This document shows positions 1 to 64,000 of a DNA stretch of 64,000 bases, piece after piece. The DNA is taken from positions 1,487,656 to 1,551,655 of the forward strand of contig NZ_AP014815.1 in assembly GCF_001548095.1 (NCBI RefSeq), read 5' to 3'. Under the pieces are notes generated by a model that worked only from the letters and a program-made list of their open reading frames with translations, did no database searches and was not told the origin of the DNA. Source of the DNA: Geminocystis sp. NIES-3708. Its GTDB lineage: Bacteria; Cyanobacteriota; Cyanobacteriia; Cyanobacteriales; Cyanobacteriaceae. The position numbers and the translations under genes are program-made. How positions within the stretch are numbered: position 1 is the first letter of the stretch; the number at the start of each line of letters is the position of its first letter.

Positions 1-73
1 CGAAGCAGTGACAGGCAAAATTAAAGTATAAAATTCAAACTATACATAGTAATAAAGCACAAATAATCAAGCC

Positions 74-265
74 ATGAATATTGACACTTTAAAAGATAAA
101 ATAAGATATTTAACCAATGAAGAAGAAAAAAAAACCGATGTTTTAATACCCCTAGCTATGGGGGAAAATATTTTACAAAACCTTCCCTTAGAAATAGAGG
201 AAGAAAATGATCATAAAACTCAATTAATAGCCGATTTTAAACAAAGCCTCCTCGATGCGGCGTAG
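74..265 (+). pseudogene. Antitoxin gene, 5' part, interrupted by the Tn3 transposon
   Basis: The open frame runs from ATG 74 into the transposon and stops seven bases past the insertion point at 258. Removing the element (259-4274) and one copy of the GATGC duplication joins codons 74-258 to 4280-4334. The result is a continuous 79-residue acidic protein whose end reads DARDGKTYPLEQLWDDNEL. The next ATG (4335) starts directly after the restored stop and begins a RelE-like toxin, so an antitoxin of a type II toxin-antitoxin pair is the natural reading. The antitoxin family is not assigned. The reconstruction is direct from the sequence; the function is inferred from order, size and the toxin. 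Confidence 0.7.
254..258. repeat. Target site duplication, left copy (GATGC)
   Basis: GATGC lies directly before the left terminal inverted repeat and recurs at 4275-4279 directly after the right one. Five base pairs is the normal duplication length for Tn3-family elements. Confidence 0.85.
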
Positions 266-335
266 AGCCGAGATACGTGCGAAATCGGACACCAATATCA
301 AGAAACCATGACATTTATAGTTGAAACGCTTATTC
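259..335 (+). repeat. Left terminal inverted repeat of the Tn3 element
   Basis: Aligned by eye with the reverse complement of 4198-4274, about 68 of 77 positions match. The longest identical block is about 18 bases (GCGAAATCGGACACCAAT). The outermost seven bases are the least similar (GGCGTAG against GGGGGGA). The repeat is about twice the usual 38 bp of Tn3-family ends. Confidence 0.88.
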
Positions 336-453
336 CCGTTAGGTTTCCAAAAATCTATTTTAACAAAACTAAATACTACATAACTGATTTAATCAACAGA
401 ATACTTCAATAAGAACGTTTAGATAACTAAATAAACTATAGACGGAAAAAACA

Positions 454-562
454 TTGCCGAGTTAATCATATTTTCGGCAAAGTACAATAGAAAGTAGTAT
501 AATTTTTAAAGGGTTAGAGAGATGTTAAATTTAACCACTCCACTTCTGTTTTCGGCAAAGTA
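454..562. other. Candidate cointegrate-resolution site of the tyrosine recombinase
   Basis: TTGCCGA (454-460) and TCGGCAA (474-480) form an inverted pair 13 bases apart. The 14-mer TTTTCGGCAAAGTA occurs at 471-484 and again as a direct copy at 549-562, 78 bases on and inside the first codons of the recombinase gene. An inverted core pair plus direct accessory copies next to the recombinase gene is how the IRS of Tn4430 is built. The repeats are seen; the function is inferred. Confidence 0.55.
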
Positions 563-1139
563 TCATTTTTCACCACCTCCAGTGAAGAAAAAATCAGACG
601 GTGAAAGGGAATATTTACGTCTTGATGAAATTAACGCCATGATCAAAGTAGCACGAAAAGTAGGAAGGCATGGAGTCAGAGATTCAACGATTATTCTTGA
701 GATGTTTCGTCATGGACTAAGGACAGCCGAATTGGTAGCATTAAGATGGGATTATATAGATTCAAAAGGAGGGCATATTGACATACATCGAGTAAAACAT
801 GGACATGATACGATACATCCATTACGTTCTCCAGAACTAAGAGCTTTACATGAACTTAAACGCAAGTATCCAGAAAGCAGTTATGTCTTTGTTTCTGAGC
901 GTCACGCACCCTTAACTACCCGTACTATTCGTCATATTATTGCGAGGGCTGGGAAATTAGCATCTATCCCCTTTCCAGTACATCCACACCAATTACGTCA
1001 TGCTTGTGGTTATTATTTGGCATCTCAAGGACATGATACCAGAGCAATTCAGGCTTATCTAGGGCATAAAAATATTCATTACACCGTTCGTTATACAGAT
1101 ATATCTCCCCAGAGATTTGAATCTTTTTGGCAAGATTAG
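522..1139 (+). CDS. Tyrosine recombinase (TnpI-like) of the Tn3 element
   Basis: This 205-residue tyrosine recombinase consists almost only of the catalytic domain. The active-site set is complete: Arg67 in HGLRTAEL, the His156-x-x-Arg159 pair in HPHQLRHACG, His182 in LGHKNI and nucleophile Tyr191 in RYTD. It lacks the N-terminal core-binding domain of XerC or of TnpI (about 280 residues), like the short FimB-type recombinases. GAGAG seven bases before ATG 522 is a reasonable ribosome site, although one recombinase repeat (549-562) then falls inside the coding sequence. Its end overlaps the transposase frame. The likely role is resolution of transposition cointegrates. It could instead act as a local invertase. 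Confidence 0.85.
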   Translation: MLNLTTPLLFSAKYHFSPPPVKKKSDGEREYLRLDEINAMIKVARKVGRHGVRDSTIILEMFRHGLRTAELVALRWDYIDSKGGHIDIHRVKHGHDTIHPLRSPELRALHELKRKYPESSYVFVSERHAPLTTRTIRHIIARAGKLASIPFPVHPHQLRHACGYYLASQGHDTRAIQAYLGHKNIHYTVRYTDISPQRFESFWQD

Positions 1140-2467
1140 TGACAAGTCATGTTTATAATATTGGAGTTTTGCAATTAATAATTAAACAAAAAAAAGTGAC
1201 CTCAATTGAAAGAACTGCTTATCCTCGCTTCAAACGTTATTATACTCCAAATGAGCTAAAAAATATTTATACGCCAACCACAGAAGATAAACTTTTCGCT
1301 ACTGAATATACAAGAAATGATAATAATTATTTGAATTTATTAGTTGCACTAAAAAGTTTTCAAAGATTAGGATATTTCCCCAAACTTGAACAGATTCCCT
1401 TATCAATAATAAATCATATAAAAAAAATATTGTGTTTATCTGAAGAACTAACAATTGGTTATATAAATCCGAGAACTTATCATCGCCATCAACATTTAAT
1501 TAGAGAGAAAATAAAAGTCAAAAAATTTGACAACAAAGCCCAAGAATATTTAGAAATAAAGGTAAAAGAAAAGGCTTATTTAATGGGAAATCCTGCGGAC
1601 TTAATTAATGTAGCCATTGAAGAATTAGTCAAAGAAAGATATGAATTACCCTCTTTTTCCTTCTTAGAGCGACAAATAGCCCGAATCCGAACATTAGTTC
1701 ATGCTCTAATTTATGAACAAGTGAATAATCAATTATCTCCTGAATATAGAGAAACCTTAAACAGTTTACTACTAATTCACCCAGTCGAACAAAGAAGTCC
1801 TTATAATCAGCTAAAAAAAGTCACCAAAAAAGCCACAAGAAATCATCTAAATGATTTATTATTACATCAAAAATGGTTAAATACTTTTGGTAATGTAGAA
1901 CAGTTTTTATCAGAAATAAACAAATCATTAATTAGTTATTTTGCCAGTGTAGCAAATTCTTTAGATGCTTCAGAATTAAAAGATATTAATGAACTAAAAA
2001 GATTGACACTTTTAATATGTTTAATTCATCGAAAACAAGAAAAAACTTGGGATGATTTGGGAGAAATGTTCTTAAAAAGAATGAAAAAAATTCAGAACTT
2101 AGCTGAGTTAGAACTACAAAAACAAAAAGAAAGACAACAAGAAATAATGGAAAAGTTGATTTCAGCTTTTGGGGAAATATTGATGTTATTTGGGTTGGAA
2201 AAAGATAAGCAAGAAAATCATAATGATACACTCTTTAATCAAATATATTCTTTACTCAAAACTTATGGTGGATATGAACAATTATTAGAAGAATACCAAG
2301 CTATAAGTGCTTATAAAGGGAATAATTATTTGCCTTTTATTTGGCGTTTTTATAAAAGTCATCGCAGTGCATTTTTTAGGTTACTTAATATTTTACAATT
2401 AGAATCTACCAGTACTGATAAGAGATTGATAGATGCCGTAAATTTTTTATCTTTAAAATCAACATAA
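1127..2467 (+). CDS. tnpA: Tn3-family transposase TnpA, N-terminal part (DUF4158-type)
   Basis: This is the N-terminal, DNA-binding part of a Tn3 transposase. It starts with the family hallmark SIERTAYPRF followed by YTPNEL, as in the DUF4158 domain. ATG 1127 overlaps the recombinase, and GTG 1196, just before TSIERTAYPRF, is a likelier start. The frame ends at TAA 2465 with FLSLKST. The homologous continuation (NQHKKGEYL, then VDLSFASQQW) lies in the next frame from 2457, so a +1 shift in the A run at 2455-2458 would join both halves. Together they give roughly 990-1010 residues, the normal TnpA length. Whether the shift is a mutation or is programmed cannot be decided here. Confidence 0.85.
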   Translation: MARLVTSHVYNIGVLQLIIKQKKVTSIERTAYPRFKRYYTPNELKNIYTPTTEDKLFATEYTRNDNNYLNLLVALKSFQRLGYFPKLEQIPLSIINHIKKILCLSEELTIGYINPRTYHRHQHLIREKIKVKKFDNKAQEYLEIKVKEKAYLMGNPADLINVAIEELVKERYELPSFSFLERQIARIRTLVHALIYEQVNNQLSPEYRETLNSLLLIHPVEQRSPYNQLKKVTKKATRNHLNDLLLHQKWLNTFGNVEQFLSEINKSLISYFASVANSLDASELKDINELKRLTLLICLIHRKQEKTWDDLGEMFLKRMKKIQNLAELELQKQKERQQEIMEKLISAFGEILMLFGLEKDKQENHNDTLFNQIYSLLKTYGGYEQLLEEYQAISAYKGNNYLPFIWRFYKSHRSAFFRLLNILQLESTSTDKRLIDAVNFLSLKST

Positions 2468-2549
2468 AAAAGGAGAATATTTATCGAGTGAAGTAGATCT
2501 TTCTTTTGCTTCTCAACAGTGGCAAAAGTTAGTAATTTATCAGAATGAA

Positions 2550-4178
2550 ATGGGCATAAAAATTTTTCGCCGTCACTTTGAGACTTGTATTTTTTCTTAT
2601 CTAGCTTTTGAATTAAAATCAGGAGATATTTGTCTCAAAGGAAGTTCTGAATATGCCGATTGGCGAACACAATTATTAAGTTGGGATGAATGTGAAGTTA
2701 TTGTAGATAATTATTGTGAAAATTTAGGTTTACCAAAAACGGCTCAAATTTTTGTTAATAATTTAAAAAGTTTCTTAATTCAAACAGCTGAAAAAGTTGA
2801 TTTAAACTATCCTAATAATTCGAGTTTAATTATTAATGATGAAGGAGAACCCATTTTAAAGAAAGTTACGAAAAATGAAGTTAGTTCTACTCTCAAAAAT
2901 CTTGAAGTTATCATAGAAGAAAGAATGCCTAATTATAACTTAATAGATATTCTTAAAAATGTAAATTATTGGACTAATTTTACCAGACATTTTGCACCTC
3001 TGAGTGGTAGTGATCCTAAAATTGATAATCCTACTGAACGTTATTTATTAACTACTTTTACTTATGGTTGTAATTTAGGTCCGTCTCAAGCAGAAAAACA
3101 CATGAGAGAGATTATTTCCTCAAAATTAATCTCTTTTATTAATCGCCGTCATATAAATACTGATAGTTTAAATAAGGCAATAAATGACATTATTAATCGT
3201 TATAATGTATTAGATTTACCCAAAGTTTGGGGTAACGGAAATGTGGCGGCGGCTGATGGTACTAAATATGATGTAAGAGAACAAAATTTACTCTCAGAAT
3301 ATCATATCAGATATGGTGGTTATGGTGGCATTGCTTATCATCATGTAGCGGATAAATATATTGCCTTATTTAGTCATTTTATTCCTTGTGGAACATGGGA
3401 AGCAGTATATATTATTGAGGGTTTATTTGAAAATAAATCTAACATTAAACCTGATACAATTCATAGTGATACTCAAGGACAAAGTACTCCTGTTTTTGCT
3501 CTATCGTACTTATTGGGTATTAAGTTAATGCCTCGCATTAGAAATTGGAAAGATTTAGTCTTTTATCGTTATGATAAAAATACCGTTTATCAACATATAG
3601 ATTCATTATTTACAGATACAATTAATTGGCAGTTAATTGAGACTCATTGGCAAGATTTAATGCAAGTAGTTTTATCTATTTATACGGGCAAAATATCCAG
3701 TGTTAGTTTATTAAGAAAGTTAAGTAATTATAGTAGAAAAAATCGATTATATAAAGCCTTTAGGGAGTTAGGAAGAGTGATTAGAACTATCTTTTTACTC
3801 GAATATATTTCTGATTTAGAATTAAGGCAACAAATTACGGCGGCGACAAATAAAGTTGAGGCTTATAATGGCTTTTCTAAATGGTTATTTTTTGGTGGAG
3901 ATAAGATTATTGCCACCAATGATAGAGAAGAAATGGAAAAAAGAATTAAATACAATGATTTAGTTTCTAATGCTGTTATTTTTCATAATGTTGTCGAGTT
4001 AACTAATATTTTACAGCAATTACAAAAAGAAGGTTATTTAATCGATAAAAAAGATGTAGCTTGTCTAAGTCCTTATTTAACCAGTCATGTGAAAAGATTT
4101 GGTGATTATCTTCTTAATCTTGCTGAAGTACCTCCTTCCTTAGAGCAATTTCAAATTGGCTCTTTGTTACAAAAATAG
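2550..4178 (+). CDS. tnpA: Tn3-family transposase TnpA, catalytic C-terminal part
   Basis: This carries the RNase H-like DDE domain of Tn3 transposases. Candidate catalytic residues are Asp236 (AAADGTKYDV), Asp307 (HSDTQGQS) and Glu437 (NKVEAYNGFSKWLFFGG). LMPRIRNWKDL after the second Asp is also typical. The frame is open from about 2457, well before ATG 2550, and its upstream residues (KKGEYLSSEV, DLSFASQQWQ) match the Tn3 family, so ATG 2550 is not a natural start and this is the second half of one transposase. No ribosome site precedes it. It would mobilise the element by replicative transposition if translated as a fusion. Confidence 0.9.
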   Translation: MGIKIFRRHFETCIFSYLAFELKSGDICLKGSSEYADWRTQLLSWDECEVIVDNYCENLGLPKTAQIFVNNLKSFLIQTAEKVDLNYPNNSSLIINDEGEPILKKVTKNEVSSTLKNLEVIIEERMPNYNLIDILKNVNYWTNFTRHFAPLSGSDPKIDNPTERYLLTTFTYGCNLGPSQAEKHMREIISSKLISFINRRHINTDSLNKAINDIINRYNVLDLPKVWGNGNVAAADGTKYDVREQNLLSEYHIRYGGYGGIAYHHVADKYIALFSHFIPCGTWEAVYIIEGLFENKSNIKPDTIHSDTQGQSTPVFALSYLLGIKLMPRIRNWKDLVFYRYDKNTVYQHIDSLFTDTINWQLIETHWQDLMQVVLSIYTGKISSVSLLRKLSNYSRKNRLYKAFRELGRVIRTIFLLEYISDLELRQQITAATNKVEAYNGFSKWLFFGGDKIIATNDREEMEKRIKYNDLVSNAVIFHNVVELTNILQQLQKEGYLIDKKDVACLSPYLTSHVKRFGDYLLNLAEVPPSLEQFQIGSLLQK

Positions 4179-4197
4179 ATTTACTGAACCGTAAGCA

Positions 4198-4274
4198 GAA
4201 TCAGCGTTTCAACTGTAAATGTCATGGTTTATTGACATTGGTGTCCGATTTCGCGCGTATCTCGGCTTCCCCCC
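4198..4274 (-). repeat. Right terminal inverted repeat of the Tn3 element
   Basis: This is the inverted counterpart of 259-335, beginning 20 bases after the transposase stop. Its outer end is CCCCCC on the plus strand (GGGGGG reading inwards), which fits the GGGG start of Tn3 ends better than the left copy does. Confidence 0.88.
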
Positions 4275-4279
4275 GATGC
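4275..4279. repeat. Target site duplication, right copy (GATGC)
   Basis: This is identical to 254-258. The codon phase across the junction restores the interrupted antitoxin frame. Confidence 0.85.
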
Positions 4280-4334
4280 TAGAGACGGTAAAACCTACCC
4301 CTTAGAACAACTTTGGGACGATAATGAGCTATAA
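4280..4334 (+). pseudogene. Antitoxin gene, 3' part, beyond the transposon
   Basis: In phase with the 5' part, this segment encodes RDGKTYPLEQLWDDNEL and stops at 4332-4334. The toxin ATG follows with no gap, the tight coupling usual in type II toxin-antitoxin operons. Confidence 0.7.
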
Positions 4335-4469
4335 ATGAAAGAAATAAAGTTTACAGAACCTTTTAAACGTAGATTTAAGAAACTAAAGAAACGCTATCGA
4401 CAAATAGAACAAGATATTCAAGCACTTATTAATGAATTACAAAAAAAAATAAAAAAGCAATACGCATAG
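4335..4469 (+). pseudogene. RelE-superfamily toxin, N-terminal fragment
   Basis: This 44-codon frame begins MKEIKFTEPFKRRFKKLKKR, continues YRQIEQDIQALINELQ and ends after KKIKKQYA. The start matches the basic helical opening of RelE/YafQ-type mRNA interferases (about 90-110 residues). The body is missing from the A-rich run at about 4440 onwards, so the toxin is probably dead. That would explain how the insertion in its antitoxin was tolerated. The alternative is an intact very short ORF of other function, which is less likely. Confidence 0.6.
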
Positions 4470-4561
4470 GGACTAAAAGATAAGTTTTTATTATTGCAAA
4501 GCTGTTTTTTTATTTATATATTAAAACAATAGTTGCTTGTTCTTTTTTTTTTAGAATTCCC

Positions 4562-4590
4562 TTGACATTTTAGAACAAAAAAAGTATGAT
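4562..4590 (+). promoter_or_regulatory. Near-consensus sigma-70-type promoter
   Basis: TTGACA (4562-4567) and TATGAT (4585-4590) are separated by exactly 17 bases. The hexamers are six and five of six consensus matches. The promoter points to the gene at 4703, leaving a leader of about 105 bases. Confidence 0.65.
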
Positions 4591-4702
4591 AAATTTATAG
4601 GCAAAAAAAGATGATTAAGATTGTGAACTGCCAATTCTATATAATCCAAACCTATCTTTTTTCTAGCCTATGTCAAAAATTATTAAAGGAACATTTTAAC
4701 AT

Positions 4703-4990
4703 ATGAACCAAACAAAACCATTTCCAGATCCATCTGATGGTAATGACTTGTATATGACAATATTGGCATTTTTGCTATTTCTTATAGAGCAAGGAATACT
4801 ACTAAAAACAATATTGTCGAAGTTACCAAAAAAAGTACTTCAGCAAATGGGAAAAAAAGCCACAAAAATATGTAAGGAAAAAGGAATAGTACCCAAAAAA
4901 GTTCCTGATGAACATTATTATCAGATTAATTCCTATCCTTTATCAGTTTTAGTAGAAATGTGGAAAGGTTTTGACGATTTATTAATCTAA
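4703..4990 (+). CDS. Unrecognised small membrane-associated protein
   Basis: This is a 95-residue protein I do not recognise. A Pro/Asp-rich start (MNQTKPFPDPSDGND) is followed by one hydrophobic stretch at about residues 17-40 (YMTILAFLLFLIEQGILL), a basic segment with many Lys (45-68) and a mixed C-terminus ending in MWKGFDDLLI. It has its own strong promoter (4562-4590) and lies between a transposon-broken toxin-antitoxin pair and another unknown gene. It could be a small membrane anchor or toxin-like peptide, but nothing in the sequence shows function. Confidence 0.5.
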   Translation: MNQTKPFPDPSDGNDLYMTILAFLLFLIEQGILLKTILSKLPKKVLQQMGKKATKICKEKGIVPKKVPDEHYYQINSYPLSVLVEMWKGFDDLLI

Positions 4991-5107
4991 TAAATCAATA
5001 GTTTAATTGGCATAAAATACAATTTTTGTTGATGAAAAGGAAAGATTAGACTTTACCAAATCATCAACACTTTTAATCAGTTAAATAAACTTTATCAAGA
5101 GAAAAAA

Positions 5108-6106
5108 ATGAAAGAAACAAAAATTATACTCGAACAAAAAATTCCCGTTCGCTTATTTATCACTGAAGAAGGAGAAAAATTACTAAGTTTAAATGACTTA
5201 AAAAAATTTATACTTGTTGATGAAGATGAAAAAGATAAAAATATACAAGAAAAAGAGTTAATTGATTATTTAGAAAGTTTAATTTCAGAATACCCAAATT
5301 TAATTCTATCTTCTTCTTCAGAATATCATGGAATCTATTATAAAGAAAAGAATAAAAATGCCAAAGAAAGTCTTTTTTATGTTCAACTCAGCAAAAAGTA
5401 TTATGCTTTTATCTATATAAAAAATAATCTTACTGAAGAAGATTTGCACCCTATATTGCATCAAATAACAAAAGTAGAACAATTAACACAAATTGAAATC
5501 GAAGAAAGAAATAATAGATTTCATCCAGATTATCCTGTTGAGGAGTTACCTACATATCACATAAAAGATAGTAATGTATGCTATTATATCCCTAAAATAT
5601 TTAGAGATAATTTTTGGTTAGATTTAAAATTGTATATTGTAAGCGAAATAGGAGAAGAAAATTATGATTTTTGGAATAAACAAGAATTTAATCCACTCAC
5701 ATCAAAAACCAAAGAAGATCTTTTTTTTGAGGGAGAAATAAACACTCTAAATTTACCTATACTCAATCAAGATTACTGGAAAAAATATAAGCCTCAATTA
5801 CAAAAAACATTAGTAAGTTATTATAAAGATGAACACTACAAAAATTATATTAGATATGAACTAGATGATCTTGAATACTTAGCAGGTTTAGCAGCAAATA
5901 AAGAAATAAAACCTTATGATGAATTCTTTTTTTCACAACTGGAAAAGGGAAATATTTTTGAATATATAATACAGCGAAAGTATCGTGATACTATAACCCT
6001 CAAACCAAAATCTCACAAAGAATTTATTTCTATCATGGAAAATATTTTTGAGTATAGGGTCGGTAAATATTTAGACTCAAAAAATAAAATATTCAATAGT
6101 ATTTGA
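5108..6106 (+). CDS. Unrecognised protein of 332 residues
   Basis: I do not recognise this family. It is rich in Lys, Glu, Asn and Tyr, has no signal peptide or membrane segment and no obvious metal or nucleotide motif. An acidic stretch lies at about residues 37-50 (VDEDEKDKNIQEKEL), and the central part is aromatic-rich (NFWLDLKLYIVSEIG). It starts at ATG 5108 after an A-rich leader (AAGAGAAAAAA). A hairpin covers its stop. It lies 168 bp before the orphan hsdR on the same strand, in an island of decayed defence genes, so a defence or anti-defence role is conceivable but unsupported. Confidence 0.5.
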   Translation: MKETKIILEQKIPVRLFITEEGEKLLSLNDLKKFILVDEDEKDKNIQEKELIDYLESLISEYPNLILSSSSEYHGIYYKEKNKNAKESLFYVQLSKKYYAFIYIKNNLTEEDLHPILHQITKVEQLTQIEIEERNNRFHPDYPVEELPTYHIKDSNVCYYIPKIFRDNFWLDLKLYIVSEIGEENYDFWNKQEFNPLTSKTKEDLFFEGEINTLNLPILNQDYWKKYKPQLQKTLVSYYKDEHYKNYIRYELDDLEYLAGLAANKEIKPYDEFFFSQLEKGNIFEYIIQRKYRDTITLKPKSHKEFISIMENIFEYRVGKYLDSKNKIFNSI

Positions 6107-6167
6107 CACTTTACTAATATTATTTCTACCAAGTAAAACTATCGATAGAAATAATAAAAAGTCAAAT
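6101..6167. terminator. Long imperfect hairpin at the end of the 332-residue gene
   Basis: The outer arms ATTTGAC (6101-6107) and GTCAAAT (6161-6167) and the inner perfect 11-bp arms TATTATTTCTA (6118-6128) and TAGAAATAATA (6146-6156) enclose a 17-base loop. The stop codon of the preceding gene lies in the left arm. There is no T run on the plus strand, so a classic intrinsic terminator is uncertain. It may be an RNA-stabilising hairpin or a small palindromic repeat. Confidence 0.45.
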
Positions 6168-6274
6168 ATCTTAGGATGTGTCATCAATTAAATCTACAAA
6201 CCTTCTATAAATAAGAATTTAAGTCTTTTATCTTTGATAGGGAAAATATTTATCTGGGAGGTTTTCACAGCTAA

Positions 6275-8893
6275 ATGATGACAAGTCCTAGTACCTTTTT
6301 TAGTAAATTAAAATTTGTCACAATGGTCAGTAAAACTAACGAAAAAGCCCTCGAAGACTTGATACAAGAATGCCTCATCCATCAACAAGGCTATCACCTC
6401 GGAGAGAATAAAGACTTTAACCCCCAAATCGCCATAGACACCGCCAAATTATGGCAATTTCTGGAAACCACCCAACCCGAAGAATTAGACAAGCTCAAGT
6501 ATAAGCCCGATTGGCAGAAAATAGTATTAGATAGAATCGATCAAAAAATCAAGAGAAATAGCCTTTTACCCCTTCTCAAGAAAGGCTTAGATATTGATTC
6601 AGCACACCTCACCCTATTTTATAGCCAACCCTACAACGACTTAAACCCAGAAATCCAAGCCAACTTCCAGAAAAACATCTTTTCTGTTACCCGTCAAATT
6701 CACTTTTCCACCACCGACAAAAACCTCTCCATAGACTTAGTAATATTTATCAACGGCTTACCCATCATAACTATTGAATTGAAAAATCAATGGACAAATC
6801 AAACCGTTTACGATGCTAAAAAACAATACTGCGGAAGGGATTATCAACAACCATTATTAAACTTCGGGCGGTGTTTAGTACATTTTGCCCTTGATACCGA
6901 TGAAGTTTGGATGACAACCAGACTCAATGGTAAAAGCACCTATTTTCTACCCTTCAATAAAGGAAATAACAACGGCAAAGGCAACCCCATTAACCCTAAT
7001 GGGCATAAAACTAGCTATCTATGGGAAGATATTTTAAGCAGAAGTAGTTTAGCCAATATCCTTGAACATTTTGTCTTATTAGAAGGTAATCCGAAAGATG
7101 CGCTTAAAGATAAAACCCTTATCTTTCCCCGTTACCACCAACGAGACGTAGTTAATAAAATCCTGCTATCTGCTCAAATTAATGGCACTGGTAAAACCTA
7201 TCTAATTCAACACTCCGCAGGTTCAGGAAAATCTAATTCTATCACATGGTTAGCCTTTCAACTAATTCAACTCTATCCCCTTCCCCTCGCCAAAGTTAAT
7301 AACTTTACTACTAACCTTAATAATAACGAACCATCACAACAAGTTAGTAATTCCACTGCTAACCAAGACGATAACCAATCTTCACGGCAAATTAATAACT
7401 CTACGACTAATCAAACATCACAAACCGTTAGCAATTTTACTGCTAATCAAGATAATAACCAATCATCAGAGCAAGTTAATAACTCGACTGCTAACCCAAA
7501 TAATAACCATAAATCTACCAATAAAACAGATATTCCATTAGACGAGCCTTTATTTAACTCAGTAATAGTAGTAACAGATAGAACTAATTTAGATAGACAA
7601 CTACGGGATAACATCAAAGACTTTTCCGAAGTTAAAAACATTATCGCCCATGCCAAAACCTCCGAAGAACTCAAAAACGCCCTTGAAACAGGCAAAAAAA
7701 TCATTATCACTACCATTCAAAAATTTAGATTCATTGTCGAAGGCATTGAAGGATTAAGTAACAAACGCTTTGCCGTAATTATCGATGAAGCCCACTCCAG
7801 CCAAAGCGGTACTTCTGCTGATACCCTTAACATGACAATCAATAAGACTAATGACAATGACGACACAGAAGAAGAAATCCCCGAAGATAATCAAGATAAA
7901 ATCTTAGAGGTAATGAAAAACCGCAAATTAAGTAAGAATGCCTCTTATTTTGCCTTTACTGCCACCCCGAAAAATAGCACCCTTGAAAAATTTGGCATCA
8001 GACAAAGCGACGGTAGTTTTTTACCCTTTCATCTCTATTCAATGAAACAAGCCATCGAAGAGGGTTTTATTCTCGATGTTTTAGCCAATTATACCACCTA
8101 TAAAAGTTACTACGAGATCCAGAAATCCATTATCGATAACCCCGAATTTGATACCAGTAAAGCCCAGAAAAAGATAAAAGCCTTTGTGGAAGCCCATCCG
8201 AAAATGATCGCCACCAAAGCCGAAATCATGGTTAATCACTTCTTAGAAAACGTAGTTAAACCGAAGAAAATGAAAGGGGAAGCGAGGGGGATGGTAGTAG
8301 CCAAAAATATTACCACAGCGATTATTTATTACCAAGAGATACAAAAACTGCTCAAAGAGAATAACGCCGATTTTCAAGCTATTATCGCCTTTTCGGGCAA
8401 AAAGAAGGTAAATGGTATTGAACACACCGAGGAGAGCTTAAACGGCTTTCTTAGTAAGGATATAGAGAGCAAATTGCGCACCAATGATTACCTCTTATTA
8501 GTGGTAGCAAATAAGTTTTTAACCGGCTTTGACGAACCATTATTACACACCATGTATATCGATAAGAAAATAACAGGAGTTTTAGCAGTACAAGCCCTAT
8601 CACGGCTAAACCGTTGTAATAATAAAATGGGTAAGAATGATACTTTTATCCTCGACTTTGTTAACAGCACCACAGAGATAAAACAAGCCTTTGATCCTTT
8701 TTATACTGCCACTAGCCTTACCGAAGCAACCGATATAAATGTACTCCATGACTTAAAAGAAAGTTTAGATGGGTTGGGGGTATATGAAATTTATGAAATA
8801 AACCAGTTTAACCAGTTATTTTTCAAGAATGTAGAAGCGGAGCAACTTCATTTAGCAAATCATGCACCGATAAAACCCTTACCATTGCTATAG
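6275..8893 (+). CDS. hsdR: Type I restriction enzyme HsdR subunit, orphan and C-terminally truncated
   Basis: HsdR is the motor/nuclease subunit of type I restriction systems. The N-terminal nuclease core is visible (SIDLVIFINGLPIITIELKN, with the E-x-K pair). It is followed by Walker A HSAGSGKS (about residue 313), the DEAH box (about 503), FTATPKN and a motif VI region VQALSRLNRCNN. ATG 6323 (MVSKTNEKALEDLIQ) is an alternative start. At 872 residues it lacks about 150-200 residues of the C-terminal helical domain that docks on HsdM, ending in the unrelated PIKPLPLL. No hsdM or hsdS lies in the window. Residues 352-411 are a tandem repeat between motifs I and Ia. It is probably inactive in restriction. 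Confidence 0.85.
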   Translation: MMTSPSTFFSKLKFVTMVSKTNEKALEDLIQECLIHQQGYHLGENKDFNPQIAIDTAKLWQFLETTQPEELDKLKYKPDWQKIVLDRIDQKIKRNSLLPLLKKGLDIDSAHLTLFYSQPYNDLNPEIQANFQKNIFSVTRQIHFSTTDKNLSIDLVIFINGLPIITIELKNQWTNQTVYDAKKQYCGRDYQQPLLNFGRCLVHFALDTDEVWMTTRLNGKSTYFLPFNKGNNNGKGNPINPNGHKTSYLWEDILSRSSLANILEHFVLLEGNPKDALKDKTLIFPRYHQRDVVNKILLSAQINGTGKTYLIQHSAGSGKSNSITWLAFQLIQLYPLPLAKVNNFTTNLNNNEPSQQVSNSTANQDDNQSSRQINNSTTNQTSQTVSNFTANQDNNQSSEQVNNSTANPNNNHKSTNKTDIPLDEPLFNSVIVVTDRTNLDRQLRDNIKDFSEVKNIIAHAKTSEELKNALETGKKIIITTIQKFRFIVEGIEGLSNKRFAVIIDEAHSSQSGTSADTLNMTINKTNDNDDTEEEIPEDNQDKILEVMKNRKLSKNASYFAFTATPKNSTLEKFGIRQSDGSFLPFHLYSMKQAIEEGFILDVLANYTTYKSYYEIQKSIIDNPEFDTSKAQKKIKAFVEAHPKMIATKAEIMVNHFLENVVKPKKMKGEARGMVVAKNITTAIIYYQEIQKLLKENNADFQAIIAFSGKKKVNGIEHTEESLNGFLSKDIESKLRTNDYLLLVVANKFLTGFDEPLLHTMYIDKKITGVLAVQALSRLNRCNNKMGKNDTFILDFVNSTTEIKQAFDPFYTATSLTEATDINVLHDLKESLDGLGVYEIYEINQFNQLFFKNVEAEQLHLANHAPIKPLPLL
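7328..7507 (+). repeat. In-frame tandem repeat inside hsdR
   Basis: There are three 48-bp units and one 36-bp unit. They encode the pattern Q-x-S-x-x-V-x-N-x-T-A-N-Q-D-x-N (EPSQQVSNSTANQDDN, QSSRQINNSTTN, QTSQTVSNFTANQDNN, QSSEQVNNSTANPNNN). It is flanked by more Asn/Thr-rich sequence from about 7300 to 7530. Unit length is a multiple of three, so expansion keeps the frame. Confidence 0.85.
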
Positions 8894-9718
8894 TGTTTAA
8901 GTGGGCGATTAATCGAGGATATAAACTACCAAAAAAGATTAGAAGAAGACTGAGGCACGGGATTATTTTGAAGACTATAAAACCTTCTCTATCCCATATC
9001 TCTGGAATGTCATAAAAATTATGACAAAGGTGAAATAATTAACCAAATTGCTACCGATGATAACTTGGATTATTTGAATGGTAAAATTAAGAGTGAAGTT
9101 ATACTTAGTAAGGAAATTAAAGATATTGATGGAGGTAAAAAACAGACAACAAGCAATGATTTGAGACTTCGACAAGCCCCTGAGCAGATTGATTGTATCA
9201 GTTAGTACATCGCTCCGCTCATCAACGACAAGCAAAAAGAGTTATTAGAAAACTCAAATAATGACTTTGTTAAGCATATAGTTAATTAAAATAACACTGA
9301 GACAGTTAGAAAAAATATGCAGGATTAATAATGCTCACAAATCAAGGTTTTTCAGAATTTTTAATATTATTAAACTGTTTCATTCTTATTTAAAATCACT
9401 ATAACTCCCATAAAAAAGATTATTTCCCCGACAACATAATTGCCGAAATTTGCCTTCAAGGATTAGTTTTTATTCAAAAACACAACTTTTTAAATTTGAT
9501 TTTGTCAGTAAAGTTTTCCTATATTTGTTTACAATAAAAATACTAATATCTTCATTCATAAGTATTTTTCCTCTCGTTTAGTATCTTCTACTCTCACCAA
9601 CAAACTTTTTTATCACACCTGAATTAGATGTTTTAATATCGTCGATTTTGCCTTAGAATAAAGATAATATTAACTTTTGTTAAAAATATTAAAATATATA
9701 TCATACTTTAATTTTATA
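8894..9718. other. Decayed non-coding stretch after hsdR
   Basis: No intact gene is seen. Short coding-like scraps occur on the plus strand in different frames: about 8896-8951 (LSGRLIEDINYQKRLEED), 8958-9030 (RDYFEDYKTFSIPYLWNV) and 9023-9140 (DKGEIINQIATDDNLDYL, then KIKSEVILSKEIKDIDGG). They look like remains of restriction-system or other accessory genes broken by stops and frameshifts. The family of the scraps is not identified. Confidence 0.45.
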
Positions 9719-10432
9719 ATGCGTTTTTTTAAGCCTCAACAGCCGATTTTACAAAAAAAGCAATTATCCTCTAATCCTCAACAGTTGGTATTAATGAAAT
9801 GTTTAATCATTAAACCTTTAGAAATCATCAATCTCTCAGGAATCTATACCTGTATTGATCAAGCAATGGCGATTTGGGGAATTTTTGCGGGTATAATTTT
9901 CACCACCGCACAATTTTCTAGCCTTAGCTGGACAAATCAAGCTATTTTTTGGTCTATTATTACTTTCGTTGGTATTATTACAATGGTAACTCTAACTTAC
10001 CGATGGACAATATTAGAAAAACTTTCTTGGTTACTTTACTCTTGGGTTATTTTAATGATTGTTGGAGTTATCATCACCGACATTGCCATCGCTCATCATT
10101 GGGGTTTTATGTTATCCCACCTGTGTGAATTATGGCTGATATTGAGTATTATTGGGTATTTACTCACTGGGTGGGGTATGCGTTCGAGAGCATTTTTTAT
10201 TGCAACAATCATTCATGCCATTACTATTTTTCTCTTACCCTATGTTAATGGTTGGCAATTTGGAGTTACAGCCATAGTCATGATGAGTAACTTATTGATT
10301 TTTTCTGAGGCGCAATGGGATATGTTATTACCACGAGAATTAAGAGAATATTCTTTAGACAATACAATATATCACAACAAATCAACTTCTTATTTTCCTA
10401 ATAAAATAACATCTTTAATCATCAATCTTTAA
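9719..10432 (+). CDS. Conserved-type multi-spanning membrane protein of unknown function
   Basis: This protein is about 237 residues from ATG 9719 (MRFFKPQQ). The frame is open to TTG 9677, but the extra residues have no ribosome site. By eye there are six to seven hydrophobic segments from about residue 50 to 200 (e.g. AIWGIFAGIIFTTAQF, IFWSIITFVGIITMVTLTY, LLYSWVILMIVGVIITDIA, FFIATIIHAITIFLLPYV). The C-terminal tail is polar. It stands alone, 122 bp before leuA. It resembles uncharacterised cyanobacterial inner-membrane proteins, and no transporter signature is visible. Confidence 0.6.
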   Translation: MRFFKPQQPILQKKQLSSNPQQLVLMKCLIIKPLEIINLSGIYTCIDQAMAIWGIFAGIIFTTAQFSSLSWTNQAIFWSIITFVGIITMVTLTYRWTILEKLSWLLYSWVILMIVGVIITDIAIAHHWGFMLSHLCELWLILSIIGYLLTGWGMRSRAFFIATIIHAITIFLLPYVNGWQFGVTAIVMMSNLLIFSEAQWDMLLPRELREYSLDNTIYHNKSTSYFPNKITSLIINL

Positions 10433-10554
10433 ATCGACAAAATTTGATGGTTATGGAAGATTAATAATCTTTACTAACCTCAAGACTCTGATTTTTGGTT
10501 TATGATATAAGAAGGCTTAATATATGTTGGTAAATTCGTTCAAAAATTTAAGAT

Positions 10555-12156
10555 ATGACAAACCAGCCAGATAGAATTATTATATTTGATACCACATTGC
10601 GTGATGGAGAACAATCTCCCGGTGCAAGTTTAAATGTAGATGAAAAACTAAATATCGCTCGTGCTTTAGCTAAATTAGGTGTTGATGTTATTGAAGCCGG
10701 TTTTCCCCATGCAAGTCAAGGAGATTTTCACGCCGTACAACGTATCGCTGAAACCGTAGGTACAGAAAATGGACCTATCATCTGCGGTTTAGCTCGTGCA
10801 ACCTTCAAAGACATCAAAAGTGCAGGAGAAGCCCTTAAACCAGCTTTTAAAAGCCGAATCCATACATTTTTAGCCACATCTGATATACATTTAGAATATA
10901 AACTTAAGAAAACTCGTGCCGATGTGTTAGCCATTGTACCTGAAATGGTAGCTTACGCTAAAACATTTACCGATGACGTAGAGTTTTCCCCTGAAGATGC
11001 TGGGCGTAGTGATCCTGAATTTCTTTATCAAGTATTAGAATTAGCTATTAATGCGGGAGCGACAACAGTTAATATACCTGATACAGTTGGTTATACTACT
11101 CCTAGTGAATATGGTGCAATTATAAAAGGTATTAAAGATAATGTATCGAATATTGACCAAGCCATCATATCCGTTCATGGTCACAATGATTTAGGTTTGG
11201 CAGTAGCAAATTTTCTTGAAGCAGTGAAAAATGGAGCAAGACAGTTAGAATGTACTATTAATGGTATTGGTGAAAGGGCTGGAAATGCAGCATTAGAAGA
11301 GTTAGTTATGGCACTTCATGTACGTCGTCAATATTTTAATCCTTTTTTAGGCAGAGACGTTAATTCTACTGAACCTTTAACTAATATAGATACTAAGCAG
11401 ATTTATAAAACTTCTCGTTTAGTATCAAGTTTGACGGGGATGATAGTACAACCTAATAAAGCCATTGTTGGTGCGAATGCTTTTGCCCATGAATCGGGAA
11501 TTCATCAAGATGGGGTGTTGAAAAATCGCCTCACTTACGAAATTATGGATGCGGAATCTATTGGTTTAACAACTAATCAGATTGTACTCGGCAAACTTTC
11601 AGGACGTAACGCATTTCGGACTCGTCTGATGGAATTGGGATTTGAATTGTCAGAAGAAGACTTAAATAAAGCCTTTTTGCGTTTTAAAGAGGTAGCAGAT
11701 AAAAAACGAGAAATTAGTGATTGGGATTTAGAAGCCATCGTTAATGATGAAATTCAGCAACCCCCTGAACTTTTCCGCCTTGAGTTAGTACAAGTTTCTT
11801 GTGGAGATCATTCTGCACCGACTGCTACTATTACTATTCGTAACCCTCAAGGAGAAGAATTAAGTGATGCTTCCATTGGTACAGGTCCTGTTGATGCGAT
11901 ATACAAGGCGATTAATCGTGTAGTGAATATTCCTAACGAGTTAATTGAGTATTCCGTCAAATCCGTTACTGCGGGAATTGATGCCATGGGAGAGGTAACA
12001 ATTCGCTTGAAACACGAAAATAAAACCTATTCAGGTTATGCGGCGAATACTGATGTCATTGTTGCTTCTGCCCGTGCTTATATTAGTGCTTTAAATCGTT
12101 TATATGCGGCAATTGAAGCGAAAAAAGAAACTGATTTGCAATTAATTAATAATTAA
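10555..12156 (+). CDS. leuA: 2-isopropylmalate synthase
   Basis: LeuA condenses acetyl-CoA with 2-oxoisovalerate, the first committed step of leucine biosynthesis, in the cytosol. The 533 residues have the normal length. The TIM barrel opens with [15 protein letters not shown] and carries the metal-binding [17 protein letters not shown] and the catalytic-loop [13 protein letters not shown]. Then come [13 protein letters not shown] and [14 protein letters not shown], and from about residue 400 the LeuA regulatory domain that binds leucine. It is monocistronic with its own terminator at 12175-12196. Start ATG 10555 matches the family start. No leader-peptide attenuator was recognised upstream. 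Confidence 0.97.
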
Positions 12157-12174
12157 TTTGTTTGATATTGGTAG

Positions 12175-12196
12175 GGTGGGTAAAACCCACCTTTTT
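12175..12196 (+). terminator. Rho-independent terminator of leuA
   Basis: A perfect 7-bp stem, GGTGGGT (12175-12181) and ACCCACC (12185-12191), with an AAA loop is followed by TTTTT (12192-12196), 19 bases after the leuA stop. Confidence 0.85.
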
Positions 12197-12238
12197 ATTT
12201 TATTCTTCATCGTCTATAATTTTATTATTTAATGTATA

Positions 12239-12480
12239 TTACATAATTGTGTTAATATCAACGTTTAACTTTTCTAAATTATCTCCTAATTCTTCTTGAA
12301 TTGCCTTGGTTAAGGTTATAGGAAAATCAACATAAATATGATTATTAATGACCAATTATACTAATTCTTGTACATCAGTTTTAAAATTTTTTTTGTAATA
12401 GAAGTAAGTTGAAAATCATAATTTTTTGAGATATTTTTATCAACCCTTTTCTCTTTTATTAATTCTTTTAGGTGAATCAT
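12239..12480 (-). pseudogene. Frameshifted remnant of an unknown small gene
   Basis: The minus strand from ATG 12480 reads MIHLKELIKEKRVDKNISKN and on to about QLTSITKK. After one frameshift near 12390 it continues TDVQELV, a TAG stop, then VINNHIYVDFPITLTKAI and EELGDNLEKLNVDINTI to TAA 12241-12239. The total of 242 bases confirms the lost phase. The family is not recognised. It starts nine bases after the end of the RNase D pseudogene on the same strand, so both may have formed a small operon. Confidence 0.4.
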
Positions 12481-12488
12481 TTCTTAGT

Positions 12489-13106
12489 CTAATAATAACT
12501 ATTGTATTTCAATTTATATCTTCTGCTTAAAGCTTCTAAATTTCTTATCTCTTGATTTTTCTTAATTTTAGTATCTAATTCTCTTAATTGATGATAAATT
12601 TGGACTAAATAAACACAGTCCATTTGTGCATAATCTAATTGAGTTTTTCTTAAAGGGTGAATACCCTAATCACTGTTCTGTTCTTTTTTTGATAAATCTT
12701 TGAAGTTTGTCAAATATTCTGTTAAATTCTTTAAATTTTTCTTTTTAATCAGGAGAAAATGATAGGGAAATTTTCTTGCTAATTCTAAAGTACAAAATAG
12801 ATTTTTAGCAGTATTTTTACCTAAAAATTTTAAGTCAAATGTAGTACTACGTAATGCTTTTTAAATTGACTGATTTATCATAGTATTGTTAACAAAGAAA
12901 TCAATTAAACTCGATTTATCTAATATATTGAATATATAACTACGATTAGAATTAAGATTCTTTCTATAAGTTAAAAGTTGAATCGAAGATAAGCGAGGAT
13001 TTTTCGTAGAGTAATCCGCAATTTCTGTATCAATCTAAAGAATATCTATTTCTATTAAATCAGGAATAATATTTTTAATCTCATCTATGTTTGTTATATC
13101 AATCAT
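12489..13106 (-). pseudogene. RNase D-type 3'-5' exonuclease inactivated by three nonsense codons
   Basis: Read on the minus strand from ATG 13106 this is a single 206-codon frame with no frameshift, the usual length of cyanobacterial RNase D proteins. DEDD motifs are visible: IDTEIADYSTKNPRLSSIQ (motif I), STTFDLKFLG (motif II) and LDYAQMDCVYLVQIYHQL (motif III, Y-x-x-x-D). In-frame stops lie at 13037-13035 (TAG), 12863-12861 (TAA) and 12668-12666 (TAG, at the expected Trp of D-W-G-I-H-P-L). RNase D proteins trim tRNA and other RNA 3' ends. With three stops the gene is almost certainly dead. Confidence 0.8.
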
Positions 13107-13177
13107 ATTTTTATTTAATTAATATGTCTTGAAATTCTTTTTTTTACACTAAAGTATTTTAATTTTTTGACAAAAAA

Positions 13178-14677
13178 TTATTTAGAATTATTAATAATTT
13201 TTAAAAAAGGTTTTTCTATTTCCGTAAAAAATTCAAAGTTATTTTGTTGTTCTTTTAATAATTCTATCGTGGCATCAGAAATATCTCCAGTTCTTTTATT
13301 TATGCGATCGCCAAGAATCTTTAAAGGAGCAGTACAATAAATAATTTGCAAATCAATATTTTGAGTTTTAGCAAATTCAATAATAGGTTGACGGAAAAAA
13401 ATACGATCATATTTAGCATCTAAAATAACAGTAAATCCTTCTTTAATTAATAATTTTCCTAAATAAAATAAATGATTATAAGTATTAACATTCATTTCTA
13501 AAGAATAAAGTTCATTTTGTCCTTTTTCTTCTAAAGATATTCCTGCTAAATGTTTTCTTACGGCATCAGAACGAATATGTATTCCATTAATTTTTTTGGC
13601 TATTTGACTTGCTATTGTGCTTTTTCCAGAGCCTGATAAACCAGACATTAAAATTATTTTTCCTTGAGATTTTTGAGTATATTTATATGCTAAATTATAA
13701 TATTTTGAAGCTACTTTTTGAGCTTGTTGTTTTTCAGTTTCACTAATAGCAGAATCATCTAATAAAAAAGAGTTAACTTTTGCTCTAACATAGGCTTGAC
13801 GAGTCAAATATAAAGGTAAAACTTGCAATCCTTCCCAATCTCCAGTGGTTTCTAAATAAGTATTAAGAAAAACATTAGCTAGTTTTTTTTCTTCTCTAAA
13901 ATCAAGATCCATTATTGTAAAAGCAACATCATAAATTACGTCAACAAAACGAAATGATTCATTAAATTCAATACGATCAAATAATTGTATTTTATTATTC
14001 CAAATACAAATATTTTTTAGATGTAAATCTCCATGACATTCTTTAATTTTATTTTTGATTTGTCTTTTTTTAAAACATTCTTGATGAGAAATAAAAAAAT
14101 TTTCAGTAAATGCTTTAGTTTTTTGATATTGTTCTAATGTTTGAACAAATCCAATATATTTTTTTGTCTGTCGATAATTTTCATTGATCGATTGTCTAAT
14201 TTTTTCTGCTGTGCCAAAACTATTAATATACTTATTAGTAAAAGTCTTTTGATGAAAATTAGCCACTAATTTACCTAATTCTTTTATCCTCTCTTCTGTT
14301 AATTTACCAGCTTTAAATATATTAATTAAAAGATTTTCTTGAGGAAATTGTTTCATTTTTAAAACATAATCAAATATCTGATAATTATTATTTAAAATAA
14401 ATTTTTCCTGAATATAACTAATAGGTATAACTTCCAAATAAAGATCAGGAGCAATTATTTTATTCATTCTCAATTCCTCTTCAAGAAAATATTTTCGTTT
14501 CTCAATAGTCGAATAATCTAAAAAGCCAAAATTAACTACCTTTTTCAATTTATAAGCATATTCTCCTGTTAAAAAAATTGTTGAACAATGAGTTTGTATA
14601 ACTTCAATAGGAAGTTTAACTTTATGGGGATAAAAATCCTCTTGCTGCATTATTTTAATTAATTGACTTTGAGACAT
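13178..14677 (-). CDS. Two-domain phosphotransferase: APH-like kinase fused to a P-loop kinase
   Basis: This 499-residue protein has an aminoglycoside-phosphotransferase-like fold in its N-terminal two thirds. The catalytic loop is KECHGDLHLKNICIW, followed by the metal motif FDRIEFNE. A separate P-loop ATPase follows from about residue 335 (Walker A ILMSGLSGSGKSTIA, then HIRSDAVRKHL), resembling the gluconokinase/AAA_33 group. This COG2187 plus COG0645 fusion is widespread in bacteria, and its substrate is unknown. It is not evidence of antibiotic resistance. ATG 14677 fits the family start. No partner gene is visible; the upstream spkB-like kinase gene is 170 bp away on the same strand. Confidence 0.85.
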   Translation of the reverse strand: MSQSQLIKIMQQEDFYPHKVKLPIEVIQTHCSTIFLTGEYAYKLKKVVNFGFLDYSTIEKRKYFLEEELRMNKIIAPDLYLEVIPISYIQEKFILNNNYQIFDYVLKMKQFPQENLLINIFKAGKLTEERIKELGKLVANFHQKTFTNKYINSFGTAEKIRQSINENYRQTKKYIGFVQTLEQYQKTKAFTENFFISHQECFKKRQIKNKIKECHGDLHLKNICIWNNKIQLFDRIEFNESFRFVDVIYDVAFTIMDLDFREEKKLANVFLNTYLETTGDWEGLQVLPLYLTRQAYVRAKVNSFLLDDSAISETEKQQAQKVASKYYNLAYKYTQKSQGKIILMSGLSGSGKSTIASQIAKKINGIHIRSDAVRKHLAGISLEEKGQNELYSLEMNVNTYNHLFYLGKLLIKEGFTVILDAKYDRIFFRQPIIEFAKTQNIDLQIIYCTAPLKILGDRINKRTGDISDATIELLKEQQNNFEFFTEIEKPFLKIINNSK

Positions 14678-14847
14678 ATTTAGAATTTGTTCTCATTAAT
14701 ATTTTGGAGAAATTCAAGAATAGGTACGATTTTCAATTTTTTTTACTAATTTTAAAAGATATAATTTAAATGAGTTTGAGCGTATAATTAAGACTATATA
14801 TTTTATTTTGAATGATTAATTTTGAGTTAATAAACTGAAAAATAAAA

Positions 14848-16338
14848 TTACCATAAACGACGCTTTCCATCAGGGAAAATAGTATTCCAATTAGTTTGAG
14901 TTTGTTGTAATTGATCTTCTTCTACGCTAACATTCGTTAAATTAGCACCACAGAAATTAGCATCATTAAGATTTGCACCTTCTAAATTTGCACCTTCTAA
15001 ATCTGCACCTCGAAAATCTGCTGATTGTAAATCTGCTTTCATAAAGTGAACTTTTTTAAGATTAGCTTTAGCAAACTTTGTTTTAATTAAAATTGCACTA
15101 TAAAAATTCGCTCCTTTTAAATAACTCTCTTCAAAATTACACTGAGTCATCGTGCAATGACGAAAATTAATTAGAGGTATATTTGCCCCCATAAAATTAA
15201 ATTGATTAAAAGTTTGTTTACTAAAATCCATTCTGCCCTGAGAATAAGCAACTAAAATACTTTCAGCATTAATTTGAGTAAGATACTTTGTTTTTCCCTG
15301 ACGAGATTTTCTAGCTCTAATTGCCATCGCTAACCGAGAAGTAGCTGAAACGTGAGTATATTCATCGTTAGTTTCAGATGGCGTAGGAATCACGGTTTTT
15401 GTATTCGTCACTAAACCTTTTTGTAATTCTTCTTCATAAGGAGCAATATCCAGTTCATCCATTACCTCTTTTGCCGATTGATAGCGAAGACGAACATCAA
15501 CTTCTAACATCTTGCGTAACACTTTCACAAAACCGTTACTAATTTTAACCTCTTTTTCCCACAAAAGTTCTCCTGTTAACTCATTACAGGGTATGTCTTT
15601 GGGCGATTTTGCCGTCATTAAATATAAACAAGTCGATCCTAGAGCATAAATATCACTAGAATATATTGGACGCATAGCTAATTGTTCTGGAGGGGCAAAC
15701 CCCATCGTGCCTACAGCAAATTGAGTAAAGGCTGTTTGACCATAATTTTTAGCTAATTGAGTGTTAACTTGATCTTTAACTGCTCCAAAATCAATTAAAA
15801 CCAATTTACCATCTTGTTCTCGACGAATAATGTTAGCTGGTTTAATATCCCGATGAATCATCTTAATGGAGTGAACATATTGCAGAATTGGTAATATTTC
15901 CCCTAAAAATTTTTTGGCTTGAGCTTCATTAAATACGCCGTTTTGTTTTACTTCTTGTTGTAAATTTTTACCTTTAACTAGACTTTGAACTAAATAAAAA
16001 TGTAGATTATCTTCAAAATAGTCCAGTAATCGAGGAATTTGAGGATGATCAATTTTTCCTAAAGTTTTTGCTTCCCTTTGAAATAAATCTAATGCCATTT
16101 GAAAGGTTTCTGGATCATTAGAATTAGCTCGTAACTGTTTTATAACACAGAAAGGATTACCCGGTAAAGATAAATCAATCCCTAAAAAAGTTGTTCCAAA
16201 TCCACCCTTTCCAATTTTTTTAATTACACGGTAACGATTATGCAATATCAAATTAGAACCACAACTGACACAAACCTTTTCGTTGGGTTCATTCTTTGGC
16301 TCTGGACAATCTGGGTTTAGGCAATAACTTAAAATCAT
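14848..16338 (-). CDS. spkB: SpkB-type serine/threonine protein kinase with pentapeptide repeats
   Basis: This is a 496-residue Hanks-type kinase. The N-terminus holds a small Cys cluster (C-x4-C ... CVSC, residues 6-26), probably zinc- or redox-binding. The kinase core runs from about residue 35 to 300: Gly loop IGKGGFGTTF, Lys in CVIKQL, catalytic HRDIKPANII, metal motif DFGAV and PPEQLAMRP. The C-terminus from about 375 is a pentapeptide-repeat domain with A(N/D)LxxA steps (ADLQSADFRGADLEGANLEG). The same domain order is found in Synechocystis SpkB, linked to oxidative-stress signalling. It is soluble, with no membrane segment. Confidence 0.9.
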   Translation of the reverse strand: MILSYCLNPDCPEPKNEPNEKVCVSCGSNLILHNRYRVIKKIGKGGFGTTFLGIDLSLPGNPFCVIKQLRANSNDPETFQMALDLFQREAKTLGKIDHPQIPRLLDYFEDNLHFYLVQSLVKGKNLQQEVKQNGVFNEAQAKKFLGEILPILQYVHSIKMIHRDIKPANIIRREQDGKLVLIDFGAVKDQVNTQLAKNYGQTAFTQFAVGTMGFAPPEQLAMRPIYSSDIYALGSTCLYLMTAKSPKDIPCNELTGELLWEKEVKISNGFVKVLRKMLEVDVRLRYQSAKEVMDELDIAPYEEELQKGLVTNTKTVIPTPSETNDEYTHVSATSRLAMAIRARKSRQGKTKYLTQINAESILVAYSQGRMDFSKQTFNQFNFMGANIPLINFRHCTMTQCNFEESYLKGANFYSAILIKTKFAKANLKKVHFMKADLQSADFRGADLEGANLEGANLNDANFCGANLTNVSVEEDQLQQTQTNWNTIFPDGKRRLW

Positions 16339-16578
16339 TCACCACTTTTTATATTGCGTTAGTTAACTTTTAGAACGACTTAATTCTCATTCTACCACAG
16401 TAAGACTTTTTACGACGAGGTTTTTAACTAATGATTTTTGACAAAAAAGAAAAAAATAGGGAAGATTGGTTTTAAATTAATCTTTAATATGCAACTATCT
16501 ACCATCATAATTGATAAATTTAGATAGTTATAATTATTGATCATTAAAAACCTTTTTATTCACCTATATAAAAATCAA

Positions 16579-16890
16579 TTAGCTTATCGCTTCTGCCGTT
16601 TTAGGGGTAAATTTTGCTCTATTTTTTACTTTATTGGTTTCTACTTCCTCTAAAGGAACAAATTCAATATGATTTAATAAAGTAGTAACAAAAGCAAAAA
16701 GTAAAAAGGGTAAAGATAAAACTAATACAATACCTACTGTTGCAAAAGCATAAATTTGACGAGTACTACTCCACAAAGCTAAAGTACTTGCAAGACTAAT
16801 AAAAATAACGCCTAACCAAACGATAATTTGACCATAAATATCACCAAATGAGAGGGTACAAATCATCCGATATTTTTTTTCACTATCCAT
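16579..16890 (-). CDS. Small two-span membrane protein, unknown function
   Basis: This 103-residue protein has two hydrophobic segments at about residues 21-42 (IIVWLGVIFISLASTLALW) and 48-72 (IYAFATVGIVLVLSLPFLLFAF), a short N-terminus and a charged C-terminal tail ending AKFTPKTAEAIS. It resembles small conserved cyanobacterial membrane proteins, but I cannot name the family. It is divergent from the vWA gene, with about 160 bp between them. Confidence 0.65.
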   Translation of the reverse strand: MDSEKKYRMICTLSFGDIYGQIIVWLGVIFISLASTLALWSSTRQIYAFATVGIVLVLSLPFLLFAFVTTLLNHIEFVPLEEVETNKVKNRAKFTPKTAEAIS

Positions 16891-17054
16891 AATTTTTAAA
16901 ACAATATTATTGTTATATTTAGGTTAAAGCTATAAATTCAGTTTTAGCTTAAATTTAAAGATTTTTAAAAGATTCGCAAGAATAATTTACAATTTTTATT
17001 TCTATATTTTTAGTTATCATTCATGGTAGAGATAAACACTAAAAATTATTGACT

Positions 17055-17672
17055 ATGAATACTGAATCTATTGTTACCAATCGTGACTATACTCTTATTA
17101 TTGATAAAAGTGGTAGTTTAACCACCGATGATGGTACAGGAAAAACTCGTTGGGAAATTGCCCAAGAATCAACTTTTTCCCTTGCTCAAAAATGTGATGA
17201 TATTGACCCTGATGGTATTACTGTTTATTTATATTCAGGACGTTTTAGAAGATATGATAATGTTACTGCTGACAAAATTAGGGAAATTTATCGTCAAAAT
17301 GAGCCGATGGGGAAATCTGATTTAAAAAGTGTTTTACAAGATGCTTTAAATAATTATTTTCAACGAAAAGCCTCAGGCACAGCTAAAGTTAATGGTGAAA
17401 CTATGTTAATTATTACTGATGGTGTTCCCGATGAGCCAAAAGAAATTATTCGTTTAATTATCGAAGCTACCCATAAAATTGATCGAGATGAAGAATTAGG
17501 AATCTCTTTTATTCAAATTGGCAAAGATAAAAAAGCAACGGAATACTTTAAAGCCCTTGATGATTTATTGCAAGATGCTGGTGCTAAATATGACATTGTC
17601 GATACCATCACCATTGATGATATGGAAGACATGAATTTGACTCAAGTTTTGTTAAATGCAGTTATCGATTAA
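17055..17672 (+). CDS. von Willebrand factor A domain protein
   Basis: This is about 205 residues, a single vWA domain with a complete metal-ion-dependent adhesion site: D-K-S-G-S in LIIDKSGSLT, Thr/Ser in GKSDLKSVL and Asp in ITDGVPDEP. ATG 17055 is preferred over in-frame TTG 17049. There is no signal peptide, so it is cytosolic and resembles TerY-like metal-dependent scaffold proteins. It is 80 bp upstream of ndhI in the place where ndhA stands in many cyanobacteria. No functional tie to NDH-1 is apparent. Confidence 0.8.
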   Translation: MNTESIVTNRDYTLIIDKSGSLTTDDGTGKTRWEIAQESTFSLAQKCDDIDPDGITVYLYSGRFRRYDNVTADKIREIYRQNEPMGKSDLKSVLQDALNNYFQRKASGTAKVNGETMLIITDGVPDEPKEIIRLIIEATHKIDRDEELGISFIQIGKDKKATEYFKALDDLLQDAGAKYDIVDTITIDDMEDMNLTQVLLNAVID

Positions 17673-17751
17673 TAATTAGTAATTAACAATTAGCAATTAT
17701 ATATATCAAGTTCGTGTAAAATGAATTGCATTGGCACTTATTGAACAGATT

Positions 17752-18327
17752 ATGTTTAAATTTCTCAAACAAGTAACCGATTACGCCAAAGGAAGCGTAG
17801 AAGCTGCAAAGTATATTGGACAAGGATTTGCTGTTACATTTGATCACATGAAGCGTCGTCCAGTAACGGTACAATACCCTTATGAAAAACTGATACCCTC
17901 TGAAAGATTTAGGGGGAGAATTCATTTTGAATTTGATAAATGTATCGCCTGTGAAGTTTGTGTTCGTGTTTGCCCGATTAATCTTCCCGTTGTGGATTGG
18001 GAATTTAACAAATCCGTCAAAAAGAAAGAATTAAAACACTATAGTATTGACTTTGGCGTGTGTATCTTCTGTGGTAATTGTGTAGAATATTGCCCCACCA
18101 ATTGTTTATCTATGACGGAAGAATACGAATTAGCGACTTATGATCGTCATGAATTAAATTATGATAACGTCGCTTTAGGGCGTTTACCTACAAAAGTAAC
18201 AGAAGATTCAATGGTAACACCTCTCAAAGAATTAGGTTATTTACCAAAAGGCGTTATCGAGCCCCATGATTTACCTGAAGGTAGTCAACGTGCTGGGCAA
18301 AATCCTCAAGATATAATCAAAAATTAA
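17752..18327 (+). CDS. ndhI: NAD(P)H-quinone oxidoreductase subunit I
   Basis: NdhI is the ferredoxin-like subunit of NDH-1, the thylakoid complex for respiration, cyclic electron flow and CO2 uptake. Two 4Fe-4S motifs, [12 protein letters not shown] and [12 protein letters not shown], are intact. The start is ATG 17752 ([15 protein letters not shown]); the frame is open upstream to TTG 17731. At 191 residues it is normal in length. It begins an ndhI-ndhG-ndhE cluster with gaps of 50-70 bp. ndhA, usually the first gene of this operon, is absent upstream. Confidence 0.97.
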
Positions 18328-18380
18328 TAGTTGTATAGTTGATAGTTGTTACAAATATTTTTAAAAAGGTATATTAAATC

Positions 18381-18992
18381 GTGGAAATATCACAAGGTGT
18401 TCAATTTGTAGCGTTTGGAATCCTTTCTGTCATGATGATTGGAGCGGCTTTAGGGGTAGTTTTATTAGATAATATTGTTTACTCCGCTTTTCTTTTGGGA
18501 GGAGTATTTATAAGTATATCGGGTTTATATCTATTACTTAATGCCGATTTTGTTGCCGCCGCACAAATTTTAGTTTATGTTGGTGCAGTCAATGTGCTAA
18601 TTCTGTTTGCAATTATGTTGGTGAATAAAACCGAAAATTTTCAACAAGTAAAAGGTAGATGGATTCGTAAAATTGCCACTGGTTTAGTTTGTCTTGGCTT
18701 ATTTGCTTTATTAAGTACAATGGTTTTAGTTACTCCTTGGCAATTATCCACAATTTCTCCGTCTGTCATTGAAAACACAATTGTGATGATTGGCAAACAT
18801 TTCTTTAGTGATTATCTTTTACCTTTTGAAATTGCTTCTGTTTTACTTTTGATGGCAATGGTAGGAGCAATTATTTTAGCCCGTAGAGATTTAATTCCTA
18901 CAGCTCAAAAAACAAGAGAAATATATACTACTTCTTTGACGTTACCAGAGAAACCTAGAGACTTAATTGAAGCAGGTAGTGATAAGAATTAA
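18381..18992 (+). CDS. ndhG: NAD(P)H-quinone oxidoreductase subunit 6
   Basis: NdhG is a membrane subunit of the NDH-1 proton-pumping arm. It is 203 residues with a GTG start (VEISQGVQFVAFG). Five hydrophobic helices are visible (e.g. VQFVAFGILSVMMIGAALGV, IVYSAFLLGGVFISISGLYL, IASVLLLMAMVGAIILARRD). The conserved loop AQILVYVGAVNVLILFAIML holds the helix-3 pi-bulge region. It lies 53 bp after ndhI and before ndhE, as in other cyanobacteria. Confidence 0.96.
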   Translation: MEISQGVQFVAFGILSVMMIGAALGVVLLDNIVYSAFLLGGVFISISGLYLLLNADFVAAAQILVYVGAVNVLILFAIMLVNKTENFQQVKGRWIRKIATGLVCLGLFALLSTMVLVTPWQLSTISPSVIENTIVMIGKHFFSDYLLPFEIASVLLLMAMVGAIILARRDLIPTAQKTREIYTTSLTLPEKPRDLIEAGSDKN

Positions 18993-19063
18993 TAATTAAT
19001 AATTAACAATTAATAATAAGTAATTAGAGGGTAAATAAATCTTAGAAATAAAGATCTTAAATT

Positions 19064-19375
19064 ATGGAAATACAACTACAATATTTTTTGATTTTGGCAG
19101 CCGCCTTATTTTGTATCGGTATTTATGGTTTAGTTACCAGTCGTAATGCCGTAAGAGTTTTAATGTCCATTGAATTGTTACTCAATGCTGTTAATCTTAA
19201 TTTAATAGGATTTTCCAATTATTTAGATCCTAGTGAAATTAAAGGACAAGTTTTTGCAATATTTGTAATTACTATCGCAGCAGCAGAAGCCGCAGTTGGT
19301 TTAGCTATTATTTTAGCTATTTATCGTAACCGTGACACCATTGATATGGAACGTTTTAACCTTTTAAAATGGTAA
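19064..19375 (+). CDS. ndhE: NAD(P)H-quinone oxidoreductase subunit 4L
   Basis: NdhE (NuoK family) is a small three-helix subunit of the NDH-1 proton channel. At 103 residues it is standard length. It carries the conserved acidic residues Glu in [15 protein letters not shown] and Glu in [18 protein letters not shown]. It is the last gene of the ndhI-G-E group. Short AT-rich heptamer repeats fill the spacers on both sides. Confidence 0.97.
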
Positions 19376-19439
19376 GTTAATAATTAATGATTAACAATTA
19401 ACAATTAAAGAAGAAACAAGCATTCATAAGTGATTATCA

Positions 19440-20045
19440 ATGAAAATTTTTCAAACTATTAAGAACTTTGTTAAGAGTAGTAATTATTTTTTCTTCTTTG
19501 CTGTTTTTATATGTTTTTCTGATTTATTTTTATTAGTAAATAATCAACATAAAGCATTCTCAAAATCACTATTAACACAAGTTTTAGCAACGGATATTAA
19601 TTTTTTTCGAGCTTCTCCTCGTTTAATTAGAAGTCATCCTACCTATACTTTTCCCGATGTTATCTCTACATATATTTTTGATATTGAAATTCCTGAAAAT
19701 GCTGATAATAACTTAAAAAAAATAGTCATTAATCAGCAACAAAATACAGAAACTATTACTTTTTTTCCTGATAAAACTAAGGCTTTTATTTTGAATAAAT
19801 ATCAAAAACCTCTTGATCTTAATAGTACTTTAAATGTTAGTGATAACCAAAATGAGATCATTATCAATTTATTACAACCAGCAACTCCTGGTGACAAAAT
19901 TAGATTAACTATTAAAGCCAGAAATCCTCTTTATGGTGGAATATATCAATTTGGTATAACTGTTTATCCTGAAGGGAATAATCCTCAGAGTTTATATTTA
20001 GGTATTGCTAGATTTCATTTTGATATGCGTGGAGGAAGACTTTAA
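19440..20045 (+). CDS. DUF2808-family secreted protein
   Basis: This is a 201-residue member of DUF2808, a family mostly found in cyanobacteria. A long N-terminal hydrophobic segment (about residues 15-34, YFFFFAVFICFSDLFLLV) is a signal peptide or anchor. The mature part has the family pattern: a beta-rich domain with VIPENA-like FDIEIPENAD, then PATPGDKIRLTIKARNP, LYGGIYQFGITVYPEG and a terminal LGIARFHFD. It is probably periplasmic or lumenal, function unknown. It is 22 bp from dndD on the same strand, so the two may be co-transcribed without a known link. Confidence 0.85.
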   Translation: MKIFQTIKNFVKSSNYFFFFAVFICFSDLFLLVNNQHKAFSKSLLTQVLATDINFFRASPRLIRSHPTYTFPDVISTYIFDIEIPENADNNLKKIVINQQQNTETITFFPDKTKAFILNKYQKPLDLNSTLNVSDNQNEIIINLLQPATPGDKIRLTIKARNPLYGGIYQFGITVYPEGNNPQSLYLGIARFHFDMRGGRL

Positions 20046-20067
20046 ACAGTTTAAATTATAATATTAG

Positions 20068-22050
20068 ATGATGATTTTTAAAGAATTAGTATTAGAAAAT
20101 TTTGGTCCTTATAGGGGAAAAAATATTATTAATTTAATTCCTGAAAAAGGATTAGATAATACTCCAATTATTTTATTAGGAGGAATGAATGGTGGTGGAA
20201 AAACTACCCTAATGGATAGTATTAGATTAGCACTTTATGGAAGAAGATCTCAGTGTTCTAATAGAGAAAACTTAAGTTATAATGACTATTTAATTCAGTG
20301 TGTTAATAATCAAATTTCTTTGGGAGAAAAAACTAGAATAGAGTTAACTTTTGAACATATAATTAATGAGCAATGGATAGAATTAAAAATTGTTCGTTAT
20401 TGGGATAAAAATACTAAAGATGGGAAAGATAATTTAGGTGTTATTGAAGGAGAATTCCCCGAGCTAAACTTAACAGAAAATTGGGATGAATATGTCGAAA
20501 ATTTTTTGCCTTTAGGTATTTCTAATTTATTTTTATTTGATGGTGAACAAGTTAAAGAATTAGCCGAACAAGATTTACCAACTAATGCCGTTAAAGAAGC
20601 GATGAAATCTTTATTAGGGTTGGAGTTGGCTGATAAATTAGTCTCAGATTTAGATGTTTTAATTAATAGAAAAGATAAAATATTAGATCAAGAAATTGCT
20701 GGTCAAAAATTCTCTGATGTTGAACAAGAATTACTTATATTGGAAGAACAAAAAAAAGATTTATTAGAAGAATTAAATTTTGAAGAAAAACAACTAAAAA
20801 TAGTTAATCAAAAATATCGTCACGCTTCTGATAATCTTAAAGATGAAGGGGGAAAAATTGCAGTACAGAAACATCAATTACGTGATAGGCAAAAGTCTTT
20901 AGAAAATCAAATAGAAATTATTTATTCAGAATTAATATACATAGCTAGTCAAAATTTTCCTTTAATTTTGATTACTGATTTATTAAATAATCTCAAAATA
21001 AAACTTGAAGAAGAATCCATGTTATTAAAAATAAAAAATTCTCAAGATTTATGGAAAGAAAAAGATTATAAATTATTATCTTTTCTTGATAATTTAGATA
21101 TTGATCCAAATAAATATAGTAAAATACAAGATTTTTTACAATCAGAAAATTTATTATTAGAGCAGCAGTTAAATTCTCATCAAATTTATTTAGAAGCTGA
21201 TGATATTACATTACCTAAACTTGATAATATTTTACGAAATTTATTACCAAATCAACAAAATCAAGTACAAGAAAAATTAATTAAATTAACACAATTACAA
21301 AAAGAATTAATAGGGGTAGAAGAAACGATTCTTCGTGTAGATTCTCCTCAAGCATATCAAAAATTAGAAGAAGAATATAAAAATCAAGAAAAGGCTTTAA
21401 TTAAGATTAAAACTAAATGTGAAACTATTAAACAAACTTTAAATGCCATTGAAAAAAAAATAATAGAAATCACAAAAAAACTCAGTCATTATGGTAATAA
21501 TAATTTACAAAATTTACAAGTACAGCATATTATTGAAATGATGCCAAAAGTTAAACATACTTTAAGTTTATTTAAACAAAAATTAACTTTAAGGAAGTTA
21601 AATAAATTAGAATTAGAAGTCACAAATTGTTTTCGTTATCTACTTCATAAATCTAATTTTGTAGCCAAAGTGGTAATTGATGCGGATACTTTTGCTTTAA
21701 ATTTATATGATTATCATAGTTTAGTTATTCCAAAAAATCGTTTATCGGCGGGAGAAAAACAATTATTAGCGATTGCTTTATTGTGGGGATTAGCAAGAGT
21801 TTCTGGAAGAAATTTACCTATTGCTATTGATACTCCTTTAGGACGACTTGATTCTTCTCACCGTTATAATTTAATTGAGCGTTATTTTCCTACGGCTTCT
21901 CATCAGGTGATTTTGCTTTCTACTGATACAGAAATCGCTGAATCGGAGGTTAATTTTTTACGAGAAAAACAAGTGATCGCCAGAGAGTATCTTTTAGATT
22001 ATGATAGTAAAACTAATCAAACTACCGTTAAATCTGGTTATTTTTTCTGA
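20068..22050 (+). CDS. dndD: DndD-like SMC/Rad50-type ATPase, orphan
   Basis: This 660-residue ABC-type ATPase has an SMC/Rad50 layout. The N-terminal Walker A is LLGGMNGGGKTTLMDSI (about residue 36), following KELVLENFGPYRGK, a hallmark opening of DndD. A long coiled-coil middle (about 210-520) follows. The C-terminus has ABC signature LSAGEKQLLAIALLWGL and Walker B LPIAIDTPLGRLDS. DndD takes part in DNA phosphorothioation with DndB, DndC and DndE, none of which lie within the window. The start is ATG 20068 or 20071. It may work in trans with dnd genes elsewhere, or be a diverged relative of other function. Confidence 0.82.
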   Translation: MMIFKELVLENFGPYRGKNIINLIPEKGLDNTPIILLGGMNGGGKTTLMDSIRLALYGRRSQCSNRENLSYNDYLIQCVNNQISLGEKTRIELTFEHIINEQWIELKIVRYWDKNTKDGKDNLGVIEGEFPELNLTENWDEYVENFLPLGISNLFLFDGEQVKELAEQDLPTNAVKEAMKSLLGLELADKLVSDLDVLINRKDKILDQEIAGQKFSDVEQELLILEEQKKDLLEELNFEEKQLKIVNQKYRHASDNLKDEGGKIAVQKHQLRDRQKSLENQIEIIYSELIYIASQNFPLILITDLLNNLKIKLEEESMLLKIKNSQDLWKEKDYKLLSFLDNLDIDPNKYSKIQDFLQSENLLLEQQLNSHQIYLEADDITLPKLDNILRNLLPNQQNQVQEKLIKLTQLQKELIGVEETILRVDSPQAYQKLEEEYKNQEKALIKIKTKCETIKQTLNAIEKKIIEITKKLSHYGNNNLQNLQVQHIIEMMPKVKHTLSLFKQKLTLRKLNKLELEVTNCFRYLLHKSNFVAKVVIDADTFALNLYDYHSLVIPKNRLSAGEKQLLAIALLWGLARVSGRNLPIAIDTPLGRLDSSHRYNLIERYFPTASHQVILLSTDTEIAESEVNFLREKQVIAREYLLDYDSKTNQTTVKSGYFF

Positions 22051-22208
22051 TAGACATCTCATCGATAGAAAAATTAAAATAAGTAGGTTAGTAAAATTAA
22101 TTGCACATTTTATTTCTCTCAAAGCTATTATAACAATGAGTTTAAATCTATTGATAATATACAATTAATTTTGTATGAATACTTAGATTCTTTTTCAGGA
22201 AACTCTAA
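22051..22208 (+). other. Short spacer with a possible coding relic
   Basis: Between dndD and the converging STAS gene, the plus strand at about 22127-22211 is open in one frame, reading YYNNEFKSIDNIQLILYEYL, then DSFSGNSN and a stop. It has no start codon. It vaguely recalls transposase C-termini, but the match is weak. No terminator with a T run was found. Confidence 0.25.
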
Positions 22209-22586
22209 TTAATTATTTTGATTTTGCATTTTCATTAAATAAGCATCAAGTTCTTCTATATTTTGAAAAACATCAGAAATTGGCACAGCTTTAACAATGT
22301 TAAAAACTTTCTTAACTTGAGGACTAAGATTGACAAAACATACTTGTCCTTGCCTAGATTTCATCGTTTTTCTAGCCTTCGCCAAAATTCGTAATCCAGC
22401 ACTAGAAACAAAATTAAGACTCTCAAAATCTAGGACAAGATTTTTGATATTATGATCAAGTTTAATAATAAATTGGTCTAAATCAGGTGCAGTAATCGCA
22501 TCTAATTGCCCATTAAGAATAAGGTGCATAGTATTTAATTGGGTGATTTTTGTGTGAATTTTTAGTGTCATCAGTTTTATTATCAA
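22209..22586 (-). CDS. STAS-domain anti-sigma factor antagonist
   Basis: This 125-residue single STAS domain is of the SpoIIAA/RsbV type. The phosphorylatable Ser lies in FESLNFVSSAGLRILAKA, the expected loop D-x-x-x-x-x-S-S-A-G. A start at M6 (MTLKIHTKITQ) is also possible. It lies 143 bp downstream of a SpoIIE-type phosphatase that carries its own RsbW-like kinase domain. The two probably form a partner-switching module: the phosphatase dephosphorylates the STAS Ser and the kinase domain reverses it. The final target in this organism is unknown. Confidence 0.88.
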   Translation of the reverse strand: MIIKLMTLKIHTKITQLNTMHLILNGQLDAITAPDLDQFIIKLDHNIKNLVLDFESLNFVSSAGLRILAKARKTMKSRQGQVCFVNLSPQVKKVFNIVKAVPISDVFQNIEELDAYLMKMQNQNN

Positions 22587-22729
22587 AGATTATTATTTTT
22601 CATTGAATTATTTTCAGTTTCAATTTTTGTTTCTCAATAATAGAGATTTCCCTCAATTTTTGGCTTCATTTTTATCAAAGTCTAACCTGTTGCCTTTTGC
22701 CTAGGCTTTGAAAAAGTCTGATACTTAAT

Positions 22730-25120
22730 TTACATTTTTTTAGTGATAGTTTGGTAAATCGTTAAAATGTTTTTATCATTATGATATGTATAATCAATGT
22801 AATCTACTAACTCTCGTACCAAATAAAAACCAAATCCTCCCAGTTCACGTTCATCATCATCCATCGATAAATCAGGTGTCTCAATCTCTGTTAAAGGGTT
22901 AAAAGGTCGTCCACTATCTTGAAAAGTTATAACTAGAGTCTGATCTCTAATCTGAAATTGTAAATCAATAGAATATCGAGATTCTTTACTATAGCCATAA
23001 TTTATAATATTAACTAAAACTTCCTCCACAATCAGTTGAGTATCTTCAATCGATTCGATCACTAAAGATTCCCTTTGCAAAATTTTGCCTATCTGGGGTT
23101 TGACTCTTTCTAATTCAGTTAATTCATTATTAATAGTAATAGTCCATTCCAAAACATTAATCTCCTGAGAAAAAGGATTTGAAGGTTGATACTGAAGTAC
23201 TAGCAAAGTTAAATCATCTGATTGTGAGGCATCTTGAATAAACTGTTGATGAAAATATTGAATAGTATGTATTATTTTAGTAGGATTGTAGCGTAAATTA
23301 TGGGAAATAGCATCAATTAATCGCTCTTCTGAAAACAGTTCACCTTTTCGATTCATGGCTTCAGTAATACCGTCGGTATAAAGAACAATCAAATCCTTGG
23401 GCTTCAAAAAATATTCTTGTTCAGGAAAAAAGGCTTCTTCCTCTAATCCTAAAGGTGGTCCAGTTTCTAATTCTAAAAAGTGAACATTTCCGTCTCGCAA
23501 CAATAACGGAGCATCATGACCACCACTAGCATAATTTAATATTCCTGTTCGTAAGTCTAGCACTGCACAAAATAAAGTCACAAATAAACACTCGTCATTA
23601 TCGATACAAAGCTCATGATTAACAGTTTGCAAAATTGACTTAGGAGTACTTGTACTTTTAGTTATTGTACGAATCAAACTCACCGTTTTTGCCATTAACA
23701 ACGCCGCTGGTACACCTTTATCCGCAACATCACCAATAATTAAACAAAGGCGATCACTCTGTGTCACTTTGTGATCTCCTCCTAGAGAAAAGAAATCATA
23801 AAGATCACCTCCTACTAGCCTTGCTGGTTGGAAAAGAGCAGAAATCTCATAGTTTTGATTAGAGCCATCAGTAACTTCAATACGGGGTATCATGGAACGT
23901 TGAATTTGAGCCGCAATAGAGAGCTCACTTTCCATTTTTTGCTTCGCAGCAGTGGTTTCTTGTAATTCCTTAATATGAGTTTTCAAAGCATCACGCATAT
24001 GGTGAAAAGCCGCCGTAAGTCGTCCTACTTCATCCCTTGATTTAGTAGTGGGTAATATGGTGTTGAGATTACCTTGAGTAATGTTTTCTGTGCTAACGAT
24101 TAAAGCCCTGAGAGAACGGGTTGTTTGACGAGAAATCACGACTATCGCTAAACAAATGAGTGCCATATCTTTAACCATAGATGCAATTATCGTAAAAAAA
24201 TAGTTTTGGCGAAATGATTTCATTTGTGCCTCAGAGATAGCAAAACCCATAGCCCAAGATGTTCTCGGTAATATGGTAAAAATCAGTGTACCTTGAGAAT
24301 CGGTAAAAATTTGAGAACTTCCATAATTTTTATTTTCTTTTTTGTTAGATTGAAATTCAGGTACAGTAGTATGTTTAGAAAACCAAGACAGGGATTGTAT
24401 AGTTTCGGGAGGGCTTATTAACCATTGCTTTGTTGCTAAATCAATCACAAAAGGTTGCCCAATGGAAAAATGATTGATTTTGTCTTCTAAGTTAAGTTTA
24501 CGAGTTACTAAAGGTTCGAGCCAATCTAAAGTAAGTTCGATGGCAAGTAAGTTTTGAGTTACTTTTTCTTCACCCAGAGAAGTACAATAAATCAGTGATT
24601 TGTTTGAAGGATTGTTTGCAGAAGGATTCGACCAAAAAGGTAGAGATACATTAAAATTATTTTGACAATAATTAAGTAATCTGGTTATATCACTTTCCGT
24701 CATCAACACATTTTCACCCTGAATATTAGTACTTAAACCAAATATTTGGGAAGGTTTAATAGTTTTACTTTCTGTTAATAAACTACCAATGGCAACGGCT
24801 TTGATTAATGATTGTTGTTGTTGTAGTTTTTTAAAAAGAGTTATATTAAATTGATTCTTTTCCTTTGATTGCTCAGGGTAAATAATTAACTCAGTCTTTT
24901 CCTCAATTGATCGCAAAATTCCTTCAACTTCAACAGCTACCGAATCAATGCGAGATTGGGCAACATCAGTCATCCAAGTAACAACACCTAACTCAACAAC
25001 TTGGTGCATATGCCAATAAGACACACTGTAGATAAATAAAGCGGCAATGACACAACCAAAAATGAGCCGATGGGTTATGCTTCTAAATTGAAATTTAGGA
25101 AATATGGACATACTTACCAC
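22730..25120 (-). CDS. Membrane SpoIIE-type phosphatase with HAMP and RsbW-like kinase domain
   Basis: This 796-residue regulator has these parts in order: a transmembrane helix (about 18-36), an extracytoplasmic sensor region (about 40-310, dCache-like), a second helix (about 315-335), HAMP (to about 390, ending in a coiled coil), a PP2C/SpoIIE domain (about 430-640; metal motifs GGDLYDFF, IGDVADKGVPAALLMA, DDLTLLVLQ) and an HATPase_c anti-sigma-type kinase (about 660-796; VEEVLVNIINYGY, FQDSGRPFNP, ELGGFGFYLV). Phosphatase and opposing kinase in one chain, next to a STAS protein, indicate a self-contained partner-switching sensor at the cytoplasmic membrane. Confidence 0.9.
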   Translation of the reverse strand: MVSMSIFPKFQFRSITHRLIFGCVIAALFIYSVSYWHMHQVVELGVVTWMTDVAQSRIDSVAVEVEGILRSIEEKTELIIYPEQSKEKNQFNITLFKKLQQQQSLIKAVAIGSLLTESKTIKPSQIFGLSTNIQGENVLMTESDITRLLNYCQNNFNVSLPFWSNPSANNPSNKSLIYCTSLGEEKVTQNLLAIELTLDWLEPLVTRKLNLEDKINHFSIGQPFVIDLATKQWLISPPETIQSLSWFSKHTTVPEFQSNKKENKNYGSSQIFTDSQGTLIFTILPRTSWAMGFAISEAQMKSFRQNYFFTIIASMVKDMALICLAIVVISRQTTRSLRALIVSTENITQGNLNTILPTTKSRDEVGRLTAAFHHMRDALKTHIKELQETTAAKQKMESELSIAAQIQRSMIPRIEVTDGSNQNYEISALFQPARLVGGDLYDFFSLGGDHKVTQSDRLCLIIGDVADKGVPAALLMAKTVSLIRTITKSTSTPKSILQTVNHELCIDNDECLFVTLFCAVLDLRTGILNYASGGHDAPLLLRDGNVHFLELETGPPLGLEEEAFFPEQEYFLKPKDLIVLYTDGITEAMNRKGELFSEERLIDAISHNLRYNPTKIIHTIQYFHQQFIQDASQSDDLTLLVLQYQPSNPFSQEINVLEWTITINNELTELERVKPQIGKILQRESLVIESIEDTQLIVEEVLVNIINYGYSKESRYSIDLQFQIRDQTLVITFQDSGRPFNPLTEIETPDLSMDDDERELGGFGFYLVRELVDYIDYTYHNDKNILTIYQTITKKM

Positions 25121-25148
25121 TTCTTTTTTTAGTTTATAGGAAATAATT

Positions 25149-25841
25149 TTAGTTAATTTGACGATAAAAACGAGCTAATTTTTCAGGATTGATTTTTAAA
25201 TAATAACCAATAATAATTAATTGATTGATTAATGTTGTTTTGAAAATTCCTAGTTTTTTCCATCGTCTAGCAGATGTGATCACTGAAGAATTTGTTATAT
25301 AAATTTTACCAATTTTTTTGACTGTTCTAATGAATGCAAAGTCTTCCATTATTTCTAGGTCAGAAAAACCATTTATACTATCAAATATTTCTTTTTTGAT
25401 AAATATTCCTTGATCTCCATAAGGTAATGATAAATATTGTGATCGCCAATTAATAAAAGTTTCAAGGACTCTAAAAATAGATTTTTGGCTATCAATTCTT
25501 AACTTAAAAGCACCAGCAATAAAGTTATTCTTTTTTACAGTTTCAATAACAATTTCGTCATAATTATCAGGCAAAATAGTGTCTCCATGAAGGAATAATA
25601 AGATATTTCCTTTAGCTTTTTGTCCACCCAAATTCATTTGATAGCTACGGCGTAAAATAGGCGATAAAATAACATTAAAACCTGCTTTTTTGATTAAATT
25701 AACTGTATTATCATTACTTCCTCCATCTACAAAAATCAATTCGATAGAAGACTTTTTAATAAGATGAGAAAACAATTTTTTGAGATTTTTTTCTTCATTT
25801 ATAACAGGAATAATAACCGTAATTTCACAATTATCAATCAT
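25149..25841 (-). CDS. Family 2 glycosyltransferase (TIGR04283-like)
   Basis: This 230-residue GT-A fold protein starts with ITVIIPVINEEKNLKKL. It then shows FVDGGSNDNTVNLIKKAG, the D-x-D-like site FLHGDTILPDNYD, and GDQGIFIKKEIFD. The C-terminus is EDFAFIRTVKK. Length and motifs fit the TIGR04283 group often found near selenium or radical-SAM genes, though no such gene is adjacent. Donor and acceptor are unknown. It ends 28 bp after the start of the phosphatase gene on the same strand. Confidence 0.82.
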   Translation of the reverse strand: MIDNCEITVIIPVINEEKNLKKLFSHLIKKSSIELIFVDGGSNDNTVNLIKKAGFNVILSPILRRSYQMNLGGQKAKGNILLFLHGDTILPDNYDEIVIETVKKNNFIAGAFKLRIDSQKSIFRVLETFINWRSQYLSLPYGDQGIFIKKEIFDSINGFSDLEIMEDFAFIRTVKKIGKIYITNSSVITSARRWKKLGIFKTTLINQLIIIGYYLKINPEKLARFYRQIN

Positions 25842-25888
25842 ATTTTTTTGTAATAGTTTTATTACTTATTACCCATTGTTTATAATTG

Positions 25889-26776
25889 TTAATTGTTATA
25901 TAGCTTATCAATTGCCAATTCTAATTCATCTTGTTTAATTAAAGATTCACCAATTAAAACAGCATTTGCTCCAGCATTTTTAACAAAATCTAAATCATTT
26001 TTGGTATATAATCCAGATTCACTCACGATAGTAATTTGTTTATTAATAATAGTTTCTTTTCTTGCAGATAAAATATCTTTAGTTGTATCTAAACTAAGAG
26101 TAAAATCTTCTAAATTACGATTATTAATACCAATTAATTTTACGTCATCAATAGCCAAAACTCGATCTAATTCTTCTAAAGTATGAACTTCAATTAAAGC
26201 TGTCATTCCTAAACTATGAATTATTTTTAAAAAATATTGCAAATCATTATCTTTTAAGATTGCTGCAATTAATAAAACTGCATCTGCACCATTAACTCTT
26301 GCTAAATAAATTTGATAAGGATAAATAATAAATTCTTTACATAACAAAGGTATTTTAACAGCTGCTCTAACTTTAGCTAAATTTTCAAAACTTCCTTGAA
26401 AAAACTCTTCATCTGTTAATACAGATAAACAACTTGCTCCACCTGTTTCATAAGATTTAGCAATAGTAATAGGATCAAAATTTTCTTTGATAACTCCTTT
26501 ACTAGGAGAAGCTTTTTTTACCTCTGCAATTAAAGCAGGTTTTTTCTCTGAATTATGCAATGCAGAAAGAAAATTGAGGGGAAAAGAAGATAATTCTGCT
26601 ACTTTTTTACGCAAATCTAATAAAGAAAGGCGATCGCGCATTTTTTCTACTTCTTTTTCTTTATGCCAAACAATTTTTTCTAAAATATTTCGTGGCTCAT
26701 TTTCAGGGGAGATAACTTGATAACGTAAACTTTCTATGGCAATAGGAGGAGAAGGTTGTTGACGACGAATTTTCAT
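25889..26776 (-). CDS. trpC: Indole-3-glycerol phosphate synthase
   Basis: TrpC closes the indole ring in tryptophan biosynthesis (CdRP to indoleglycerol phosphate plus CO2). At 295 residues it has the N-terminal extension usual in cyanobacteria ([19 protein letters not shown]). Key motifs are [13 protein letters not shown] (catalytic Lys), [13 protein letters not shown] (Lys/Glu), [20 protein letters not shown] and VSESGLYT. No other trp gene is adjacent. One copy of a dispersed 18-19-bp repeat lies 38 bp upstream. Confidence 0.97.
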
Positions 26777-27062
26777 AAATAGATCAATTAATTCATGGAA
26801 CTATTCATATTTTACTTGGATCTTGCACTAACAATAAAAGATACAAATAACCACGATTAGCTTTAGAAGTGAAGGATTAACGTGATTTTTGTTGCCTATT
26901 GTTTCTTTAACTTTATTGATGATTCATTATTAATTGTTAATTATTAATTGTTAATTGCCAATTGTTACTTGTAATTAGTACCATTTTAAGAGAATATAGT
27001 TTTGGTGTTTTGTACCCAATATGTCTCGAAATTAGAAAAAAGATTTAAGAGTATAAACTTAT
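26777..27062. promoter_or_regulatory. Divergent spacer between trpC and efp
   Basis: This 286-bp region between divergent genes must hold both promoters. It contains the dispersed repeat (26814-26831) and a run of TTAATTGTTAATT-type heptamer-like repeats (about 26926-26972). Such AT-rich short tandem repeats recur in several spacers here (17670, 18990, 19376, 41745). No operator was recognised. Confidence 0.5.
26814..26831 (+). repeat. Dispersed repeat ACTTRGATCTTGCACTAA, copy 1
   Basis: This is one of three copies in the window (also 39339-39357 and 55074-55092). This copy has G for A at position 5. All three have the same plus-strand orientation and lie upstream of minus-strand genes. Confidence 0.75.
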
Positions 27063-27620
27063 ATGATTTCAAGTAACGATTTTCGCCCCGGTGTTAGTAT
27101 TGAATTAGATGGTAGTGTTTGGCGAGTGGTAGAATTTTTGCACGTAAAACCCGGTAAGGGATCAGCTTTCGTGCGCACTAAACTAAAAAATGCTCAAAGT
27201 GGCAATGTCATGGAAAAAACTTTTCGTGCTGGAGAAACTGTGCCTCAAGCTAACCTTGAAAAAAGGACTATGCAACATACTTACAAAGAAGGTGATCAAT
27301 TTATTTTCATGGATATGGAAACCTTTGAAGAAGTAACACTCAGTGCTTCTCAAGTAGGAGATCGTGCTAAGTTTATCAAAGAAGAAATGGAAGTCAACGT
27401 TTTATTTTGGAATACTTCAGTCTTAGACATTGAATTACCTACTTCAGTAACACTAGAAATCATCGAAACAGATCCGGGTGTCAAAGGTGATACGGCTACC
27501 GGTGGCACAAAACCAGCAATTGTCGAAACAGGAGCACAAATTATGGTACCTTTATTTGTCTCTATCGGTGAGAAAATTAAAGTTGATACCAGAAATGGCA
27601 GTTATTTAGGAAGAGAATAA
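27063..27620 (+). CDS. efp: Elongation factor P
   Basis: EF-P binds ribosomes stalled at polyproline stretches and promotes peptide bond formation. It is 185 residues with the three usual beta-barrel domains: KOW-like N-terminus, the loop [17 protein letters not shown] with tip Lys32, the central OB fold (about 65-125) and the C-terminal OB fold ending [15 protein letters not shown] 27063 matches the family start. It is followed 81 bp later by accB, an efp-accB order common in cyanobacteria. Confidence 0.98.
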
Positions 27621-27701
27621 CTTTATATTGACTATCATTAAAATAAATCTTTATTTTTTTCTCCCAAATTCTAATTAATTCATTGATATATATATTAAAA
27701 A

Positions 27702-28199
27702 GTGCCAATAGATTTTAATCAACTCCGAGAATTTATCGAGGCGATCGCCAAAACAGATATAACGGAATTAGCGATTAAGGAAGGGGATTTTGAACTAACA
27801 CTTCAAAAAACAAGTCCTCACATCAACAATACCACTTATACAATATCTCAGCCATTAAACGTGGCAACGCCTTCTTTAGAAGTAACTAAGCCAATGGAAA
27901 CAGAGGCAAAACTACCCTTAGTTACAGAAAAATCTTCCCCAGTTAAAAAAACTGATAATTGGATTGAAATTACATCTCCTATGGTAGGAACATTTTATAG
28001 TGCATCAGCCCCTGGAGAAGCTCCTTTTGTGAATGTTGGAGATCGCATTTCCAATGGTCATATAGTGTGTATTATTGAAGCGATGAAACTGATGAACGAA
28101 ATTGAAGCGGAAGTATCAGGACAAGTTATGGAAATTGTAGTAGAAAATGGTGAACCCGTTGAATATGGGCAAACCTTACTATGGATAGCACCAAATTGA
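27702..28199 (+). CDS. accB: Biotin carboxyl carrier protein of acetyl-CoA carboxylase
   Basis: AccB carries the biotin that shuttles CO2 in acetyl-CoA carboxylase, the first step of fatty acid synthesis. It is 165 residues with a GTG start ([15 protein letters not shown]). An N-terminal helix region and a Pro/Thr-rich linker (about 45-85) are followed by the biotinyl domain with the biotin Lys in [14 protein letters not shown]. The thumb-like [20 protein letters not shown] is typical. It is probably co-transcribed with efp. Confidence 0.97.
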
Positions 28200-28205
28200 T
28201 TATTA

Positions 28206-28243
28206 GGGGGGAATGGTATTCGCCCAAGAATTGGTATCCCCCC
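28206..28243. repeat. Hairpin after accB containing a repeated motif
   Basis: GGGGGGA (28206-28212) and TCCCCCC (28237-28243) can pair around a 24-base loop, with no T run behind. The inner sequence GAATGGTATTCGCCCAA recurs in nearly the same form at 48543-48559 (GAATGGTATTTGCCCAA). It sits between convergent accB and cobH and may serve as a bidirectional terminator or be a dispersed palindromic repeat. Confidence 0.45.
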
Positions 28244-28263
28244 AAGAAATAATAATTTAATAA

Positions 28264-28881
28264 TTAATTAATGGTTAATTGTTTCGCCATCCATGCCAAA
28301 TCGATTAAACCATCAATAATTGCCATTGCTAAATTAACTCCTCCTTTGCAACTATCGACTCTGATGTGAGAAATCGAAGAATCTCTCAATTTCATATTAA
28401 TAGCCTCCTTATAGATAAAACCAGAAGCCGTAGTAATAATCAAACTAGGTTTAATCTCCTGTGATTCAATAAAATCTAATAAAGAATCTAAGATGATCTG
28501 ATTTTGTCCAAACACGTAAATTGCATAAGGATAACGATAAGCTAAATTTTCCAATATGGAAGAGGGTTTCTGTTCAAAAACAATATTACTAGAAATTGCT
28601 TCCACGGAATAAACAGGATTAAGAAAAGTTGATTGTAATAAAGAAGTAATACTAGTTTGAAGAATAGAAGTATCAACAATAATAGGAACTCTAGCGGATA
28701 ATGCTGCCGCACCTGATTGTAACGCATTACTCGAAAAAGAAACCAAAGAATGATAATCGAAATCCCCACTAACATAAATAGTACGTCGAACTATTTCATA
28801 TTCAGCGGGGGAAAATTTACCTCGATTAACTTCTTGATCGATAATAGCTAAATTTTGAGCCGTTAATAAATTCCATTTCAT
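28264..28881 (-). CDS. Precorrin-8X methylmutase (cobalt-precorrin-8 methylmutase) family
   Basis: This 205-residue CobH/CbiC family protein is in the cobalamin (corrin ring) pathway, where it moves the C-11 methyl group to C-12 to give hydrogenobyrinic acid or cobyrinic acid. Family features are EYEIVRRTIYVSGDFDYHSL, GAAALSARVPIIVDTSIL and the C-terminal DSCKGGVNLAMAIIDGLIDLA. The residue after RRTI is Tyr where CobH/CbiC enzymes usually have the catalytic His (I-H-x-x-G/A-D). The usual P-V-G-F segment reads ASGFIYKEAI. It stands alone, without other cob/cbi genes. Confidence 0.82.
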   Translation of the reverse strand: MKWNLLTAQNLAIIDQEVNRGKFSPAEYEIVRRTIYVSGDFDYHSLVSFSSNALQSGAAALSARVPIIVDTSILQTSITSLLQSTFLNPVYSVEAISSNIVFEQKPSSILENLAYRYPYAIYVFGQNQIILDSLLDFIESQEIKPSLIITTASGFIYKEAINMKLRDSSISHIRVDSCKGGVNLAMAIIDGLIDLAWMAKQLTIN

Positions 28882-28922
28882 TAAAGTTTAAAAATCAATA
28901 ATATTGATTATTTTACTTCAAT

Positions 28923-29732
28923 TTATGTTTCATAGGGAGTTTGCTGATTGAGTAAAGGAGAGAAATAAGCGACTAATGCACCTAAAGCAAAACCAATGAC
29001 ATTACGAAATATCGGCAACCATTCAGAAGTACGAGTAACAACAGGTCCCATACCGAAAGCAAAAAACAAAATTCCCCATAAAGGAGAAATAATTAATACC
29101 CATTGCCATGCAAAAACTTGTCCGGGTTTACGGGGATGCCCAGCTACTCCAAAAATAATACCACCTACCACGGATGTGACTAAAGTTAAAATCCATTGCT
29201 CTTGAGGTAATCCGGGTACGACAGAACAACCACCTTTAGCTAAACAACCTTTGACAGTATCTAAAGCCTCGGCGATAGAGTTATTCTCTCCATTATCACG
29301 AACATAATACATATTGCCAAATCGAGTTTGTAATTCAATCCAAAAAGTACGAGGAAGTAGTTTATAAACATCGTCACCAACACTAAAAGCCAGTAAATTA
29401 CCACCTCTGCCATCAGCCACTAAAAGGATACTTTGATCATCTAAATCCCAAAACTTAATCACTGCCCTCCCAGGAGATTGATCATATTGGGTTAAAATTC
29501 TTAATTTCCATCCTGTTTGTTGTTCAAAATCTTCTATTTGTTTAGTTATAGATTCTTCCTGTAATGTAGGCAAATAATTTGCTAAATCAACGATAGGAGT
29601 AACTTCTGCTGGTAACAATTCAGGATTATTTACCGCAGATGCAGAAGAATAAGGAGTAAACAACCATGTAGAAATACTGATTAAGCCAATAACCAAGGCA
29701 ATGAAAGTTTTACGAATTAGACGATTTTGCAT
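28923..29732 (-). CDS. TPM-domain protein (Psb32/TLP18.3-like)
   Basis: This 269-residue protein has an N-terminal signal or anchor (about 8-30, TFIALVIGLISISTWLF, then Ala-rich). A TPM domain follows (about 45-170: YLPTLQEESITKQIEDFEQQ, LRILTQYDQSPG, LVADGRGGNLLAFSVGDDVY), with a Cys pair GCLAKGGCS. Three hydrophobic segments end the protein (about 180-262). The TPM family includes Psb32/TLP18.3, linked to photosystem II repair. The domain probably faces the lumen or periplasm. It is 41 bp from the mutase gene on the same strand. Confidence 0.8.
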   Translation of the reverse strand: MQNRLIRKTFIALVIGLISISTWLFTPYSSASAVNNPELLPAEVTPIVDLANYLPTLQEESITKQIEDFEQQTGWKLRILTQYDQSPGRAVIKFWDLDDQSILLVADGRGGNLLAFSVGDDVYKLLPRTFWIELQTRFGNMYYVRDNGENNSIAEALDTVKGCLAKGGCSVVPGLPQEQWILTLVTSVVGGIIFGVAGHPRKPGQVFAWQWVLIISPLWGILFFAFGMGPVVTRTSEWLPIFRNVIGFALGALVAYFSPLLNQQTPYET

Positions 29733-30028
29733 AATGTTCAGCTACAAAAAGATTTTAATAAAAGTTTTTTAATTTTTGTTACAAATGTTAACTTTTATTT
29801 TAACCTAAGAACTATAAGCAACGAGAAGTTTTTTCTTTAAATCTAATTTTTTATCTATGGCTGACAAGACATGGAAATCTTTGATAGCAATAGATAATCT
29901 TAGTCTATCTAGTTTAAAATGAGAAATTAAGGCGATAAAAAAATAGACACAAGAGAAAAGATCTACAATCTCTTTTATGATTACCTATTACTTGTTTTCT
30001 CACTTTGTGCAAAAACGTCTAAAAAATA
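29733..30028. other. Divergent spacer, 296 bp
   Basis: This AT-rich region holds the promoters of the divergent TPM and 404-residue genes. No clear hexamers, operators or short genes were recognised. Confidence 0.4.
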
Positions 30029-31243
30029 ATGATTGAAATTGAACAAGAAATTAACACTGCTATCAAAGGTTTAACTAGAAGAAAAAATTTAAAAAAAGAA
30101 CATATTTTAGTTTTCGAAAATGCTTTAGCCAATCCTGAAATAAATAGTCAAATTTATACTAAATATCTTAATGGTAATAACACAATAATGGCTTTACAAC
30201 AGGCTATTTATACCTCAGAAATGGTAAGGTTACTAACTTTAAGGGCAATAATTATTCCTGATGCTTTATCAGAGTTTTTAGAGTGGTTAAATAATAGAAA
30301 AGGAAAAAAGAAAGATCATTATGAGATGTGTATAGATTTTCAATTAAGTTTAGGTAGTTTTTTATCAAATAATACTCCTTTTATTAATTATAATTTAAGA
30401 CTAGGAGTACAATTAATATTACTGAATTTAGTAAAAAAACCTGAGCTATTATCTATAGTCTTTTGGTTACTAAAATCTCCTGAAACTTTATGGGGAAAAA
30501 CTTATGATCAAGAAATAAGAATTTCTTTGGAAAATCAATTAGCTTTTATGTCTCAATTCCCCAACAATTCTACTAATTTTGACTTATTTACCCATGAACA
30601 ATATCAAAAATTTCGAGAAAAAAGAAACCCTCCTATTATAAATAAATATAAAGTATTAGCAATTTTATTAAGTAAATTAGGTGATAAATCATTAATTTTG
30701 GCTATGTTTTTTTATCAAATATCATCAGGAAAAGTTCCCAGTAATATATATCAAAAAATAAAACCAAATTTAACAAAAATATTTGGAGTTACTATTAAAG
30801 AAGAGTTTAATTTTATTCGTAGTTTAAGAAAAATTATGAATATTTTCCGAAAAGAAATGCTTTATTGCTTCGGATGGATGATTATTTGGTTTACTATTTT
30901 TGCTATTTGTGGGAACATAAATTCATCATTAATTATTATACCAATGATTGCTAATTTACCTTTAGTTAGTTTTTATTTAATTGGTTTAATCTTTATAGGA
31001 TTTACACAAATATTTTTACACTCAATTAATTATTATGAATATCATTCTAGTGATGAAAATATTATGATAATTTCTGTAATGTTTAACATTCTTTTATTAC
31101 CTTATTTATTAAACTATATTTATCGTTATCAATTATTTAAAAATAAAAAAATAGGTTTTAGAATTAAAGAATTTTTTGTATGGTTAATTCCTTTCTTTTT
31201 ACTATATGCAATTGTGACATTTTTAATGGATTATCTTTCATAA
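30029..31243 (+). CDS. Unrecognised membrane protein with a large soluble N-terminus
   Basis: This is a 404-residue protein I cannot assign. Residues 1 to about 265 are soluble and helical (EQEINTAIKGLTRRKN, LSEFLEWLNNRKGKKKD), possibly alpha-solenoid-like. The C-terminal third has about four hydrophobic spans (CFGWMIIWFTIFAICG, SLIIIPMIANLPLVSFYLIG, IMIISVMFNILLLPYLL, FFVWLIPFFLLYAIVTFLM). No catalytic motif is evident. It converges with cysW, 45 bp away. Confidence 0.6.
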   Translation: MIEIEQEINTAIKGLTRRKNLKKEHILVFENALANPEINSQIYTKYLNGNNTIMALQQAIYTSEMVRLLTLRAIIIPDALSEFLEWLNNRKGKKKDHYEMCIDFQLSLGSFLSNNTPFINYNLRLGVQLILLNLVKKPELLSIVFWLLKSPETLWGKTYDQEIRISLENQLAFMSQFPNNSTNFDLFTHEQYQKFREKRNPPIINKYKVLAILLSKLGDKSLILAMFFYQISSGKVPSNIYQKIKPNLTKIFGVTIKEEFNFIRSLRKIMNIFRKEMLYCFGWMIIWFTIFAICGNINSSLIIIPMIANLPLVSFYLIGLIFIGFTQIFLHSINYYEYHSSDENIMIISVMFNILLLPYLLNYIYRYQLFKNKKIGFRIKEFFVWLIPFFLLYAIVTFLMDYLS

Positions 31244-31288
31244 GCTAACTTCCTAGAAAAAAATATGTTAAATAATAATTATCTTTTT

Positions 31289-32107
31289 CTACTTAGATAT
31301 TTTTTGGCGATGATCTAAAATTTGTTCACAAATAATTGTTAATAAAGTAATTAATGCTAGTAAAGAAGCAGCACTAAAAGCCGCTATCGTTTCATAGTTA
31401 CTATAAGTTTGTTCGATGTGTAAAGTTAAAGTATTTGTTTTACTAATAATTCTCCCTGAAACAACGGCAACAGCACCAAATTCCCCCAAAGCTCTAGCAG
31501 TACATAAAATAACACCATAAAGCACAGCCCAATTAATATTTGGTAAAATAACTTGCCAAAAAACCTGCCAAGGTGATGCTCCAAGTATCATAGCACTTTC
31601 TTCTTGATCCTTATCCAGATTTTCCAACGCAGGTAATACTTCCCTAACGACAAAAGGTACGGTAATCACCATAGTAACAAGAATCATACTAGGTAAAGCA
31701 AACAGTATTTTCAGGTCAAAAGCAACCACTATAGATTTAAAAATACTATCGATAGGGCTGAAAAGCAACACAAACATTAAACCAATAATGACAGGGGAAA
31801 TGGTTAGGGGTAAATCAATAATTCCCAATAAAAGTTGTTTACCTACAAAATTTTGTCTTGCTAATACCCATGCGGCTAATAAACCAAAAATTGTATTCAC
31901 AGGAACTGCGATCACTGTAATAATAAGGCTTAACATCAGAGCATGATGAGCTTCTGGGGTATTAATTCCTTGCCAATAAGCACTGACTCCTTGAGAAAAG
32001 GCTTCATAAAAAATATTAATTAGAGGTAATAATACAACTAAAGCTAAAAATCCTAAACCGATTGTAATTAATATATATCGCTCCCAAGGAAATATTTTTT
32101 GTTTCAA
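31289..32107 (-). CDS. cysW: Sulfate/thiosulfate ABC transporter permease CysW
   Basis: This 272-residue permease has six predicted spans and the ABC-coupling EAA motif ESAMILGASPWQVFWQVILPN. It pairs with CysT to form the membrane channel of the sulfate/thiosulfate importer. It is the last gene of a minus-strand sbpA-cysT-cysW operon, 63 bp after cysT. The ATPase gene cysA, which often follows, is not here: a convergent gene lies directly downstream. Confidence 0.95.
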   Translation of the reverse strand: MKQKIFPWERYILITIGLGFLALVVLLPLINIFYEAFSQGVSAYWQGINTPEAHHALMLSLIITVIAVPVNTIFGLLAAWVLARQNFVGKQLLLGIIDLPLTISPVIIGLMFVLLFSPIDSIFKSIVVAFDLKILFALPSMILVTMVITVPFVVREVLPALENLDKDQEESAMILGASPWQVFWQVILPNINWAVLYGVILCTARALGEFGAVAVVSGRIISKTNTLTLHIEQTYSNYETIAAFSAASLLALITLLTIICEQILDHRQKISK

Positions 32108-32170
32108 AATAACCTCAATAAATAATTAGTCACTTGTTATTAGTCATAGGGAAATTACCTTTGCCCATTG

Positions 32171-33055
32171 TTAATTATTTTGGCTATGTCTTTGACTCCA
32201 TCGTTGTAAAATTCCTGCAAGAATCAGAAAAACCAACGCTAATATTAAAAGTACGATCGCCACTGCGGTAGCACCTACAAAATCAAATTGTTCTAAGCGT
32301 TGATAAATATAAACCGTAGCCATTAAAGTTTCATTGGGAATATTGCCAGAAATAATGAAAGCAACTCCAAATTCACCGATACCTCTAGCTAAAGCAAGGG
32401 TAAAACCTGTTAAAATGGAAGGCAAAATTTGGGGTAAAATTACCTTCCAAAAACACTGCCAAGAATTAGCACCCAAAATCTTAGCGGCTTCTTCAACTTC
32501 AGGTTCAAAATCTATTAATACAGGTTGAACAGTTCTGACTACAAAAGGTAAAGTAACAAAAATTTGTGCAACTAAAATACCAATAACTGAGGATGTTAAA
32601 TTAACTTCTTCAATGTCAAAGTGTTGAAATAATTTTCCTAAAAAGGTATCAGGCTCAAATAATTGTCCGATAACTCCTGCCGGAGAATAAAGAGACATCA
32701 AGGTTATGCCCACCACAACCCCCGGAATAGCCAAGGGTAAATCAATTAAGCCATTAGCAATTCTTTTGCCCACAAAGTCATATCTAACCAAAATCCAGGC
32801 TAAAATTACGCCAAAAATACTATTAATTAAAGCGGCACCTAAAGCTGTACCAAAGGTTAATTTATAAGCATCAATGGCAATTTCTGAGGTAATTAAAGGG
32901 ATAATTTGTGTTAAAGGTTTTTGACTAACTTTCCAGAATAAGGCAGTTAATGGAAGTATAATTATAATACTAATATATAGAAAAACAATCCCTCTTAAGA
33001 GAAGTTGATAACGAATAAATGTCTGCCACCCAGAGATTAAATTAAGAGTCATCAT
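32171..33055 (-). CDS. cysT: Sulfate/thiosulfate ABC transporter permease CysT
   Basis: This 294-residue permease has six spans. The EAA motif is EVEEAAKILGANSWQCFWKV. FTLALARGIGEFGVAFIISG near the C-terminus is characteristic of sulfate permeases. It starts 10 bp after the sbpA stop, indicating co-transcription and probably translational coupling. Confidence 0.95.
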   Translation of the reverse strand: MMTLNLISGWQTFIRYQLLLRGIVFLYISIIIILPLTALFWKVSQKPLTQIIPLITSEIAIDAYKLTFGTALGAALINSIFGVILAWILVRYDFVGKRIANGLIDLPLAIPGVVVGITLMSLYSPAGVIGQLFEPDTFLGKLFQHFDIEEVNLTSSVIGILVAQIFVTLPFVVRTVQPVLIDFEPEVEEAAKILGANSWQCFWKVILPQILPSILTGFTLALARGIGEFGVAFIISGNIPNETLMATVYIYQRLEQFDFVGATAVAIVLLILALVFLILAGILQRWSQRHSQNN

Positions 33056-33065
33056 TCAGTAAATC

Positions 33066-34082
33066 TTACTTCCTAGCGGCTTGTAAAGCTCTATCAAATA
33101 ATGCACCATCATCAAATAATCTTTTATTAACCGCAGGCCAACCACCAAAATCAGTGATATTATAAATTCTTGAAACTTTAAGAAAGTCTTTTTCGTTAGC
33201 TTTTCTGATTTTCTCATCAATAGGGCGATAACCAGCTTGAGCATAAATGGCTTGAGCTTTAGGAGTAAACAGAAATTTAGTAAAGGCTTCAGCTACTTGA
33301 CGTGTACCTCGCTTATCTACCACACTATCAATTACTGTCACAGGAAAATCAACTCTTAAGTTAGGAGAAGGTGCAACATAAGGAAAATCTTTAGGAATGG
33401 CATCATTAGTGAAGATAATTTCATTCTCAAAATTAATTAATACATCTCCCACCCGATTTTTTACAAAAGTATCTGTTGCTTCTCTTCCAGAATTAACTAA
33501 ATTTTTAATATTTTTAACAAAAGCATTAAAATAAGTATTTGCTTTAGCTTCTCCTTCAGTTTTCCAAATAGCACCATATCCAGCTAAAGCACCCCAACGA
33601 GCATTACCCGACGTTTTTGGGTTAATAGCGACAATTTCTACACCATCACGAGTTAAATCCTTCCATGTTTTGATCTTTTTAGGATTCCCCGCCCGAGTAA
33701 TTAATACCATAACACTACTAGCAGGACTTGCACCATTAGGAAGGCGTTTACTCCAATTAGGATTAACCAGCTTTTTCTCTACTAAGGGAGTAATAAATTC
33801 TTGGAGATTTTGAGCGAGAATATCGGCTTCTAATCCTCCTAAAACTGCTCTGGTTTGAGCGGCTGATGCACCATAGGATTCTTTAAAAGTAACATCTTGT
33901 CCTGTTTTTGACTTCCATTCTTTTTGAAATTCAGGAATTAATTTAGAAAATACTGGTTTAGCTACAGCATAACTAACAAGAGTTAATTCAACAGTTTTGG
34001 GTTTTTTTTGAGCTAAGGCGGGTAAAGCAAATTGAGCTATTAATCCTGAGAGAGCAAACAATACATAACGTCTGTTTAACAT
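33066..34082 (-). CDS. sbpA: Periplasmic sulfate-binding protein
   Basis: This is 338 residues from ATG 34082 (MLNRRYVLFALSGLIAQFAL), which gives a proper signal peptide cleaved after PALA. The frame is open to 34199 but the extra N-terminus would mask the signal. The mature protein is a type II solute-binding fold with ELTLVSYAVAKPVFSKLIP, SYGASAAQTRAVLGGLEADI, TSGNARWGALAGYGA and INFENEIIF, as in SbpA/CysP. It delivers sulfate to CysT-CysW. It is first in the operon, and expression under sulfur limitation is expected from the family. Confidence 0.95.
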   Translation of the reverse strand: MLNRRYVLFALSGLIAQFALPALAQKKPKTVELTLVSYAVAKPVFSKLIPEFQKEWKSKTGQDVTFKESYGASAAQTRAVLGGLEADILAQNLQEFITPLVEKKLVNPNWSKRLPNGASPASSVMVLITRAGNPKKIKTWKDLTRDGVEIVAINPKTSGNARWGALAGYGAIWKTEGEAKANTYFNAFVKNIKNLVNSGREATDTFVKNRVGDVLINFENEIIFTNDAIPKDFPYVAPSPNLRVDFPVTVIDSVVDKRGTRQVAEAFTKFLFTPKAQAIYAQAGYRPIDEKIRKANEKDFLKVSRIYNITDFGGWPAVNKRLFDDGALFDRALQAARK

Positions 34083-34570
34083 TTTCTGTTTTCTCCTATT
34101 AAAGTTTATCTTGAGCGAACTATCACGTCTAGTATTGCCAAGTTTGAACTGACGCTTGGTATTCAAATACATTTTAAAATAGATTAAGAAAAAAGTCAAA
34201 TGCGTTAGAATAACATTTCTATGTTGAAAATCTCATAATAAGAAGATATTTTTCCATTGAAGAGACAAAATAAAATGGGTATATAAAAATATTGGTTTCT
34301 GAAAAATTATTTCTATTGCATGGTTGTGAAGAAATAACATTCGTTTTATAGAAAATATTTCGTGATAGATTAATCTTCCAGCTTTCTTTTTGTTCTATTC
34401 AACAATTATTGTCTGAAATAAAATACATTTATTTAGTGCGTATGTATTAAAATACCTTTATTTTTTCTTCTCAATCTACTGACTTTAAATTCTCAAAAAA
34501 GAGAAAAATTACTTTATAGGAGCTACTATTATTGCTGAGATGATTAAACTATGATATTTTAGAATAAGTT
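34083..34570. promoter_or_regulatory. Spacer upstream of sbpA and tRNA-Arg
   Basis: This region of about 490 bp should hold the sbpA promoter (minus strand) and the tRNA promoter (plus strand). A TATGAT -10-like hexamer at 34550-34555 lies 15 bases before the tRNA. No sulfur-response operator was recognised. Confidence 0.45.
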
Positions 34571-34643
34571 GGGTGCGTAGCTCAGGGGATAGAGCACCAG
34601 ATTCCGGTTCTGGGTGTCGGGGGTTCGATTCCCTCCGTACTCG
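34571..34643 (+). tRNA. tRNA-Arg (anticodon CCG)
   Basis: This 73-base cloverleaf has an acceptor stem GGGTGCG/CGTACTC with two G-U pairs and a D arm GCTC...GAGC. The anticodon arm is CCAGA-TTCCGGT-TCTGG, giving anticodon CCG (Arg codon CGG). The T arm is GGGGG-TTCGATT-CCCTC, with one G-U pair. The discriminator base is G. CCA is not encoded. Confidence 0.95.
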
Positions 34644-34771
34644 TTTTCTCTCAAGTTCATTTTTCATATTCTGACTTTTGGGAAAATTGTATTTATGACT
34701 GTGAAGTCTCTTCGGTTTGCTGAATATTTTTTCTATAAAATTGTAGGTTTATTCAGCAAACTATAATCATG

Positions 34772-35653
34772 TTAAATAATCACACTTTCCGCGTAAAGAT
34801 GGTGATTGACAGGGATCATTTTTGAGGATGATGAAGTATTTACGACACTATCAACAGAAGATAAGTAAACTTTTTCCACTTGAGGAGTGAATCCGAGCCA
34901 TTGTTTAGAAATTTTGGCGAAATCTTCAGGCTCACCACTAACGCAAAAACGAGTTGGTAGAACGGTTTCATGGTTTCGTAAGTTCATTAAATCTAATTCT
35001 CTTTCTGTTGCCTTAACCACAGAGTCAGCAGGATCAATTAATTTGACACCAGCGGGTAAAATTTCTTTTAATAAGCCCTGTAAATGAGGATAATGGGTAC
35101 AACCATAAATAAGAACATCAATTTGGTTACTAATTAAAGGCTTTAAATATTTTTGAGCTACTTTTTTAGTATAAGGATCATAAATACGATTTTGTTCGAT
35201 AAGAGGTACAAATTCAGGACAACCAACTTGCCAAACATCTACTTGAGGATTAATTTCTTTAATTGTATTATGATAGGCATTACTCTGAGCTGTGGCTACG
35301 GTAGAAATAACACCTATTTTTTTACCTTGTTTAACTGCACCTTTTGCTCCGGGGTGAATTAAACCGAGAATGGGAAATTCATATTCAGATTCCACTTCTT
35401 CTAAAGCTAGGGCTGAACTGGTATTACAAGCCATAATAACCATTTTCACTTGTTGATCTTTCATCCAATCGAGAATTTCCCTAACGAATAAAATAATCTC
35501 TTGAGGGGAACGAGTACCATAAGGAAGACGTTGAGTATCGGCAAAATAGAGGATGGATTCTTGAGGTAGATGACGATACATTTTGCGAAGTACTGTTAAG
35601 CCACCGACACCACTATCAAAAACACCAATTCTATTACCCAGAGAATGTTTCAT
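34772..35653 (-). CDS. murI: Glutamate racemase
   Basis: MurI makes D-glutamate for peptidoglycan. At 293 residues it has FDSGVGGLTVLRKM (substrate-binding Asp/Ser) and both catalytic Cys residues in MACNTSSALAL and IYGCTHYPHL. The C-terminal 25 residues (YLSSVDSVVNTSSSSKMIPV) are beyond the core. It is 227 bp downstream of amiC on the same strand; the amiC-murI pairing is common in cyanobacteria and joins two cell-wall functions. Confidence 0.96.
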   Translation of the reverse strand: MKHSLGNRIGVFDSGVGGLTVLRKMYRHLPQESILYFADTQRLPYGTRSPQEIILFVREILDWMKDQQVKMVIMACNTSSALALEEVESEYEFPILGLIHPGAKGAVKQGKKIGVISTVATAQSNAYHNTIKEINPQVDVWQVGCPEFVPLIEQNRIYDPYTKKVAQKYLKPLISNQIDVLIYGCTHYPHLQGLLKEILPAGVKLIDPADSVVKATERELDLMNLRNHETVLPTRFCVSGEPEDFAKISKQWLGFTPQVEKVYLSSVDSVVNTSSSSKMIPVNHHLYAESVII

Positions 35654-35880
35654 AAAATTATCATGATTGCAATTAAAATTATCTTAATTTAAGCAAAAGT
35701 ACTTAGAAATGTAAATAGATTGAGGAAAACAATTAATATTAAAAATATTTAGTCTTTACATTTTCTTCTTATGTATCTTTATTGTTTTATCTTTTTCCCT
35801 ATTTCTATTTGCCTGTTTCATGTTTCCACGTTCCTTATGAACTCTTTTACTTTGATGACAATTGTGATCTGATAACTGAC

Positions 35881-37857
35881 TTATAGTCGATTGACTTGGA
35901 CATACTCTATAATACCCGCAGCGATAGCTTCTGCCATTTGTCTTTGGAAACTAGAATTAGTTAATTTTGCTGCATCTTCAGTTCCTGTCACAAAACCTGT
36001 TTCTAATAATACTGAAGGCATATTTGACTTTCTCAAAACATAGAATCTGGCTTGTTTAATTTTTCGATCACGAACATCAACTCGACGTATAATATTACGA
36101 TGAATAATTTGTGCTAGATTTCTGCCATTTTGATAGTAATAGGTCTCATAACCACTTACTCCGGGTTTACTTGCACCAGCAGAGTTAGCATGAATACTTA
36201 CAAATACATCAGCATTAAGACGATTTGCCATTTCTGATCTACCTTCTAAGCTAATAAAGTAATCACTGTCTCTAGTCATTCTTACTTGAATACCTTGTTG
36301 CTCAAGAATACGAGCCACTTGCTGAGAGATTGATAACACTATCTGCTTTTCTTGAATAGAGCCAATTCCTACCGCACCAACATCTTTACCGCCGTGACCG
36401 GGATCTATAATAACAAGAGCTCTACTTTGATTAGGAGGGCGATTATTAGAAGGACGAGAGTTATTAAAAGGACGAGAATTATTGGTGGTAGATGAAGGGA
36501 AAGAATTATTAGGAGGAGTATAATTAAAAGGATCAGCTTGTGCTTGGGGTACAGGAATAGAAGTTGCATTAGAAGGATTACTCCGTATATCACGAGAAGT
36601 TGTAATATTACGGTTTAGCAATAATACTAACATTCTTTCGCTAGGTTGATTTAATGGTCCTATTCTTATACCTAAAGCTGGTTCAATTAATAATACAACA
36701 GTTTTATTATCTGGTTGCCAAATACGCATTTTTGAAATAGGACTTCCTGAAGGTAAATTAGGAGTTTTAAAATTAGGGGATAAGTCAGTATTTTCCATTC
36801 TAATTTGATAAATACTATTACCCTGAGTCCAAGTACCTTGAGCTTTTACCGATTGATTTGCCCTGATCATTAACTGATTATAGTTAACTTCGATCGAATC
36901 AATACTTGTTCTACCAGAATTAATAGGAAGGTTATTTCTATTCGCTACAGTTTGTGTTCTAGGGGGTTGTGTATTTGAAACAATAGAGGCTTTCGGTTCT
37001 GAATTATCATTATTTTGAGCTGATAAATCAATCACTCTGGAAATACCCCCTTGAGGCCATAGGACTAATCCACCCATACGACTAAAACTTGCTTGCCAAT
37101 CGGGGCTATCAGGATTGACGTTTAATGTTAATAATGCCACTGATTTGCTGGATTGATTTAAGAGTAAATCGCTGATACCATACTGATTAACTTTCCAAGA
37201 CTTTGGTAAATTATTGGGTATGGTCATATTATCTATTTCAAAATTGATTTGACGACGATCACGGCTACGTTTAACGTTAATTTTATTTTTATGATTTCCA
37301 TCAATCCCAACAATAATACCACTAGAAGTTACTTGTAAACCATTGGCAGTGTTAAAACTGTTATTTCGATTATTAGTGTTATTTGTTACTGAAGTATTAT
37401 TGTTATTATTGCGAGACTGATTATCAGGAGAAAAATTATTAGGGGCAGACTGAGAAGGAAAATTAGTCCGTTGTGGTTGTGGTAAATCCACAGTCCATTG
37501 CGTAGGAGAAAGACCTTTAATTTTAATACCTTGAGGATCGAGAGTATATCCGGGAGCTAGTTCTAAGACTACTCGTGTAGTTCTAGCATCAAATTGACCG
37601 ATTCTTAAATTAGTGATAATATTACCTAAGTTTTCACTGATAGAAGGTCTACCCAGAGTAGTGCCTGGAAGATCAATCACTAAACGAGTGGGATTAGGGA
37701 TTAGTTGTGCTGTAGGTTGTATTCCTTGATCTGTAGTGAAAACTAAACGATTTTGATTAGCTTCAAAACGCCAAAATAATAATCTTCCTGCATAAGCGGG
37801 GGCGGCAAGAATTAAAAATGTTAATAGACTTAGAATTAAAGAATAAAATTTCACCAT
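35881..37857 (-). CDS. amiC: N-acetylmuramoyl-L-alanine amidase, AmiC type
   Basis: This 658-residue periplasmic amidase cleaves the amide between MurNAc and the peptide stem during septal wall splitting. It starts with a signal peptide (LILSLLTFLILAAPAYAG). Two AMIN-like domains (about 25-130 and 320-420) follow, separated by an Asn-rich linker (about 135-175). A second Asn/Pro/Ser-rich linker (about 430-480) precedes the Amidase_3 domain (about 482-655). Zinc and catalytic sites are DPGHGGKDVGAVG, EGRSEMANRL, SIHANSAG and LLETGFVTG. Confidence 0.94.
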   Translation of the reverse strand: MVKFYSLILSLLTFLILAAPAYAGRLLFWRFEANQNRLVFTTDQGIQPTAQLIPNPTRLVIDLPGTTLGRPSISENLGNIITNLRIGQFDARTTRVVLELAPGYTLDPQGIKIKGLSPTQWTVDLPQPQRTNFPSQSAPNNFSPDNQSRNNNNNTSVTNNTNNRNNSFNTANGLQVTSSGIIVGIDGNHKNKINVKRSRDRRQINFEIDNMTIPNNLPKSWKVNQYGISDLLLNQSSKSVALLTLNVNPDSPDWQASFSRMGGLVLWPQGGISRVIDLSAQNNDNSEPKASIVSNTQPPRTQTVANRNNLPINSGRTSIDSIEVNYNQLMIRANQSVKAQGTWTQGNSIYQIRMENTDLSPNFKTPNLPSGSPISKMRIWQPDNKTVVLLIEPALGIRIGPLNQPSERMLVLLLNRNITTSRDIRSNPSNATSIPVPQAQADPFNYTPPNNSFPSSTTNNSRPFNNSRPSNNRPPNQSRALVIIDPGHGGKDVGAVGIGSIQEKQIVLSISQQVARILEQQGIQVRMTRDSDYFISLEGRSEMANRLNADVFVSIHANSAGASKPGVSGYETYYYQNGRNLAQIIHRNIIRRVDVRDRKIKQARFYVLRKSNMPSVLLETGFVTGTEDAAKLTNSSFQRQMAEAIAAGIIEYVQVNRL

Positions 37858-38081
37858 AGTATTATTTCCTCAGATAATCTTGATTAAGTTGGATTCAGTA
37901 TAAATAAGAAATTATTTTTATAAACATACTATTATTTAATGACAGATAAGAAAACTTTTTGTTTCTAGCTTATCTGACATTTACTAAGTTTAGACTATCT
38001 AATCATTTTCTTTAACAAAATAAAAATCGTTTAATAGATCAAAAAGCAAAAGAATGGGAGAAAATTTTTACTATTGATGAG

Positions 38082-38810
38082 TTATCTTTTACCAATGGTA
38101 TTCATAAAAGCTGGTCTTTGGGTAATCTTTTTAATATAACTAGAAATTGCAGGATAAGCAGTTAAATCAAGTTTCAATAAAATTTGAGTATAAGCTAACA
38201 TTGAACCTACTGCCACGTCAGCAACAGTAAATTTTTCCCCTAATAAGTAAGAATTCTGTTTCAAAATATTTTCTAAAGGAGGTAATAATTTTGACATTTC
38301 TTTTTCTCGATTTGCCTCAATAAATAATCCTGTGGCTAGAGTTGAATTAGCGAATAAAATCCATTGATTGATAATGCTTTTTTCTTCTAAAGAATCAATT
38401 TCATTACCATATTTTTCTGCTAAATATAATAAAATTGCTCCTGATTCCCAAAGTTTAAAATCACCGTCCACAATTACAGGAACTTTTCCCATGGGATTTA
38501 ATTCTAAAAAAGTGGGTTGTAAATGTTCTTGTTGTGCCATATCAATCAAAATATACTCATAGTTAAGATTGATTTCTTCTAAATACCATTGAATAATAGA
38601 GGCACGACTACGAGTACCGCCGTATAATTTTAATGTAGGATTTGAATTATTTATAACTTGATTCATCGATTTTTTTTCTTGATTCTTGATAAAAATAAAG
38701 GAGTTTTCAGGGGATTTTTTCCCCGAAGAAATTATTTTTTCAGCATAAGTTGGAAGTTGTACTAAACAAATAAATAGCAAAAAACTCAAACTGAATGAGT
38801 AATATTTCAT
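38082..38810 (-). CDS. Glutathione S-transferase with an N-terminal signal peptide
   Basis: This 242-residue protein has a GST fold in residues 60-242: a thioredoxin-like domain (LKLYGGTRSRASIIQWYLEE, FLELNPMGKVPVI with the cis-Pro, LWESGAILLYLAEKYG with the E-S pair for glutathione) and a helical domain (FTVADVAVGSMLAYTQIL). Before it lie about 48 residues that start as a clear signal peptide (FSLSFLLFICLVQLPTYAE). Met49 would give an ordinary cytosolic GST, but the upstream frame is continuous and signal-like. A periplasmic GST is unusual, since glutathione is mainly cytosolic. Confidence 0.82.
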   Translation of the reverse strand: MKYYSFSLSFLLFICLVQLPTYAEKIISSGKKSPENSFIFIKNQEKKSMNQVINNSNPTLKLYGGTRSRASIIQWYLEEINLNYEYILIDMAQQEHLQPTFLELNPMGKVPVIVDGDFKLWESGAILLYLAEKYGNEIDSLEEKSIINQWILFANSTLATGLFIEANREKEMSKLLPPLENILKQNSYLLGEKFTVADVAVGSMLAYTQILLKLDLTAYPAISSYIKKITQRPAFMNTIGKR

Positions 38811-38832
38811 TAGAGAAATTATGAGAAAATTT

Positions 38833-39288
38833 TTATAAAACTTTATGAGTGTGAGAATGTTGTTTTACATTATCATCGTCAGAAACTTTATGAACACTAT
38901 TTAAGACTCTTTTCCTCTCCAAGGAATAGTTAAAATCACTTTTTGATGCACCTAATTTAATATATTCTTGGGCGCTAGGTTTACTTTTATAAGTGCGAGT
39001 GGCGGCAAAAGTGCGATCAAGAAAATCATCGCAAAATTGACTATCCGCAGGAAATTCTGAGGGTTTTTGTAGAGTATCTTCAACAATAACTTGTCCGATG
39101 GTTTTTGCTACTGCTAACTGATAAGATGTGGGAATTTCTTTGAATAATGCTTCTAATGCTGCGGAAGGTATCGGCTCGATTACTTTTATTTCTTTGATTT
39201 CTCCTTCGTCTCGAATAAAACAAGTGGCTAAACCGAAAACGCAATAATCTTCTTGAGATATACCTAATTCTGTCAATCTTTTGGTCAT
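38833..39288 (-). CDS. Uncharacterised cyanobacterial-type protein
   Basis: This 151-residue soluble protein has no named family that I can support. It has an ordered N-terminus (LTELGISQEDYCVFGLATCF, then EPIPSAALEALFKEIPTSYQ) and a C-terminal tail ending in His-rich KQHSHTHKVL, possibly metal-binding. It resembles conserved cyanobacterial hypothetical proteins. It is 22 bp upstream of the GST gene on the same strand, so co-transcription is likely. A copy of the dispersed repeat lies 50 bp upstream. Confidence 0.6.
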   Translation of the reverse strand: MTKRLTELGISQEDYCVFGLATCFIRDEGEIKEIKVIEPIPSAALEALFKEIPTSYQLAVAKTIGQVIVEDTLQKPSEFPADSQFCDDFLDRTFAATRTYKSKPSAQEYIKLGASKSDFNYSLERKRVLNSVHKVSDDDNVKQHSHTHKVL

Positions 39289-39338
39289 AAATCTAATTTC
39301 TTTTTTGAGAAAAATACCAGTTGGTATATAAAAATATA

Positions 39339-39357
39339 ACTTAGATCTTGCACTAAG
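39339..39357 (+). repeat. Dispersed repeat ACTTAGATCTTGCACTAAG, copy 2
   Basis: This is identical over 19 bases to copy 3 (55074-55092). CTTAG and CTAAG form short inverted arms around ATCTTGCA. Confidence 0.8.
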
Positions 39358-39680
39358 GAGTAAGAAGTGAGGAGATGGGCAAAGTTTGACGAAAAAATGA
39401 TGAAGACAAGAGAGAATGGAAGATGATGAAGATAAGATAAAGGAGACAAGGGAGACTAGAAGAAGGGAGAGATTAATTTATCGTAATATTTACCTAGTTC
39501 AATAACAGTGATACTATTCTAAGTTTATTGTTAATGTTCTGTCACGTCTTTTAATCAATCACTATTATCGAGAATTAGAAGATAAAATTCGTTTTGATGG
39601 TAGCTGTAATAAACAATCAATTCGTGTGGCTTTTGGTAACTTACTAAAACTGTGTTTCGAGAGGGTGATGACGGGGTAAG

Positions 39681-39697
39681 AAAGGGCTTAAGCCTTT
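39681..39697. repeat. Palindromic repeat around GGGCTTAAGCC, copy 1
   Basis: AAAGGGCTTAAGCCTTT lies at the junction between the two surviving ends of the type ISP relic. Its core is shared with 39939-39954. Confidence 0.6.
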
Positions 39698-39937
39698 AGT
39701 CTGGAAGTCTTGGTAAAGAAATTGCTAAAATAGATATTTTTATTATATTTACGGCGTTTTATATAACCCTAAATATCGACAAAAAAATAAATTAAATTTA
39801 AAAAGAAAATTTCCCAGAATACCCTTTTATAATGAATTTTAGCAATGGGCAAAATGGGTTAAACAATTAATGGATTTACACCTCAATTATGAGACTATTA
39901 AACCTTATAAACTAAAAAGAATTGATACATCTATAAC

Positions 39938-39955
39938 AATGGGCTTAAGCCCATT
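39938..39955. repeat. Perfect palindrome AATGGGCTTAAGCCCATT, copy 2
   Basis: This 18-base perfect palindrome lies inside the C-terminal frame of the type ISP relic. It encodes the odd segment SITMGLSPFPSA between RIDT and TPKPKLKAD, where family members normally have a short linker. It looks like an inserted REP-type element. Confidence 0.7.
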
Positions 39956-40261
39956 TCCTTCAGCTACTCCTAAACCTAAACTAAAAGCGGATAAAATTAA
40001 CAGTAAAATTATTATTGACGATGTGACAATTTTAGAAAATATACCGTCAATGGCGTGGGAATATAAACTAGGAAATAATAGTGCTTTAGGGTGGATTTTA
40101 GATCAATATAAACTAAAGAAAACTCAAGATAAAATCATCGGTGAAAAGTTCAATAATTATCAATTTGCTGATTATAAAGAAGAGGTAATTAATTTATTAA
40201 TGTGGGTTTGTCAAGTAAGTATTGAGACGATAAATATTATTAAAAAGATGGAAACTCTTAC

Positions 40262-41050
40262 TTAATCTGAATTGATTATTTGTCTCTGATATTCTGCTAA
40301 AAGAAAAGCAGTTGCCATCGCCACATTTAAAGACTCCACACCATTAGCTAAAGGAATTTTGACAGTTTCTGTCGCTAAATTAGCCAATTCAGGGGATAAA
40401 CCTTGGGCTTCGTTACCTAATAATAAAATCGTAGGTTTAGTAAAATCAATTTGCCAATGGGTTTTATTTCCTTCTAAAGAAGTCGCAATAATTTGATAAC
40501 CTTGAGATTGATATTTTTTTATCAAAGAAACTAAGTCATTTTCTACCTTTGCTTGAATTTTAAACCATTCACCCACAGAAGATCTCATAACTTTTGGATT
40601 ATCCAAGTCCACACTATCACCACTTAGCCATAAAAAATCAACATCTGTAGCCACTGCAGTACGAATGATAGTACCTAAATTACCCGGATCTTGAATGCGA
40701 TCGCCAATTAAGCCTAAACGCAGATTTTCAGTGGGTTGTGACTGTCGAGAATCACGATAAGCCGTAGCGATAATGCCATCGGGATTAACGGTAGTAGCCA
40801 GATTTTTCATCAATTCAGGGGAAACTGTTTCAATTCTTTCTGCTTGAGTTTGTAAAGCTTCCCAAAGAGAGTAATGCTTTTTCTGCCATAACTGTGTTGC
40901 TAACACCGTAACGAGGGGATAATTAACCTTAGTGGCAACTTCTAATAAATTTGTGCCTTCTAATAAATGTAAATTTTGTCGATGTCTTTCCTGGGTTTTA
41001 TGTAATTTACGAATTTCTTTAACAAGAGGATTTTGCAGACTGGTTAACAT
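40262..41050 (-). CDS. TrmH/SpoU-family RNA 2'-O-methyltransferase
   Basis: This 262-residue enzyme uses S-adenosylmethionine to methylate ribose in tRNA or rRNA. The N-terminal substrate-binding domain has SLQNPLVKEIRKLHKTQERH and LLEGTNLLEVA. The C-terminal SPOUT knot has GDRIQDPGNLGTIIRTAVA (motif 1), TILLLGNEAQGLSPE (motif 2) and VKIPLANGVESLNVAMATAF (motif 3). These fit the TrmH/RlmB group; the exact target nucleotide cannot be read from sequence. It overlaps the end of the type ISP relic by four bases, tail to tail. Confidence 0.92.
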   Translation of the reverse strand: MLTSLQNPLVKEIRKLHKTQERHRQNLHLLEGTNLLEVATKVNYPLVTVLATQLWQKKHYSLWEALQTQAERIETVSPELMKNLATTVNPDGIIATAYRDSRQSQPTENLRLGLIGDRIQDPGNLGTIIRTAVATDVDFLWLSGDSVDLDNPKVMRSSVGEWFKIQAKVENDLVSLIKKYQSQGYQIIATSLEGNKTHWQIDFTKPTILLLGNEAQGLSPELANLATETVKIPLANGVESLNVAMATAFLLAEYQRQIINSD

Positions 41051-41062
41051 AATATAATTAAC

Positions 41063-41365
41063 TTAAATAATTTCTTCTATTGGTGATTTTAATTCCTTTA
41101 AATTTTCCTGAATAATTTTATTAATAATTTGTAAATCTATCTTAAAATATTCATGAAAAATAATATTTCTAAAAGCCATAATTTTAGCCTAAGGAATATA
41201 ATTATATCGATTAATTAAATCATCAGAAAGATTATTCGCAGTTTTCCCAATAATTTGTAAATGACGCACCACCTAAACTTGAATTAACTCATCTTCAAAA
41301 AACTTTTGTTGATTATTTTTTAAATATTTTTCAATGTTATTAATAGCTTCCAAAATATCTAACAA
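41063..41365 (-). pseudogene. HepT-like HEPN toxin, inactivated
   Basis: The minus strand reads LLDILEAINNIEKYLKNNQQ, FFEDELIQV, TAG, VVRHLQIIGKTANNLSDDL, NRYNYIP, TAG, AKIMAFRNIIFHEYFKIDLQ to a stop at 41065-41063. This is the DUF86/HepT HEPN family with its RNase motif R-N-x-x-x-H (RNIIFH). TAG codons at 41275-41273 and 41191-41189 stand where Trp is expected, and the start is shifted. HepT is the RNase toxin partner of MntA, whose gene lies directly upstream on the same strand. Confidence 0.78.
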
Positions 41366-41390
41366 TGTATCTTTCTATCTTTATCACTTC

Positions 41391-41666
41391 TCACAATTTA
41401 ATTGCTTCTTGCAATATTTGCTCTCTAATTAGCTCTTTTAAAGCTCCTTCTGTAGCTACATCAATTTTATGTTGTAATAAATTTTCTAAATTGAATATTA
41501 AACTAGTAGGAAACCATGAACTAATTTTGTCTAAAGAATAATCAACTAAAAAATCAACATCACTATTTTCTTGAACTTCACCTCCAGCTACTGAGGCAAA
41601 AATTCTGATATTAAATGTTCCGTGATTCTTCACAATTTCGATAATTTCTTCTTTTTTAGAGTGCAA
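41391..41666 (-). CDS. MntA-type nucleotidyltransferase antitoxin
   Basis: This 91-residue minimal nucleotidyltransferase is the antitoxin of HepT/MntA pairs, where it AMPylates the HepT toxin. The family signature G-S-x-A-R-G-E...D-x-D reads FASVAGGEVQENSDVDFLVD here. The metal Asp pair is kept, but the Gly-Ser and Arg-Gly of the signature have become Ala-Ser and Gly-Gly. Together with the broken toxin gene 26 bp downstream, this suggests the pair no longer works. The C-terminus is normal (IDVATEGALKELIREQIL). Confidence 0.8.
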   Translation of the reverse strand: MHSKKEEIIEIVKNHGTFNIRIFASVAGGEVQENSDVDFLVDYSLDKISSWFPTSLIFNLENLLQHKIDVATEGALKELIREQILQEAIKL

Positions 41667-41771
41667 TAGTTTTTCTATTTAAGAGTGAATATCAGCCTTA
41701 ATTTTTTTATTCACTAATTTTTAATGACTAGAAATCAAACTGACTATTGTTAATTGTTAATTGTTAATTAT

Positions 41772-42947
41772 TTAACGAATATATTCTTTTAAAATACTAT
41801 TCCGATTAGGATGACGCAATTTGCGCAACGCTTTCGCCTCAATTTGACGAATTCTTTCACGGGTAACATTGAAGATTTGACCAATTTCTTCTAAGGTTTT
41901 CATTCGCCCATCATCCAAGCCATAACGTAATCGTAAAACATCACGCTCACGAGGGCTAAGAGAATCTAAAACATTTTCTAAATCTTCTCGTAATAAATTT
42001 TTAGATACTTCATCTTCAGGAGTTTCCCCATCGGCCTCAATAAAATCCCCCAAACGAGAATCTTCTTCTTTACCGATGGGGGTTTCTAAGGATATGGGTA
42101 ATTGAGCAGACTTGGCAATAAAACGTAACTTTTCGATGGTCATCTCCATATCTTCTGCAATCTCTTCTTCTGTGGGTTTACGTCCCATTTTTTGAGATAA
42201 CATCTTAGTGGTTTTTTTGATACGAGAGATAGTTTCATAAAGATGCACAGGAAGACGAATAGTTCGAGATTGATCGGCGATCGCACGAGTAATAGCTTGA
42301 CGAATCCACCATGTGGCGTAAGTGGAAAATTTATAACCCTTTTCGTGGTCGAATTTTTCGGCGGCACGAATTAAACCCAGAGAACCTTCTTGAATCAAAT
42401 CTTGGAATGATAAACCCCGATTCATGTACTTTTTAGCGATGGATACCACTAAACGCAAGTTAGACTGTACCATCTTATCTTTCGCACGTCTGCCAATATG
42501 TAGGCGGCGGTTAAACTGACGCAGGACAGGAATATCACAAGCGATCGCCCATTCTTGATCTGTCGGAATACGCCCAAGATGTTCAATTAAAGTCGCCCTG
42601 ATATATTCTAAATCCAATAAATCAGCAATTTGTCGGGCTAACTCAATTTCTTCTTCTGCACGAAGTAACCTGATTCGACCAATTTCCTGAAGATAAATAC
42701 GAATAGAATCTTCTGTGAATGGTTTTTTCTTTGTTTGGGTACGACGACGGGTAGTCGGTAATTTACGAGTTTTTTTACCATTGAGATCACTAACACCAAT
42801 AGAATCAGCTTCAGCAATGATATCGGTAAATTCACCTTCTATGGTTGCTATAGAACTATTCCGATTATTACCAGAATTAAAGTCCAACATTTCCTCGAAA
42901 TCATTAGCGGGTGAGATAGTTGCGAAAATTTCTTGTGCCTGGGTCAT
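41772..42947 (-). CDS. sigA: Principal RNA polymerase sigma factor
   Basis: This 391-residue group 1 sigma-70 factor is of the cyanobacterial SigA/RpoD1 type. Region 1.2 is [20 protein letters not shown]. Region 2 is [20 protein letters not shown], then [20 protein letters not shown] for -10 binding. Region 3 is [20 protein letters not shown]. Region 4 is [20 protein letters not shown], then [20 protein letters not shown] for -35 binding. The N-terminal 75 residues are variable. About 900 bp of non-coding DNA precede it. Confidence 0.95.
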
Positions 42948-43843
42948 GCCGTTTTCCTCTTACTCCTTCTGAAAAAATTTAGCTAGAAGATAGATTGTCA
43001 AAATTGAATTATATTTATTTCTCTATACATAACCCATATTTTACTTTTGTATCACAATAAACTATTTCACTATTTAAAGTTAATAACATTCCCATTCTTT
43101 GTAAGAGTGTTAAGTACTTAAGAACAGTATAATTTATTAGTTTCATTGAGATTTAGTAAATGGATAGTTATGGTAGAAAATGCTCAGGATGATACCTGAA
43201 AACGAGGGAATTATACCGAATAACGGTAAATTCGAAGAACTGTTTTCTATAAAGTCAACAGTCTGATATACTTAACTTACTCAAAGATAAATACTATAAA
43301 ACTAAATTATTAATAAGCACAAAAACCAGTGTTATGGTCACTAACATGATTTTTAATGTTTTATTCGTTCATAAAATTTATCTCGATATAACCGAGATTT
43401 AACTATTAGAACTTCTTTAAGTTTTTTAAGAAGTTTTGTCAGTAAAATCTTCAGATATTGTAATGAATTTCACAGAAAATGGCATCCAGAAGCGGTACTT
43501 TTTTATTATCAAAGGGCTCAGGTCTGCAATAGTACATAGATTTTGATGGATTATTAATCTTCCCTGACCTCTAGGTTAGCAAACCTTTTGGATTTTGGGG
43601 AGAATATTTGAAAAATTTGGTAGAATTTGTCATGAAAATTTAATCAAAATAGAATTTCATTAAGACAAATCAATGATTGAGAAAGATTACCTCCATAAAA
43701 TTACTGAGTGATTAGATTATTTGTCCATAAATATAAATTTTAGTTATATATTTAAAATTGTGCCACAATAATATAAATATTTCCACTGTATTTTTTATGA
43801 ACCTTATTTTTATCAACAAAATAATTAGGAAATTAATTTTTAC
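42948..43843. other. Long spacer between sigA and the MscS gene
   Basis: This 896-bp AT-rich stretch has no frame of convincing length on either strand and no RNA gene that I recognise. The sigA promoter must lie here. AATAACGGTAAATTC and similar patches are not informative. It could hold an unrecognised small RNA or a long sigA leader. Confidence 0.4.
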
Positions 43844-44902
43844 TTAATCATCTATTGACTTGTTTATTTTTAAGTATGGATTAACTAGAGGATAAGCTAA
43901 AGTGATATTTTCTTGTTGGTAGATTTTATAAATTTTTTTGATAAATTCATGAGTAATTAATAGTCTATCTAAATACTCATGAATTTTTAAATAAACAGTT
44001 AAATTAATACCATAATAATCAAAATTATCATATCTCAAAAAAGGTTCAAATTCTTTGCATCCACCATCAATATTTTCTAAAATTTGTTTAGCTATCTGTA
44101 ATGTTATTTGTTCTACTTTTTCCAAATCACTATCATAATTGATCACTATTTTTATTGGCAACAACATCCACGAATTTTCTAGGGTATAATTTTTAAAACT
44201 AGCATCAATAATTTGTCGATTAGGAATAACAATAATATTATTGAAAATGTCTTTGATAAGGGTATATTTTAATTCTACATCGATTACATATCCTTCTTCT
44301 CCGCTCTTAAATTCAATATAATCCCTTGGGCGAATTTTCCCAGAAACGATAATATTTACACCCGAAATTAAGTTGCTTAAAGTATTTTGAAAAGCTAAAC
44401 CTATAGATAAACTACCAACGCCAAAAGCAGTAATTAATGCAGTAATTTGAATACCAATAGATTGAATAATAATTAAAAATCCAATACTGAAAATAATAAC
44501 TTTAGTTAAATATTCAAATAATGAAGTTAAAGATACTGTTGTTTTCGATTTTTTACTATAAACATGAATAGCACTAACAGCTAAACGAGATGCTAAAATC
44601 GTAGCCATAAATAAGGCAATAACGATAATTATTTTTTGTAGTAAAATATTTAGGGGTGTAGGTAAATTGAGACTAGGTAAAATTAAGGCAATTGTACCTA
44701 CAATAAACCAAATAAAAATTACACCCTCAAAAGATCTTAAAATAACAGAATATTTAGCTAACAAATCATTATTATCTAGTTTTTTCCTAAATTTTTTAAG
44801 CCTATTTTCTATTAAAAAACCGAGTAAAATACCAAAAATAATAATAAAAATAGGAGTTAGAGTTTGAATAATTATAGAACTATTAGATAACCACATTCTC
44901 AA
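43844..44902 (-). CDS. Small-conductance mechanosensitive channel (MscS family)
   Basis: This 352-residue MscS-type channel is in the cytoplasmic membrane. N-terminal helices at about 12-30, 58-80 and 86-110 are followed by the pore-lining region GVGSLSIGLAFQNTLSNLIS and the beta domain GKIRPRDYIEFKSGEEGYVI, then IVIPNRQIIDASFKNYT. The C-terminal alpha/beta domain follows to LVNPYLKINKS. It releases solutes under hypo-osmotic shock in this family. It stands alone. Confidence 0.92.
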   Translation of the reverse strand: MRMWLSNSSIIIQTLTPIFIIIFGILLGFLIENRLKKFRKKLDNNDLLAKYSVILRSFEGVIFIWFIVGTIALILPSLNLPTPLNILLQKIIIVIALFMATILASRLAVSAIHVYSKKSKTTVSLTSLFEYLTKVIIFSIGFLIIIQSIGIQITALITAFGVGSLSIGLAFQNTLSNLISGVNIIVSGKIRPRDYIEFKSGEEGYVIDVELKYTLIKDIFNNIIVIPNRQIIDASFKNYTLENSWMLLPIKIVINYDSDLEKVEQITLQIAKQILENIDGGCKEFEPFLRYDNFDYYGINLTVYLKIHEYLDRLLITHEFIKKIYKIYQQENITLAYPLVNPYLKINKSIDD

Positions 44903-45041
44903 AAATATTTCAATAGAAAATTAATTATTGATATTTTATCTTAATTTAATATCAATAATCTAAAAAAATAATAAAAATTAAATTAATCTATAGTGTATAA
45001 TAAATTTCTTAACTTAATTGATAATTTAATATAAGATATTT

Positions 45042-45449
45042 ATGGACAAAAAAATAGTTGAAGCTATAACGATACTAAAACAATATAGCGATATAAAATT
45101 AAAAGTTATTAATTCTGAGGAAGAAAAACAAATATTACAATCTGCTTTAAAATTAATCGTTAGTGTATCTGATGATCAAAATTTTGGGATTTGTGCTTCA
45201 ACAAATATAGAAGCATTTGCAGCTTTAAAAAGCTATTTAAAAGCTTTAGGATATAATGATCAAGAGATAACAACAGACTTTTCTTTAGAAAATAAATCAG
45301 TTTACCTCAAATTTAGTACTCAAAAAAAATCTTATAATTTAAGTGATTATCAAGGAGATTATCGAGGAGTTTTAATTACTATTTTTTCAGATTTCAATGA
45401 TGAAATTATGGGAACTTATGGACATTTCCCCTTAGATTTATTTAGTTAA
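45042..45449 (+). CDS. DUF1824-family protein
   Basis: This 135-residue cyanobacterial family protein has unknown function. It has an N-terminal helical region (AITILKQYSDIKLKVINSEE), a central ENLGI-like NFGICASTNIEAFAALKSYL and a beta-rich end with YNLSDYQGDYRGVLITIFSD and GTYGHFPLDLF. There is no signal or membrane segment. The CopD-like gene starts 15 bp later, so the two are probably co-transcribed. Confidence 0.85.
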   Translation: MDKKIVEAITILKQYSDIKLKVINSEEEKQILQSALKLIVSVSDDQNFGICASTNIEAFAALKSYLKALGYNDQEITTDFSLENKSVYLKFSTQKKSYNLSDYQGDYRGVLITIFSDFNDEIMGTYGHFPLDLFS

Positions 45450-45464
45450 ATTAATCAAATTATA

Positions 45465-45920
45465 ATGATATATCAACAATTATTGCCAATATTTTTAACT
45501 ATTCATGTTTTGGGTGCTACGGTTTGGACGGGAGAGCATTTGATTCTAACTTTAGCATATTTACCAAAGGCTTTAAAAGAAAAAAATATAGATATTATTC
45601 ATCAATTTGAGGATAAGTTTGAACCAATAGGATTAACTGCTTTAGTTATACAAATTATCACAGGTTTATGGTTGGGACATTTTTATATTCCTTTATGGCA
45701 AGATTGGCTAAATTATAATGAACCAATTACGAAAAATATATTAATTAAATTAGGTTTATTACTTATTAGTTTAATTTTAAGTATTGATGCTCGTTTTCGG
45801 ATTATTCCTAACTTAAACCAAGATAATTTTCTGGATTTAATTATTCATATTTTAGCTGTAACAACTTTATCTATTCTATTTGTTATTTTTGGTATAACTA
45901 TTAGATTTGGTGGTATTTAA
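45465..45920 (+). CDS. CopD-like membrane protein
   Basis: This 151-residue protein has four hydrophobic helices (LPIFLTIHVLGATVWTGEHL, GLTALVIQIITGLWLGHFYI, NILIKLGLLLISLILSIDA, LAVTTLSILFVIFGITIRF). His13 and the G-x-x-W-x-G-E-H pattern near the first helix are typical of CopD-type copper-resistance and related haem-binding membrane proteins. A role in copper transport is possible, not shown. The start ATG 45465 follows DUF1824 closely. Confidence 0.75.
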   Translation: MIYQQLLPIFLTIHVLGATVWTGEHLILTLAYLPKALKEKNIDIIHQFEDKFEPIGLTALVIQIITGLWLGHFYIPLWQDWLNYNEPITKNILIKLGLLLISLILSIDARFRIIPNLNQDNFLDLIIHILAVTTLSILFVIFGITIRFGGI

Positions 45921-45950
45921 TCTTAAAGTATTTATATTGAATTATAATTT

Positions 45951-46172
45951 TTAATTATCACCAAAACACCAACCAACAAAAATGATAATTAATATTAGCA
46001 ATGTTATAATTAGTACATTTCCCAAAGGATAAAAAAAATTAAATAAAAAGAAATTAATAGTAATCGTTGATAGCTTAACTAAAAAAAATATAAAAATAAC
46101 AGCAAAAGTTAAAATAATCACAATTAAGATAAGTTTAGTAAATTTTATTAGGCAAAATACTATTAATATCGA
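45951..46172 (-). pseudogene. Possible remnant of a small LapA-like membrane protein
   Basis: A 73-codon minus-strand frame has no ATG, GTG or TTG near its start. It reads two hydrophobic segments (LILIVIILTFAVIFIFFLV and VLIITLLILIIIFVGWCFG) around NFFYPLGNV, recalling two-span LapA-domain proteins. It may be decayed or use an undetected start upstream after a frameshift. In AT-rich DNA such frames also arise by chance. Confidence 0.28.
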
Positions 46173-46420
46173 TTATTTTATCAATAATATTTTTGTTTTT
46201 TATTTTGAAATAATTGTTGATAACGAAAAATAGGTTCAATACATCAATCTTAAATTATTTCTCAATCATTTAAAGATTAAAAAATAAATCTGTAAATTTT
46301 AATCATACCCGAAAGTTTATAGCCAATAGTTAATATCTCTAAAAATCTCACAACTTACATGGGATTGCTATATATAATATAAAAATATAATCCTTAAAAA
46401 AATATTCAAAAATACCAACA

Positions 46421-48496
46421 ATGATAAATAAAAATAATCCTCTTTTAATTGGTGAAGGATTACCACCATTTCAAGATATTAAACCAGAGCATATTATACC
46501 TGCTATTCAAGAATTATTAACGGAATTAGAAGTGAGTTTAAGTTCATTAGAAGCTAATTTTCAACCTACATGGCAAGATTTAGTTGTACCTTTGAATCAC
46601 TTAGAAGATAGATTAAAGTGGAGTTGGGGAATTATCGGGCATCTTATGGGAGTTAAGAATAGTCCCGAACTGCGTACGGCTTACGAAACAGTACAACCTG
46701 ATTTAGTCCAATTTAGCAATAAATTAAGTCAAAGTAGGGCTTTATACGAAGGATTTAGGAAAATTAGAGATAGTCAACAGTGGAATGATTTTGAATCCGC
46801 ACAAAAAAGAATCATAGAATCTGCTATCAAAGATGCACAATTGTCAGGGGTTGCGTTAGAAGGAGAAAAAAAAGAGCGTTTTAATCAAATTCAGTTACAA
46901 TTAGCCGAATTATCGACAAAATTCTCAAATAATATCCTAGATTCTACTAAAAATTTTAAATTACGTCTAACTAATCCTGAAGAAATAGACGGTTTACCAG
47001 CTAGTTTACTAAGTTTATCGGCACAAACTGCTAGAAGTGAAGGAGAAGAAAATGCTACTCCTGAAAATGGTCCTTGGATGATAACCTTAGATTATCCTAG
47101 CTATGTACCTTTTCTAAAATTCAGTAAAAGAGAGGATTTAAGAGAAAAAGTTTATCGGGCGTTTATTAGTCGTGCAGGAAGTGGAGAATTTGATAATAAT
47201 CCTTTAATTATTCAAATTTTGACTTTAAAACAAGAATTAGCCGAAATTTTAGGTTATTCTAACTATGCACAAGTGAGTCTTGCTAAAAAAATGGCGGATA
47301 GTGTCGAAACGGTAGAAAAATTATTAGAAGAGTTACGAGTTGTTAGTTATTCGGCGGCACAAAAAGAGTTAACGGAATTAAAAGAATTTGCAGAGATTGA
47401 TGACTTAAATCCTTGGGATGTGAGTTATTGGGCAGAAAAACAAAGAGAAACTAAGTTTAACTTTACTGAAGAAGAATTACGCCCTTATTTTTCCTTAAAT
47501 CAAGTTTTAGAAGGTTTATTTGCATTAGCAAAACGAATTTTTGGAATTACTATTACCCCAGCCGATGGAGAAGCACCAGTTTGGCATGAGGATGTAAAAT
47601 ATTTTCAAGTCACCAATGAAAATCAGCAAATTATTGCCCATTTTTATCTTGATGCCTATTCACGCCCATCAGAAAAAAGAGGCGGCGCATGGATGGATGA
47701 TTGTTTAGGTAGAGCAAAATTTGAGCAAAATGGTAAGATTATCACCCGTCTTCCTGTGGCTTATCTTACTTGTAATCAAACGCCTCCTATCGATGGTAAG
47801 CCTAGTTTGATGACTTTTAGTGAAGTTGAGACTTTATTCCATGAATTTGGACATGGTTTACAACATATGTTAACGATAATTGATTATTCTGGGGCATCAG
47901 GAATTAATAACGTGGAATGGGATGCCGTGGAATTACCAAGTCAGTTTATGGAAAATTGGTGCTTAGAAAAAAATACTCTTTTTGGTATGGCAAAACACTA
48001 TGAGACGGGAGAAACTTTACCCTATCATTACTATGAAAAATTATTGGCTTCTAAAAATTATATGAGTGGCTCTATGATGTTGCGTCAACTACATTTTAGT
48101 TTCCTTGATTTAGAGTTACATTCTCGTTATAACCCAACTAATGGTGAAACTCCCCATCAAGTGCGAGAACGTATATCTGAAACTACTACAGTTATGAAAC
48201 CATTGCCTGAAGATCAATTTTTATGTAGTTTTGGGCATATTTTTGCGGGTGGTTATTCTGCTGGTTATTATAGTTACAAATGGGCTGAAGTGCTTAGTGC
48301 AGATGCTTTTTCAGCTTTTGAAGAAGTTGGTTTAGAAGATGAAAAAGCGATTGCTAAAGTTGGCAAACATTTTCGTGATACTGTTTTGGCATTAGGGGGT
48401 AGTTTATCACCTATGGAAATATTCAAACAATTTAGAGGAAGACAACCAAATACTCAACCTTTATTAAGACATAGCGGATTGTTAGCAAGTTATTAG
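46421..48496 (+). CDS. prlC: M3-family oligopeptidase (oligopeptidase A type)
   Basis: This 691-residue thimet-like zinc metallopeptidase degrades short peptides in the cytosol. The zinc site HEFGHGLQHM (H-E-x-x-H) is followed 25-30 residues later by the Glu ligand region VEWDAVELPSQFMENW. Substrate-binding residues lie in FGHIFAGGYSAGYYSYKWAE. The N-terminus PLLIGEGLPPFQDIKPEHII matches OpdA/PrlC. Length is normal. It is monocistronic. Confidence 0.95.
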   Translation: MINKNNPLLIGEGLPPFQDIKPEHIIPAIQELLTELEVSLSSLEANFQPTWQDLVVPLNHLEDRLKWSWGIIGHLMGVKNSPELRTAYETVQPDLVQFSNKLSQSRALYEGFRKIRDSQQWNDFESAQKRIIESAIKDAQLSGVALEGEKKERFNQIQLQLAELSTKFSNNILDSTKNFKLRLTNPEEIDGLPASLLSLSAQTARSEGEENATPENGPWMITLDYPSYVPFLKFSKREDLREKVYRAFISRAGSGEFDNNPLIIQILTLKQELAEILGYSNYAQVSLAKKMADSVETVEKLLEELRVVSYSAAQKELTELKEFAEIDDLNPWDVSYWAEKQRETKFNFTEEELRPYFSLNQVLEGLFALAKRIFGITITPADGEAPVWHEDVKYFQVTNENQQIIAHFYLDAYSRPSEKRGGAWMDDCLGRAKFEQNGKIITRLPVAYLTCNQTPPIDGKPSLMTFSEVETLFHEFGHGLQHMLTIIDYSGASGINNVEWDAVELPSQFMENWCLEKNTLFGMAKHYETGETLPYHYYEKLLASKNYMSGSMMLRQLHFSFLDLELHSRYNPTNGETPHQVRERISETTTVMKPLPEDQFLCSFGHIFAGGYSAGYYSYKWAEVLSADAFSAFEEVGLEDEKAIAKVGKHFRDTVLALGGSLSPMEIFKQFRGRQPNTQPLLRHSGLLASY

Positions 48497-48761
48497 GTAA
48501 TGAGACATTTGTCATTAAAAATAAAAAGAATCTCTCAGGAGTGAATGGTATTTGCCCAATAAAATCTGAGTTTGAGATAAAAAAGAGGTGATTACTAACT
48601 TGGAAGACTCCGCAGACAGGAAGATTATATTTTTTGTGAGTTAATAAAATTCTCTCAAAGATGCACAAATATTGGTAATTTTTTTTACTATTCAACTTTT
48701 CTTCTTGTCTTCTTCCTCTCCTGTGTTTCTGCTTCAAACCTCAATCTAAATGCGCTTCAGT
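48497..48761. other. Convergent spacer with repeat motif
   Basis: This lies between the convergent peptidase and glycosyltransferase genes. It contains GAATGGTATTTGCCCAA (48543-48559), nearly identical to the loop of the hairpin after accB, and a pyrimidine-rich run (about 48697-48724). No clear terminator was found. Confidence 0.4.
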
Positions 48762-50342
48762 TTAACTGACTTTTGGTATAATCATTAAATCTTTCCCTTG
48801 ATATATATAAAACGTTTCTGTTATCTCACCTGATCTTTTTAAAGAAATTTGAGTAATCTTTTGCCAATGTGTAAAATATTGACTGAATTTGTCTTCTTCC
48901 TCAATGAAACGCTTAGATGTCATATATAACCCTGTTTTTCCTTTTAAATTCTCTAACGGATACCAATAATTAAATCCTCGACTATCATCACAAAAACACA
49001 CTAAGGGTATATTTGTTAAAGAATTAATTGCCATACCAATGTAACCACCAAGATAGTATTGATTAGTAAAAATAAAGTCACTGGATTTTAAGGCTTCGGT
49101 AAATGCACGAGAATCTGTCAATTGATGTCTAAATTGTACAATATCAATTAATTCTGTAGAAGGATCATTTTGAGGAGAAATTAAACCAGAAAAAAAGATA
49201 TTTTGATTAGGTTTTTGAAATAATCCTAAATTAAAATGTAATAACATAATGAAAATAATGGTGTTAATCATCAAAAAAGAAAGATATAACCAACGCTTAA
49301 CGCTTCTTGGAAAGTATTTAAGCCATTGTTCGACAAAATTTCCTAAAATTAAAGTTAAACCCCAAAATCCGGGCATAGACCATGTTGGTAATATTTGAGT
49401 AACTGCACCTAGTAAAGTAAATCCAATAGTTAACGGTAAAGAAATCCAGAGAATTAGTTGATAGCGATAGTTAGATTGAATAGTTATTTCATTCCAAAGA
49501 CTTTTAAAACTTACCCACCAAAGAGGAAAACCAAAACTAGGAAATAAGTAACCAATGCTGACTAATGCCACAAGAATTATATTTAGGGGATTTATAATTA
49601 GTAATGAAGAATTCTGAGATTGAAAACGCCCTGATAATTGAAATCCAAAAGAAACCCAATCATGTTGCCAATTCCAATATAAAAGCGGAAATAAAGTTAA
49701 GATAAATAAAACTGTAGCGATATATAACCAATAGGATGTAAAAACTCGGCGATAAGGGGAATTAAAAAGACAAAATCCTACTAATCCTAATCCTAAAATA
49801 AAGCCATGATATTTTGATAAACAAGCTAAACCAACACAAATTGCTATCAAAATGAGACGATAACTAGGTTGATAATTCAACAAATTTTCAGAGGCAAAAA
49901 ATTCATAATAACAGCATAATAAAGTTAATGTCCAAAAAAATATTAATGGTACATCAGGTAAAGTTAAAACTCCAAAAGCAACAGTAAAAATAGGAATAAT
50001 TGAAGCAATAATTAAAGTTAATAATCCACTTTGATAGTTAAATAATTTTTTACCTGTTAAATAAAGAAAATAAAGACTAGCAGTAAAAATAATTAATGTG
50101 CCAATTCTGATGGTAAATTGATTAACCTCTCCTGTTAACCATACTCCTAAACCAGTGGTTAAAGAAACTAAAAGAGGATGATCAAAATAACTCCAATCTA
50201 AATTTTGACTATAAATATAATAATAGGCTTCATCATATCCCGGATATAAATAAATAGCGATAATTGTACGTATAATTAAACCTAAAAAAATAATATTTAT
50301 AACAGGATAAGAGAAGATTGATAGTTTTGTTATTTTTGTCAT
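48762..50342 (-). CDS. GT39-type membrane glycosyltransferase
   Basis: This 526-residue protein belongs to the PMT/ArnT-like glycosyltransferases that take sugars from polyprenyl phosphates on the outer side of the membrane. The first loop has the family motif YDEAYYYIYSQNLDWSYFDH with the catalytic acidic pair. At least ten hydrophobic spans follow (e.g. SLYFLYLTGKKLF, LILIAICVGLACLSK). A C-terminal soluble domain (about 390-526) carries FTNQYYLGGYIGMAIN. The acceptor (lipid or protein) is unknown. There are no polysaccharide genes nearby. Confidence 0.88.
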   Translation of the reverse strand: MTKITKLSIFSYPVINIIFLGLIIRTIIAIYLYPGYDEAYYYIYSQNLDWSYFDHPLLVSLTTGLGVWLTGEVNQFTIRIGTLIIFTASLYFLYLTGKKLFNYQSGLLTLIIASIIPIFTVAFGVLTLPDVPLIFFWTLTLLCCYYEFFASENLLNYQPSYRLILIAICVGLACLSKYHGFILGLGLVGFCLFNSPYRRVFTSYWLYIATVLFILTLFPLLYWNWQHDWVSFGFQLSGRFQSQNSSLLIINPLNIILVALVSIGYLFPSFGFPLWWVSFKSLWNEITIQSNYRYQLILWISLPLTIGFTLLGAVTQILPTWSMPGFWGLTLILGNFVEQWLKYFPRSVKRWLYLSFLMINTIIFIMLLHFNLGLFQKPNQNIFFSGLISPQNDPSTELIDIVQFRHQLTDSRAFTEALKSSDFIFTNQYYLGGYIGMAINSLTNIPLVCFCDDSRGFNYWYPLENLKGKTGLYMTSKRFIEEEDKFSQYFTHWQKITQISLKRSGEITETFYIYQGKDLMIIPKVS

Positions 50343-50532
50343 TTATTCTACTCATTCACTTATATTTTACTGTTTCATGTAAATCATTTTACTTTTCCCA
50401 AAACTTATGGAATTTTATAATGTTATTTTAAACTTAAAATAAAAGTGATAACTAAAGTGTTAAAATAACAAATAAAATGTTCATTAATAACACTTAATTT
50501 TTTAATATAGATTTAGTTTTAATATCTCCTTT

Positions 50533-50772
50533 ATGAAAGAAAACTTATTAACTTGGTTAGATCGTTTTTTAGTCGCTGATGTATTTTTAGTCATCATCGG
50601 TTTTGTTTGGTTTATCATCGCATTAATCCTCAAATCATTAGATGTTTCCCTACCATGGGAAATATGGTATCAACTATGGCAACCTGTATTTAATCCAGCA
50701 ATAGATATTTTATTTATAGGTGCTTTGTTAAGTTGGATAATCAAGAAAATTGGACAAAAATTGAATACCTGA
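50533..50772 (+). CDS. Small two-span membrane protein
   Basis: This is a 79-residue protein with two hydrophobic segments (VFLVIIGFVWFIIALILKSL and PAIDILFIGALLSWIIKKIG) separated by PWEIWYQLWQPVFN. It resembles small conserved cyanobacterial membrane proteins without assigned role. ATG 50533 follows a CTCCTTT sequence that is not a strong ribosome site. It is convergent with the DUF3531 gene. Confidence 0.62.
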   Translation: MKENLLTWLDRFLVADVFLVIIGFVWFIIALILKSLDVSLPWEIWYQLWQPVFNPAIDILFIGALLSWIIKKIGQKLNT

Positions 50773-50840
50773 AGATTGATGAAATAAATTGACAATTTTT
50801 GATAAGTTAAAAATATCAAAAAGCAGAATATTTTATCAAT

Positions 50841-51287
50841 TTATTCTTCTAAAAAATTAGAATTTTTATCTTTATCTATTGTCCAATCTTCATTTTCTCC
50901 CCCAATAATTAACTGACTAATGCCCACATATTCGTTAGCTAATTCTCTCAAAGCATTAATTAATATATCTAAACTAATTAAATCACTTGTGCCTAAATCA
51001 AACCAACACCTACCCCAATTTCCTAAAAATTCAAATTCTCCCATATTATGCATCGGAGACATCATGGAATTATCTGCTAAATCTTCATCATATTCCATAT
51101 AACTAATATCAATCCCTAATTCTTGTATTTGTAGATTTTCGGCATTAAATCCTCCTAATTTGCCTAAATAAAACCATGAGTTAAATAATTCTTCTACATA
51201 TTGTTTTTCCATTTCTGACGGCACATGATCAAATTCTAACCAAATCCATACATCAAAAGGATTAAATTCTCTAAATTTTATCTGCAT
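50841..51287 (-). CDS. DUF3531-family protein
   Basis: This 148-residue protein belongs to a family shared by cyanobacteria and plastids. Conserved features are REFNPFDVWIWLEF, FNSWFYLGKLGGFNAENLQI, MGEFEFLGNWGRCWFDLGT and DILINALRELANEYVGI. The C-terminal tail is acidic and variable. Function is unknown. It is divergent from comF, 44 bp away. Confidence 0.85.
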   Translation of the reverse strand: MQIKFREFNPFDVWIWLEFDHVPSEMEKQYVEELFNSWFYLGKLGGFNAENLQIQELGIDISYMEYDEDLADNSMMSPMHNMGEFEFLGNWGRCWFDLGTSDLISLDILINALRELANEYVGISQLIIGGENEDWTIDKDKNSNFLEE

Positions 51288-51331
51288 TTTTTTATTTCTT
51301 GAATTCTAAGAATAATTAACAATATTTATTT

Positions 51332-51994
51332 ATGTTGAACAATTTTTTATCTTTGTTTCTTAAATCTAATTGCCCTCTTTGTCAGCGTAATGCTGATAAT
51401 ATTATTTGCCAATATTGTGAGCAAAAATTACTCTCTTGTCAACTTACCAATTATAAACAATTTGGTCAATCCGATTTTCTTTTATTTGCTTGGGGTAAAT
51501 ATGATAGTTATTTAAAACGGGCGATCGCCGCCTTAAAATATGATAAAAATAAAGCCATAGGAGAATTATTAGGCAACTGGCTAGGAGAAGCATGGTTACA
51601 ATCAGGGAATAAAAAAAAATATCCTCAACTAATGGTAATTCCCATTCCTTTACATGAGGATAAATTAAAAACCAGAGGTTTTAACCAAGCAGAATTAATA
51701 GCCAATGGTTTTTGTCAGGTTACAGGCTATCCTTTGCAAAGAAAATTATTAATGAGAATAAAAAATACTGAAGCAATGTTTGGTTTAAATCCTCAACAAA
51801 GACAGAAAAATATTAGTCAAGCCTTTTGTTTAGGAAAAGATTACACAAAAATAAATAAATATAACAAAATTCTCATTATTGATGATATTTATACCACTGG
51901 AATAACTGTAAATGAAGCGATACAAGTATTAAACAAAGTAAAGTTAAAAACAATAGGTGTAGCAACCGTTTCAGTGACAAAAAATGAATCATAG
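51332..51994 (+). CDS. comF: ComF-family phosphoribosyltransferase-like protein
   Basis: This 220-residue protein has an N-terminal four-Cys zinc finger (CPLCQRNADNIICQYC, residues 14-29) and a type I PRTase domain with the PRPP loop ILIIDDIYTTGITVNEA near the C-terminus. ComF proteins take part in natural DNA uptake in several bacteria, including some cyanobacteria. Here no other competence gene is adjacent. HIP1 octamer GCGATCGC lies inside (51521). The stop codon overlaps the left arm of an inverted-repeat element. Confidence 0.88.
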   Translation: MLNNFLSLFLKSNCPLCQRNADNIICQYCEQKLLSCQLTNYKQFGQSDFLLFAWGKYDSYLKRAIAALKYDKNKAIGELLGNWLGEAWLQSGNKKKYPQLMVIPIPLHEDKLKTRGFNQAELIANGFCQVTGYPLQRKLLMRIKNTEAMFGLNPQQRQKNISQAFCLGKDYTKINKYNKILIIDDIYTTGITVNEAIQVLNKVKLKTIGVATVSVTKNES

Positions 51995-52098
51995 ACGTTG
52001 CCGAGACGAAAAAGCATAAAAAATAAAATTTATTTCAAAATTAACAAAAAATCTTGTTGCAAAGAAAACAACCAGAATCTTTACTCTACGGCAACGTC
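51994..52098. repeat. 105-bp element with perfect 10-bp inverted ends
   Basis: GACGTTGCCG (51994-52003) and CGGCAACGTC (52089-52098) bound an AT-rich centre. The left arm starts in the comF stop codon and the right arm ends seven bases before the nblA stop. The arms are G/C-rich against the surroundings. A miniature inverted-repeat element or a long-loop hairpin acting as convergent terminator are both possible. Confidence 0.5.
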
Positions 52099-52105
52099 AC
52101 AAAGT

Positions 52106-52273
52106 TTAAGCATTTCTCAGTAATTGTTTCATTAGGTTATCTTTAACCATCATTTGACGAAATACTTCGATGAGATACTCTTGTGCTTGTTCATGACTCA
52201 ACTTTTGAACTTGATCTTTTAATACCTCTAGCTTGAATTCTTGTTCAAGACTAAGTTTTGCTGATGTTTCCAT
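52106..52273 (-). CDS. nblA: Phycobilisome degradation protein NblA
   Basis: This is a 55-residue protein. NblA links phycobilisomes to Clp protease for their breakdown during nitrogen or sulfur starvation. The family pattern is clear: a short N-terminus, then SLEQEFKLEVLKDQVQKLSH, EQAQEYLIEVFRQMMVKDNL and the C-terminal LLRN. A strong ribosome site (AGGAG, eight bases upstream of ATG 52273) supports it. It is convergent with comF. The 340-bp upstream region should hold its starvation-responsive promoter, though no clear NtcA box (GTA-N8-TAC) was found. Confidence 0.92.
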   Translation of the reverse strand: METSAKLSLEQEFKLEVLKDQVQKLSHEQAQEYLIEVFRQMMVKDNLMKQLLRNA

Positions 52274-52612
52274 AAATTTCACTCCTCAATTGGTAAGTTA
52301 GATAATAAGCTAACATATGGATATTAAAACTGCAACTTTGTCAAGAATTCTGTTTAAATTGTTACTTTTTTTAATAAAACATCATTGAATTTGTTCATAT
52401 TTTATATTTGATAGGAAGATAAAATATCAGTATAAATAGGGAATTAAAAAGAAACTAAACATAAAAATACAGTAAATACCCCATTGTTTTACTTCAAATA
52501 GATGAAATATAATAATTAAATACATAAAAATAAAATTTTGTGGAAATATTTCTTAAAGGAATAGTTTAATTAAATTATCTATCTTCTAATCGTCAAATAC
52601 GAATCTAAGATT
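52274..52612. promoter_or_regulatory. Divergent spacer between nblA and sigF
   Basis: This 339-bp AT-rich region carries promoters for both genes. The nblA ribosome site lies at its left edge. I did not find convincing -35/-10 pairs or a known operator. Confidence 0.4.
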
Positions 52613-53386
52613 ATGTCCCATAAAACTGCTTCAGAATACAAAATTGAAAACGAAAAACTATTTATTCTTTATCAAACAAATCAAGATCTAAAAATTCGGA
52701 ATCAAATTTTAGAGCTAAACTTAGGCTTAGTTAGAAAAGAAGTCTGTCATTGGATAAATCAGTGTCAAGAAAATTATGACGACTTATTGCAAGTAGGATG
52801 TATCGGTTTAATTCGTGCCATTGAAAGATTTAATCCCGAAAAAGGTTTTGCTTTTAGCTCCTTTGCGATACCTTATATTAAAGGAGAAATTCAACACTAT
52901 CTCAGAGATAAAGGAGATTCTATTCGTATTCCTCGTCGTTGCTTAGAATTAAAGCATCAATCAAATCGTATTGTTATAAATTTAAGAAATAAACTTAACC
53001 GTCAACCCACTGACAGAGAAATTGCTCAAGAATTAGGGGTATCTTTAACAGAATGGCATGAGGTAAAATTAGCTCATCAAAATAGAGATCTTATCAGCCT
53101 AGATACTACCAATAATCAAGAAGATGATAAAAATAGTTTGGTGGACTGTTTACCTGATAATCAATATCATAGTTTTCAATTAGTACAAGAAGATAAAATC
53201 CGATTAAATAACGCTTTATGTCAGTTAGAAGATAGCACTCGTAAAGTATTAGAATTCGTTTTTTTACAGGATTTAACCCAAAAAGAAACCGCCGAAAAAT
53301 TGGGCATTAGCGTTATTACTGTTTCTCGACGAGTGAAAAAAGGTATTGCTAAAATGAGAGGTTTAGTTAACCCCGAAGAATTTTAA
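52613..53386 (+). CDS. sigF: Group 3 sigma factor SigF
   Basis: This 257-residue alternative sigma-70 factor is of the cyanobacterial SigF type (relative of SigB/SigF of Gram-positives). Region 2 is RNQILELNLGLVRKEVCHWI, then YDDLLQVGCIGLIRAIERF and FAFSSFAIPYIKGEIQHYLR. Region 3 is IRIPRRCLELKHQ and NRQPTDREIAQELGVSLTEW. Region 4 is FLQDLTQKETAEKLGISVIT. In Synechocystis SigF controls pilus and motility genes. A STAS/RsbW-type module in this window (22209-25120) would be a candidate regulator, but no direct link is shown. Confidence 0.92.
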   Translation: MSHKTASEYKIENEKLFILYQTNQDLKIRNQILELNLGLVRKEVCHWINQCQENYDDLLQVGCIGLIRAIERFNPEKGFAFSSFAIPYIKGEIQHYLRDKGDSIRIPRRCLELKHQSNRIVINLRNKLNRQPTDREIAQELGVSLTEWHEVKLAHQNRDLISLDTTNNQEDDKNSLVDCLPDNQYHSFQLVQEDKIRLNNALCQLEDSTRKVLEFVFLQDLTQKETAEKLGISVITVSRRVKKGIAKMRGLVNPEEF

Positions 53387-53422
53387 TAAATTAAATCACT
53401 TTTCATTCATTTATATTGATTA

Positions 53423-54856
53423 TTAGTTAGGAATAGGAATAGAAATTACAAAACGATAGGTTGATTCCGTTGAGCCTTGTAAAGATATATTACCTTTTTG
53501 AAGACTAGCTAAATAAGCACTAAATAATAAACAAACTAAATCATAATCATAGTTGTTATATTGATTTAATTCTTGGTTAATTTCATCTTTTTTATCTAAA
53601 ATTTGTGCGAGATTTGTGTTATTTTTTAAAGCCTCTTCATAACTGCTAATTTTTTCAAAAGAAATACCATCTCCTAACCATGGATGAGTTACCCAACAAT
53701 TGATTTTAAGAATATGTAACCTTTGTGATATGTGTATTTGTATTTCTCCCCCCGCTCTCGAACCTTCAATAATGGTAATAAGAAGATAATATAGAGTTTT
53801 CTTGACTTTTTCCCTGTCTAAATTCCAAATTTTTTCCCCTGGTTCGATAGATAATCTTAATGTATGTTCACGACTACGGGCAACACTTTCTAAACTTTTA
53901 ATAACTTGTGTGCCTAAATTTTCCAAATCAACAGGTACAAATTCGAGGTTAACTTCAGTTTTGATACTAGCTAATTTTGTTACTTCATCTACTAAAGTAA
54001 TCATCTCTTTGCCACTATCATGAATAATCTCTAAATATTCTAATTGTTTAGGATTAAGTTTCCCATAAATTTCTTGTTTTAAAACACTAGACATTCCAAT
54101 CACAGAAGTTAAAGGAATCGATAGTTTTTGAGTTAATTTATTTAATAATTGAAAACTTAATCTTCGGATATATTGCTCAGAATCTTTATAATTATTTTTT
54201 GTTTCTTGAACAATTAAATTAGATGAACTTTGATCCTTTAAATTGTTTGTTAATATATCTTTATTAAGTTCTTCAATGTTATCAATTAAATCAGAAGTTA
54301 TTTCTTTTTTTGTAATTAATTGATTTTTTTCATATTCTGCTATACACCAACGAGCAGTAATAGTGAGAAAATTAATATCAGCCGTAGAAAACTGACGAGG
54401 TTTTGTATCTATTATCTCTAAACAACCGATACACAAACCGTTAGAGTTAAAGATAGGTACACCCAAATAAGCAATAATTCCATAATGTTGAGTTAGAATA
54501 CTTTGTTTAAAAAAAATATCATCTAAAGCATTTTCAATAACTAAAGAATTACCACTATCAATAACATGAGTAGCAAAGGCATTGTTTCGATGAATTTTTC
54601 TAGTTTTAGCTATATCATTCATCAACCCTAATTTAGATAAACCAAAGGCTGACTTAAGTTGATATTCTTCTTCTAATAAAATACCTAAACAACAAATGGA
54701 TATACCTAAAGAATTAGCGGCAGTTTGAGTCGCTTCATCAAAAACGGGAATAGTTTTTTCTGGTATTAAATTAAGATTTTTAATAGCCAAAATTCGGTTA
54801 CTTTCTTTAAGGGTAACTGATTCTTTGTTCCAAATGCAAAATAAAGGTTTTGTCAT
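53423..54856 (-). CDS. GAF-domain histidine-kinase-like protein lacking the phosphoacceptor His
   Basis: This 477-residue protein has a GAF domain (about 40-180: TQTAANSLGISICCLGIL, AYLGVPIFNSNGLCIGCLEI), a linker, and a HisKA-like dimerisation helix (about 230-300). In the helix the expected S-H-E-L-R-T-P-L reads TQKLSIPLTSVIGMSSVLKQ, so His is replaced by Gln. The ATPase region is also degenerate: the N-box Asn is missing in KKTLYYLLITIIEGSRAGGE. It is probably a pseudokinase or signalling scaffold. It is convergent with sigF, 36 bp apart, and no response regulator is adjacent. Confidence 0.85.
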   Translation of the reverse strand: MTKPLFCIWNKESVTLKESNRILAIKNLNLIPEKTIPVFDEATQTAANSLGISICCLGILLEEEYQLKSAFGLSKLGLMNDIAKTRKIHRNNAFATHVIDSGNSLVIENALDDIFFKQSILTQHYGIIAYLGVPIFNSNGLCIGCLEIIDTKPRQFSTADINFLTITARWCIAEYEKNQLITKKEITSDLIDNIEELNKDILTNNLKDQSSSNLIVQETKNNYKDSEQYIRRLSFQLLNKLTQKLSIPLTSVIGMSSVLKQEIYGKLNPKQLEYLEIIHDSGKEMITLVDEVTKLASIKTEVNLEFVPVDLENLGTQVIKSLESVARSREHTLRLSIEPGEKIWNLDREKVKKTLYYLLITIIEGSRAGGEIQIHISQRLHILKINCWVTHPWLGDGISFEKISSYEEALKNNTNLAQILDKKDEINQELNQYNNYDYDLVCLLFSAYLASLQKGNISLQGSTESTYRFVISIPIPN

Positions 54857-55073
54857 CCTATCAATGGGGTTTAAGGGGTAAACAAAATTTTAGGTGAGAA
54901 GCAAAAAATGTTAGTTTTAAAGTAACAAATAAATTTATCAGTGAATAAAAAATATTCATCTAAGTAATAAGTACGGACTAATTTAAAATTTTAGATAAAG
55001 AGTCAAAATTCAAAGATCTTTATTCTCTTTTTTCTCACCTTCTTTTCATTTAGGTTCAAACACTTAATATTAT

Positions 55074-55092
55074 ACTTAGATCTTGCACTAAG
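55074..55092 (+). repeat. Dispersed repeat ACTTAGATCTTGCACTAAG, copy 3
   Basis: This is identical to copy 2 over 19 bases and lies 218 bp upstream of the minus-strand GAF protein gene. Confidence 0.8.
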
Positions 55093-55180
55093 AATAATAT
55101 TGACTCAAAGTATATTAGAATTAATTCGATTTACGCTTTAAATTTTATCATCAAATACTTTTTCATCAAAAAATCGTGGG

Positions 55181-55546
55181 TCTGAAACCCTGCCCTTTAG
55201 GGCATTAATTTGATAATATAAATATTGTGCCACAAAGACCTTAAAACGGTAGGTGAGACTCCTAGTGGTGGGACACCTGTTGAAAAGATGAGTTACAGAA
55301 ATGGTACTCGGTGCAATGCACTACAGACTCAGCCCCTACAAGCAAAGACGTTAAGCGAGTGAAAAGCACAACCCTGAAAGTAAACTGAAAGCAAAAGCTA
55401 ACAGTGTAGTGGCGATTGACTCCGCCTTGTGGACTGCTGTTGTGTTAGTACTACGGTACGGCAATGTGGTTGTTACGAGCAATAACTGACATTTTCGGTT
55501 ATCTCCTCTAAAGAATCCTCGTGGCTTTAGCCCGATGGAGTGTCAA
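55181..55546 (+). mobile_element. Relic of an IS200/IS605-family (TnpB-type) element
   Basis: The right end ATCCTCGTGGCTTTAGCCCG (55515-55534) followed by GAGTGTCAA (55538-55546) matches the subterminal hairpin and terminus seen in cyanobacterial IS605/IS1341 elements. The left part has a small palindrome GCCCTTTAGGGC (55192-55203). Between them, a frame from about 55247 reads TVGETPSGGTPVEKMS, which could be a TnpB C-terminal scrap. No tnpA or intact tnpB remains. In such elements the region before this end is transcribed as the guide-carrying omega RNA. This segment is G/C-richer than its flanks. Confidence 0.5.
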
Positions 55547-55730
55547 TAACCTCGCTCTATCATATCCATAGATTTTTATCAAAGAGTATTACGAAATATT
55601 GCTAACTTTGTTAAGGACTGTTGCAAAACTCTAGAAAAATTTTTATCGATGTCCATTTTATTTTAAATTTCTATGTATATGCAATTTATAATCAAATAAC
55701 TGATTTAAAAGATTTTTAGGAGAAAAAACC

Positions 55731-56954
55731 GTGACAATTCGGGTAGCAGTAGTGGGTGGAGGTCCTGCAGGTTCTTCAGCAGCAGAAGTTTTAGCTTCAT
55801 CAGGAATTGAAACTTATATTTTTGAAAGAAAGTTAGATAATGCTAAACCTTGTGGTGGTGCAATTCCTCTTTGTATGGTGAGTGAGTTTGATTTACCGCC
55901 CGAAATTATTGATCGTCGAGTCCGTAAAATGAAAATGATTTCACCCTCGAATATTGAAGTCAATATCGGTCAAACTCTCAAAGATGATGAATATATTGGA
56001 ATGTGTCGTCGAGAAGTTTTAGACGGTTTTATGCGCGAACGTGCCGCTAAATTGGGTGCTAATTTGATTAATGGTACTGTTTATCAACTAGATATTCCTA
56101 ACAACGATAAAGAAGCTTATACCCTGCACTATGCAGATCATTCTAATGGCACTGCCCAAGGGGAAATGAAAACTCTGAAAGTAGATCTAGTTATTGGTGC
56201 TGATGGTGCTAACTCTCGTATTGCTAAAGCCATTGATGCTGGTGATTATAACTATGCCATCGCTTTTCAAGAAAGAATTAGGTTGCCTGAAGATAAGATG
56301 GCGTACTATGAAGACTTAGCGGAAATGTACGTTGGTAATGATGTTTCTCCAGACTTTTATGCGTGGGTATTCCCTAAATATGATCATGTTGCCGTTGGCA
56401 CTGGTACAATGAAAGTCAATAAAGCAATGATCAAAGACTTACAAGCAGGAATCCGTCAAAGGGCGGCTAAACGCTTAGAAGGTGGCGAAATCATTAAAGT
56501 AGAAGCACATCCTATTCCTGAACATCCTCGTCCTCGTCGTGTAGTTGGTAGAGTTGCTTTAGTCGGTGATGCGGCGGGTACAGTTACTAAGTCTTCAGGG
56601 GAAGGCATTTATTTTGCGGCTAAATCTGCGAGAATGTGTGCAGAAGTGATCGTGGAAACCAGTAATAATGGTCAAAAAGTTCCTAGTGAAGCAGACTTAA
56701 AAACCTATCTCAAACGTTGGGATAAACAATACGGCACAACTTACTTAGTATTAGATATTTTACAAAGGGTTTTCTATCGCAGTGATGCCACCCGTGAAGC
56801 ATTTGTAGAAATGTGTGCGGATATTGACGTGCAAAAAATCACTTTTGATAGCTACTTATATAAAACCGTTGTACCTGCTAACCCATTAGTACAAATGAAG
56901 ATTACAGCTAAAACCATTGGCAGTCTTTTAAGAGGTAACGCCTTAGCACCGTAG
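55731..56954 (+). CDS. chlP: Geranylgeranyl reductase
   Basis: ChlP reduces the geranylgeranyl chain to phytyl for chlorophyll, tocopherol and phylloquinone. It is 407 residues with a GTG start (VTIRVAVVGGGPAGSSAAEV) after a good AGGAGA site. The FAD-binding G-x-G-x-x-G is at residues 8-13, with further sites GADGANSRIAKAI and VALVGDAAGTVTKSSGEGIY. The family signature KPCGGAIPLCM is present. It acts at the thylakoid membrane with NADPH. It is monocistronic; downstream TGGGCAATGCCCA (56973-56985) is a small hairpin without a T run. Confidence 0.97.
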   Translation: MTIRVAVVGGGPAGSSAAEVLASSGIETYIFERKLDNAKPCGGAIPLCMVSEFDLPPEIIDRRVRKMKMISPSNIEVNIGQTLKDDEYIGMCRREVLDGFMRERAAKLGANLINGTVYQLDIPNNDKEAYTLHYADHSNGTAQGEMKTLKVDLVIGADGANSRIAKAIDAGDYNYAIAFQERIRLPEDKMAYYEDLAEMYVGNDVSPDFYAWVFPKYDHVAVGTGTMKVNKAMIKDLQAGIRQRAAKRLEGGEIIKVEAHPIPEHPRPRRVVGRVALVGDAAGTVTKSSGEGIYFAAKSARMCAEVIVETSNNGQKVPSEADLKTYLKRWDKQYGTTYLVLDILQRVFYRSDATREAFVEMCADIDVQKITFDSYLYKTVVPANPLVQMKITAKTIGSLLRGNALAP

Positions 56955-56995
56955 TTAATACATATTATATACATGGGCAATGCCCACTGTAAAAG

Positions 56996-57352
56996 TTAAA
57001 AATTCACAAGGGGAATCGTACCACTTCCCGTAGTCGGTACGTCCCCTTTGTTAGTGTTTATAGAATCTATATTTGATGATTTTGGATTAGAAGGATTGCT
57101 AATTAAAGAATCGATAAATTCGTTACCTGTACTAAATTTATTTTCAGGTTTATTATCTCTCTCTAAAGTTATATTTAATTTTGGAGTTTTGTCTTTACTT
57201 AGATTTTCTTCTATATTTCTCGAATCAAGCCCTTGTAAAGAATCACCTGTAATACTTACATCTTCTATTTGCTGATTTTGTGCCTTAACCTCTGAAAAAT
57301 TACAACATAGGGTCATGATGACTGTCAGAATAATAATTTGATTGTTATACAT
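56996..57352 (-). CDS. Small secreted protein of unknown function
   Basis: This 118-residue protein has a signal peptide (about residues 5-24, QIIILTVIMTLCCNFSEVKA, cut near VKA-Q). The mature part is polar, disordered-looking and rich in Asn, Ser and Asp (NEFIDSLISNPSNPKS). No domain is recognised. It is convergent with chlP and divergent from the thioesterase gene. Confidence 0.55.
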   Translation of the reverse strand: MYNNQIIILTVIMTLCCNFSEVKAQNQQIEDVSITGDSLQGLDSRNIEENLSKDKTPKLNITLERDNKPENKFSTGNEFIDSLISNPSNPKSSNIDSINTNKGDVPTTGSGTIPLVNF

Positions 57353-57495
57353 AATATTTTCTTTTTATTAACTGCTATTCTTTTTTATCATAATCAAAAT
57401 ATCATAAATAAATATAGATAGTTTAAGAATTGTTAATGATTATAGTTAATAATCCTATAAAAAAAGATTGATTAATATAATGAAATCATAAAATT

Positions 57496-57894
57496 ATGAC
57501 TAAATTTAAGTATCAAAGAAAAATTTTTTTTGCTGACACTGACGCCGCAGGTGTGGTATATTTTGCGAACTTGTTATCTATTTGTCATGAAGCCTATGAA
57601 GAATTTTTAACTAATTTTTATATTAATTTACAAGATTTTTTTAGCAGTAATATAATTGCTATTCCTATTATTCACGCTGAAATAGACTTTTTTAAACCTA
57701 TTTTTTGTGGTGATTTAATTATCATCAATCTTAACATAAAATTAATTAATAATAAAGTTTTTGAAATCAGCTATAAAATTTATAAAGATGATATTTTAAT
57801 TGCTACTGCTTTAACTCGACATATTTGCATAAATCCACAAACTAGAAAAACTCAAGAAATTCCAGTTATTATCAAAGATAATTTGTCAATTTAA
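57496..57894 (+). CDS. 1,4-dihydroxy-2-naphthoyl-CoA hydrolase (hotdog thioesterase)
   Basis: This 132-residue single-hotdog thioesterase is of the 4HBT type. The catalytic Asp lies in FFADTDAAGVVYFANLLSIC, the signature of the cyanobacterial DHNA-CoA thioesterase (Synechocystis Slr0204 type). It releases 1,4-dihydroxy-2-naphthoate for phylloquinone, the photosystem I quinone. The C-terminus (TALTRHICINPQTRKTQEIP) fits. Start ATG 57496. A general acyl-CoA thioesterase role cannot be excluded. Confidence 0.85.
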   Translation: MTKFKYQRKIFFADTDAAGVVYFANLLSICHEAYEEFLTNFYINLQDFFSSNIIAIPIIHAEIDFFKPIFCGDLIIINLNIKLINNKVFEISYKIYKDDILIATALTRHICINPQTRKTQEIPVIIKDNLSI

Positions 57895-57968
57895 TTAAAA
57901 ATTAACCTTTTATTAAAAATTTTTTGTTTATACTGAAATGGTTAAAACTAAAAAAAATATCATTAAAT

Positions 57969-58964
57969 ATGTTTGAAAAGATTTTAATTCCGAATCCCTG
58001 TTCTGAAAAACCTTCTTCTATCCGTCCCCGTAAAGGAGTTATTATTGGTTTAGGGCAAGTTGGCTTAGCCTGTGCCTATTCTCTCCTGATACAAAATTGT
58101 TTTGATGAATTAGTTTTACAGGATATAGATGCAGATAAGCTAGAAGGAGAAGTAATGGATTTGTCTCATGGCATTTCATTTCTACCGCCAACAGATTTAA
58201 AATCAGGTACTGTTGCAGATGTAGGACAAAATGCCGATATAGTAATTATTACCGCCGGTGTTGCTCAAAGACAAGGAGAAAGTCGTTTAAGTTTGTTAGA
58301 ACGCAATTTTGCTATATATAAAGATATTCTAAAAGATGTAGTTAAATATTGTCCTGATTCTATTATTTTAGTCGTGAGTAATCCTGTTGATATTCTCACT
58401 TACGCCACTTTGAAAATAACTGGTTTTCCTTCTTCAAGAGTTATCGGTTCTGGTACTGTATTAGACAGTGCTCGTTTTCGTTCATTAATTGCCCAAGAAA
58501 TGGGTATCGATGCTCGTAGTGTTCATGCTTATATTATTGGTGAACATGGAGATAGTAAAGTACCTGTCTGGAGTACAGCTAATATTGGCGGAATGAAACT
58601 TGTGCCTGATGGTTGGGAAAACTTAGCACAAGATGAACAAAATAAGTTATCTGATATTTTCTACAATGTCAAAAATGCCGCTTACGAGATTATTCAACGA
58701 AAAGGCTATACATCCTATGCTATTGGTTTGGCAACCACTGATATTGTCAAAGCAATTTTAAATTCTCAAGAACGAATTTTAACCGTTAGTGGTTTTATGA
58801 GTGGCTTCTATGGCATTGAAGATGTTTGTTTAAGTATTCCTAGGGTTGTTAATGAAAGAGGTATTTTAAAAACTGTTAATCTAACTCTCAACGAGGAAGA
58901 AGAAAAACTATTACAAAAATCAGCAGAAATTTTGAAAGATGTTTTTAGGCAAGTAAAACTTTAA
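57969..58964 (+). CDS. Lactate/malate dehydrogenase family protein
   Basis: This is about 331 residues from ATG 57969 (MFEKILIPNPCSEKP); the frame is open to 57924. The NAD site is IIGLGQVGLACAYSLL, with Asp in LQDIDADKLEG. Catalytic His lies in YIIGEHGDSKVPVWS and substrate Arg in SRVIGSGTVLDSARF. The specificity loop reads GVAQRQGESRLSLLERN. The residue at the LDH-102 position is Gln, which is the lactate dehydrogenase type, whereas true malate dehydrogenases have Arg. Cyanobacterial members of this subgroup are commonly annotated as malate dehydrogenase (CitH), so specificity is open. Confidence 0.88.
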   Translation: MFEKILIPNPCSEKPSSIRPRKGVIIGLGQVGLACAYSLLIQNCFDELVLQDIDADKLEGEVMDLSHGISFLPPTDLKSGTVADVGQNADIVIITAGVAQRQGESRLSLLERNFAIYKDILKDVVKYCPDSIILVVSNPVDILTYATLKITGFPSSRVIGSGTVLDSARFRSLIAQEMGIDARSVHAYIIGEHGDSKVPVWSTANIGGMKLVPDGWENLAQDEQNKLSDIFYNVKNAAYEIIQRKGYTSYAIGLATTDIVKAILNSQERILTVSGFMSGFYGIEDVCLSIPRVVNERGILKTVNLTLNEEEEKLLQKSAEILKDVFRQVKL

Positions 58965-59085
58965 TTATCTAGGAATCATTTTCCCACCACCGTTGAAAAA
59001 TTTATGTCATCAGTGACTAAATCTGTTATTATTGTTAAGCTATTCATCAAATAAAAGTTGTAGAAAAGTTACATCATCTTTAAAT

Positions 59086-60420
59086 ATGGGCAATAAGCCA
59101 ACCATCGCCGTTTCTCACTTAGGATGCGAAAAAAATAGAATCGATTCTGAACATATGCTAGGGTTACTAGCCCAATCAGGTTATCCCATCGATAATACCG
59201 AAGAGTTAGCCGATTATGTGATTGTAAATACCTGTAGCTTCATTGAGTCTGCTCGTCAAGAATCCGTTAGAACTTTAGTCGAATTAGCAGAAAACCAGAA
59301 AAAAATCATCATCTCTGGTTGTATGGCACAGCATTTTCAAGAAGAGTTATTAGCAGAATTGCCCGAAGCCGTGGCGATCGTTGGTACAGGTGACTACCAA
59401 AATATTGTCGATGTCATTAAAAGAGTCGAAGCAGGAGAAAGAGTCAAAGCCGTTTCAGCACAACCAACTTTTATCGCCGATGAAAATATTCCCCGCTATC
59501 GTACCACAACTGAAGGAGTTGCTTACCTTCGAGTTGCAGAAGGTTGCGATTATCGTTGTGCTTTTTGCATTATTCCTCATTTACGGGGTAATCAACGATC
59601 AAGAACTATTGAATCTATCGTCGCAGAAGCACAACAACTAGCAGAACAAGGAGTAAAAGAACTAATCTTAATCTCTCAGATTACTACTAATTATGGTGTT
59701 GATTTATATGGTGAACCTAAATTAGCAGAGTTGCTCAGGGCTTTAGGTAAGGTTGATATTCCTTGGATTCGCATTCATTATGCCTACCCCACAGGGTTAA
59801 CGGATAAAGTAATCGAAGCGATGAGAGAAACTCATAATATTTTGCCTTATTTAGATTTACCTTTACAACATTCTCACCCTGACATTTTAAAGAGCATGAA
59901 TCGCCCTTGGCAGGGAAAAGTTAATGATGAAATTATCAACAGGATTAAACTGGCTTTACCAAATGCAGTAATGCGTACAACTTTTATTGTGGGTTTTCCT
60001 GGAGAAACAGAGGAGCATTTTGAACATTTATTACAATTTGTGAAAAGACACGAATTCGATCATGTCGGAGTGTTTACTTTTTCTCCCGAAGAAGGCACAA
60101 AAGCCTATGATTTAGAGAATCAAGTATCTGATGACATCAAAGAAGATCGCCGTAATCGTTTAATGGAGTTACAACAACCCATCGCCGCTCGAAAAAATCA
60201 GACTGAAGTAGGTAAAGTTGTATCTGTGTTAATCGAACAAGAAAATCCTAGTACTGGTGAATTAATTGGTCGTTCCTCTCGTTTTGCCCCAGAAGTTGAT
60301 GGTTTAGTCTATGTAACAGGAGAAGCTATTTTAGGTTCGATCATGCCTGTGAGAATTACATCGGCTGATATTTATGATCTTTACGGTGAAATTGAGATAG
60401 GGAAGGATGCTAGAGGCTAA
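59086..60420 (+). CDS. rimO: Ribosomal protein uS12 methylthiotransferase RimO
   Basis: RimO adds a methylthio group to an Asp of ribosomal protein S12. It is about 444 residues from ATG 59086 ([20 protein letters not shown]), the family start; the frame is open to 59032. The first FeS cluster uses Cys in [17 protein letters not shown] and ISGCMAQ. The radical-SAM cluster is CDYRCAFC. The downstream [11 protein letters not shown] and the C-terminal TRAM domain (about 375-444) complete the architecture. The second methylthiotransferase in the window is miaB. Confidence 0.95.
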
Positions 60421-60476
60421 ATTTGAGGGGAAAATATATAGCAATTATTACAATTAAGAGTTCAGACATCTCCCCT

Positions 60477-60635
60477 ATGATAGAAGAAAGAGTAAAAGAA
60501 ATAATGGCAAGAGCACATGAAGAAATAGATTACTCTAACACACTCGAATCAGATGGAGAATGATTTCAAACTGATGAATTAGTTGATTATTCTTCAAAAT
60601 TCAAAAAAACTGAAGTAATTAAATCTAAAAGTTAA
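60477..60635 (+). pseudogene. Small antitoxin-like ORF with an internal TGA
   Basis: From ATG 60477 the frame reads MIEERVKEIMARAHEEIDYS, then NTLESDGE, TGA (60561-60563), FQTDELVDYSSKFKKTEVIK and SKS to TAA 60633-60635. The frame is continuous apart from the TGA, which replaces what looks like Trp. The acidic helical style resembles small antitoxins or other short cyanobacterial ORFs, and the family is not recognised. A 28-residue product might still be made. Confidence 0.4.
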
Positions 60636-60686
60636 AGTGAAATTATAATCAACATCTCATCCCACAAAAATACTCTTAAGAATGTT

Positions 60687-61553
60687 TCAAGAAATATTAT
60701 TCAACTGTTGATGATCGATGTTGAGAATGTCATAATTACCAAAAACCTTTAAGACTTTAGTTAAAGAAGATAATTCTTGTAAAGCTGACTTGATAGGTGT
60801 TTGGGTTGTATCTCCTTGTAAATCAACAAAAAATAAGTATTCTCCTAAAGAACGTTTTGTAGGTCTTGATTCTATTTTCGTTAAATTAATTTCTTTATCC
60901 GCAAAAATTTGTAAAGGTTTAACTAATACACCTGGAAGATTTGCTTCAAAAGCAAAGGCTAAAGATACGTTATTACCATGATCATGAGGTTCTTTACTGA
61001 TAACCCAAAAACGAGTACAGTTGTCAGCATAATCGTTTAGATTAGACACTTTGATAGGTAAATCATATAATTGGGCAGCTCGTAAAGAGGAAATAGCTCC
61101 AGCCGTTGGTTCTTGATTAAGATGATGCAAGGCTTCTGTGGTGGAATTGGTGGGAATTAATTGTGCTTGAGGTAAATTTTTCTCTAGCCATTTCTGGCAT
61201 TGGGCTAAGGCTTGAGGATGAGAATAAACAGTTTTAATACCTTCTAGCGATCGCCCTCTCGATAGTAAATTATGTATGATTGGAATAGTTAAGCCTAGTT
61301 GAATATGTAGCCCTTCCAGTTCCCAAAGAGTATCAAGAGTAATTGCTACTGTACCTTCTATAGAATTCTCAACGGGCACAACAGCAATATCAGCATCACC
61401 TTTTGCCAACGTTCGCAAAGTTTGAGAAATACTAACTATTGGTACTAACTCAGATTGTATAAGTTTTTTTTCTTGTAAATATTTACCATAGCAAAGAGTA
61501 GCTACTTCTGAATAAGTTCCTTTGGGTCCTAAATAGGCAATAATTTTTGTCAT
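60687..61553 (-). CDS. pheA: Prephenate dehydratase
   Basis: PheA converts prephenate to phenylpyruvate for phenylalanine. It is about 288 residues from ATG 61553 (MTKIIAYLGPKGTYSEVATL); the frame is open to 61574. The PDT domain has VVPVENSIEGTVAITLDTLW, SHPQALAQCQKWLE and the catalytic NCTRFWVIS. The C-terminal ACT domain (about 200-285) has the Phe-sensing ESRPTKRSLGEYLFFVDLQG. It is a monofunctional enzyme without chorismate mutase. Confidence 0.96.
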   Translation of the reverse strand: MTKIIAYLGPKGTYSEVATLCYGKYLQEKKLIQSELVPIVSISQTLRTLAKGDADIAVVPVENSIEGTVAITLDTLWELEGLHIQLGLTIPIIHNLLSRGRSLEGIKTVYSHPQALAQCQKWLEKNLPQAQLIPTNSTTEALHHLNQEPTAGAISSLRAAQLYDLPIKVSNLNDYADNCTRFWVISKEPHDHGNNVSLAFAFEANLPGVLVKPLQIFADKEINLTKIESRPTKRSLGEYLFFVDLQGDTTQTPIKSALQELSSLTKVLKVFGNYDILNIDHQQLNNIS

Positions 61554-61565
61554 ATTTAAACAATT

Positions 61566-61607
61566 AGCTATCAACTATCAACTATCAACTATCAACTGGC
61601 AACTGTC
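61566..61607. repeat. Heptamer tandem repeat (AACTATC)n
   Basis: There are six 7-bp units: AGCTATC, AACTATC three times, AACTGGC, AACTGTC. This is a short tandemly repeated repetitive sequence of the type common in cyanobacterial spacers, between miaB and pheA. Confidence 0.85.
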
Positions 61608-61617
61608 AATCAATAAC

Positions 61618-62973
61618 TTATCTTGTTACTAAGGATAAGGCTTCACCCGTTAAACTAAAAGGACGAACTTCCGTTATTTTCACAGGAATAATTTTGCCCT
61701 TCAATTTTTGTATGTCTCCTGCAAAAAAGGTTAATCGATTACCATCGGTTCTACCCATTACCTGAGTGTTATCTTTAGGATTAACATCTTCTACTAAGAC
61801 TTTTTCCACAAGATTTAAGTATCGTTGAGATCTTTGCGCTGCCTTTACTGATACTAAATGATTTAACCGTTGTAAGCGATCACTTTTTTCTTCTTCACTA
61901 ATTTGATTATCCCATAATGCGGCGGGAGTATTTGGACGAGGAGAATAAGCAGCGGTATTTAGTTGATCAAAACCAATATCATCCACTAAAGTTAGAGTAT
62001 TCTGAAATTGTGCTTCAGTTTCTCCCGGAAAACCGACAATGGCATCGGCACTAATAGAAGCATGGGGCATATAATGACGAATTTTAGTAATAATATCCCT
62101 ATAACGCTCATGGGTATAACCTCGTTTCATAGCCTTAAGAATGTCATTATCTCCCGATTGAAAGGGAATATGAAAATGTTCGCAAACTTTGGGTAATTCG
62201 TGACAAGCCTGAATTAATCGCTCTGTAAAATAACGGGGGTGAGAAGTGGCAAAACGAATACGCTCAATGCCTTCCACATCATGAATGTAATAAAGTAAAT
62301 CCGTAAAAGTATGTAAATTGCGTCCTGTTTCCGTCGTGCCGGGTAAATCTCGCCCATAGGCATCAATATTTTGACCTAATAACGTTACTTCTTTATAACC
62401 TTGACGGGCAATCTCTTCAATTTCAGCTTTGATAGATTCAGGGGTGCGAGATTGTTCTACACCTCTTACATTTGGCACAACACAGTAGCTACATCTTTCA
62501 TTACAACCATAAATAATATTTACCCATGCAGAAATTTCACTTTCACGGCGAGGCTTAGTAATATCTTCATAAATATGTATAGGATCAGTTGCTACAATTT
62601 GATTACCAGCAAAAACTTGTTCTAATAAACTATCTAAACGATTAGCGTGTTGTGGTCCCATAACCAAGTCTAATTCAGGCACACGACGTAATAATTTTTC
62701 TCCTTCCTGTTGAGCTACACATCCAGCTACAACTAAAGTAAAATCCGCTTCTTGGTGTTTCCGTTTTGCTTGTCTGCCTAAATAAGAATAAACTTTTTGC
62801 TCGGCATTATCTCTAATGGTGCAAGTATTATAAACAATAAGATTAGCGTTATTAGGGTCTTCGGTAAATTCAAAACCCATATTTTCTAAAATACCGCCCA
62901 TGCGTTCAGAGTCTGCTTTATTCATCTGACAACCAAAAGTAACGATATTATAGAGACGTTTTTTATCAGTCAT
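61618..62973 (-). CDS. miaB: tRNA-2-methylthio-N6-dimethylallyladenosine synthase MiaB
   Basis: MiaB adds the methylthio group to i6A37 of tRNAs that read UNN codons. It is 451 residues. The first FeS cluster uses Cys in [26 protein letters not shown] and [11 protein letters not shown]. The radical-SAM cluster is CNERCSYC, then [13 protein letters not shown]. The C-terminal TRAM domain (about 385-449) includes [13 protein letters not shown]. It is upstream of pheA on the same strand with 64 bp between. Confidence 0.97.
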
Positions 62974-63267
62974 AGTTTATATAAAAATAATCATAAAATT
63001 GAGCTTAATCTTCCTAGTATAGAGCAATTATTAATGAATTATTTGGAATAGTTAACTTTTTAGCCATGAATTTAATTAATTTTACCTAAGTATTCATGGG
63101 TTTACTTTTATGAAATTTTAGTAAATAAAGCAGTATTTTTCGTTATTTTTTTGACGATGAATTATGAGTATTTATCCCCATCAAAATGGGTGTTTATGTC
63201 ATGGTTTCAAAATGTATTAAAAGTTAAGATCAAGATATAGATAGGATAAGTAAAGAGAGGTGAGACG
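62974..63267. promoter_or_regulatory. Divergent spacer between miaB and a secreted protein
   Basis: This 294-bp AT-rich region has no recognised gene. GAGAGGTGAG just before ATG 63268 provides a ribosome site. No promoter pair or operator is convincing. Confidence 0.4.
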
Positions 63268-63669
63268 ATGAAAACTTTAAAAATAGTTGTCTCAATTATC
63301 AGTTTAACTTCAGCATTCTCATTAATCCCTACAGGAATAGCATCTGCTCAAGTATCAATGTCTGGTGGTTTTATGGAAACAAGAATCGATCAAAGTTCTA
63401 TTTCTGCTTCCGTGGAATGTATTATTAATCAACCGATAAATAATATGAAAGGCATTCAATTAACAATAGAGCATCTAAACCCTGGCACTACAACATCTAG
63501 TATTAGATCATTGACTGTCATGGGTATTACTGAATCTAGTATATCTTCAGACCAATTATCCCCTAATGATATAGGAAATCAAGCCATTAATCCTTTAATA
63601 GTTATTAATAATGGTTCTAATCGTAGTTTAGATAGTGAGTATTCATCCGTCAGTGGTGGGTTGGAATAA
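63268..63669 (+). CDS. Small secreted protein of unknown function
   Basis: This 133-residue protein has a good signal peptide (residues 1-28, LKIVVSIISLTSAFSLIPTG, cut after ASA). The mature part is Ser/Ile/Asn-rich and may be beta-structured (SGGFMETRIDQSSISASVEC, IQLTIEHLNPGTTTSSIRSL). A single Cys is present. It has a clear ribosome site (GAGAGGTGAG). It is convergent with psbD. No family is recognised. Confidence 0.6.
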   Translation: MKTLKIVVSIISLTSAFSLIPTGIASAQVSMSGGFMETRIDQSSISASVECIINQPINNMKGIQLTIEHLNPGTTTSSIRSLTVMGITESSISSDQLSPNDIGNQAINPLIVINNGSNRSLDSEYSSVSGGLE

Positions 63670-63674
63670 TTTTC

Positions 63675-63701
63675 AAAAAAAATAGCCCCAGAATCAGGGC
63701 T
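63675..63701 (-). terminator. Rho-independent terminator of psbD
   Basis: On the minus strand AGCCC (63701-63697) and GGGCT (63688-63684) form a stem with an 8-base loop, followed by a run of T at 63682-63675, 30 bases after the psbD stop. It lies between convergent genes. Confidence 0.78.
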
Positions 63702-63730
63702 TGGAATTGATATTAAATTTATCTTTTGAA

Positions 63731-64000
63731 TTAGAGAGCGTTACCACGTGGTAATACTTCTTCAGGGAAGACAAATTTTTCGTGGGGTTGATCTTGAGGT
63801 GCCATCCATGCACGTAAACCTTCATTCAACAAAATATTTTTGGTGTAGAAAGTTTCAAATTCAGGATCTTCCGCCGCTCTTAATTCTTGAGAGACGAAGT
63901 CATAAGCACGGAGGTTAAAAGCTAAACCAACGATACCAATGGAACTCATCCACAAACCAGTAACAGGTACAAACAACATGAAGAAGTGTAACCAACGTTT
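63731..64000 (-). CDS. psbD: Photosystem II D2 protein, C-terminal part (continues past the window)
   Basis: The minus-strand frame is open to the window edge. It encodes the last about 89 residues of D2: [20 protein letters not shown], then [40 protein letters not shown] and the invariant end [15 protein letters not shown]2 binds the reaction-centre pigments and quinone QA with D1. In the psbDC operon psbC starts inside the end of psbD. Here a terminator and an unrelated convergent gene follow, so this is a monocistronic copy, like psbD2 of other cyanobacteria. Confidence 0.97.

Follow-up and report, generated by a model that had tools for sequence, protein, structure and literature searches.

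The window, a stretch of 64,000 nucleotides from the cyanobacterium Geminocystis sp. NIES-3708 (C1:1487656-1551655 of a six-contig genome), contains a truncated gene for an HsdR-like Type I restriction subunit in the remains of an hsd locus (Table 1). The genome, comprising a chromosome of 3,883,409 bp and plasmids of 60,790, 57,874, 17,905, 16,994, and 5,106 bp, was assembled from GS FLX+ and MiSeq reads, and the repeat array analyzed here is undiscussed in the genome paper (PMC4424290).

The open reading frame (ORF) at 6275-8893 encodes 872 amino acids, or 856 when counted from the start shared with relatives, and has domain matches to HSDR_N, SWI2/SNF2, ResIII, DEAD, and Type I R domain 3. 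The HSDR_N nuclease domain scores 64.6 bits against PF04313 (cutoff, 25.1), and D138, E152, and K154, which we take to be its catalytic D..E.K residues, are invariant across 83 sequences. Domain matches and structural comparison also identify an SF2 translocase motor, including motifs I, Ia, and II. The whole-protein score for TIGR00348 (206.2 bits) is below the cutoff of 284.55, for which truncation and the insert described below may both be responsible. The C-terminal part is incomplete: similarity to three full-length relatives stops at 8847-8848, and ∼235 to 241 residues are missing compared to these relatives, which total 1,015 to 1,059 amino acids.

Table 1. Features of the hsd locus and its repeat array (window coordinates)
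Feature	Position	Strand	Sequence or remark
Tn3-family element	259..4275	+	Separates the hsdS end from the rest of the locus; bounds deduced from pCHL69-1
Tyrosine recombinase of Tn3-family element	522-1139		
Transposase of Tn3-family element, two frames	1127-2467 and 2550-4178		
Truncated hsdR	6323..8893 (listed ORF starts at 6275)	+	Resembles full-length relatives to 8847, then ∼15 unrelated residues and a stop
88-residue loop, whole	7277..7540	+	Flanked by conserved AFQLIQLY and DEPLFNSV
Repeat unit 1	7295..7342	+	VNNFTTNLNNNEPSQQ (48 bp)
Repeat unit 2	7343..7390	+	VSNSTANQDDNQSSRQ (48 bp)
Repeat unit 3	7391..7426	+	INNSTTNQTSQT (36 bp)
Repeat unit 4	7427..7474	+	VSNFTANQDNNQSSEQ (48 bp)
Repeat unit 5	7475..7522	+	VNNSTANPNNNHKSTN (48 bp)
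DNA joined to broken hsdR end	8848..9092	+	85% identity to part of plasmid contig C3 of NIES-3708

Other parts of the locus are also broken. Upstream of the window, only a C-terminal remnant of hsdM is left, with a longest open piece of 231 amino acids, DNA identities of 96.1% over 559 bp and 88.2% over 457 bp, and a protein match that runs across seven stops, some of which a frameshift may have caused. The hsdS gene has an in-frame stop between its two halves, and the Tn3-family element is inserted beyond its end; the flanks of this element (1-258 and 4276-4325) are contiguous, with a 4-bp overlap, in plasmid pCHL69-1 of Cyanobacterium sp. HL-69. All three genes, hsdM, hsdS, and hsdR, are open by reading frame in pCHL69-1 and in plasmid pGM3709_02 of Geminocystis sp. 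NIES-3709. The truncated hsdR, the hsdM remnant, the hsdS stop, and the Tn3-family element therefore identify the window locus as a decaying copy, which is probably plasmid derived. NIES-3708 has two further HSDR_N matches, so that the strain may have other working systems, and hsdM-like genes elsewhere in the genome; these genes or the HSDR_N proteins may provide help in trans.

The interval between hsdS and hsdR has a different set of genes in every relative, comprising hypothetical genes and several annotated as toxin-antitoxin pairs; the window ORF at this place (5108-6106) matches no Pfam or NCBIfam model. Beyond the broken end of hsdR, a ∼130-bp stretch at 9277-9405 has 14 further places in its own genome, six nearly full-length and nine partial places in NIES-3709, and some places in four other genomes (G003, G004, G007, and G014), with at most 34 candidates scored in each genome. 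Its ends pair in the folded strand, with a folding energy within chance (z = −1.13), and it is possibly a MITE.

The hsdR ORF contains five tandem in-frame units at 7295-7522, between HSAGSGKSNS and VIVVTDR, which we take to be motifs I and Ia of the motor. A sequence-only reading had described a 16-residue Asn/Ser/Thr repeat encoded by a 48-bp minisatellite within the HsdR motor core, and unit calls, self-match, and shuffling all confirm such a repeat, although its bounds are corrected to those given here and its unit lengths to 48 bp for four units and 36 bp for the other; as had been proposed, unit length preserves the frame. Ungapped self-match of the array peaks at 0.70 at an offset of 132, with lower peaks of 0.59 at 84 and 0.56 at 48, and a self-match of 0.70 was reached in none of 5,000 codon shuffles. 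Tandem Repeats Finder (TRF) reports a period of 84 (48 plus 36; 1.8 copies, 7332-7485), as one unit is 12 bp short. The array is uneven: its units share 61 to 81% pairwise identity (i.e., differ by 19 to 39%), and their 76 residues are 72% N, Q, S, and T, with N and Q contributing 43%.

The predicted disorder of this segment is borne out by structure modeling. In the AlphaFold2 model used (83 sequences; mean pLDDT, 80.2; an earlier 13-sequence model was poor, with a mean of 61.9), block means of pLDDT are 26 to 39 over residues 331 to 400 (numbered from 6323), while the model is confident for the elements on either side of the loop, after the Walker A segment and at the motif Ia strand. Read most simply, the loop would depart from the fold as a disordered segment without disturbing it. 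HsdR of EcoR124I (PDB 2w00 and relatives) shares the domains of the window protein and provides its best structural matches (Z of 23.6, root mean square deviation of 4.0 to 4.3, 572 to 574 residues aligned) but has only a short link at the position of the loop, and the window protein, unlike EcoR124I HsdR, lacks its C-terminal end.

Matches to hsdR at an E value of 0.001 or better are present in 8 of 15 genomes of the family, and five of these, that of NIES-3708 included, have a close relative of the gene. Loop length differs among four family members: 88 residues in the window, 68 in pCHL69-1 (G005; ∼4 degenerate units, read by eye), 44 in pGM3709_02 (two units), and 31 in a full-length gene on a draft contig (G009; no clear units); the fifth genome (G012) has a broken copy. 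The closest relative is the full-length gene of pGM3709_02, the DNA of which is 94.7 and 95.7% identical to that of the window gene on either side of the loop. Repeat number is thus not identical in all relatives, as a refutation of length variation would have had it, but differs between species, with five versus two units in genes that are ∼95% identical in DNA.

Outside the family, the loop is nearly absent. An order-level draw of 388 genomes contained 65 with a match at an E value of 1e-60 or better, 60 of them outside the family, and 1 to 3 residues replace the loop in 50 of the 51 that could be measured (53 two-piece rows); the sole exception, G131, has a run of N within its loop. Nine genomes (G106, G146, G205, G231, G241, G260, G284, G321, and G331) were left out of this count since a piece was missing, on another contig, overlapping, or ending far from the loop. 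A contig scan with the window protein alone as the query gave no matches, while a scan with an alignment gave the best 80 of 588 relatives; among these 80 loci, from many phyla, the distance from motif I to motif Ia is 24 to 37 residues in 79, and the remaining locus (L096) has no recognizable motif pair. Five more distant HsdR-like loci within the family have 20 residues between the motifs, and 18 of 25 loci (L026 to L050) have 23 to 25 (L028 reads N across the loop, and the motif pattern missed six). A scan of viral contigs gave two relatives, at 39 to 40% identity, which were left aside. These short distances indicate that, among the genomes examined, the long insert is special to this family. 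The view that this site has little room for insertions describes most HsdR proteins, in which the distance is well conserved, but not the four family members that carry inserts there.

The body of the gene is constrained. Between the window and NIES-3709 copies, dN/dS is 0.068 for the body (754 codons) and 1.06 for the loop (44 codons, with only five changes); across six pairs of relatives, values are 0.058 to 0.079 for the body and 0.17 to 1.06 for the loop in the five pairs for which it was computable. Changes on the window branch (29 synonymous and 8 nonsynonymous) nearly equal those on the NIES-3709 branch (29.5 and 7.5; 19 codons ambiguous), and the window copy therefore does not look long dead. 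With no relaxation evident in its lineage-specific changes, either the break is recent or the remaining fragment was still of use.

Relative to the window loop, that of NIES-3709 is shorter by 132 bp, the combined length of two 48-bp units and one of 36 bp. The best fit to its first unit is a chimera that follows window unit 1 over 21 bases and unit 4 thereafter (two mismatches, versus five for window unit 1 alone), as a deletion by recombination between units would produce. The first unit of HL-69 is similar to it as well, so that an ancestral state of two units, with growth in the window lineage rather than loss in NIES-3709, is also conceivable. Change by in-frame units would alter protein length but would not switch hsdR on and off.

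Arrays of this kind are not confined to hsdR. HsdM of pGM3709_02 (L023, 4310-7093) has three separate insert places with in-frame repeats of their own: HL-69 and G009 both have short links at the first place and nothing at the second, and at the third, HL-69 has its own repeat insert and G009 a short one. A large unannotated ORF present on two NIES-3709 plasmids (L143, 26183-26838, and L226, 15775-16430; copies 99.6% identical) consists in part of ∼20 tandem 11-residue units (ITQNNNAHTQE and variants). On the NIES-3708 chromosome, an ORF of 2,875 amino acids has ∼37 tandem PPVE tetrapeptides (L145, 12358-12808).

When stop-to-stop stretches of at least 150 amino acids were counted and simple patterns were used to exclude known structural repeats, samples from the two Geminocystis strains showed nonstructural in-frame arrays in 34 of 188 ORFs on plasmids, compared to 23 of 431 on chromosomes (odds ratio, 3.5; bootstrap 95% interval, 1.9 to 6.4; length and GC in the model; copies of one gene counted once, reducing 432 and 193 ORFs to 431 and 188). 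Geminocystis chromosomes show no general excess of coding repeats over those of a control cyanobacterium (G149), with 23 of 432 ORFs (12 of 286 in NIES-3708 and 11 of 146 in NIES-3709) versus 13 of 246. Compared to plasmids of Synechocystis, the plasmid excess is weak (34 of 193 versus 4 of 63 in 100 kb from two plasmids; P = 0.04), and pCHL69-1 is intermediate (4 of 38 ORFs). The counts suggest that protein-coding minisatellites are common on Geminocystis plasmids, and this excess may reflect a mutational property of these plasmids or relaxed selection on their genes. That in-frame minisatellites are born or tolerated unusually often on these plasmids, and that plasmid residence drives the disordered repeat loops of HsdR and HsdM, is a tentative suggestion that we regard as rather doubtful.

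We consider it likely that the array is an in-frame minisatellite that has expanded within a loop permissive of length change, in a Type I restriction subunit of plasmid type from the Geminocystaceae, and that it is passive in NIES-3708. Slipped-strand or recombination events involving imperfect copies would probably have added and removed units, and changes in multiples of three would have been retained since the loop projects from the first motor domain as a disordered stretch tolerated by the remainder of the protein. In NIES-3708, loss of the C-terminal end and decay of the hsd locus suggest a lack of function, and the array would most likely be passive inheritance. Tolerated growth agrees with the four loop lengths, the 132-bp difference of the NIES-3709 loop and its chimeric first unit, the confinement of array matches (E value of <0.001) to orthologous loops in the 15 family genomes, the dN/dS of the loop compared to that of the body, the low pLDDT, the HsdM inserts, the plasmid excess, and the breakage of the gene. 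Against it, changes in the window copy show no relaxation, partners may act in trans, and the direction of unit change is ambiguous. Furthermore, in-frame lengths and a composition rich in N, Q, S, and T persist in three relatives, which could mean that the loop itself is selected.

A selected disordered spacer, rich in N and Q and with a function of its own (e.g., binding, condensate formation, or escape from antirestriction proteins), would explain why composition is retained in these relatives despite sequence change and would accommodate the similarly N/Q-rich inserts of HsdM and of the large unannotated ORF on NIES-3709 plasmids. It is nevertheless unlikely, as the G009 loop is short and has no clear repeats, nearly all measured genomes outside the family manage with 1 to 3 residues, and loop dN/dS ranges well above that of the body. 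Quite improbable is a contingency locus in which unit number tunes HsdR activity in living populations: units keep the frame and their number differs in close relatives, as expected of such a locus, but they are uneven, and imperfect copies slip less than identical ones. The sequence-only reading suggested that repeat number could vary between cells, but truncation of hsdR and breakage of its neighbors hsdM and hsdS make a working length-variable restriction enzyme unlikely in this strain. Arrival of a dispersed or mobile repeat in hsdR was rejected as highly improbable; multicopy short elements do occur in Geminocystis genomes (e.g., that at 9277-9405), but the array DNA has no match at an E value of <0.001 outside orthologous loops in the 15 family genomes (at most 40 candidates scored per genome), and a 17-base core with one mismatch allowed was found at nine places, four of them in hsdR loops and the other five at chance level (four in the reversed control). 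For the selected spacer, a possible comparison is the disordered region reported for Rho of Bacteroides thetaiotaomicron (PMC10284900).

The closest parallel is provided by the TAEL repeats in HsdS of the Type IC systems EcoR124I and EcoR124II, which are likewise tandem and in frame, lie in a Type I restriction subunit, and differ in copy number between close relatives, a difference attributed to unequal crossing-over (PMC3874165). The TAEL repeat, as described there, is a four-residue helical spacer that alters target spacing, in contrast to the mostly 16-residue disordered units of the window HsdR, which have no known effect. The hsdS of Mycoplasma pneumoniae is, by the title of the report, another Type I subunit with a repeat number that differs between isolates (PMC8836594), whereas the variation described here is between species only, in HsdR, and in a broken gene. 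Among the titles listed by literature searches, which are not proof of absence, none concerned repeats inside HsdR or minisatellites in the coding DNA of cyanobacterial plasmids. The window loop is a frame-keeping, species-variable repeat in a truncated HsdR, not a demonstrated switch, and as such is an instance of the known variable tandem repeats of proteins that is unusual in its place. Loops of 31, 44, 68, and 88 residues at one position of a translocase constitute a natural series on the tolerance of a motor core for disordered inserts.

Shorter tandem repeats, with units of seven bases, are present elsewhere in the window at 18983-19026, 26926-26976, and 61568-61609. Heptamer repeats are a known type of seven-base tandem repeat in cyanobacteria.
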